DNA of 36,965 nucleotides from Candidatus Poribacteria bacterium. GTDB taxonomy: Bacteria; Poribacteria; WGA-4E; WGA-3G. The DNA lies in NCBI GenBank assembly GCA_009843785.1, contig VYCT01000233.1, forward strand, positions 1 to 36,965, read 5' to 3'. Positions 1 through 36,965 of the stretch are shown here, piece after piece (position 1 is the stretch's first letter; each line of letters starts with the position of its first letter). Both the position numbers and the translations under genes were made by a program. The notes under the pieces are model-generated. The model had not been told where the DNA came from, searched no databases, and was given only the letters and a program-made list of their open reading frames with translations.

Positions 1-149
1 GAAATAGACACATTTTTACCATAAATACGGTAATACCGACGATCAAGCAGCATGACATGCACGTGGATTTCCCACATATCGTCAATCATATTGCCAATCT
101 TTATCGTGTTAGATTGGTTCTGAAGCTTGAACTTGTCCGATTTTCTCAT
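1..149 (-). CDS. tnpB: TnpB-family protein, N-terminal 49 residues (cut by window edge)
   Basis: Reading the minus strand from the ATG at 149, the frame stays open to the window edge and gives 49 residues. An in-frame TGA just upstream makes this ATG the first possible start. The segment around residues 30-45 (HVHVMLLDRRYYRIYGK) matches the conserved N-terminal part of IS200/IS605 OrfB/TnpB proteins, where a His, then Leu-x-Arg-Arg-Tyr-Tyr-Arg, then Gly-Lys is typical. TnpB proteins are RNA-guided DNA nucleases encoded in these insertion sequences. The RuvC-like catalytic part and zinc finger would lie outside the window, so activity cannot be judged. A consensus promoter and a terminal hairpin lie upstream, consistent with an intact 5' end. 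No tnpA is visible. Confidence 0.72.
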   Translation of the reverse strand, partial: MRKSDKFKLQNQSNTIKIGNMIDDMWEIHVHVMLLDRRYYRIYGKNVSI

Positions 150-192
150 GGAATATCACACATCACACCTCTTAACCCCTTACCAGTGGGTT

Positions 193-233
193 GGCAAACA
201 CGCCACCAAGCAGTGACGCTGGTAATGTTTGCC
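193..233. repeat. Inverted repeat in the tnpB leader
   Basis: GGCAAACA at 193-200 is the exact reverse complement of TGTTTGCC at 226-233, with a 25-nt interior. It lies between the promoter at 249-278 and the tnpB start at 149, so it would form a hairpin in the 5' leader. It could be a subterminal IS hairpin or a translation-control structure. The sequence does not decide between these. Confidence 0.5.
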
Positions 234-248
234 AGTGTGATAGTATTA

Positions 249-278
249 ATTATACTACATTTTTACTACATTTGTCAA
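249..278 (-). promoter_or_regulatory. Consensus sigma70-type promoter for tnpB
   Basis: On the minus strand TTGACA (273-278) and TATAAT (249-254) are both perfect consensus hexamers separated by 18 bp. The expected transcript starts near 242 and reads through the leader hairpin into tnpB at 149. It is the closest match to consensus I found in the window. Confidence 0.7.
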
Positions 279-303
279 ACCTTTTTTTGACACAACTATA
301 GGC

Positions 304-344
304 GGTGTCTACATCCCCGCCCTAAAGGACGGGGATTTGACACC
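304..344. mobile_element. Terminal hairpin, probable IS200/IS605-type element end
   Basis: A 41-nt imperfect palindrome. The outer arms are GGTGTC (304-309) and GACACC (339-344). The inner arms are ATCCCCG (313-319) and CGGGGAT (330-336), and the apex is CC-TAAA-GG. GC-rich subterminal hairpins of this kind (CCCCGnCCTAAAGGnCGGGG) are typical ends of IS200/IS605 elements, recognised by TnpA as single strands and overlapping the guide RNA in TnpB elements. It sits upstream of tnpB and just downstream of the VWA gene stop at 379. The exact junction cannot be set from one copy. Confidence 0.5.
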
Positions 345-378
345 GAAGATTATGCTAACGAAAGCTATACCCGTAGCA

Positions 379-3123
379 TCAACGGGCGCGTCGCTTAGCG
401 GCTAATAGTCGATTCATTGACGCTTCTGTTGGCTGCGATGCGGGTGTATCCTCTCTGGCGCGTTCGGTTGAAGGCACAGCCAGCGTTGTTGTGCCTACGA
501 TTTGTGTCCTAACAGGCTGCCCGCGCAGTCGTCCGAGAAACGCAGCGATATGCCTATTCGCTATGCTGTAGCGTCGGAGAATCATTTCTAACACAAAGAG
601 GATGGCGGCAATAACCAATAAGGCTTGGGCAAGCGGGACCTGCCGCTCAATGGGTGCGCCTGCCGGTGCTGCTATCTGGGTCAGTGTGGGTTCGTAGATG
701 CCAGCAGTTTCTGATGCCAGCGTTTTTAACAGGTCGGTATTGACCTCAAATTCGGCGTATTCCACCGGATAGGGGAGTGCCAGGACCTCAGTGCGTTTGC
801 GCCCATCACTCTCACGCTGTGCAGTAACGATGTAAGATCCACTGTCCTGTACCTGAAACGCGCCGTTGTAACGCCGCAACGTCCTCTGTTGCATTTCAAT
901 GGGTTCGCTGCTTCCATTCGGACCAGCAACGCGGACCTCGTAAGCAGCTTGCGAAGGTATCTGTGTATCAATGCGAACTTCCGCTTCACCGTGGCGGAGC
1001 GATACAGTGAGATCAAAGTCGGCACCTGCATCCGCAGCGGGCAGCACCCAATTGACGACCTGCCCCCAAAATTTCCCGAAATTCTGCCACGGAATCCATT
1101 CTTCTGCCCACGCCGGTTTAGCATCCGATGTCCACGCGACCGTTTTCCCCAATCCGATATTCCATCCCGCAAGAATCGGTTCATCTTTATGCGAACGGAT
1201 GAAAACTTGCGCGATATCCTTCTTCGTTGTTGCAACGTAACCGTGAAGTCGTGGCGGAGTGCCGATGCCCTCCACAATAGGTTCATTCGGAGCAGTGATA
1301 ACAGGTTGAAAAGGTTCTTGAACGATGTAACGCTGCGTTTCTCGGACAGCTTCCGTCAGTACCATCGGCAGTTCTTGTAGATTTTGAACGGGGACAAAAT
1401 GTCCGCCACTGGTCTCTGCAAGCTGCGTGAGAAGTGCCGCATTTGCATCGCCGATCGCAATCGCTGTGATGCTGATACGTGCTTCGGCAATTTGTTTGGC
1501 TAACTCCAGTAAATCGGATTTTGTATCATCGGATTTACCGTCCGATAAGAGAAGAATGTGCTTGCGTTTTGCGTCGCTTGCTTTGAGCATTTCGCCTGCG
1601 TCTTCGATCGCTTCTTTCATCAGGGTTGTGCCACCTGTCGGTTTGAGTTTTCCAACAGTTTGAAGGAGCCTATCGCGAGCAGATGTGAGTTGTGAGACAA
1701 CCTGAGCATCCTTGCTTGCACTGAAACTGATGAACCCAGCAACATCATCCTCTTTAAGATTGTCAATCCCCGCACCGATCCCAGCAATAGCGAGATCTAT
1801 TTTACGCCGTTGTCCATCAACATAATTTGCCATGCTCCCCGACGTGTCCAAAACAAAAAGAATCGCCACAGTGTCCTTCTGTTCACGTGGTGTCATTTCT
1901 ACAGGAAGTATACGTTCCAAGACGGTATCGGTATAACCACCAGGCCCGTACGCACGTTCACCGCCGATAACGACTAATCCGTGCCCGAGGTCACGGACAT
2001 AATTTTCGATGTTTTGCAGTTGCTCCGATGAGAGTGCTTCTGCAGAGGCGTTACTCAGAATTAGGCCATCGCTGCGTCGGAGTTCACTGAGATCCATCGG
2101 CATCTCCGCGGGTATCGTAACTTCTACGTCAAGGCCGTTCTCCTCAAGGACGGTTTTCAGGTGCGTAGCCTGTGCCTGATCCTCTTCTACATATAGCAGA
2201 CGCGGTTGGTTTCCCTGAACTTTTACAACCGCATAGCCTTGATTATTCTCAAGAATTTCATCGGTTACATCCAGCTGCAGTTCATATCTATAGTTTCCTT
2301 CTTCCGAAACAGGTGGTACAGTTATAGAGACAGCGCGTATTCCACGCTGTAATGTCCATTCAAATTCATCAATGCGTGTCCCTTTGTGATAGAGGGTAGC
2401 ATCTAACTTCGGAATGCTGCCATCGGTTTCAATCACTGCGTCCATCTCAAAATCCTGTCCTTTGCGGACTTCAGTCGGTGCCTGCAGCTGCACCACTCGT
2501 GCTGCGTCTTTAAGCGGGTCAAGCGGTAGTGTTGATATTTCGACATCACTCGCTGAGAGTAAAGGCAGATAGTCTGCCAAGCGTGTCCCACCCGCGTTAT
2601 GAACCCCATCGCTTAACAACACAATCCGCCGATGATAACCATTTGGCAGCACTGCGATTGCGTGCTTAAGGGCAGTGAGAATATCGGTCCCATCTCGTTT
2701 AATTGTCTGTTCCGCGAGTGTCTCCAGCAGTTCTGTAGACATGCTTTCCAAGGGTTGATCCGCTTTCTGCCGAATTGCTGTCAGGACAGAGGTTTCACCT
2801 GCGAAACCGATGACACCGAACTGATCGGTAGGTCTCAATTTTGCGACAGCGGCGTTGATCTGTTTGACTGCTGCCTCACGCTGGATAGGCGGAACGCTTT
2901 CGGAAGTGTCCATTAGAAAAACGACTGCAAGTCGCTGTTCCTTGTGTGTCCGGTGCAAGCTCGCTAAGGCGAGGATTGCGCATAGGAGCGCGGCACCTCT
3001 CAGGAAGAAGGTTACGCTTTTTCGCCACTTTGTCGTACCGAGATGCGTCCGGCGTTGCACAAAGACTAACAAAGGAATAGCGATGAGTAGGATTAAGAAG
3101 AGTGGCGTTCGGAAATCAAACAT
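379..3123 (-). CDS. BatA-like membrane protein with two VWA domains
   Basis: The 914-residue protein starts at the ATG at 3123; a TTG 45 nt upstream would only add 15 polar residues. Two N-terminal membrane segments (about residues 5-22 and 37-55) resemble BatA proteins. A first von Willebrand A domain follows, with metal-site motif DTSES and a later LLSDG. The middle part (LLYVEED... and VIGGERAYGPGG) resembles the class I glutamine-amidotransferase-like fold found in such proteins. A second VWA domain has the classic DTSGS motif, a GGTT loop and LLSDG, so both metal sites look intact. A third membrane segment near residue 865 precedes a cytoplasmic tail. By topology most of the protein would be periplasmic. 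Proteins of this kind are often near MoxR ATPases, but none is seen here. The ligand is unknown. Confidence 0.82.
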   Translation of the reverse strand: MFDFRTPLFLILLIAIPLLVFVQRRTHLGTTKWRKSVTFFLRGAALLCAILALASLHRTHKEQRLAVVFLMDTSESVPPIQREAAVKQINAAVAKLRPTDQFGVIGFAGETSVLTAIRQKADQPLESMSTELLETLAEQTIKRDGTDILTALKHAIAVLPNGYHRRIVLLSDGVHNAGGTRLADYLPLLSASDVEISTLPLDPLKDAARVVQLQAPTEVRKGQDFEMDAVIETDGSIPKLDATLYHKGTRIDEFEWTLQRGIRAVSITVPPVSEEGNYRYELQLDVTDEILENNQGYAVVKVQGNQPRLLYVEEDQAQATHLKTVLEENGLDVEVTIPAEMPMDLSELRRSDGLILSNASAEALSSEQLQNIENYVRDLGHGLVVIGGERAYGPGGYTDTVLERILPVEMTPREQKDTVAILFVLDTSGSMANYVDGQRRKIDLAIAGIGAGIDNLKEDDVAGFISFSASKDAQVVSQLTSARDRLLQTVGKLKPTGGTTLMKEAIEDAGEMLKASDAKRKHILLLSDGKSDDTKSDLLELAKQIAEARISITAIAIGDANAALLTQLAETSGGHFVPVQNLQELPMVLTEAVRETQRYIVQEPFQPVITAPNEPIVEGIGTPPRLHGYVATTKKDIAQVFIRSHKDEPILAGWNIGLGKTVAWTSDAKPAWAEEWIPWQNFGKFWGQVVNWVLPAADAGADFDLTVSLRHGEAEVRIDTQIPSQAAYEVRVAGPNGSSEPIEMQQRTLRRYNGAFQVQDSGSYIVTAQRESDGRKRTEVLALPYPVEYAEFEVNTDLLKTLASETAGIYEPTLTQIAAPAGAPIERQVPLAQALLVIAAILFVLEMILRRYSIANRHIAAFLGRLRGQPVRTQIVGTTTLAVPSTERAREDTPASQPTEASMNRLLAAKRRAR

Positions 3124-3289
3124 CTTTAAATTACTTTGCAGTTCGGTAAGGTAAATTTGACGTTTCAAGTGCCTATTCCGTATATCCGCATGCGCCGTTG
3201 TTGCATGCTACGTTTTCGAGGCTAATTTTAACACAAAACAACTACCGACTCTTCAGAAAACTGCCAACCAATGATGACGAGTGAAATGA

Positions 3290-4990
3290 TTAACTGCGGA
3301 GTTCCTCAAAATAGGCTTCCGCGGCTTGCGTTTCTGCCGCATGTGACATGTTATAACGTTGGCAGAGGGCGATATATTCGTTAATCAGTGTGCGACGCTT
3401 TTCGGGTTGCATCTCACCGCCAGCTACGAGCATCGCTTTGTAAGCAGGGATAGCGGCTTTTTCGACCCGTGCCCGAATTTCCGACTTCTCGGCGAGTGCT
3501 AACGCCTGCTGGAAATAGTCGAAAATGGTCTGCGCACTCTCGGCATCTAAACCTACATCCTCTGGAGTCGGGAAACACCGCGGGTGGAGCCCCTTTGCGT
3601 CAACGTTATCGTGAAGGAAGGCGATATATTCCAAAATCGGTGGTGCTGCCGCCTCGTAATGGAGATTCACAAATTCGTTTAAGAGTGTTTCAGCATCGAG
3701 ATGCGGATTCCAGATAAGATGCGAAATTAGGTAATTTCGCAAGTCCGAAAATTCGCCTGCTAACCCGTTGCCATTTGCCTGCATGAAAACACCTTTCGCG
3801 TTATTGTGCAAAAAATAACGCACATTCGGCGCAATACTTCGCAGATTCGGGAAGGGTAAATCATAAGAACGGAAATTGGTATTATAGTTCCAAATCCAGA
3901 TGTCGTCACAGATTTTGCCCCATGCGTTGGTATCTTGGCAAAAGGCTTGATTCTGCTCACAATCTGGGTTGTCAATGGCGTGGAGGGTGCAGCACTCAAT
4001 GCTACAGAGTTGAATCTGCACGTTGTGCCGAGGGGTTACCGTCTTAGGCGGTTCGCGGGTATACCAATACGCCAATGTCCCGACTTTGACGTGCGGGTGT
4101 GCTTTCTCAATGCGTTCCGCAACAGCATTGACGAAAGTCAGCTGCGATCCCATCGGTGAATCTTCCGCTTCGTTAAGCGTCTCACACGTTTCGCATCGAC
4201 AATACGCCGCCGTATCCGCTTGACTCACACTGATATTGGTGGCTTCTGACCGCTCCGTGAGTTGTTGAATTGCGGATGCCGCAGCAACTTCAATAACTTC
4301 CGGATTCGTCACGCATAGCTGCGGGCCGCCACCATGGGTATTCGTATCCCGTTTTCCGTCCACGAGTGCATAGTACTCCGGATGGCTCTCGCCATAAGTA
4401 CCGTAAGGAACCAAGGCATGAAATGAGTGGTTGATCAGCTGCTGTTGGGTCTTTCCGCCGAGATTTTCAGCATCTGTAACAGTGTTGACCTTCCGTTTCG
4501 CCGCGAATGTCGGATCCTCTGAATTCTCTCGGTAATAACTCCAACGGAACGAAAATGGTGGGGAGTAGGTGTAACTTCCGCAGGGGATTTTTAACGCAGG
4601 TGCATCAGGAATATGCGTATGCTCAGCGGTTAAAAATCGGATACCAACGAGTTCTTCAAGAAACTGGTATACGGCGTAGAGAACACCGCGCGGTAGACCT
4701 CCATGTATCTGAACATTTCCACTCGCAACAGTAATTTGGATATCCTCATCACCCAATCCGGGTAAGCCACTAATAGCGATCTGTCCACGATCAGGAGCAG
4801 CGTTCGGCTGCACCGTGGCAAGGGATAACGTCAACTGCGTTGCTTGGTTGAACCACTTTTGGAACTCTTCAGCAGCATATTGTTCGGAAGTAGTAGCGTC
4901 ATTGGAGACAGTGATATGCCAATCCTGGATTGTTGAGATCGCTAAATCGCCACCAGTCGCATGAAATATGAGTGTTTTCTGAGTTGACAT
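3290..4990 (-). CDS. DUF4838 domain protein (putative carbohydrate-active)
   Basis: The 566-residue protein starts at the ATG at 4990, preceded by a strong GAGGAG ribosome site; an open frame extends 48 codons further upstream but lacks such a site and overlaps the MFS gene. The N-terminal 130 residues (YAAEEFQKWFNQAT...) resemble the small alpha/beta domain that precedes the barrel of GH67 and GH20 glycosidases. The centre carries DUF4838-like features: SQADTAAYCRCETC, then LTFVNAVAERI and LAYWYTREPP. DUF4838 is uncharacterised, but its architecture suggests a glycosidase-like TIM barrel. No signal peptide is present, so it is probably cytoplasmic and acts on imported substrate. It is the last gene of the three-gene operon, 14 nt after the MFS stop. 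Confidence 0.75.
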   Translation of the reverse strand: MSTQKTLIFHATGGDLAISTIQDWHITVSNDATTSEQYAAEEFQKWFNQATQLTLSLATVQPNAAPDRGQIAISGLPGLGDEDIQITVASGNVQIHGGLPRGVLYAVYQFLEELVGIRFLTAEHTHIPDAPALKIPCGSYTYSPPFSFRWSYYRENSEDPTFAAKRKVNTVTDAENLGGKTQQQLINHSFHALVPYGTYGESHPEYYALVDGKRDTNTHGGGPQLCVTNPEVIEVAAASAIQQLTERSEATNISVSQADTAAYCRCETCETLNEAEDSPMGSQLTFVNAVAERIEKAHPHVKVGTLAYWYTREPPKTVTPRHNVQIQLCSIECCTLHAIDNPDCEQNQAFCQDTNAWGKICDDIWIWNYNTNFRSYDLPFPNLRSIAPNVRYFLHNNAKGVFMQANGNGLAGEFSDLRNYLISHLIWNPHLDAETLLNEFVNLHYEAAAPPILEYIAFLHDNVDAKGLHPRCFPTPEDVGLDAESAQTIFDYFQQALALAEKSEIRARVEKAAIPAYKAMLVAGGEMQPEKRRTLINEYIALCQRYNMSHAAETQAAEAYFEELRS

Positions 4991-5004
4991 AGGTTTCTCC
5001 TCAA

Positions 5005-6267
5005 TTATGTGCTCGCAGTGCCTTGTTCCACTGCCTCCGCATCCGCCTGGTATTTCTGTTCGTTGAACAACACAATGAATACTATCGCAGCAAGTACCGT
5101 TATGACAATAGGCACCATAAATATTTTTGCCCAAGCATGCCCACCTTCTGGGTAAGCAAAGTAATCATGGACACGTCCACTAATGATATGCCCTACCAAC
5201 ATACCGAACCCATTCGTGACAAAGAGGAGCAGTGCTTGCGAACTCGCCCGGATGTCTTTCGCACTCAATCGTTCCACAGCAATCATACCACCAACGAAAA
5301 AGAAAGAATAGCAAATGCCGTGCAATGTTTGCGCACCGACCACCAACCACACAGGTTCACCTATCGCGAAGATCGCATAACGGACGGGCCACGCAAGAAT
5401 GCCCAAAAAAATAGTAAACCGCATGCCGAACCGGCGCAGACACGGAAATAGAAGCAGCATCAGCAAGACTTCAGCGACCTGTCCCAGACTCATCGCTAAG
5501 TTAGCACTACTCCCAACTAACCCAACGCCGTGTTCTGCTTCAGTCAAAAAGAGATAGGTTAAATTGTAATAGAAAGGGAGCTCAATCGCAACAACAAAGG
5601 AGATAATTAGAAGCACGGCGAAATTTCGATTTGAAACGAGGGAGAAGGCTTCAAGAAAAGCATAAGGGTTCTTTGCCTCTTTACTCGGAGGGGTATTGGG
5701 CAGCGTCAAACAGTAGACCCCCATCATGAGTGAAAGCACGGCACCGAAAAGGAGACAGTCACCGACGTGTGGAAGTGTTGGCTCTCGGTTCTCCCAGAAC
5801 CGGAGGTATAGACTCAGGATCCAGTTAATCGCAATCCAGCCGAGCGTCCCGAAGACCCGGATATTCCCGAATTTGTCTGACTGTCCCATGTGATGAAAAG
5901 CGATCGCATTGGTCAGCGCGATCGTTGGCATATAGAGAACGGCGTGCAAGAAAATCATACTCCACATCATAGGGAAGGAGGTCTGTTTCCATGCAACAAA
6001 CAGACAGATACCGCCAAGTATGTGCGAAATCGCTGCGAACACCTGTGCCGGCATTAAGCGATCCGCAATCCATCCTGCGATGATCGGCGAAATTATCGAA
6101 CCGATAGCAGTCGTGCCAAAGACGTAACTAATCTGCTTGCCGCTGAATCCGAGGTTTTGCATGTGTCCAGCGATAAGTACCGCCCACGCGCCCCATATAG
6201 CGAACTGCAGAAACATCATCCCGGATAGTCGTGGGAAGGTACCGAATTCTGTTCGTTTAGCTTCCAT
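5005..6267 (-). CDS. MFS transporter, nucleoside:H+ symporter (NupG-like) family
   Basis: This 420-residue protein is hydrophobic throughout, with about 12 predicted membrane segments and a cytoplasmic loop near residues 190-205. The N-terminus (SGMMFLQFAIWGAWAV) and the segment FLHAVLYMPTIALTNAIAFHHM resemble NupG-like nucleoside permeases of the major facilitator superfamily. These import nucleosides or related small molecules with protons across the inner membrane. The ATG at 6267 has a good GAGGAG site 6 nt upstream. It lies between the cysteine hydrolase and the DUF4838 gene, with gaps of 58 and 14 nt, so co-transcription is likely. The partners leave open whether it carries a nucleoside, a nicotinamide derivative or a sugar derivative. 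Confidence 0.82.
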   Translation of the reverse strand: MEAKRTEFGTFPRLSGMMFLQFAIWGAWAVLIAGHMQNLGFSGKQISYVFGTTAIGSIISPIIAGWIADRLMPAQVFAAISHILGGICLFVAWKQTSFPMMWSMIFLHAVLYMPTIALTNAIAFHHMGQSDKFGNIRVFGTLGWIAINWILSLYLRFWENREPTLPHVGDCLLFGAVLSLMMGVYCLTLPNTPPSKEAKNPYAFLEAFSLVSNRNFAVLLIISFVVAIELPFYYNLTYLFLTEAEHGVGLVGSSANLAMSLGQVAEVLLMLLLFPCLRRFGMRFTIFLGILAWPVRYAIFAIGEPVWLVVGAQTLHGICYSFFFVGGMIAVERLSAKDIRASSQALLLFVTNGFGMLVGHIISGRVHDYFAYPEGGHAWAKIFMVPIVITVLAAIVFIVLFNEQKYQADAEAVEQGTAST

Positions 6268-6325
6268 AGCGGTCTCCTCTTTTATTCGATTCTAAAATTG
6301 GTTCACAGACTTCACGACGCTTTGT

Positions 6326-7375
6326 CTACTCCCACCGCGCAATCGGTGCTGTTGACTGCACTATATGCATTCCGGCGTTGGCAGCCTCGGCAAACGCAGC
6401 ATCTGCTGGCTCCGTATAATCAACGATACCCGGTACGACAACGGGTGAGGTCAGATCATCCACCAGATAGACTTTCTTCGCCAATTCGCTGTCGGTCCGC
6501 TGAATTTCTGCAAGCAGATCGCTGACAGTCCACGCGACACAGTGGCTTTTCGCTTGTCCCGCGATAATCACTCGGTCGTATCCGAGAAGCATTTGGAGAA
6601 AGGCACTGTTTTTTTTAGCAATCGGTTCGCCATCCATGTCGTTCAGGACTTCTGGACGTAAGACAGAATAGTTTTCAGTCAACGGATTCTGTCCTTTAAT
6701 TTCATAATGGGTCTGGGTCTTACGGGCAATCGTATGGAAAAAGCAGGCTTCATCAACAGCAGAAACAACAGCGTGTCCAATCCCGCCGAGCATCGCATGG
6801 TAGGGCCATATTGCGAGCGGGTATTTCCCATCTTCGGTGAGCCGTTTGACGTAGTGTTCGCCGTACGCCTGGAGCCATGCGTATGGATTGGCCGCTGGAA
6901 CTTGGCTCGGCAGATTTAGACTGCCAACAACAGCAGGGTTGACACGCCATCTGCCTGTCTCTATATCTTCAGGCGTAATCAGTGTCTGCAACGGTAACGG
7001 ATGCTCACCGGCATCGTTAATCCAGAAGACTTCATGAAATATTTGCGTTGCCGTGTGGGTATCCAGTGTGCAAGCAATTTTGGTAATCTGCGGCAGGTTA
7101 CGATAGATGAACTGACATAGCCGAATATTATCCGCTACCGCACCATTTCCCGACCTACCCCCGACAAACAGTTCATAACCCGGAATACAGAATGTATTTT
7201 GGACATCGACAAGAAGTAAACAGGTACGAAAATTGTCTTCGGATGCTGGCGGTATCGAGTGTTGCGCTGCCCACGTGAGGGCTTCTCTCTGGCGTTCTTG
7301 ATAGGGGATTCGCCAAACCTTGTCTACCTGATTAACATCAAAATGTTCTGGGAGTGGAAGTTTTGGTGTAGACAT
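6326..7375 (-). CDS. Isochorismatase-like cysteine hydrolase (nicotinamidase-related)
   Basis: The 349-residue protein starts at the ATG at 7375, preceded by AAGGA; a TTG 48 nt upstream is a weaker choice. The catalytic triad of the isochorismatase-like superfamily is visible: Asp57 in LLLVDVQNTF, Lys227 in YEIKGQNP and Cys279 in IAGQAKSHCV. Asp105 and His107 (LDTHTA) plus His193 (PYHAM) fit the metal site of nicotinamidases. It is much longer than a typical 180-220 residue member because of an N-terminal extension of about 50 residues and an insertion around residues 115-190. Members hydrolyse amides such as nicotinamide or ureidoacrylate, so the substrate cannot be named. It is the first gene of the operon with the MFS carrier and DUF4838 protein. 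Confidence 0.8.
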   Translation of the reverse strand: MSTPKLPLPEHFDVNQVDKVWRIPYQERQREALTWAAQHSIPPASEDNFRTCLLLVDVQNTFCIPGYELFVGGRSGNGAVADNIRLCQFIYRNLPQITKIACTLDTHTATQIFHEVFWINDAGEHPLPLQTLITPEDIETGRWRVNPAVVGSLNLPSQVPAANPYAWLQAYGEHYVKRLTEDGKYPLAIWPYHAMLGGIGHAVVSAVDEACFFHTIARKTQTHYEIKGQNPLTENYSVLRPEVLNDMDGEPIAKKNSAFLQMLLGYDRVIIAGQAKSHCVAWTVSDLLAEIQRTDSELAKKVYLVDDLTSPVVVPGIVDYTEPADAAFAEAANAGMHIVQSTAPIARWE

Positions 7376-7513
7376 CGTTCTTATCCTTTTTGTGTGGGCC
7401 TTTTTGTGTCGGCGTATTTCCAACTGTGCCGGTTTTGGTTGCGGAGAGCGGTTTTAGGGTGTCCGCTATTGGGAATTTTATAGAATTTCGCGGTTTTTAG
7501 CAACAAAAATCGG

Positions 7514-7543
7514 TTGATATATGTTATAGACATACAGTAGAAT
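7514..7543 (+). promoter_or_regulatory. Putative sigma70-type promoter for the receiver-like gene
   Basis: TTGATA (7514-7519) and TAGAAT (7538-7543), with an 18-bp spacer, point toward the gene at 7600. Each hexamer has one mismatch to consensus. The region is divergent from the cysteine hydrolase operon. I saw no comparably clear promoter for that operon. Confidence 0.45.
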
Positions 7544-7599
7544 AGAGTAACATTTTTCAGTTAGCATCTTTTATCACCCTAAAGTTTGTAGGAAAACAG

Positions 7600-8199
7600 A
7601 TGAAAAAGTTTTTTAAACCACTCCCAGATTTAGAAGAGAGACTGGATCAGGTCAATGAACGCATGCGGCGGGCGCGCCGAACCCTCGATTGGCGAGCAAG
7701 AGAAGCACGCATCCCCCTTGACATTCAAGAAGACTTCGGTATCTCTGAATTGGAAGGCGGGATAATGCTCGTTTCACGGGACGGCGGTGTACATGACAAA
7801 GTAAGGAATCTCGTCCGCTCTGAAGGCTACGGATGCGACATCCCAGAGCGAAGCTCGGCAGCCATCGGTTTATTGAAGCTGGGCAAATATCAGATGGTCA
7901 TTGCCGACTACACTCGTCGTTCGAGAGGTCGGCTCTTTGAATATATTAGACGGTATCAGCCGCATGTCAAAATTGTCTCGATCGTCCGTAATGATCACGA
8001 AGGACGACAAGTCATGAGAGCCGGTAGCTACAGTTACCTGTTAGGACGCGGTTTTGACCCAGAGCAGTTACGTACCTGTATCACAAGTGCTCTTAAATTA
8101 AAGCATCGCGCCTGTTGGTTGTTAACAAACGGCGAGCGGTGTAACCGATCCTGTGTTGATGATTTCCAATCCGATGAAGATTTCGCGGAAATCGAATGA
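7600..8199 (+). CDS. Degenerate CheY-like receiver domain protein
   Basis: A 199-residue protein starting at an ATG preceded by AGGAAAA. Residues 1-45 are highly charged and probably helical. Residues 54-165 fit a response-regulator receiver fold: a hydrophobic strand (GIMLVSR), then MVIADY with Asp103 at the usual phosphorylation position, IVSIVRND, and a final helix. The conserved Lys-Pro that follows the last strand is replaced by LLGRGFD, and the acidic pair after strand 1 is missing, so normal phosphotransfer is doubtful. The C-terminus has three cysteines (172, 181, 185) and ends very acidic. There is no output domain. It may be a pseudo-receiver or an adaptor. No histidine kinase is nearby. 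Confidence 0.6.
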   Translation: MKKFFKPLPDLEERLDQVNERMRRARRTLDWRAREARIPLDIQEDFGISELEGGIMLVSRDGGVHDKVRNLVRSEGYGCDIPERSSAAIGLLKLGKYQMVIADYTRRSRGRLFEYIRRYQPHVKIVSIVRNDHEGRQVMRAGSYSYLLGRGFDPEQLRTCITSALKLKHRACWLLTNGERCNRSCVDDFQSDEDFAEIE

Positions 8200-8355
8200 A
8201 ACACAGGACCGATCTCTTAATAGCAAATTTTGGCATTTCGCTGCCTGCTACGAGCATGTAACCCGAAGACACTGGAAAGTCATTATCGCTATCCGCTTGA
8301 TCGGAAACCCGTTTTTGACGAAGGAAAAACGGAGCAGGTCCTAATATTTAAAAAT

Positions 8356-8898
8356 ATGGCAACAAATTTAGAATTTAAAGCACACTGTCAGTCATTTGAA
8401 AACCTCTATTCGAGGTTGGCTGACTTAAACGCGACACATCGTGAAACTGTCCATCAAACGGACACCTATTTTTATGTGACGCAGGTAAAAGACGCTCCCA
8501 CATTGGAAACCTGCAAACCGCGTCTTAAATTGCGTGAGATTGATGAGACAAACGAAGCATGGCTCATCTACTATGAGCGTCCAAATCACAGCGAATCCCG
8601 CTATAGTCAGTACCAACTCAGTAAGGTTAGCAACCCGTCAACCCTCAAAACGTTGTTAACCGTTGCCTTGGGAGTCGAAACGATTGTCCAAAAACAGCGA
8701 GAGGTCTGGATGTTCAAAAACACCCGTATCCATCTCGATACGGTTGCCGATTTAGGGCAGTTTATTGAATTAGAAACGGTGTTTCAGGGACAAACGGAAG
8801 TCGAAGCAGCAGATGAACATCAGCACGTTAAAAGGACACTTCATTTACACACTGCTGATCCCGTTGCTGTCTCCTATAGCGACCTTGTTATTGGATAA
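8356..8898 (+). CDS. CYTH domain protein (class IV adenylate cyclase / thiamine triphosphatase family)
   Basis: The 180-residue protein is placed at the ATG at 8356 because CYTH proteins begin with the NxExK strand, here NLEFKA; the upstream frame adds an unrelated 42 residues. The fold's tunnel residues are visible in order: DTYFYV (residues 36-41), RLKLRE (56-61), AWLIYYERP (68-76), KQREVW (113-118), RIHLDTV (124-130) and FIELETV (136-142). The family hydrolyses or cyclises triphosphates with divalent metal inside a beta tunnel. The VxxLGxFIELE motif is typical of the CyaB subgroup. The classic ExExK is partly changed (LEFK instead of EIEFK-type), so the substrate is open. No strong ribosome site is seen; GGAG lies 22 nt upstream. 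It follows the receiver-like gene by 156 nt. Confidence 0.78.
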   Translation: MATNLEFKAHCQSFENLYSRLADLNATHRETVHQTDTYFYVTQVKDAPTLETCKPRLKLREIDETNEAWLIYYERPNHSESRYSQYQLSKVSNPSTLKTLLTVALGVETIVQKQREVWMFKNTRIHLDTVADLGQFIELETVFQGQTEVEAADEHQHVKRTLHLHTADPVAVSYSDLVIG

Positions 8899-8976
8899 CT
8901 CTACACGACGACAACTCGAAAAACCTTCGATTTTTATCTATATTGGGCAAATCCGACATTTTTTCACCCTAAAATC

Positions 8977-9003
8977 TTAACTTTCCACCCAAACACACGC
9001 CTA
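8977..9003 (+). promoter_or_regulatory. Possible ECF-type promoter upstream of the sigma-WD40 gene
   Basis: TTAACT (8977-8982) followed 15 bp later by CGCCTA (8998-9003) resembles the AAC -35 and CGTC-like -10 elements used by ECF sigma factors, which often control their own genes. The heptamer ACGCCTA occurs again at 9029-9035. The match is visual only and short. Confidence 0.28.
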
Positions 9004-9094
9004 TTTTGCAGAATTATGCACCCGTTTTACGCCTAAGTAGCGTCACCAGATTTGAAAACAGAATGATGAAACCACTCTTTTTTGGAGGCGACGC

Positions 9095-12000
9095 ATGAAA
9101 AATGACGATGTTCAACTCATCCAACGCGTTCTTGAAGGCGACGATGATGCCTTCTCTGTGCTCGTGAGAAAATACCAGAAGCAGGTGCACGCACTGGCAT
9201 GGCGGAAAATCGGGGATTTCCACATCGCAGAAGAAATTACACAAGATACGTTCCTGAAAGCATACAAGAAACTCGCAACACTCAAGGAACCGCAGCGTTT
9301 TGACAGCTGGCTTTATGTCATCGCTGCGAATCGTTGTAGTTCGTGGCTCCGAAAAAAGCGGGTCTGGACGCAGCCACTCGAGAAAATTGAGGAGACAAAC
9401 AACGCGCATATCCAAACAGGCACGTATTCCGGATACGTCGCCGCAGAAAACGAGCGCACAACCGCAGAGGCACAGCGCGATGTCGTCAAAAAGTTGCTCG
9501 CGAGACTGCAAGAGAGCGAACGCACGGTCATCACCCTCCACTACTTTGGTGAAATGTCCTGCACAGAGATCGGCACGTTTCTGGGGGTATCCGCAAACAC
9601 GATTAAGAGCCGCCTCCGCCGCGCACAGCAGCGGTTAAAAAAAGAAGAACCGATGATTCGAGAGGCGTTAGATAACTTCAAAATCACGCCGAATCTCACA
9701 GAGAATATTATGCGAGAAGTCGCTCGCATTAAACCCACCGCACCCTCTGGTGGTAAACCCTTCATGCCGTGGGCAATCGCAGCTTCTACAGTTGCCGTGG
9801 TGCTGCTAATGTTGGGTATTGGAAATCAGCAACACGCAATCCGTTTCCAACAACCCTATAGTCTCGATGCCGCATCGGAAATGACCGTTGAACTCATTGA
9901 AGCACCCGTCGTGCTGAACATCGCATCAAAACCCGATGTACGAACGCAGATCGGCAGCACCAACACACCGAATAAAAGCAGCAAATCTGAACAACCATCT
10001 AAGGATACCCAAGCATTCGTCACAGAAGCACACGCTGATGAACTTGTCGATGATTACACAAAATGGCAACTCCCCAAAGAGGCAAAAGCGCGCCTTGGAA
10101 AAGGCGGAATTAATAACCTGCAATTTTCGCCGGATGGCACACAACTCGCTGTCGGCAGTAATATCGGCATCTGGCTCTACGATGTAGAGACAGGAAAAGA
10201 GATTAATATGTTCCCCGGTGTATGTCAGTCCATCGCATTTTCACTCGATGGGCGACTCATCGCCAGTGGCGGCCCCAGATTTCAGTTGTGGGAGATAACT
10301 ACCGGCCAGGAAATTTCACACATTGAAAAATTTCGCCTTGCTGTAGCATTACACTTCTCTGAAGATAGCAAAACAATTATCGGTTTGGACCACGGGAAAG
10401 ATACCATTGTCAGGTTAGATGTTGAAACGGGGAAGAGGCATGTGAAAAAAATCAAGGAAATGGCAACGCGGACAACAGGTTCGTCTCTAATCTACGCGCT
10501 CACAGCGGGTAAATTTGTAGTTGGCAGACAGGACGGAAAGATCGATCTGGGAAACACAACAACTGGGAAAAAATTAGCAACAATCAGCGGACATACAGGC
10601 GGAATCAAGGAACGGTTACCCCCCGCAGCAGATGAGGAGATCCCACCAGCAGGAGAGATTCAGTGGCAGTTTTCAGACGGTACCCCTAACTCCGTGTTAG
10701 CCTTAGCATTTTCACCCGATGGCACAAAACTCGCCAGTGGAAGTAAAGATAAAACGGTGCGATTATGGGATACTTTCACCAACGACGAATTGGTTACCCT
10801 CCGAAAACATACAGGCCCGACAAACGCTTTAGCATTCTCACCCGATGGAAAAATGCTCGCAAGCGGGAGCACCGATAAGACCGTCCAGCTATGGGATACG
10901 GCGACTGGCGCGCACCTTGCGACGTTCACCAAGCATAGAAGAGGTATCGCGGCATTAGCGTTTTCACCAGACGGACGGACCCTCGCAAGTGGAAGTATGG
11001 ACGGCACAATTCGGTTCTGGAACACAACTACCAGAACGTTGCTACCGATCCATCTCACAGAACACACAGACTGGGTGAAAGCCGTTTCCTTTCTTGAGAA
11101 CGATACCACGCTGGCAAGCGTTGCGTTTAACGGGGTAATTACCTTTTGGGACCTGAAGACCTCCGCAAAAACCGGGGTACAAACGGTAGGGCCTCCGGAT
11201 TTTTTATTGGCTTCAGCGTTTTCACCCGATGGAACCAAACTCGTTAGCACGGGTGCAAAATCCGCCACATCCGTCAACGTAGGTGCCGGTAAAGTTCTTA
11301 CCACGCGGGAGCCGGATCATCTGGTCCGTCTGACGGATGTTCGCACAGGACGTGAATTAGCGACCCAAACAAAGACAGTTGGCGGAATTAATGAAGACAT
11401 CGGTATGGCTTTTTCGCCTGACGGAAAAATGGTAGCCTTCCACGGTTCGGGTAGGATTCATGTATGGCAGACAGAAACGAGGGATATTCTTACTATTCCA
11501 CTCGTAGAACAAAATACTGATGACGCGATGGTCGATCAGCACATAAGGGCTCTGCTGCTAAACGAAGTCACAGTTCTGATGTTCTCACCAGATGGCAAAA
11601 AACTTGTTAGTGGAACCATGGGCGGAAAGGTTCAGATGTGGGACGCTGAAACCGGTGCTGAGTTAGCCCCCTTCTTCGCAGGGCAGGAGGCGAATGATCA
11701 GGAGGGACATGGCGGTCTTAACGTGAGATATGAAGATCGGATTACAGCGTTGGCGTTCTCCTCAAATGGAAGATTACTCGCTGTCGGAAGTCAACAAAAA
11801 ATTCGTTTGTTGGGCAGCAGTAAGCAGCCCCGCCTTAAAGATGTACCATACTGGACGCAATCGTTAGCCTTCTCACCCGATGACACTGTCCTCGTTGCAG
11901 GACTTATAAATGGCAGAATCGAATTATTTGATATGACAACTGGCGAAAAAATTACCACCCTCAATGGACATGCGCAATCCGTAGAAACGTTGGCATTTTC

Positions 12001-12103
12001 ACCCGATGCAAAGACGCTTGTTAGTACCGGACAAGACGGAACCATACTTCTATGGGATTGGAATAAAATCCTACAAGGTTTGCATGGCACCAAAAAACAG
12101 TGA
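9095..12103 (+). CDS. ECF sigma factor fused through a membrane segment to a WD40 propeller
   Basis: A 1002-residue fusion with a strong GGAGG ribosome site. Residues 8-85 form sigma region 2 (EEITQDTFLKAYKKL, then FDSWLYVIAANR). Residues 130-185 form region 4, with helix-turn-helix MSCTEIGTFLGVSANTIKSR. One membrane helix follows at about 224-243 (PWAIAASTVAVVLLMLGIG), then a low-complexity linker to about 320, then at least ten WD40-like repeats with FSPDG...LASGS...VRLWD signatures to the C-terminus. The simplest topology puts the sigma module in the cytoplasm and the propeller outside, so ligand binding could control release or activity of the sigma part. No separate anti-sigma gene is next to it. 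The next gene is a secreted paralogue of the propeller. The fusion is read continuously, with no frameshift. Confidence 0.9.
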   Translation: MKNDDVQLIQRVLEGDDDAFSVLVRKYQKQVHALAWRKIGDFHIAEEITQDTFLKAYKKLATLKEPQRFDSWLYVIAANRCSSWLRKKRVWTQPLEKIEETNNAHIQTGTYSGYVAAENERTTAEAQRDVVKKLLARLQESERTVITLHYFGEMSCTEIGTFLGVSANTIKSRLRRAQQRLKKEEPMIREALDNFKITPNLTENIMREVARIKPTAPSGGKPFMPWAIAASTVAVVLLMLGIGNQQHAIRFQQPYSLDAASEMTVELIEAPVVLNIASKPDVRTQIGSTNTPNKSSKSEQPSKDTQAFVTEAHADELVDDYTKWQLPKEAKARLGKGGINNLQFSPDGTQLAVGSNIGIWLYDVETGKEINMFPGVCQSIAFSLDGRLIASGGPRFQLWEITTGQEISHIEKFRLAVALHFSEDSKTIIGLDHGKDTIVRLDVETGKRHVKKIKEMATRTTGSSLIYALTAGKFVVGRQDGKIDLGNTTTGKKLATISGHTGGIKERLPPAADEEIPPAGEIQWQFSDGTPNSVLALAFSPDGTKLASGSKDKTVRLWDTFTNDELVTLRKHTGPTNALAFSPDGKMLASGSTDKTVQLWDTATGAHLATFTKHRRGIAALAFSPDGRTLASGSMDGTIRFWNTTTRTLLPIHLTEHTDWVKAVSFLENDTTLASVAFNGVITFWDLKTSAKTGVQTVGPPDFLLASAFSPDGTKLVSTGAKSATSVNVGAGKVLTTREPDHLVRLTDVRTGRELATQTKTVGGINEDIGMAFSPDGKMVAFHGSGRIHVWQTETRDILTIPLVEQNTDDAMVDQHIRALLLNEVTVLMFSPDGKKLVSGTMGGKVQMWDAETGAELAPFFAGQEANDQEGHGGLNVRYEDRITALAFSSNGRLLAVGSQQKIRLLGSSKQPRLKDVPYWTQSLAFSPDDTVLVAGLINGRIELFDMTTGEKITTLNGHAQSVETLAFSPDAKTLVSTGQDGTILLWDWNKILQGLHGTKKQ

Positions 12104-12133
12104 CCAGCACTGTCAAAACAGCCCACATCTACG

Positions 12134-12163
12134 TGGCAATCTTCCGCTCTAATGGTGTATAAT
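12134..12163 (+). promoter_or_regulatory. Possible promoter for the secreted WD40 gene
   Basis: TATAAT (12158-12163) is a perfect -10 hexamer. TGGCAA, 18 bp upstream (12134-12139), is a fair -35. It lies in the 142-nt gap after the sigma-WD40 stop, so the paralogue may be transcribed independently as well as by read-through. Confidence 0.35.
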
Positions 12164-12245
12164 TAATTTTACACTTAATGTGCGTCTAACATAAACGTGT
12201 GTCTTCTACAATATCTCTGATTCAAAAACACGAGCGGAGGAAATA

Positions 12246-14429
12246 ATGGATAGGTTTTATAGGGTTCTACTAATATCTACACTGCTAATCGGCTCGACTG
12301 TATTCGCAGCGGAAGCACAAAAAGACCAAGCAACCGAAAATTATACAAAGTGGCAACTCCCCAAAGCAGCGAAAGCACGATTCGGAAAAGGTGGCATTAA
12401 TGCCATTCAATTCTCACCAGACGGCACACAAATCGCTGTCGCAAGCAGCATCGGTATATGGATTTACGATCTAAAAACTGGAAAAGAGGTTGACATGTTA
12501 CCGGGGATGTCTCAAGCCATCGCATTTTCACCCGATGGCAGATTCATCGCAAGTAGTAGCGGAATGTTAACGCCTCGTGGCGGAGGACTTCAGTTGTGGA
12601 AAACAGCCACAAATCAGAAATTGGAACTTATTGATGCTCCTTTTCCAGCAGCAGTGTTGCATTTATCTGATAATGGAAAAACACTTACCGGTTTGAATAG
12701 CTGGGCGAATGCAATTAATTGGTTGGATATTGAGACCGGACAGAGAAATGTGAAGAATATCGACGATCGTTCTTTTGAAAAGATAGGGGGTAGATATAGC
12801 CCAGAACCCTACGCACTCACAGACGATAAATTTGCCATTGGCACTCAAACTGGAAAGATTGAATTGTGGAGCACAACAACTGGTCAAAAACTGTCTACCC
12901 TCAGCGGTCATGGCGGCCCATTGCCGGCAGTAGATAGAGAGATAGTAGTTCCAGAGGATGTTCACGAGCAGATGTTTTTCCCGGACGCGGGTGTTCACGT
13001 GTTAATCTTGGAATTTTCGCCAGATGGCAACACGCTCGCAAGCGGCAGCGAAGATAAAACTGTCCGATTATGGGATACTGACACGCACGAAGAATTGGCT
13101 ATCCTCCAAAAGCACACAGGATGGATAAATGCATTAGCCTTCTCTTCCGATGGGAAAAGACTCGCAAGTGGAAGTACCGACAAAACAGTAAATCTATGGG
13201 ATACCGACACAGGCGAACTGATTACGACACTCACAGAACATCTAAACGGGATTATCGCCCTATCATTTTCACCTGATGGCAGCACGCTTGCAAGTGGCAG
13301 CACGGATGGAACAATCAAGTTCTGGAACACTGAAACTGGAGAATTGCTACCTATTAGCATTACAGAGCATACGAAGTGGGTTAAAGCGGTGTCCTTCTCT
13401 GAAGATAGCTCCACGCTCATAAGTGTCGCATTTAACGGCATCATTGACTTTTGGGACCTGAACACATGTCAAAAAACCGGCTCCCAAAATGCTGTACATA
13501 GGGATTTATTGCGAGGTTCAGCACTTTCACCGGACGGAACAAAACTCGCAAGCGTCGGCGCAAAAGCCACTATGTTCTTTGAGGCAGGCGGTTCAGATGC
13601 GCTCCTCTTGACACAAATGGCGGATCGACGGGTTCGGCTGACGGAGACGAGGACAGGACGTGAATTAGCAACCTTAGATGAGACAGATGGTGTAATGAAT
13701 GCAGGCAACAGTATGGCTTTTTCGCCTGATGGAAAAACAGTTGCTTTTGATAGTTCGGGTAAAATTTATGTATGGAATATAGAGACAGGGAACAGCATTA
13801 GCGTTTCGCTTATAGATGAAGAAAAGGTTCCAGAAAACCCAAACAATGCCGATGGAAACGGTGATTTTGCATTCCCACAAGGCATGATGCCCCATCGTGT
13901 TATACCTTCCATCAGTGCTTTGGTGTTTTCCCCTGACGGAAAGAAACTTATCAGTGGAAACATGGGTGGGAAAGTACAGATGTGGAGTGCTGAAACTGGT
14001 GTCGCGTTAGCTCCTTTTCTTGCGGGACAGGATATGGAGAAGGCTGTAAAAGGCGGCCCCGGTAATTTTACTGTCACATATCATGATAGTGTTGGGGCAC
14101 TCGCATTCTCTTCAAAAAGCACGTTGCTCGCTGTCGGAAGCGAAGAAAAAATCCGTTTGTTGGGGAGCAGCAAGCAGCCGCCTCTTAAAAATGCACCACG
14201 CGGTGCCCAATCGTTAGCGTTTGCAACCGATGATACTGTTCTCCTTGCAGGATTTAGAAACGGTAGCATTGAATTATTCGATATGACAACTGGCGAAAAA
14301 ATCAGAACGCTTAATGGACATACTGCAACAGTAGAGACGTTAATCTTTTCACCCGATGGTAAAACGCTTGTTAGCACAGGGCAGGATGGCACGATTCTCG
14401 CCTGGGATTGGGAGGAAGCCGTTAAATAG
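12246..14429 (+). CDS. Secreted WD40 repeat protein, paralogue of the sigma-fused propeller
   Basis: A 727-residue protein with a GGAGG site and a Sec signal peptide (residues 1-22: basic start, LLISTLLIGSTVFA, then AEA). From residue 33 it aligns almost end to end with residues 320-1000 of the preceding sigma fusion: YTKWQLPKxAKARxGKGGIN at the start, SGHGGPLPA or SGHTGGIKE in the middle, and LVSTGQDGTIL near the end. It is the same propeller without the sigma module and membrane anchor, evidently from a tandem gene duplication followed by exchange or loss of the N-terminus. It should be exported, most likely to the periplasm. A decoy, co-receptor or ligand-presenting role is inference. Confidence 0.88.
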   Translation: MDRFYRVLLISTLLIGSTVFAAEAQKDQATENYTKWQLPKAAKARFGKGGINAIQFSPDGTQIAVASSIGIWIYDLKTGKEVDMLPGMSQAIAFSPDGRFIASSSGMLTPRGGGLQLWKTATNQKLELIDAPFPAAVLHLSDNGKTLTGLNSWANAINWLDIETGQRNVKNIDDRSFEKIGGRYSPEPYALTDDKFAIGTQTGKIELWSTTTGQKLSTLSGHGGPLPAVDREIVVPEDVHEQMFFPDAGVHVLILEFSPDGNTLASGSEDKTVRLWDTDTHEELAILQKHTGWINALAFSSDGKRLASGSTDKTVNLWDTDTGELITTLTEHLNGIIALSFSPDGSTLASGSTDGTIKFWNTETGELLPISITEHTKWVKAVSFSEDSSTLISVAFNGIIDFWDLNTCQKTGSQNAVHRDLLRGSALSPDGTKLASVGAKATMFFEAGGSDALLLTQMADRRVRLTETRTGRELATLDETDGVMNAGNSMAFSPDGKTVAFDSSGKIYVWNIETGNSISVSLIDEEKVPENPNNADGNGDFAFPQGMMPHRVIPSISALVFSPDGKKLISGNMGGKVQMWSAETGVALAPFLAGQDMEKAVKGGPGNFTVTYHDSVGALAFSSKSTLLAVGSEEKIRLLGSSKQPPLKNAPRGAQSLAFATDDTVLLAGFRNGSIELFDMTTGEKIRTLNGHTATVETLIFSPDGKTLVSTGQDGTILAWDWEEAVK

Positions 14430-14502
14430 TTTTCAGCTTTCAGCTTTCAGTTACAAGAGTCCTCTTAACTGAAAACTGAGTACTGTTAACTGATAACTAT
14501 TA
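14430..14502. repeat. Heptamer palindromic element, copy A (between convergent genes)
   Basis: Left arm: TTCAGCT, TTCAGCT, TTCAGTT. Core: AAGAGTCCTCTT (14455-14466), a palindrome with a TC centre. Right arm: ACTGAAA, ACTGAGT, ACTGTTA, ACTGATA, ACTATTA. The arms are mutually inverted and keep a 7-bp period. The copy fills the whole space between the WD40 stop and the porV stop, so the RNA hairpin might also end transcription from both sides. Confidence 0.7.
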
Positions 14503-15606
14503 AAACCTAATCCGAAGAGACATGCGATGGCTGCCGCCCAATGCTGGGTGGTTCGCAAACGCGTAGTCTAACCCCGCGCCTGCACCCGTGACAAATCGAA
14601 GATTCAAACCAACGCCCGCTGTCAAACGTCGGATCCGTTCAATCCCTTTACGTTCATCAAATCCGATACGCATCGAAAGCAGATCAAAAAGCGTCCATTC
14701 GGCACCGCCATGCAACTCAACGCCGTCTTTGATATAGGTATCCAAAGCCAAGATAAGGGTGCTACGGAAAATGGCAAGTGTGTGTGTCGTTGCAATGCCG
14801 ACTTTCAGGTGCGGCGGTATCGTCTCGGTGTGAGATGTCAGGTCTGATGATGGTTGTGGTGTGTTCCAATAAATTTTCGTCCGAAAAACATCGCTGGCTT
14901 GCAGACCGAGCGTCAACCGATGGGACTTTTCTGGGTTTGTCATCGCAACGAAACCGATGTCTGCACCCCCACCGATGGCGTTTGTTGTCCGATACCCGCT
15001 CATGTAGAGAAGTTTGAGGGTACTACCGAGACGGAGATCAATACCGTGGAAAGAAGGGAGTTTCCAACCAGAAGCCAGAAGGAACGCGTTGTCCGTACTA
15101 TTGAAAGTCCCCACCACTGTCGGACGGTTCGTAGGTCCGACAGGACGCGTGACTATCGGTAGACTGGTGATAGGAATATCGTCAACGCCGACGCGTAGCC
15201 AACTGATACCGATCGCCCCCCGCTTTTTGAGGGGATGGACATAACTCACAAAGTCGTAAGCATCTTGCCCATTGAGCGTGGAATGCATGAAACTGACTTC
15301 GTATCGGGTGAGGTATCCCAATCCCGCGGGATTCCAATAAGCCGCGTAAGCATTGTCACTCAGCGCAGTCCCCGCACCACCCATAGCAAGGGCGCGAGCA
15401 CCGACACCAAGCGTTAAGAAGTCCGCGGTATATTTCGCATCCACAGATGGAATAGTCACCACACAGAACGCTATTATAGATACGACAAAAAGTTTGCCAG
15501 TGTCCCTAAAGTGTTCTAAAGTCCTAAAGTGAGGGAGAGGGTTTTGAATAACTTTAGCACATTTTATGGACTTCAGCACACTTTTAAACTTTGATTTATG
15601 TTTCAT
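14500..15606 (-). CDS. porV: PorV/PorQ-family outer membrane beta-barrel protein
   Basis: A 368-residue protein. After the signal region the mature N-terminus shows the family signature: TADFLTLGVGARALAMGGAG, followed by ALSDNAYAAYWNPAGL. The rest alternates as in a beta-barrel and ends with Phe (MSLRIRF), as many outer-membrane proteins do. In Bacteroidota PorV is the FadL-like shuttle of type IX secretion that hands cargo to the PorU sortase; the gene here lies 26 nt after porU in the same direction, supporting that pairing. The N-terminus is odd: the hydrophobic signal (GKLFVVSIIAFCVVTIPSVDA) is preceded by about 37 basic residues encoded by a repeat-like stretch (15503-15592). PorQ or another UPF0164-type barrel is the main alternative. 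Confidence 0.78.
   Translation of the reverse strand: MKHKSKFKSVLKSIKCAKVIQNPLPHFRTLEHFRDTGKLFVVSIIAFCVVTIPSVDAKYTADFLTLGVGARALAMGGAGTALSDNAYAAYWNPAGLGYLTRYEVSFMHSTLNGQDAYDFVSYVHPLKKRGAIGISWLRVGVDDIPITSLPIVTRPVGPTNRPTVVGTFNSTDNAFLLASGWKLPSFHGIDLRLGSTLKLLYMSGYRTTNAIGGGADIGFVAMTNPEKSHRLTLGLQASDVFRTKIYWNTPQPSSDLTSHTETIPPHLKVGIATTHTLAIFRSTLILALDTYIKDGVELHGGAEWTLFDLLSMRIGFDERKGIERIRRLTAGVGLNLRFVTGAGAGLDYAFANHPALGGSHRMSLRIRF
15503..15592. repeat. Divergent palindromic repeat at the porV N-terminus (copy G)
   Basis: CTAAAGT occurs at 15506, 15516 and 15524 and is opposed by ACTTTAG at 15551 and ACTTCAG at 15570. The architecture is inverted arms of short repeats, as in copies A-F, but the period is 8-10 bp instead of 7 and the unit differs. 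It encodes porV residues of about 6-35. It is less certain than the other copies. Confidence 0.45.
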
Positions 15607-15632
15607 TGTTTTTGGTTATTGGTTGAAAACTA

Positions 15633-18600
15633 TCAACGGAGTTTCATCATTTTGAGTATCTCGGTAATGTCTTTTTCACCTTCACGTTGGATTTTGAGTT
15701 TCGCGTAGTAAACACCATTTGCGACTTCTACCCCATCGGCATCCCGACCATCCCATTCCACCATCAAGAATCCCGGTGTCGCTGGGATAGAGAGTTCCCG
15801 AATCAACCTTCCGCTCAACGTATAAATCTTCACATCAAGCGAGTCAGCCGGTGCCGTTAATTCACATGTGATCGTAGTTTTACGCGGAAATGGGTTTGGA
15901 TAGTTCAAAAACGATAGCAACTGCAAGTCACCGTGAACCCGAAATGTAGTGCGTTTTGTGTCAGTATTCCCATGTACATCGCTCGCCGTCAAGCGGAGTT
16001 CGTACTCCCGGGGTTCAAGTTCCGGCGATGGATATGTCAAAACGAGCTGGTTGGAACCCGGATGATACGTCAACTGATACGCCTCTGGTGCGATAGGTTC
16101 ATACTCTCCGGATACTCTCCCCAACTCTAACAGCAAGGGGCGTGTCAGGTAATCAATCCCACTTGCGTCGGTTAAAGTCGCGCCGATAAGCGGTTCGGGA
16201 TCTGTTGCATCCCCCGGCACGAAGTGCTGCTGGTTACCAATAGTGAGTTGGATATCTGGCGGCACAGTATCATCGCTGTATATGAGCGTGACGGGTCCCA
16301 ACCTGTCGGTTGTTGCCCGAATGATACCGATAGGTCGGGTTTCAAAACTAAATCTATCACCAGGAGTGAAAGGATACTCCCCTTGTGTCAGTTGAAAACG
16401 TAAACCGTAAGGTTCGTAGAAAAACGGTTGTCCGACTGTTCCTCGGAGCGGCAGACCATCGGATCGGGAACGCAAGATCCCCGTCCTTTCACCTTCAACT
16501 TGGAACTCGGTATCTGAAATAAAAAAGACAATCCACCGGTCTTCAGGTATAGTGTTTTTGCTTGGGTGTTTCTGCGCGTCCGGTGAGAGCTCAATGTAAC
16601 TCATCGTACCGCTGCCTCGATTGGTATTTCTGAATCCAGATGGGTACCAGCGTAATTCTTGTTGCGAGGGATCCTCGGTGTCCGTTGCCCCTTCCACTGG
16701 TTGATTGAGCGAAGTAATAGTGAATGCCCAGATATCGCCAAATCTCAAAGGTTGCTCAAAGTCCTGTTCCATGTTAAGCGACAAGCCGTGCCGCCAGTTC
16801 GGATAGTCTAAATTGAAACTGATCAGCTGCTCTGCTGGCGAAATAACTTCCAACGCCTCAAAATCCCGTGAGTCATCGCCGAAAGGTGCGAGCAAGAGTC
16901 GATAGGTTTGAGGTCCAGTGAAAAAGAGGACGTATTTGCCGGTCCGTGTGCCTTCCGGTTGGATACGGACATCATTGAGCCGAGATATGCCAACATTTTC
17001 CGCACTCATGTTTGTCACATGTATGCGTTTCTGTAACGCGCCTGTCGCATCGATCAGCTGCTGAGAGGGGAGTTTTACCCAGTTTCCGAGGGTTGAACTA
17101 AACATATAGACACCCATCTCACGTGCGCGAGCGATGACTGCGGTCTCAATCGTCGATGCAACACCCAACCCATCGGTTACTTCCTCAGCACTTCCTAACA
17201 ATTCTTCGGCGAGCTGGGCACTCAAAGTTCCGAAATCAAAGCTTAAGTCAATTGCCACTGGAGAATCAAGGAGAAGGTCTGTCGGAAACTGTTGGAAACC
17301 ATTTTCATTGAGAAACATGCGTGATTGCCGAGAGTTGAGGGTTCCCAATTCGTAACCATACGCGATCTGTCCGGGAAGCGGCGCACGTTTAGACACATCG
17401 GTAATAGGACTTATAGATGTCCCAGATAAACTTGTTCCTATCGCAGCGAACCTCTGTTTATCCAAAGAACGAATTGAAAGCACAGTTTCCGCGTCCTGCA
17501 GCACGCCGGGCGGTGCAATGACAACACAGTTCCCGTCTAAACTGATAATTTGACGTGCAGCCGTACCGACCACACCCATATTAACAGAGAACCGTCGGTA
17601 AGCGATATTATCCTCTTCTTCGTATTCAAGGACTTCACCAGGCTGATCCGCTTCAGTGTTTGTCGCATCAACGTAGACAAATATGTCGTGTGTACCAAGC
17701 GGTAACGGATCCGTCAAATTTAAAGTCGCAGTTGCGATCGGCAAAGTATTCAGTGGATCGGGTTCATAGACATCTTTCTTTGAAGTTTCCCGTTTCCCGT
17801 TTCCTGTTTCCAGAGAAGAGTCCTCTTTACTGGCCACTGGTAACTGGTTACTGTTAACTGATAACGGTGTGCGCTGTATCCAGTCTTCAGGTCTAATTCG
17901 AGCAGTTCCGAGCGATTTGGCATCACTATCAACAAGCATATCTTCGTCAACATCCGGATTACCCGTAAAAAAAACGACCTCTACAGGGTTCTCTATCTCT
18001 GGTCCCTCGACCTGCACGTCCGCCGACAAATACCACTGCTTCTTTTCAGCGTTGTAGCCGTACCCAATAACATCCTCTCGATCCACCTGCACAACGGAAA
18101 GATTCGGATAAACATAAGGGTAATACTCAAGTCTGTCGCTTGTCGTTAAATTGCCATCTGAATCCGTGATTTTAATCTCGTATCGGACGACGGAACCGTC
18201 TGTCGGGGCGTTTAGCGGCTCAGGCGTTGTCCACCACCCGTTCGCGTTTGTTTTTTCCGCTGTAGCGGGCGGGGGCCCCGGAATGAGCTCTACTTCTTCC
18301 CACTGGCGTGCCGCTAAATTACGCCAGTCCAAGACCACCAAGAGCGATTCTTCTTCTTCATCAGAAATCTGAACAGAAATCCGAAACTTATCATCGCCGA
18401 CCAATTCGGGATGGATATCAAGAATCTTGGGGACATTGACCGTAAAACCGTCGCCACCGACTGCAACAGTTGTGTCGCTTTGTGCATAGTACTCAACATG
18501 CGCGTCTCCACTGGCGATGTTTCGCGGAACAGTAAAAGTCACCTCTGGATAAGCACCGCGACTCACATTAACCGTTTCTATCAAAGGCACATCACCGGTG

Positions 18601-21600
18601 TAGTATTCAACGGGACCGGCAACACCTTGAGAGACAGCTGTCTTCCCTGGAAATAGTGCCTTAATAGTAAGCGTGCCATCAAAATTGGTGTCATTAACAA
18701 ACTGTTTCGTTCGACGCACTGCATCGTAAGTGGCAGTCTGAATGTAACCGGGTGCTATTCGGAGCGTATCCCCTGGGGCAACAGTCTTTGTTTCAATAGT
18801 AGGGCGGATCTCCCCATTCGCGATCGCGATCTGTAAGGCTGGATCCCCAAAAAGGGTGTATTCCATCATGACATCAATCTGACCCGTACCCTCTGTCATC
18901 AAAAGTTCGACCTTTGAGTCAAAACTCAATGGCCCGAGTTGTCGTACATTCCGTTTAAAGACCATATCGAAGATAATACGGTTCAGAGCATCATTGCCGC
19001 TACCGTAAGTGAGGCGCGTAGCACTTAACATGCCGATGATCCCCCCTCTCTCTTTGCGCAACAACTTTTCTGCCATGCTCGGTTCACCCGGTTTATCAAA
19101 ATAACCGTTGTAACAACTCAGGACTAACATGAAAGGAATCTTGTCAGTTTCCTCCACCTGATCAACAGATACATTGTCAAAAATGATTTCGTGTGCCCAG
19201 ACGGTATTCCCGCCGTGTCCGGCATACTGTGCTATGACAGCTCCCTCCCCAAGCGATTCAATTATCATATCCTTAGCGATGCGTTGCGGGTGGAGCCCCG
19301 GAAACTCATCAGGTTTCGCCTCAACCTCGTCGGTAATATCTTCAAGGAAAATTTCGACGGTTTCGTAACCTAAGCGGGTGTGATCTTTCGCGATTTCGTC
19401 GAGACTCTTTTTAAAAATAAAATCCCCAGAGTTGCTAACTTCGTCATCAGCGACGGAGATAATTCTTCGCCGCCAGTCTCCATTCGGCGGTGCCTGCTCG
19501 TAAGCCAAAATTTTATCAACAACCGCCTCAGCTTGGTTAACGGTTTCAACGCTGAGTCTGCCAATATACATGTCGGTGAATTCATCGTGTCCGGAGACGG
19601 TAACATACCAGTGATCTGACGCGGTTCGTCCGAAGGAGTCGGTTCGGATGTAGTGTGTCGGAATGTAACCATCAAGCTCTGGCGGCTCAGCGTGAATTTT
19701 GGTATTAATACCGCGAAAATCGTAGGTGCCGTCGCCAAAGAGGACAACGTAAGTGGGGGCAGGTAGTGTCCAAGATTGATACGCGTGCGTCAGGAAATCT
19801 TTGATCGCTTTCGGACTGACACCGCCATCACCGTAAGTATTATATATATCGTCGGTTGTTACAACTTTGGTTCGGTATCCACCACCACCAGATGTTTCAC
19901 GCCACCCAGCTAACCGCTCCGCCGCAGCAAGGAATTTTCGATGCGTTATAACCACATAATCTGCCCCGTGTGTTGCAGTCGCTAAGCCCGTGGGTTCGAC
20001 GATTTCAATGTGTTCGGGCTGCCGTAACGCGGTATCAGAGACTGCGATGAACTGTGTTTTACGGGTGTCAGGCACCTGAAAAAGCGCGTTATACGTCCCC
20101 GTACGCGCTATATCCGTCTCTATAGTAAAGCCTCGCAACCGAGCAGTAAGGTATGTACCATCTGTTTCAAATATATGAATACCGGGGTCACGGAACGCCT
20201 CAATTTTGTACTGGAGTTTACGCCCGCCTTGAAGTCGTGTGCGTGAAGTATCATCTTCGGTAGGTGATCTGAACCACAGTTCGTCTGCAACGGCGCGGAA
20301 GAGACGGGTGTACTCGACAGAAAAACGGTTAAGATAAACATGATATGGATAGCGAGTGGTATCTTCATCAACATTATCATCAATGCGTGCAAGAGATAAG
20401 ACGTTCAGCTCGCCTTCTGTGTTATCCTTGAGTGTATCCCAAGTCCGTAAGAACCTTTCAACAGTCAGCGTATCTTGATGTTCCCACTCCGCCACTTCAA
20501 TGCGGATACCGTTGACAGAGACTAAAATATGATGTGGAACTGGTGTACCACCTTGTAAGTCAACAGAGATATGTGACGGATCGAAACTTTTTGCGACATC
20601 ATACAACGGAAATTCGAGACGCATTTCGGCGGCATCGCCCCCATTCTTGATACCGTCCCAGTACCAGAAATCATTTTCCGCAAACCACTTGTGTTTATCG
20701 TCGCTGTAGACAAATTCAAGGTTATTTGTTAGGTGATCCTCTTCAAAACTTACCTTAGAGCGAAAAGTGGGAACTTGCGTCGCCGTTGGGTCCGTTGGAC
20801 TGGCAGTCAGCTGCGGTACCCGCGTGCGGACACGGTTGTCGTCAAGTGTTAGCCAATAGATGTTCCAACGGCTATAAGGATTTTTCGGCTTATGTCCAAG
20901 AAAAAAGATAGCATCTCCGGGATCGAACCTCCCGTCTTCTGCGCCGGTGATATAGATAGGAATATCTCTGTTTCCTTGTGTTACGCGAAACCTTGCTGGG
21001 TTTGTACCGGTGAGTTCGACACCCCAATCGCGCGCGAGGGATTCTGCTGTTACGGCATAGATACCCGTTTCTCTGACGAACAACTTATAGCGTGGATTTC
21101 CATCATCGCCGTTAGAAACAAGTGTCGGTGCCGCAGGCACGAGTGGACGCGGTGCCCGAAAACGCGCAGCTTGCTCAGCATTGAGGAGTTGATGCGACAA
21201 GGCGCGTTCAAAAGCTTCTGATTCTAAAAAGTTGCCAGTTCTCAGTTGCCGGTCGTCAGTTAAAGAGGACCCCGATTCAGACAAGCTACCTCTTAACTGA
21301 AAACTGTTAACTGATGACTGACGACTATAAGAAAAACGGATGTTCACTGTGAAACGGGAATACAGACGCAACTGTCGGGTTTTTGGGAAATACTGTACAG
21401 GATATAACGCCAGCGCGATGACACGTTGACTGCGAATAGAACCCTCTCTGACAACACGAGCAAGCGGCAGTCCGGGGTATGACGGGTTTCCGGTATTCGA
21501 CTGATATGCACTTCCACGCTCCACCCAACGTTGCGATGCTGAGTGCTCGGAGTTGGATGCCTGCACATCGAAAATTGAGACAGGTACAAGACGCACACCA

Positions 21601-21962
21601 GAACGGGTCTCGGCAGGCGCAGCCGAAACATTGACCGCCTCAATCGTAGCCGTCGCGGGTATACCGAGCATAAGGCGCGTGACAGGAACTTTCGGATTAC
21701 CGGGGTCAGTGGTGAAGTGACAGTCGGCGTAATGTGCCTCGTGATAGCGAACATTGTCTCGGACTGCTTCAGAGATAGTGAGTTCAGGTAAGGTGAACTG
21801 AAGCGTGATGCCTTCGGCTGATGTAGATTGCGTGACACGCGCAGATACGTTGGAAGACCATAGAAAAAAGAAGAGAACAGGGATGCATAGCATGACACTG
21901 AGTCGCAATCTGGTGTGCACCGGTTTGTTCTTCTCTTTGGTGTTTTTTGAGAATAATTGCAT
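15633..21962 (-). CDS. porU: PorU-like C25 (gingipain-family) sortase, 2109 residues
   Basis: A signal anchor (about residues 20-42) is followed by a C25-type prodomain. The C25 peptidase domain spans roughly 660-1020: LFGDGTYDFRG, catalytic His916 in YAGHGGNT and catalytic Cys950 in LVLSCYNGY, spaced as in gingipains. A long chain of beta-rich modules follows. The last 80 residues (NYPNPF, LSGRLIREL, WDGRDADGxEVANGVYYAKL) form an FlgD-like or type A C-terminal sorting-type domain. PorU removes C-terminal signals from type IX cargo and attaches it to the surface. Bacteroidota PorU is about 1100-1300 residues, so this one is unusually large. It lies 26 nt upstream of porV. Two in-frame repeat elements are embedded at residues of about 211-244 and 1365-1394. 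A self-secreted C25 protease is the alternative. No Shine-Dalgarno site is visible before the ATG. Confidence 0.8.
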   Translation of the reverse strand: MQLFSKNTKEKNKPVHTRLRLSVMLCIPVLFFFLWSSNVSARVTQSTSAEGITLQFTLPELTISEAVRDNVRYHEAHYADCHFTTDPGNPKVPVTRLMLGIPATATIEAVNVSAAPAETRSGVRLVPVSIFDVQASNSEHSASQRWVERGSAYQSNTGNPSYPGLPLARVVREGSIRSQRVIALALYPVQYFPKTRQLRLYSRFTVNIRFSYSRQSSVNSFQLRGSLSESGSSLTDDRQLRTGNFLESEAFERALSHQLLNAEQAARFRAPRPLVPAAPTLVSNGDDGNPRYKLFVRETGIYAVTAESLARDWGVELTGTNPARFRVTQGNRDIPIYITGAEDGRFDPGDAIFFLGHKPKNPYSRWNIYWLTLDDNRVRTRVPQLTASPTDPTATQVPTFRSKVSFEEDHLTNNLEFVYSDDKHKWFAENDFWYWDGIKNGGDAAEMRLEFPLYDVAKSFDPSHISVDLQGGTPVPHHILVSVNGIRIEVAEWEHQDTLTVERFLRTWDTLKDNTEGELNVLSLARIDDNVDEDTTRYPYHVYLNRFSVEYTRLFRAVADELWFRSPTEDDTSRTRLQGGRKLQYKIEAFRDPGIHIFETDGTYLTARLRGFTIETDIARTGTYNALFQVPDTRKTQFIAVSDTALRQPEHIEIVEPTGLATATHGADYVVITHRKFLAAAERLAGWRETSGGGGYRTKVVTTDDIYNTYGDGGVSPKAIKDFLTHAYQSWTLPAPTYVVLFGDGTYDFRGINTKIHAEPPELDGYIPTHYIRTDSFGRTASDHWYVTVSGHDEFTDMYIGRLSVETVNQAEAVVDKILAYEQAPPNGDWRRRIISVADDEVSNSGDFIFKKSLDEIAKDHTRLGYETVEIFLEDITDEVEAKPDEFPGLHPQRIAKDMIIESLGEGAVIAQYAGHGGNTVWAHEIIFDNVSVDQVEETDKIPFMLVLSCYNGYFDKPGEPSMAEKLLRKERGGIIGMLSATRLTYGSGNDALNRIIFDMVFKRNVRQLGPLSFDSKVELLMTEGTGQIDVMMEYTLFGDPALQIAIANGEIRPTIETKTVAPGDTLRIAPGYIQTATYDAVRRTKQFVNDTNFDGTLTIKALFPGKTAVSQGVAGPVEYYTGDVPLIETVNVSRGAYPEVTFTVPRNIASGDAHVEYYAQSDTTVAVGGDGFTVNVPKILDIHPELVGDDKFRISVQISDEEEESLLVVLDWRNLAARQWEEVELIPGPPPATAEKTNANGWWTTPEPLNAPTDGSVVRYEIKITDSDGNLTTSDRLEYYPYVYPNLSVVQVDREDVIGYGYNAEKKQWYLSADVQVEGPEIENPVEVVFFTGNPDVDEDMLVDSDAKSLGTARIRPEDWIQRTPLSVNSNQLPVASKEDSSLETGNGKRETSKKDVYEPDPLNTLPIATATLNLTDPLPLGTHDIFVYVDATNTEADQPGEVLEYEEEDNIAYRRFSVNMGVVGTAARQIISLDGNCVVIAPPGVLQDAETVLSIRSLDKQRFAAIGTSLSGTSISPITDVSKRAPLPGQIAYGYELGTLNSRQSRMFLNENGFQQFPTDLLLDSPVAIDLSFDFGTLSAQLAEELLGSAEEVTDGLGVASTIETAVIARAREMGVYMFSSTLGNWVKLPSQQLIDATGALQKRIHVTNMSAENVGISRLNDVRIQPEGTRTGKYVLFFTGPQTYRLLLAPFGDDSRDFEALEVISPAEQLISFNLDYPNWRHGLSLNMEQDFEQPLRFGDIWAFTITSLNQPVEGATDTEDPSQQELRWYPSGFRNTNRGSGTMSYIELSPDAQKHPSKNTIPEDRWIVFFISDTEFQVEGERTGILRSRSDGLPLRGTVGQPFFYEPYGLRFQLTQGEYPFTPGDRFSFETRPIGIIRATTDRLGPVTLIYSDDTVPPDIQLTIGNQQHFVPGDATDPEPLIGATLTDASGIDYLTRPLLLELGRVSGEYEPIAPEAYQLTYHPGSNQLVLTYPSPELEPREYELRLTASDVHGNTDTKRTTFRVHGDLQLLSFLNYPNPFPRKTTITCELTAPADSLDVKIYTLSGRLIRELSIPATPGFLMVEWDGRDADGVEVANGVYYAKLKIQREGEKDITEILKMMKLR
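17783..17867. repeat. Heptamer palindromic element, copy C (in frame inside porU)
   Basis: On the minus (coding) strand the arm reads CAGTTAA, CAGTAAC, CAGTTAC, CAGTGGC, CAGTAAA, then the core AAGAGGACTCTT, then GGAAACA, GGAAACG, GGAAACG, GGAAACT. The 12-bp core on the plus strand (17816-17827) is identical to copy A. It encodes a hydrophilic Ser/Asn/Lys/Glu-rich stretch (residues of about 1365-1394) between two beta-rich segments. Confidence 0.72.
21231..21330. repeat. Heptamer palindromic element, copy B (in frame inside porU)
   Basis: Plus strand: GCCAGTT, CTCAGTT, GCCGGTC, GTCAGTT, then AAAGAGG, a 20-nt loop and CCTCTTA, then ACTGAAA, ACTGTTA, ACTGATG, ACTGACG, ACTATAA. TCAGTTAAaGAGG pairs with CCTCTTAACTGA (21289-21300) with one bulge. 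It encodes residues of about 211-244, rich in Ser, Gln and Arg, in the prodomain. Confidence 0.72.
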
Positions 21963-21969
21963 TTTTTGT

Positions 21970-22124
21970 TAATTATCAGCCATCAGGCAACGGCTTTCAG
22001 TTTTGGGTTTGCGATTGCTGAATATTTTCCTTTAACGGCGTTAGAAAATTGAAATTGCGAAGGTTACAAAAAGATATCGGTTAATCAGAAACCGAGACTG
22101 AAAACTGATAACCGATAACTTTAA
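21970..22124. repeat. Heptamer palindromic element, copy D (upstream of porU)
   Basis: Left arm: TATCAGC, CATCAGG, CAACGGC, TTTCAGT. Right arm: ACTGAAA (22097-22103), ACTGATA, ACCGATA, ACTTTAA (22118-22124). The interior is about 90 nt and carries no ORF of note. It lies directly upstream of the porU start, so it may form part of the porU leader. Confidence 0.6.
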
Positions 22125-22175
22125 CCATCAACTCGTCTACAGATACTTTTGCTAAGGCACGAGTTGATGGTTAAA
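22120..22175. repeat. 17-bp perfect inverted repeat between the oxidoreductase and porU
   Basis: Positions 22120-22136 are the exact reverse complement of 22159-22175 with a 22-nt loop; the arm contains AACCATCAACTCGT. It sits 43 nt after the quinone oxidoreductase stop (minus strand) and could act as a terminator hairpin, but no uridine run follows. It partly overlaps the end of repeat copy D but does not share the 7-bp repeat. Confidence 0.65.
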
Positions 22176-22218
22176 ACTATATATATGTGTTTTGTCAGAG
22201 GTAGTTTCTTCATTTTTC

Positions 22219-23199
22219 CTATCTGACTTTCAGAAGGATTTTACCGAAATTGCGGTTCGCTTCCATATATTCATGCGCTTGCCGCGCTTCTGCTAACGGA
22301 AAAACAGTATCAATAACAGGCTGAAGTGTACCACGTTTTAATTCTGGTAACCATCGCTCAACAAAACGTTGCGTGATAGCGATTTTTTCCGCAATAGATT
22401 GTGGTCGCATGACCGAACCGATGATCTTGAGGCGATTGCGCATCACTGTACCGAGATTAATTTCTGTCGTCGCGCCGCCGATTAACCCAACTTGTAAGAG
22501 TCTACCTTTTGTTTTCAGTATAGAAAGGTTCCGTTCAAAATAGGGAGCTCCAATAAAATCTAAGACGACATTAACCCCTTGTCCATCTGTCAAACGTGCA
22601 ATTTCAGTAACAAAATCGGTTGTTTTGTAGTTGATTCCCTCTACGGCTCCAAGTGTCTTGCATTTTTCAATCTTTTCCGATGTTCCGGCAGTGACGAAGA
22701 CATTAGCACCCGTATGATGAGATATTTGAACACCAGCACTGCCGACACCACTTCCGCAGGCATGAATTAGAATTGTTTCGCCAGCCGATAATTCGCCCAA
22801 AGTGAAGATGTTTTCGTTTGCTGTAAAAAACACCTCAGGGACTGCAGCAGCTTGCGCAAAACTCCACTCGTCAGGTATCGGCATTGCCATACGGTAATCA
22901 ATGACAGCCTGCTCTGCGTAACCGCCACCACCGACGAGTCCAAAAACGCGATCGCCTTGGGCTACGCCCTCTACAGCACTGCCCACTGCTGAAACGGTAC
23001 CAGCAATCTCTAAACCGAGTATCTCAGATTCACCCGGCGGTGGTGGATAACCGCCACGCCGCTGAATCATGTCGGCTCGATTTAAAGCAGTGGTATGAAC
23101 ATCCACTACAAGCTGTGTTTCAGTCGGTTGCGGCGACGGTGCTTCGCCTAATTGTAGTACCTCCGGTCCCCCATCACCTGTTCTGATAATTGCTTTCAC
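22219..23199 (-). CDS. NAD(P)H:quinone oxidoreductase, PIG3/zeta-crystallin type
   Basis: A 326-residue member of the medium-chain dehydrogenase/reductase superfamily without zinc ligands. The N-terminal GroES-like domain has ALNRADMIQRRGGYPPPPG (residues 38-56), the signature of the PIG3 (TP53I3) subgroup, then GLEIAGTV and GDRVFGLVGGGGYAEQ. The Rossmann nucleotide site is ACGSGVGSAGVQ (147-158). These cytoplasmic enzymes reduce quinones or other electrophiles with NADPH. The start is a GTG at 23199, preceded by GAGG with 6-nt spacing. It appears to be a single-gene unit with its own promoter (23245-23273). Confidence 0.88.
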   Translation of the reverse strand: MKAIIRTGDGGPEVLQLGEAPSPQPTETQLVVDVHTTALNRADMIQRRGGYPPPPGESEILGLEIAGTVSAVGSAVEGVAQGDRVFGLVGGGGYAEQAVIDYRMAMPIPDEWSFAQAAAVPEVFFTANENIFTLGELSAGETILIHACGSGVGSAGVQISHHTGANVFVTAGTSEKIEKCKTLGAVEGINYKTTDFVTEIARLTDGQGVNVVLDFIGAPYFERNLSILKTKGRLLQVGLIGGATTEINLGTVMRNRLKIIGSVMRPQSIAEKIAITQRFVERWLPELKRGTLQPVIDTVFPLAEARQAHEYMEANRNFGKILLKVR

Positions 23200-23244
23200 C
23201 CTTTACCTCGCTTTTGTTCCTGAGTGTTTATCCATACGCTCTCA

Positions 23245-23273
23245 ATTCTAACATATTTCAAGTGTTATACCAA
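23245..23273 (-). promoter_or_regulatory. Putative promoter for the quinone oxidoreductase
   Basis: On the minus strand TTGGTA (23268-23273) and TAGAAT (23245-23250) are separated by 17 bp and lie 46 bp upstream of the GTG start. The -35 matches consensus at 4 of 6 positions and the -10 at 5 of 6. Confidence 0.42.
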
Positions 23274-23354
23274 GTCACAATTACCGATCTGGAAATAAAT
23301 GCAAATCCTTTACAAACGAGAAAAATAAGGAACTTTTTCAGCATTTGGGGATCC

Positions 23355-23378
23355 TTGCTTGTTTAACGGTTCAAGCAA
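23355..23378. promoter_or_regulatory. Dyad in the divergent intergenic region
   Basis: TTGCTTG (23355-23361) and CAAGCAA (23372-23378) form an inverted repeat with a 10-nt interior. It lies between the divergent quinone oxidoreductase and HepT-like genes, where a repressor operator would be plausible. No function can be assigned. Nothing else stands out in this 290-nt gap. Confidence 0.3.
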
Positions 23379-23490
23379 AAGCAGAAACGCAGAAAAAAGA
23401 AACGAATTACAACTTTTCAGGCGTATTAACGTCTAAATGAATAGGATACCATCCAAAAGAACAAAATTTAACCGAAGAGAGGAACACAAA

Positions 23491-23970
23491 ATGGCAAAAA
23501 GAAACACAAGTACGTCGAAGAAATCAGCATCTCGTCGATTCAACCCTGTGAAAGCGAAGTTGGAATCCATAAACGAATGCTTTGAACAATTACAGAACGG
23601 GCTGCCCGCGAGTCAAGAAGCGTATATTGACGGGGACAGAATCACACATTCCTACGTTAAAAGCTGCTTCCTCATGATTATCCAACGCGCCGTGGATATC
23701 AACAATGTTATCATTGAATTTAAGGGACAAACGCCACCGCAACAAAAACACCACAGTTTTCTTACACTACACCAAAACAACGCGATTGATAAAAAGACGC
23801 TGGATTTTTTCGTGAAAGCCCTAAGTTACTATGAAAACATCATCAACCCTTATCAAGAACTCACGCCCTCTGAACTGTACGAGGTCTCCCAGGATCTTCT
23901 GAAGTACGGTGAAGCATACACGCATCAACTCGAAAATTACTTCGTCAATTTCTCACCTTCAATAAAATAG
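23491..23970 (+). CDS. HepT-like (DUF86 fold) protein lacking catalytic residues
   Basis: A 159-residue protein; the ATG at 23491 has a GAGAGGA site, while an ATG 54 nt upstream has none. After a basic Ser/Lys tail (residues 1-20), the helix pattern matches HepT RNases: KLESINECFEQL, then AVDINNVIIEFKGQTPP, then IDKKTLDFFVKAL, and a last helix LLKYGEAYTHQLENYF. HepT enzymes carry an RX4HXY motif in the sequence FRNxxVHEY; here the aligned segment is YENIINPY, so Arg becomes Tyr114, His becomes Asn119, and only Tyr121 remains. No MntA nucleotidyltransferase gene (GSxxxxD) is next to it. It looks like a solitary, catalytically dead relative that may have a new binding role. A perfect hairpin terminator follows. 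Confidence 0.65.
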   Translation: MAKRNTSTSKKSASRRFNPVKAKLESINECFEQLQNGLPASQEAYIDGDRITHSYVKSCFLMIIQRAVDINNVIIEFKGQTPPQQKHHSFLTLHQNNAIDKKTLDFFVKALSYYENIINPYQELTPSELYEVSQDLLKYGEAYTHQLENYFVNFSPSIK

Positions 23971-23999
23971 GCGCGGGAGCAACCGCGCCTATTGTTTCG
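23966..23999 (+). terminator. Rho-independent-type terminator after the HepT-like gene
   Basis: AATAGGCGCGG (23966-23976) and CCGCGCCTATT (23983-23993) form a perfect 11-bp GC-rich stem with the 6-nt loop GAGCAA, followed by GTTT. The stop codon lies in the left arm. The uridine run is short. It also lies downstream of the converging lipoprotein gene and could serve both. Confidence 0.65.
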
Positions 24000-24036
24000 A
24001 CCTAATTCGCTTGGTTACAGACCGCGCCGATACGCC

Positions 24037-24816
24037 CTAATTAAATTCAAAGATACCGCCTGTCCCTTTTAACACAATATCCGGCTTAAGCAAAATCTGT
24101 TCTTCTTTTTCCAATTTTAAACCGGTTGGATGGAGGCTATAAGCAATTCTGAGCGAGAGATATTTCCCCAAATCGGCGAGTCTCTCCGACTCGGTCTTAT
24201 AGATCTGCTGTTCGCTCTGCTGAGTCTGATACGCGTACCAGTACTTCAGGTAGGACCGAATGCGGTTATTAAAAATAATCTCACTGGAATTTGTGTCAAT
24301 GACTTTAACTCGGGTACGACCGATAGCGGTAAGGCGAGTACAAATATAGGTAGATGTACCGGAAATTCCGCCCTGCCTACCTTGTTTCATCAGATGTCGA
24401 TTATCGTCTCGCCGAGCTAAACTCGGCTTCTCAACCATCCCGACGATAACCATATCCGCCTCAAGTGCCTGTCCGAGTTTCGCTGCCAAAGCAGGGTCTT
24501 CATAAACCTGCGCCAACGTTAACCCTAATTCTGTGAGTTTGTCGTCAATAGGTTTAAGTTTGCTCGAACGGTCATAAACCCACTCTGCATTCTTGAATAT
24601 GATCTCGAGGCGGGTTGCGAGGTTCACGCTGATTCTTCCACCTAACTTGCTTACCTCTTCTGCTGCGCCTGCCTCAGCGTAGAGTGGGGTGATTACAATG
24701 CGCTTCGCTTCGCTTATCGGTGGTGGCGTGGTAATGTTAGGTTCACCACCAATGCAACCTACCATTGCAACACAGAGAAGCGGTATAAACAGAATTGTCA
24801 AAAAACGTCGTATCAC
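24037..24816 (-). CDS. Putative lipoprotein with CsgG/TolB-N-like alpha/beta domain
   Basis: A 259-residue protein. The GTG at 24816 is chosen over an upstream ATG because AGGAGG lies 9 nt before it and because it yields a clean lipoprotein signal: MIRRFLTILFIPLLCVAMVG then Cys21, the lipidation site. The mature part has RIVITPLY, ARLGGRI-like helices and the pattern AAKLGQALEADMVIVGMVEKP, which resembles the small alpha/beta domains of CsgG/LpoB/TolB-N-type lipoproteins that begin with an A(x)LG(x)xLxADxVIxG motif. The later part (VKVIDTNSSEIIFNNRI) fits the same fold. I do not recognise a named family, and the function is unknown. The -10 region is flanked by a direct repeat (24888-24918). 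Confidence 0.6.
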   Translation of the reverse strand: MIRRFLTILFIPLLCVAMVGCIGGEPNITTPPPISEAKRIVITPLYAEAGAAEEVSKLGGRISVNLATRLEIIFKNAEWVYDRSSKLKPIDDKLTELGLTLAQVYEDPALAAKLGQALEADMVIVGMVEKPSLARRDDNRHLMKQGRQGGISGTSTYICTRLTAIGRTRVKVIDTNSSEIIFNNRIRSYLKYWYAYQTQQSEQQIYKTESERLADLGKYLSLRIAYSLHPTGLKLEKEEQILLKPDIVLKGTGGIFEFN

Positions 24817-24887
24817 TGAAGTGTGCCTCCTATAATTTTGGGCATAACTTGAAAGCCAAATTTCCCGGATTGAGAAACCGAAAATTT

Positions 24888-24918
24888 GTGCTAATTTTAC
24901 ATACATTATATGTGCTAA
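24888..24918 (-). promoter_or_regulatory. -10 element between direct repeats, upstream of the lipoprotein
   Basis: TATAAT on the minus strand (24905-24910) lies between two copies of TTAGCACA (plus-strand TGTGCTAA at 24888-24895 and 24911-24918, 23 bp apart, about two helical turns). One copy abuts the -10, as a repressor or activator site would. No good -35 is seen, which would fit activator dependence. The rest of the 285-nt gap to 25101 shows nothing else. Confidence 0.4.
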
Positions 24919-25101
24919 AAAGTCTTTCTCTTACTCGGTGAGGAAATAAATAACTTGGTTTTCGACCAAAAGGCTTAAGCTTCCCATGTGTGGGTTTGTC
25001 ATCTCGTTTAAGGACTGTAGGTGAGATATTTGAACACTCCACCGCATATCGGAAGCTGAATTACCGATAGCATACCACAAATTGGAGAAATAAGTCAAGC
25101 C

Positions 25102-26064
25102 TTATCCGACAGCCAACGCTCGTACTTCCCCAAATTCGTGTGAGAGTTTCGTCCATGAATCGCCAGTATCTGTGCTGCGATAGAGCTGCCCGCTCACGCT
25201 ACAAGCGATTAGCAGGTCGTTAATTTTCGGATTATGGGCGAATGTCCAGATTGTACTGTTCGCAGTTCTGCCGATATCTGCACGATCCCATGTCTCTCCT
25301 GCATCGCGAGTTGAAAAGATACCACCTTGGTCGCCCGGGGGACCATTCCCGGCACCGATAAACACTCTGCCTGCATCACCGTTAAGGAAAAACGCTGCAC
25401 GGCAGTAGGGCCATGGGTAATGTGCTTTGACATTTAACGGTGTCCACTGTTGACCCATATCCGTCGTGACACAAACATCATTGTTCGTTGCTGCGATGAT
25501 AGTTTTTGGAGAACCGGGGACTACACAAAGTCCGTGAATGTCCAAACTACTCAATCCTTCGCTGCGCTCTGTCCATGTCTCACCCCCATCGGTGCTGAGA
25601 CGCATCCCATCAATTTCAATCCCGGCATAGAGCGTTTGCGAATCTTCGGGATCGATCACAAAGGTTGTGACACGCGGGATAATCGGGATACCTTCACATT
25701 CTTGCGCCAAGTCCGCATTAAGTTGCTTCCAACTATCACCACCATCGGTAGATTTGAAAAGCGCAGAAGGACACGTCCCGGCATAAAGTGTGTCTGGTGT
25801 CCTTGGATCAATCGCTATTGACCACACTTCCCGTCCATCCATGGGGCTTGGAAGGTGATGCCACGATTCAGCAGCATTGTTTGTTCGGAAGATACCGTTT
25901 TCGGTACCTGCATAGAGGGTGTCTGAGTCACTTGGATTGACGGCTATTGCGCGAACATCGGCCTCCGGGAAGAGCCCGTTACTCACTCTGCGCCATGTGT
26001 CTCCGTCGTCGGTACTGTGCCAGACACTTTGCCCAATAGTTCCTGCATAGAGTGTAGCTTGCAT
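25102..26064 (-). CDS. Asp-box (BNR) beta-propeller protein
   Basis: A 320-residue protein built from seven repeats carrying Asp-box motifs: STDDGDTW, TNNAAESW, STDGGDSW, STDGGETW, TTDMGQQW, STRDAGETW and STDTGDSW, each followed by a strand such as DTLYAGT or KTIIAAT. This is the fold of sialidase-like and VPS10/Ycf48-like propellers. The catalytic Arg triad and Tyr of sialidases are not apparent, so glycosidase activity is not supported. The protein starts directly with repeat sequence and has no signal peptide, so it is predicted to be cytoplasmic. The ATG at 26064 is preceded by AAGGGG. It lies 73 nt downstream of the secreted peptidase gene, in the same direction. The ligand is unknown. 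Confidence 0.75.
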   Translation of the reverse strand: MQATLYAGTIGQSVWHSTDDGDTWRRVSNGLFPEADVRAIAVNPSDSDTLYAGTENGIFRTNNAAESWHHLPSPMDGREVWSIAIDPRTPDTLYAGTCPSALFKSTDGGDSWKQLNADLAQECEGIPIIPRVTTFVIDPEDSQTLYAGIEIDGMRLSTDGGETWTERSEGLSSLDIHGLCVVPGSPKTIIAATNNDVCVTTDMGQQWTPLNVKAHYPWPYCRAAFFLNGDAGRVFIGAGNGPPGDQGGIFSTRDAGETWDRADIGRTANSTIWTFAHNPKINDLLIACSVSGQLYRSTDTGDSWTKLSHEFGEVRALAVG

Positions 26065-26137
26065 CTTTTGCCCCTTTTTTGAAGAGAAGAAAACGAAATT
26101 TCTGCGGTTTAACCTCTTAACCTATAATTTCTATATA

Positions 26138-27880
26138 TTACTCGGTTAACGATCCTGTGTCAACAATTCGAGAATCAAGCGAAATCCGATATATAACAGA
26201 TTCCGGTGCTATCTCCGGTTCAAGAAGAAATGAGAGTCGATATAGGTGGATGCCCTGCCCCTCCTGTATGATTCGAGACATTGCCTGCGCTTCCCTATAG
26301 GGGCGTTCAACTTTGCTATCAAAGAGCATCAACGTCACAGTCGGAGTTGACCCAACGAGAGATTCACTCGGTTGAGCGAGGATGTCCCAGTACCTCGAAT
26401 GCACAGGATTCGGAAGGGCAGCCGTGGTAAAAGTGATATGTGCACTACGCGCTGCACTATATTGATAACGTAGGGGCTGGGTTACCCAGTCCCTACTATC
26501 CGTGTTGATCGTTTCCGTTTGTAAACTCGGTACTAAGAGGGCTTCTGTAACACTATTCGGCAACACAACAGAACCAGAGTTACCAGCGGACAACTTTATC
26601 TCCCGTACATGGACATCACCAGTGTTATGAAATTCAATTGCATGCGCAGCACTGCCGGTTCCGCCGGAATTACTTGAAAAACCGAGTGTTAACCCGCCAG
26701 CATCCTCAAATCCGATGTAATCTGCTGAAAAATTACTGAGCTTCCCGTCTTGCGCGCCACTTGGATAGGAAGCGTGCCAGCGACGCGGTGAAAGAGAAAG
26801 TCTAACAGCCTGATAATCAGATAGGTAGTTTGCCAGTTTCCATTGAATAAAGATATCAGAGACTTTCTGTGTAATCCCCCTCAAGGCGAGCGCATCTGCA
26901 ACACCGGTGAGCGATGTACCACGATTCCGGACAATTTCAGTCAGTGTTCCTGTACCGCCGTGCTGTTCATGGAGGTAAAGCATCCATAGGAAAGCAGCCC
27001 CATAGTGAGGCAGCGCGTCTGCACCCCTTTCAGGCCACGCTACAAGCGAAACAGAAGGCATTTTTTCAAATGCATCTACATGCTCCAGCACAGAATAGCC
27101 ACAGAGAAATGATGCATACCCCGCACACCCCTCATCAACCCAAGTTGCTTCGTGTGGATCGTGCCGCCAATGGATGAGATGTAGAAACTCGTGTGCAATG
27201 ACGTTATGAGCGACTTCACTATTTGGGTTAAGCGGTTGTGTGTCAATATACAATATATCTGCTTCGTTACTACGAATTGGGAACCCACGAAACCCAGGGG
27301 TCCTAAGTACGCCACGACTTTGGTCTACCGGATTGAAAAAGCCTGCCGTGTACTGACTGGCATGATTCGCATCTTGAATATTAAGTAGCAGTAAAATAAT
27401 CCTACCGTTTTCATCAATATCCGGCGGTACTCCGAAGAACCGCGTTAACGTAGGATAAATCCCCTGCTGGGGATTCGCTGGTGTAGCGACATCAAAAGCA
27501 CGTACTATTGATGCTACTGTTTCCGCAGTAACTCGTGTGTTCCACTCAGCCTCCTCAACAAAAATATAACAGAAACTGCCGATCCCCCGTAGAGTCGCAG
27601 AGACTGTATATTGTTGCATACTCCTAAAGTCAGGAACAAAAAAGGTCCGTTCTGTACCAATTGGCAGTGCAGGCGCAGCTGGCAGCGCAGGGGCAGTCAG
27701 GTTGCTCGGCAAATGCGGTGGCATCGTATTTGCCCCAGGATCCGCGTCCGCTGCTGGGAACGGACGAAAATGTGTGTGTGTGTCTGCCAATTGTGGTGTT
27801 CCACAGCGGAATGCCGAACTTTGACACGGCTGTCCTAAAAGCAGTAGCGTAAGGCTGAAAAGCATTATTATATTTTTCAT
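26138..27880 (-). CDS. Secreted zinc metallopeptidase (HExxH)
   Basis: A 580-residue protein with a signal peptide (residues 1-23: MKNIIMLFSLTLLLLG then a Cys/Ser-rich tail). The zinc site is VIAHEFLHLIH, with His230, Glu231 and His234. The third ligand is probably Glu250 in WVDEGCAGYA. Both features fit gluzincin-type secreted proteases such as the M30/M6-like groups, but I cannot fix the family. A proline/alanine-rich linker (about 50-75) precedes the catalytic part. The C-terminal 200 residues are beta-rich and contain a YxGFEDAGGLT-type module that may be a substrate-binding or carbohydrate-binding domain. Asp-box propeller and lipoprotein genes follow on the same strand. Cleavage targets are unknown. 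Confidence 0.75.
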   Translation of the reverse strand: MKNIIMLFSLTLLLLGQPCQSSAFRCGTPQLADTHTHFRPFPAADADPGANTMPPHLPSNLTAPALPAAPALPIGTERTFFVPDFRSMQQYTVSATLRGIGSFCYIFVEEAEWNTRVTAETVASIVRAFDVATPANPQQGIYPTLTRFFGVPPDIDENGRIILLLLNIQDANHASQYTAGFFNPVDQSRGVLRTPGFRGFPIRSNEADILYIDTQPLNPNSEVAHNVIAHEFLHLIHWRHDPHEATWVDEGCAGYASFLCGYSVLEHVDAFEKMPSVSLVAWPERGADALPHYGAAFLWMLYLHEQHGGTGTLTEIVRNRGTSLTGVADALALRGITQKVSDIFIQWKLANYLSDYQAVRLSLSPRRWHASYPSGAQDGKLSNFSADYIGFEDAGGLTLGFSSNSGGTGSAAHAIEFHNTGDVHVREIKLSAGNSGSVVLPNSVTEALLVPSLQTETINTDSRDWVTQPLRYQYSAARSAHITFTTAALPNPVHSRYWDILAQPSESLVGSTPTVTLMLFDSKVERPYREAQAMSRIIQEGQGIHLYRLSFLLEPEIAPESVIYRISLDSRIVDTGSLTE

Positions 27881-27954
27881 TGGGAATAACCACCAGCGAT
27901 TAGGGCATTCGCTTCTCGCACTCTCAACAAAGAGGTTTTAGATAACTCCAAAAC

Positions 27955-28019
27955 GCTTTACTAACTGCTGATCGCGATGGCTATTCCACTGACCGCTGAC
28001 TGCTGAGAACTAATAGCCA
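27955..28019. repeat. Heptamer palindromic element, copy E
   Basis: TGGCTATT (27978-27985) and AATAGCCA (28012-28019) are exact inverted repeats. Between them run the heptamers ACTGACC, GCTGACT, GCTGAGA and ACTAATA. The copy fills the gap between the TPR gene stop and the peptidase gene start. Confidence 0.55.
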
Positions 28020-28023
28020 CAAA

Positions 28024-29679
28024 CTATTTGCTGGATTTGATGGTGTCAAGTTTCTGGCGGAGTTCGACGTTGTCCGGTTCAATCCGCACGGCATGCTCCA
28101 AAGTTTGCAACGCTTTTTCTTTCAATCCTTTTTCGAGGTATGCATCAGCGAGATGCAAGAGAATTTCAGGTGTATCGGGTAGGTAGTGATTGGCCTGCTC
28201 CAAATTTTCTATGGCGGCATCCAATTTTCCCTGCTTAAAATAAATAAGTCCCAAACTATCAAGATACGCGCCAGATGTCGGTGCGCTCTTGAGTGCGCGA
28301 CGCACAAGTGCTGCGGCTTCATCTAATTTAGTGCCCTGCTCTGCATAGAGATAACCTAATGCATTGTAGGCATCCGGTAATTCCTCCTGAGAGGTCAGTC
28401 CTATCGCCTTACGCAAATAGTTTTCTGCTTGCGTCACATCGTCCAGCATTTGATAAGCTATCCCAATACCTGTGAGCGCGGGAACATACTTGTCATCAAC
28501 AGCTAAAATTTTTTCAAAGGCACCTACTGCTTTTTGCGCATCGTTGAACCTAAGGTAAATCTGTGCAAGTGTATAACGGGCATCTTTGATACGGACAGCT
28601 AAGTCAATACGTTCCGTACTTTTCGCGCGACTGGTACGATTCCCACTTCGCATTGAAAGTGCACGTTCTTCTAATAAGGCAATCGCGCTTGTGATGTGAT
28701 GTTCAGCTTTTTCAAAATTGTCTTGTGCCTGATAGGCAAGGCTGATACCGCTGTGTGCATCAATTTCTGTCCAACTGCTGTTAGGAGATGGTCGGGGTAT
28801 AGCACCACTTTCAATGGATTCCAAAACCGTGAGGAAGGAGCGCAGTGCTGCCGAATAGTCACCTGTCTGAAGGTAAAGTTGACCGAGACGGTTCCATACA
28901 CTTTTCTGCTCGGGACTGATAGTTACCACTCGCTCATAGGACTGCAAAGCTTCTCCAAGACGATTTTGACTTTCGTAGAGTTCGGCGAGTTCCCAATGAA
29001 ATTGGGCTCTAAAGGGCATAATCCGCGTCAGTGCTTTGAAAGATGTAATTGCGAGTTCAATCTTGCTGGGATCGTTTTCAACCTTGCCGAGATAGCGTGC
29101 TATGTTGCCGAGATGGCGATGTCCGTCACTGTGGTCAGGATCTAATTCAACAATTTCTTTTCCGACAGAAAGCATCTCCTCCAGTAATTCTCTCATTGAT
29201 CGGTTCCCGCGTCCATTTTGCTCCAACCGCTTTTCTAATATTTGGGCTAACACCCATTTTGCATCCACATTTTCAGGATCAATTTGAATAGCTCTTCTCA
29301 CATCTTCTTCAGCACCATTAATATCCTGCAGTCTTTCCAATCGGAGTGCTGCACGTTCTGTATAGATAAAACTGACACCTTGTGCAGACAAAACACCGTT
29401 TTCGGATTCACCGTCCATCTCCACTTCCTCAATTAACGCATCGTAGGCGGCTTTGCTAATGTTGCGTCCACCGGTTCTGCAATAGGCAGCCCACATCAGT
29501 TTCGCATAGATATCTGCCGCGCGTGCCATGTCGGTGTTTAACGCTGTATTAGCATCGGTGACCGGTACTAACTCAGGTGTCTCATCAGCGAGTACATCTG
29601 TTTGGGCGCGCAAATCGCGCCCCGAAACGAAACCTGCCATAACAAAGACAAAAATCGTGAGTATACCCAGATATTTCAT
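28024..29679 (-). CDS. Exported TPR repeat protein
   Basis: The 551-residue protein starts at the ATG at 29679, which has a strong GGAGGAAAAA site; the open frame continues into gyrA, but that extension is not coding. A signal peptide (residues 1-18, MKYLGILTIFVFVMAG) precedes a short acidic segment. From about residue 75 to the end it is nearly all tetratricopeptide repeats, for example EAEEDVRRAIQIDPENVDAKWVLA-like units, SYERVVTISPEQKSVWNRLG, LRKAIGLTSQEELPDAYNALG and LEHAVRIEPDNVELRQKL. TPR proteins are scaffolds for protein-protein contacts, here outside the cytoplasm. It lies 34 nt after the gyrA stop and may be read from the same transcript, although a functional link to gyrase is not evident. 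Confidence 0.82.
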   Translation of the reverse strand: MKYLGILTIFVFVMAGFVSGRDLRAQTDVLADETPELVPVTDANTALNTDMARAADIYAKLMWAAYCRTGGRNISKAAYDALIEEVEMDGESENGVLSAQGVSFIYTERAALRLERLQDINGAEEDVRRAIQIDPENVDAKWVLAQILEKRLEQNGRGNRSMRELLEEMLSVGKEIVELDPDHSDGHRHLGNIARYLGKVENDPSKIELAITSFKALTRIMPFRAQFHWELAELYESQNRLGEALQSYERVVTISPEQKSVWNRLGQLYLQTGDYSAALRSFLTVLESIESGAIPRPSPNSSWTEIDAHSGISLAYQAQDNFEKAEHHITSAIALLEERALSMRSGNRTSRAKSTERIDLAVRIKDARYTLAQIYLRFNDAQKAVGAFEKILAVDDKYVPALTGIGIAYQMLDDVTQAENYLRKAIGLTSQEELPDAYNALGYLYAEQGTKLDEAAALVRRALKSAPTSGAYLDSLGLIYFKQGKLDAAIENLEQANHYLPDTPEILLHLADAYLEKGLKEKALQTLEHAVRIEPDNVELRQKLDTIKSSK

Positions 29680-29713
29680 TTTTTCCTCCGTGTGTGACAA
29701 TCCACTATAAATC

Positions 29714-32266
29714 CTACGCATCTTCAAGCAGAGAAGATGAAAGTTCAATTTTAGCGGCATCAACAAGTTTCTCATCGGCTTGAAGTGCCATGATGCGCAC
29801 CCCTTGGGTATTGCGTCCGATACGCCGAATATCCCCAACGGCTGTTCGGGTAACATACCCGTTTGAACTAATGAGAACGAGTTCATCAATATCAGCAACG
29901 CGTTTTGCAGCGACAACTGCCCCGTTCCGTGTTGACTTTCCGATGGCGATGATACCTTTCCCACCGCGTTTTTGGGAGCGATAAGCAGAGACAGCCGTGC
30001 GCTTGCCATATCCGTTTTCCGTGACGATCAACAAGGTGTCATCTTCCAACAAGGTGTCATCTTCCTTAGCAGCCTCTTGTCCGATTTCTTCTGCTTCAGT
30101 CCCCTCGCCGTTAACAATAACCATTTGTGCTACAAAGTCCTCAGCACCGAGTTCTATGCCACGGACCCCGCGCGTATTGCGTCCAAGAGCTCTGACATCT
30201 TTCTCATTAAACCGAATGGCAGTGCCCTTGTGGGTAACAAGGATAATATCGGAAGTGCCTTCTGTTACTTGCGCGCCAATGAGTTTGTCACCATCATCAA
30301 GTTTAACAGCAATAATCCCATTCGACAGTGTGTTCTCAAAACTGGCGAGTTCTGTCTTTTTGACAATGCCTTGTTCGGTCGCCATGAAAACAAATTTATC
30401 CGCTGCAATCTCGCCGGCATCAGCGCCCTCAGTACTCTGACTACCTACTTTCAGATATACGGTAACATAAGCAGTGATGTTTTCGTTTTGTGCCAATCGG
30501 AGTAGATTCACAACTGCACGTCCGGCTGATTGGCGACGCGCTTCAGGAATTTGGTAGACTTTTAACGTATAACATTTGCCCAAATCTGTGAAAAACAAAA
30601 TGTTTTGATGTGCAGTCGCAACAAAGATATGCTCCAAAAAGTCGCCGTCCTTTGTTGTAGCACCCTTAATCCCAACGCCGCCGCGATGCTGTTTACGATA
30701 GGTATTCATAGGTAGCCGTTTGATGTAACCGGCATGCGATAGTGTGACGACCATCTCTTCATCAGCAATAAGGTCTTCCACTTCAAATTCTTTGACTTCG
30801 CTCGTAATTTCGGTTCGCCGCTCATCACCGTACTTTTCCCTGAGAGTTCCGAGCTCTGTTCGGATTATATCTGTTATCAGCGTCTCACTGGCAAGGATCG
30901 CGCGAAACTCGGCAATACGGTCTAATATTTCCGTGTATTCATCGTGGATACGCTGGCGCTCAAGACCTGTCAACTGGCGGAGCGTCATCGTGAGAATTTC
31001 TCTCGCTTGCTGCTCGCTGAGTTGGTAGGCATCCCGAAGCTCTTGTTCTGCGGCTTGCGGAGATTCAGCGGTTTGAACAAGTTCTATAATCGCCTCAAGG
31101 TTTTGTAATGCTAAGAGATACCCTTCAAGAATGTGATTTCTGCGCTCGGCACGGTCCAGTTCAAATTGCGTCCGTCGGCGAACCACGTCGCGCCGATGCG
31201 CAAGATAATAGTACAGAATCTCCTCAAGCGTTAGAACTTTCGGGAGCCCGTCCACAAGACACAGAAGATTAGCACTGAAATTTGTCTGCATCTGTGTATG
31301 CTTATACAACTGATTTAGAATGACCTGTGCAATTTCACCGCGTTTCAGGACTACGACAATACGGATATCCCTATCTGACTCGTCCCGTATATCCCTAATA
31401 CCAGTGATCGTCTTGTTGACAACTAATTGATACATCCGATCAAGCAACTGATTTTTCTTTACCTGATAAGGGATTTCAGTTATGATTATTTGTTCCTGAT
31501 CAGATTCGCTTTTACCTGCTGAGGTAACTCTTTCTATGATCGCCTTAGCACGGACAGTCACACTCCCTCTACCAGTGGTGTACATATTCTTGATACCCTG
31601 AGTACCTACGATCATTCCGGCAGTTGGGAAATCGGGACCGAGGATATGTTCCATGAGCGTTTCTGAAGTTGCATCCGGATCTGAGAGTTTGCAGAGCAGC
31701 GCGTCAATGACTTCATTCAGGTTATGGGGTGGGATGCGCGTGAGATAACCGATACCGATACCAGTGGTGCCATTGATAAGCAGATTTGGAAGGAGCCCTG
31801 GAAGAACTGTCGGTTCTTCCAAGGAATCTTTATAGTTCGGTTGAAAATCAACGACCTGCTTATCTATGTCAGTAAGCATCTCTTCGGCAATCGTGGCAAG
31901 TCGACATTCCGTGTAGCGCATCGCCCCAGGCGGGTCGTCGTCGATACTACCGAAGTTCCCTTGTCCATCTATGAGTGGGTAGCGCATATTAAACGGTTGC
32001 GCCATGCCGACAAGAGTACCGTAAATAGGTCCATCACCGTGTGGATGATAGTTCTTCATCACCTCCCCAACGACAGCGGCACACTTGTCATAAGGCCGGT
32101 TCGCGGTGAGATTTATCTCTCCCATGGCATAGATAATCCGACGCGTGCTGGGTTTGAGGCCGTCACGTACATCAGGTATCGCGCGATTGGTATTGACACT
32201 CATCGCGTAGGTGAGATACGACGTTTTTAATTCATTTTCTATGTTGCGTTCTTGGATGTTTTCCAT
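29714..32266 (-). CDS. gyrA: DNA gyrase subunit A
   Basis: The 850-residue subunit carries the breakage-reunion domain with catalytic Tyr118 (GAMRYTE) and the tower/coiled-coil region. The C-terminal pinwheel has a GyrA-box at about residue 762, QKRGGKG (QRRGGKG in Escherichia coli), and a second blade motif KQHRGGVG. It forms the A2B2 enzyme with gyrB upstream and introduces negative supercoils using ATP. Residues Gly79 and Gly83 replace E. coli Ser83 and Asp87 of the quinolone-binding region. An 18-bp tandem duplication (30029-30064) repeats EDDTLL in the C-terminal domain. There is no visible Shine-Dalgarno site because repeat copy F runs directly to the ATG. The GyrA-box favours GyrA over ParC. 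Confidence 0.95.
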   Translation of the reverse strand: MENIQERNIENELKTSYLTYAMSVNTNRAIPDVRDGLKPSTRRIIYAMGEINLTANRPYDKCAAVVGEVMKNYHPHGDGPIYGTLVGMAQPFNMRYPLIDGQGNFGSIDDDPPGAMRYTECRLATIAEEMLTDIDKQVVDFQPNYKDSLEEPTVLPGLLPNLLINGTTGIGIGYLTRIPPHNLNEVIDALLCKLSDPDATSETLMEHILGPDFPTAGMIVGTQGIKNMYTTGRGSVTVRAKAIIERVTSAGKSESDQEQIIITEIPYQVKKNQLLDRMYQLVVNKTITGIRDIRDESDRDIRIVVVLKRGEIAQVILNQLYKHTQMQTNFSANLLCLVDGLPKVLTLEEILYYYLAHRRDVVRRRTQFELDRAERRNHILEGYLLALQNLEAIIELVQTAESPQAAEQELRDAYQLSEQQAREILTMTLRQLTGLERQRIHDEYTEILDRIAEFRAILASETLITDIIRTELGTLREKYGDERRTEITSEVKEFEVEDLIADEEMVVTLSHAGYIKRLPMNTYRKQHRGGVGIKGATTKDGDFLEHIFVATAHQNILFFTDLGKCYTLKVYQIPEARRQSAGRAVVNLLRLAQNENITAYVTVYLKVGSQSTEGADAGEIAADKFVFMATEQGIVKKTELASFENTLSNGIIAVKLDDGDKLIGAQVTEGTSDIILVTHKGTAIRFNEKDVRALGRNTRGVRGIELGAEDFVAQMVIVNGEGTEAEEIGQEAAKEDDTLLEDDTLLIVTENGYGKRTAVSAYRSQKRGGKGIIAIGKSTRNGAVVAAKRVADIDELVLISSNGYVTRTAVGDIRRIGRNTQGVRIMALQADEKLVDAAKIELSSSLLEDA
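30029..30064. repeat. 18-bp in-frame tandem duplication in gyrA
   Basis: An 18-nt unit (CAACAAGGTGTCATCTTC) is repeated exactly at 30029-30046 and 30047-30064, adding six residues (EDDTLL twice) to a loop of the C-terminal domain shortly before the GyrA-box. Exact identity suggests a recent slippage event. Confidence 0.9.
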
Positions 32267-32357
32267 GGTTATCGGTTATAAGTTATAAGCTATAAGTTGT
32301 AGGTTAAAAAGGGTTGGGAAACTTCCGAAGTTCTCCACTTATAACCAACTACTTATG
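32267..32357. repeat. Heptamer palindromic element, copy F (abuts the gyrA start)
   Basis: Left arm, plus strand: GGTTATC, GGTTATA, AGTTATA, AGCTATA, AGTTGTA, GGTTAAA (32267-32308), six units in a row. Right arm: ACTTATA, ACCAACT, ACTTATG (32337-32357). GGTTATAAGT (32274-32283) pairs exactly with ACTTATAACC (32337-32346). The unit differs from copies A-E, but the period and architecture are the same. It occupies nearly all of the 104-nt gyrB-gyrA gap. Confidence 0.72.
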
Positions 32358-32370
32358 GGGATATCCTCCT

Positions 32371-34926
<2,556 letters not shown>

Positions 34927-34989
34927 TTATTTTTTTTAAAGTGGTGATGTAGAGGCGCGAGTCACGCTGTTGTTATCGCGTTTTGATAC

Positions 34990-35013
34990 TTAAAATAGGA
35001 TACCTTATTTTAA
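34990..35013 (-). terminator. AT-rich inverted repeat after dciA
   Basis: TTAAAATA-GG and CCTTATTTTAA pair with one bulge around an ATA loop just downstream of the dciA stop (minus strand). It could be a weak terminator or attenuator between dciA and gyrB. The stem is mostly A-T and no clear uridine run follows. Confidence 0.3.
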
Positions 35014-35021
35014 AAACTTTG

Positions 35022-35525
35022 TCAAGGCTTTTCTTCGCTCTGCGTAATGAATAATTGCCGCAAAGAAATTTTTAAATCAGTATCCGGCACATCAGTTGTT
35101 GCTTGCTCAATTTGTTCTAATTCTCTGGAGGTTGGAGTGCGAATATCATTTGCGTGAGGCGTTTCCTCTGTGGTCTTTGAGGTTTCAGGGGCAGCGGGGG
35201 CGTGTTCTGTGTGATGGGGTGTTGCTTTCTCCGCTGGGCGTATCTCTATCCGGAGATCTGTAAGAACAGGTTGTCTTAATTCCGCATTCAGATCTGCTAT
35301 AATCCTCTGTTTAAGGAATAGTAATTCTTTTTTCAACGGAGGATATTCCGTGTAGATTTTCAAAACACCGTCCGACAGCGATACTGGGGCTGCTCCGGTT
35401 CCAAGGGGTGTTCCAAGAAGTTCGCGCCAGAGGACAAAGACTTTCTGCTCAAGCATCTTGGGCTCGAAGTCATGGGAGCGAGCGAATTCAGTGAAGAGGT
35501 CGCGTAGGTTTTCGGTCTTGCGCAT
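35022..35525 (-). CDS. dciA: DciA-family (DUF721) helicase-loading protein
   Basis: A 167-residue protein. The N-terminal 100 residues match DUF721/DciA: LRDLFTEFARSHDFEPKMLEQKVFVLWRELLG with the conserved Trp-Arg, then an alternating stretch (LKIYTEYPPLKKELLFLKQRIIADLN). DciA is the ancestral loader or operator of the replicative helicase DnaB in bacteria lacking DnaC. The C-terminal 65 residues are Pro/Thr/Glu-rich and probably disordered. It lies 46 nt after recF and 140 nt before gyrB, a common neighbourhood for DciA. The ATG at 35525 has only a weak GAG upstream. Confidence 0.82.
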   Translation of the reverse strand: MRKTENLRDLFTEFARSHDFEPKMLEQKVFVLWRELLGTPLGTGAAPVSLSDGVLKIYTEYPPLKKELLFLKQRIIADLNAELRQPVLTDLRIEIRPAEKATPHHTEHAPAAPETSKTTEETPHANDIRTPTSRELEQIEQATTDVPDTDLKISLRQLFITQSEEKP

Positions 35526-35571
35526 TTTAAACTCGTTGGTCTAACTTAGGAAGCCCACCAATGGTGGTGTG

Positions 35572-36879
35572 TTAAGAAGACTTGTTAGTTGCGGTGGCGT
35601 AGCTAATCTGAGCATTCTCGACCGTCAAAACGTTCGGTTGATTGAGATAGTGTACAAGAGGTTCAGCATGCGTAGCTGTGATGAAGGTTTGGGCACTTAA
35701 ATTTTGGAGCACCTCTAATAAATGCCCTACCCGCTTGTAATCTAACTCTGAAGTAACATCATCCAATAAAACTATTGGGTCTCTGCCTGTTAGGTGTCGA
35801 ATCAACTCTAATTCTGCTAATTTGAGTGCTAAAGCGATAGTCCGTTGTTGCCCTTGTGATCCATAAGAGCGCGCTACCTCTCGAAATGTTCCAGTTCCGG
35901 GATCCGCGGCTGGTGGTTCGTTTTCGCTATGGTGGTGAATGATAGACTCGTTGGGTTCACTCTCCAATTCGATGAGGAAATCGTCTCGGTGCGGGCCGAC
36001 TAAGGTTGTACCTCTCTGTAAATCTGCCTCGCGGGAAGCGTTTAATGATATGCCAAAATGTTTGGCTATCTTGTCTTCATCTTCATGGGTAGCCTTGTGG
36101 CGCGCGTCTGAAGACTCCGCTAATGAATTAGGACCGGTGGTTTCTAAAATACTGCCTGTCATATTGTCAATTGACGTATCGTTCGACACCGATGCCGAAC
36201 GATACGTCAGGGCGAGATTTTCTAAACCGCCAGTGAGTTTTTGGTGGTTTCGGATCGCGTGGTCTTTCAATTGGTGAAAAATTTCCAACCGTCTTATGAT
36301 AACTGCCGTGCCATGTACAAGCAGTAATGGGTCCCAAGCATCGAGTTGCTTTACGTTTGCGAACGTTGCACGAATCTGCTTTAGCAACTCATTTCGTTGT
36401 TTGAGCACGAGATTGTACTTTTGCAAATTTTTTAAGTATTCGCTGTCAATCTGTGAGATTAGGAGATCTAAGAACCGTCGTCTTTCTGAAGGTCCGCCTT
36501 TTACTAATGTCAGTGACTCTGGTGAAAAAAATACAGCGTTAAATTGGCCAATCCACTCGGAACGTTTTGTCTGGAGGATACCGTTTTTCTTTAATCTAAA
36601 CTGTCCGCGTGCCTTTTTCATCGCTTCAAGAGATGTTACATCATCACTGCCGTTTCTCAATGTCCCTTTCAGGTAGAATCCTGACTCATGATGCCGAATT
36701 AATTCGGCATCATGAGTCGCACGATGAGATTCCGCGGTGCAAAGAAAATAGATTGCTTCAAGCAAACTGGTTTTTCCTTGTGCATTTCCACCGACAATTA
36801 AATTAACAGGCTTAGAGAAGTCCACTTCGCAATTGATATAATTACGAAAATTTCGTAGGACGATATGGTTTAATAACAT
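35572..36879 (-). CDS. recF: DNA replication and repair protein RecF
   Basis: A 435-residue SMC-like ATPase. The start at 36879 (MLLNHIVLRNFRNY) matches the family's N-terminus; the frame upstream adds 20 unrelated residues. The Walker A is GGNAQGKTS (30-38), the signature is SYGSQGQQR and the Walker B is IVLLDDVTSELD. RecF binds gapped DNA and, with RecO and RecR, helps load RecA. It is longer than the usual 360-370 residues because of a polar insertion at about 235-330 (SNDTSIDNM... ESSDARHKATHEDED). The codons for residues 55-66 form a perfect 36-bp palindrome (36683-36718). It is the first gene of the cluster seen here; dnaN would be expected upstream but lies outside. Confidence 0.95.
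   Translation of the reverse strand: MLLNHIVLRNFRNYINCEVDFSKPVNLIVGGNAQGKTSLLEAIYFLCTAESHRATHDAELIRHHESGFYLKGTLRNGSDDVTSLEAMKKARGQFRLKKNGILQTKRSEWIGQFNAVFFSPESLTLVKGGPSERRRFLDLLISQIDSEYLKNLQKYNLVLKQRNELLKQIRATFANVKQLDAWDPLLLVHGTAVIIRRLEIFHQLKDHAIRNHQKLTGGLENLALTYRSASVSNDTSIDNMTGSILETTGPNSLAESSDARHKATHEDEDKIAKHFGISLNASREADLQRGTTLVGPHRDDFLIELESEPNESIIHHHSENEPPAADPGTGTFREVARSYGSQGQQRTIALALKLAELELIRHLTGRDPIVLLDDVTSELDYKRVGHLLEVLQNLSAQTFITATHAEPLVHYLNQPNVLTVENAQISYATATNKSS
36683..36718. repeat. Perfect 36-bp palindrome inside recF
   Basis: The 18 bases ending at 36700 (from GACTCATG to CCGAATT) are the exact reverse complement of the 18 bases starting at 36701, with no loop. It encodes the conserved-looking segment THDAELIRHHES of RecF. 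Both strands give the same peptide, HDAELIRHHES, in one frame. Confidence 0.95.
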
Positions 36880-36923
36880 CTTATCTTGGTTGTAAATATT
36901 TGAGTTGGGTCGGGTGCAAAATC

Positions 36924-36938
36924 TGGTAATTTTTACCA
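36924..36938. promoter_or_regulatory. Small inverted repeat upstream of recF
   Basis: TGGTAA-TTT-TTACCA is a perfect short dyad 45 nt upstream of the recF ATG. It may be an operator or part of an upstream terminator. It is short enough to be chance. Confidence 0.25.
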
Positions 36939-36965
36939 CTTATCAACATCTTCTAATTGTACTAC

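Follow-up and report, generated by a model that had tools for sequence, protein, structure and literature searches.

A lineage-specific heptad palindrome of Candidatus Poribacteria with in-frame copies in a porU-like gene, probably retained at tolerant loops

Protein-coding palindromes are known chiefly from Rickettsia. The Rickettsia palindromic elements (RPE; Ogata 2000/2002), as outlined in PMC10969869, are palindromic repeats of about 100-150 bp lying in frame in unrelated genes, and the title of the 2002 paper, as cited there, presents such palindromes as unique but recurrent in Rickettsia. Direct repeats of the heptamer TAACTGA (MacGregor 2015) occur in Beggiatoaceae, Cyanobacteria, and some Bacteroidetes and are mostly intergenic; in reverse orientation they read LSVISYQ, and an RNA polymerase beta-prime-like ORF has one in a surface loop (PMC4679880). 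In Beggiatoa these repeats are found mostly just upstream of start codons. In-frame copies are mostly at protein ends, and Poribacteria are not among the hosts named in that paper (PMC4679880). The GTAG REPs of the REP/RAYT type, reported from several species, are small palindromes that are mostly intergenic, with some intragenic in frame and sometimes giving stop codons (PMC3733652). PARCEL elements code for amphipathic domains of 25 residues, arranged in tandem, in ORFs to which no function is assigned (PMC2996958).

The whole stretch of DNA analysed here (the window; 36,965 bases) is one contig of a 6.17-Mb Poribacteria genome. Its longest feature in Table 1 matches Pfam Peptidase_C25 (E=8e-85) together with the propeptide family of Peptidase_C25, and scores 408 bits against the NCBIfam T9SS sortase PorU model, slightly below the cut-off of 420. 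Assignment to the T9SS is supported by the neighbouring PorV-family gene, and on these sequence matches PorU seems a fair name. Among congeners of this sponge-associated symbiont, PorU orthologues were present in all those searched and contained internal stops in none. Elsewhere in the window, two adjoining WD40-type repeat genes (9095-14429) are 71-77% identical over long stretches and form a tandem duplication.

Table 1. Genes and repeat copies in the window
Feature	Coordinates	Strand	Details
Host gene: PorU-like C25 peptidase with T9SS-type C-terminal tail	15633..21962	-	2109 codons (2109 aa), unbroken, 0 internal stops
PorV/PorQ-family gene adjoining porU	14500..15606	-	NCBIfam NF033709, 105 bits versus cut-off 90
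Copy A, intergenic, between two convergent genes	14427..14499	.	paired-arm scan; hairpin z -3.9
Copy B, in porU, about residues 211-244, predicted translation YSRQSSVNSFQLRGSLSESGSSLTDDRQLRTGN	21229..21330	-	paired-arm scan; hairpin z -5.6
Copy C, in porU, about residues 1366-1393, predicted translation LSVNSNQLPVASKEDSSLETGNGKRET	17783..17867	-	paired-arm scan; five heptads

An earlier note, made from the sequence alone, had described two palindromic elements in frame within porU, and both lie within a few bases of where it had placed them, in an unbroken ORF of 2109 codons. Their palindromic character was borne out for copy B, a strong hairpin (z=-5.6), and less so for copy C, which RNA folding showed to be degenerate (z=-1.2). 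Copy B sits between the propeptide and catalytic domains and copy C between two predicted strands. In the paired-arm scan, copy B extended over 21229-21327. Segment models of PorU by AlphaFold gave pLDDT below 50 over residues 215-287, the region of copy B, and over residues 1367-1401, the region of copy C, where strands lie on both sides; the models were built on about 30 related sequences, and such low confidence is a weak sign of disorder. Structure modelling, which the note had proposed as a check for surface loops, placed B and C in these linker-like stretches and weakly supports flexible loops or linkers at both sites. Copy A exactly spans a convergent gap: its terminal heptad contains the TAG stop of the gene that ends at 14429, and its far end coincides with or abuts the stop of the second gene.

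The repeat is built of heptad arms that face inward, with (CAGTTNN)n as the left arm and (NNAACTG)n as the right, around an AAGAGG...CCTCTT core. Heptad positions are degenerate, the outer ends are frequently AATAGTT / AACTATT, and the centre varies from 6 to about 60 bases, frequently with AAGAGG at its start and CCTCTT at its end, such that paired elements span about 61-137 bp. A paired-arm scan of the census sample (the window, one 400-kb stretch of genome G005, and 30 sampled G000 loci) yielded 37 paired elements versus none in reversed sequence. Genome-wide, TTAACTGATRACTG with at most one mismatch gave 227 matches versus 3 in the reversed control, and the left-arm pattern CAGTTNNCAGTTNNCAGTTAA with at most two mismatches gave 455 versus 0, in agreement with the claim that B and C are members of a repeat family. 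Motif counts ranged from 14 to 297 per genome across 38 genomes of one Poribacteria genus; outside it they were 0-19 in nearly all other genomes and 26 in one sister genus, with controls at 0-7 per strand. The family is essentially confined to this genus. A longer core pattern, run against a collection covering 84,980 species, matched 33 stretches, 31 of them from Candidatus Poribacteria. No account of the heptad element in Poribacteria was found in a literature search made largely without subscription journals, and the repeat-coded peptides matched no model in NCBIfam, a library that may not hold RPE models.

The repeat lies mainly outside genes. Gene-internal clusters made up only 3 of 28 in the 400-kb G005 stretch despite gene coverage of 84% (binomial P=4e-17); genic copies are either rare survivors or else insertion avoids genes. 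Intergenic elements occurred in tandem, divergent, and convergent gaps, following the mix of such gaps in this small sample.

Comparison with relatives gave different histories for the two sites in porU. Site C carries heptads in 1 of the 35 genus genomes having the site, namely the source genome, and in none of the other 34; in G011, the closest relative at 93% identity, the place is taken by a nine-codon linker without heptads. The insert replaced some codons of the linker for a net gain of about 19, which rules out a pure insertion of 30 residues, and judged from this alignment site C is a true gain of heptad sequence. Site B, in contrast, is a variable linker in every relative, with heptads in 17 of 36. 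The two closest species (L032 and L033) have the same copy B, other congeners have differing heptad arrays, some of CAGCAGT type, and about half have no clear heptads and keep a linker of some 20-25 residues. In the heptad-free congeners and in other families this linker is Ser/Thr/Gln-rich and variable, its sequence in other families being different. The site measures 123 nt with heptads versus a median of 96 nt without, a difference of about nine codons. A clean 34-residue addition at site B was ruled out by outgroup alignment, and since relatives without heptads still have the linker, site B is read as a heptad takeover of an old variable linker. The added segments of about 30 residues proposed earlier therefore stand as a gain at site C, of smaller net size, and not as a clean addition at site B; the clean absence expected from aligning PorU homologues was likewise seen for the heptads of site C and not for the linker of site B. 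Conservation of the segment sequence in homologues, which the note would have taken to mean native codons, was found for neither segment.

A second palindrome has used the same place. An unrelated GTAG-type palindrome, complete or partial, lies in frame at site C in four congeners (L033, L035, L038, and L040), in perfect form as GTAGGGGCTGGGTTACCCAGCCCCTAC in L040, and is dispersed at 35 sites in the source genome and 38 in G016 versus 0 in the reversed control. Two unrelated palindromes have therefore settled in one linker, each of them in frame. A Y1 (IS200/IS605-type) transposase locus with several CACCCCTACGGGGTG palindromes (L348:850-2060) is a candidate RAYT for the GTAG family. A further palindrome, AAAAGCGGTGGA...TCCACCGCTTTT (L347:1281-1311), lies near a Y1 transposase and abuts heptad arms at two G005 C1 sites 3.8 kb apart (near 3.895 and 3.899 Mb), as if repeat targets repeat. 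At about PorU residue 1410, one congener clade (L056, L060, and L075-L079) has another insertion of variable sequence, 10-20 residues long (NFPFIGGQPGKANTRG).

Searching with a profile built from the coded peptide brought out in-frame copies in other genes, within long open frames, in many congeners. The hosts, a lower bound drawn from the loci listed by the searches (up to 30 each), include at least CarA (carbamoyl-phosphate synthase small subunit), NadB (L-aspartate oxidase), TlyA (an rRNA methyltransferase), a YegS-type lipid kinase, PBP1C, a propeller lipoprotein, and PorU; the identities of CarA, NadB, TlyA, PBP1C, and YegS were confirmed by Pfam/NCBIfam. A spermidine-synthase-like membrane protein and an Omp85-containing protein were additional hosts (Pfam, NCBIfam, and solved relatives). 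The parallel with Rickettsia drawn in the earlier note is apt and extends beyond porU to TlyA, CarA, NadB, and others. Between fixed anchors, the TlyA segment is 33 residues long in four other-family orthologues, 36-43 in seven congeners, and 53-93 in nineteen, and residues 180-222 stand opposite only 3 residues of the solved relative 3hp7; residues 127-170 of the lipid kinase stand opposite 1 residue of 2qv7. CarA is a weaker case of gain than TlyA because its interdomain linker is variable in other families too. At the second site of the propeller lipoprotein, many congeners as well as other families have 63 nt (57 in two), versus 129-159 nt with the element. In a putative lipoprotein (L236:1381-1620), a heptad segment lies near the N-terminus ahead of a signal-like stretch, where the choice of start codon is uncertain.

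Several copies appear to have changed after arrival. Identical stretches of 97 and 78 nt at both propeller-gene sites, in two species, point to copying between the sites. In L113 a unit of 36 nt (four heptads plus eight bases), repeated five times in frame, has expanded the array in frame-keeping steps, and in L291 CarA a GTAG-type palindrome is nested in frame within the heptad segment.

Reading frames bear directly on how genic copies persist. Only 13 of 186 strand-frames of non-coding copies were open (7%), a set to which loci chosen for a stop-containing motif contribute; in the G005 stretch, where no such choice was made, 7 of 54 were open (13%) with the two coding copies left out, and random intergenic 90-mers were open in 26%. 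Stop-free passage of the coding copies is informative. Copy B is open in only one of six frames, the one used by PorU, and copy C in three of six; together with the rarity of open non-coding copies, this upholds the suggestion that open frames have been selected or filtered. Codon choice within the arms gives a similar picture. Heptad YGN triplets in codon phase comprised 0/31 TGA (by necessity) and 27/31 C-initial triplets, versus 37/80 and 32/80 out of phase (Fisher P=6e-6, a guide only, since orthologous copies are not independent), and in non-coding copies 63% were TGA and 16% C-initial. The C-initial excess in phase reads as the mark that loss of stops through T-to-C change would leave.

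The reading that we favour, at a probability of roughly 0.8, is that the segments represent copies of a palindromic repeat that is non-autonomous and specific to this lineage, and that in-frame copies survive only at tolerant loops. Sequence comparison supplied the family, its distribution, the in-frame copies, the gain against relatives, the frame bias, and the near-identical copies at two sites of one gene. We infer that the repeat is mobile, that broken copies are lost by purifying selection, and that the segments are translated and disordered. A repeat of about 70-130 bp would spread mainly between genes, and copies landing inside genes would usually be lost because most contain stops or shift the frame. 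A genic copy would persist where its net length is a multiple of three, the frame read is open, and the site is a tolerant loop or linker; its translation would give a disordered segment, rich in Ser/Thr/Gln/Asn and about 20-45 residues long. Copies that survive may afterwards diverge and lose in-frame TGA, commonly to CGA, swap sequence with further copies within their gene, grow in codon-compatible units, and take in other palindromes. A Y1 transposase was considered as mobiliser and found no support, as none of the seven Y1 loci of the source genome has heptad runs. Inverted ends are present; no target-site duplications were identified at heptad copies and a few linker codons are often replaced, so transposition is no more than a candidate mechanism. 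Freely varying arm heptads make turnover of arrays in place possible.

If the segments were instead native variable linkers in which heptads arose in place by short tandem repeat slippage, with no mobile element involved, the old linker at site B and the differing number and sequence of arm heptads among species would be expected, and the L113 expansion demonstrates that arrays do grow in place. We nevertheless consider this improbable. The same inverted two-arm architecture and core recur at many unrelated sites, one-directional slippage cannot yield inverted arms around a shared core, three aligned heptads arise by chance in shuffled segments at 0.001 or less, and in other families there is essentially no linker in TlyA or at the second propeller site. 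Retention of the segments because they benefit the host protein, for instance by serving as surface linkers or a source of variation, seems improbable to the same degree. Heptads in 17 of 26 congeners in TlyA and 12 of 17 in CarA, counted with a strict heptad-run classifier that misses some degenerate copies, have been tolerated over long times, and site C has been occupied by two palindrome families; against usefulness, no peptide is conserved between species at a site, lengths vary widely, the segment is missing from several congeners that give no hint of losing the gene, and the host proteins are functionally unrelated.

Finally, the elements may act as RNA hairpins (terminators or regulators), with coding copies as tolerated by-products. 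Folding was strong in three of the four copies folded (z -3.9, -5.6, and -5.6), and copy A fills a convergent gap. This is the least probable of the three alternatives: intergenic copies, following the gap-type mix, show no clear 3'-end preference in the small sample, in-frame copies deep in genes are left unexplained, and folding of copy C is slight. No conserved RNA family was found, as 14000-22000 gave no Rfam match (that library may not hold RPE models).

Returning to a palindromic repeat retained at tolerant loops, we tentatively suggest, at somewhat less than even odds, that the genus runs a long-lived protein-coding palindrome system. Two unrelated families would time and again fill, leave, and refill the same loops of essential enzymes, their in-frame copies being shaped so as to stay free of stops, and non-coding repeats would thereby keep supplying proteins outside Rickettsia with new segments. 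An unrelated palindrome appears to do an RPE-like job in a sponge-symbiont phylum, in some 38 sequenced species of one genus. This panel, which includes enzymes with solved relatives, makes gain, loss, frame filtering, and structural tolerance of inserts directly measurable and bears on the origin of protein from non-coding DNA.

In sum, the Poribacteria element shares features with several described systems and coincides with none. It has the same tandem heptad as the MacGregor repeats (TAACTGA / TCAGTTA) and is likewise mostly intergenic (PMC4679880); unlike those direct repeats, its arms are inverted around a shared core and its elements lie in tandem, divergent, and convergent gaps. The second palindrome at site C and in L291 CarA has GTAG, as do GTAG REPs (PMC3733652), whereas the heptad element has no GTAG tag (its ends are AATAGTT / AACTATT) and no Y1 transposase was found with heptads. 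Like PARCEL, it is palindromic DNA coding for protein segments and spread within genomes, but its copies are single inserts in conserved enzymes (PMC2996958). Compared with MITEs, it has inverted ends, and target-site duplications and a transposase were not identified. RPE are the closest match: as in the Rickettsia elements (PMC10969869), dispersed palindromes lie in and between genes and add a peptide segment, predicted here, to metabolic proteins. In-frame copies likewise occur in unrelated protein genes, with heptads or extra length missing from orthologues elsewhere. The organism differs, as do the heptad arms with degenerate positions and the variable centre, and the sequence, compared without direct RPE alignment, appears unrelated. 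By this analogy the heptad element appears to be a protein-coding palindrome akin to RPE in its working and unrelated to them in sequence.
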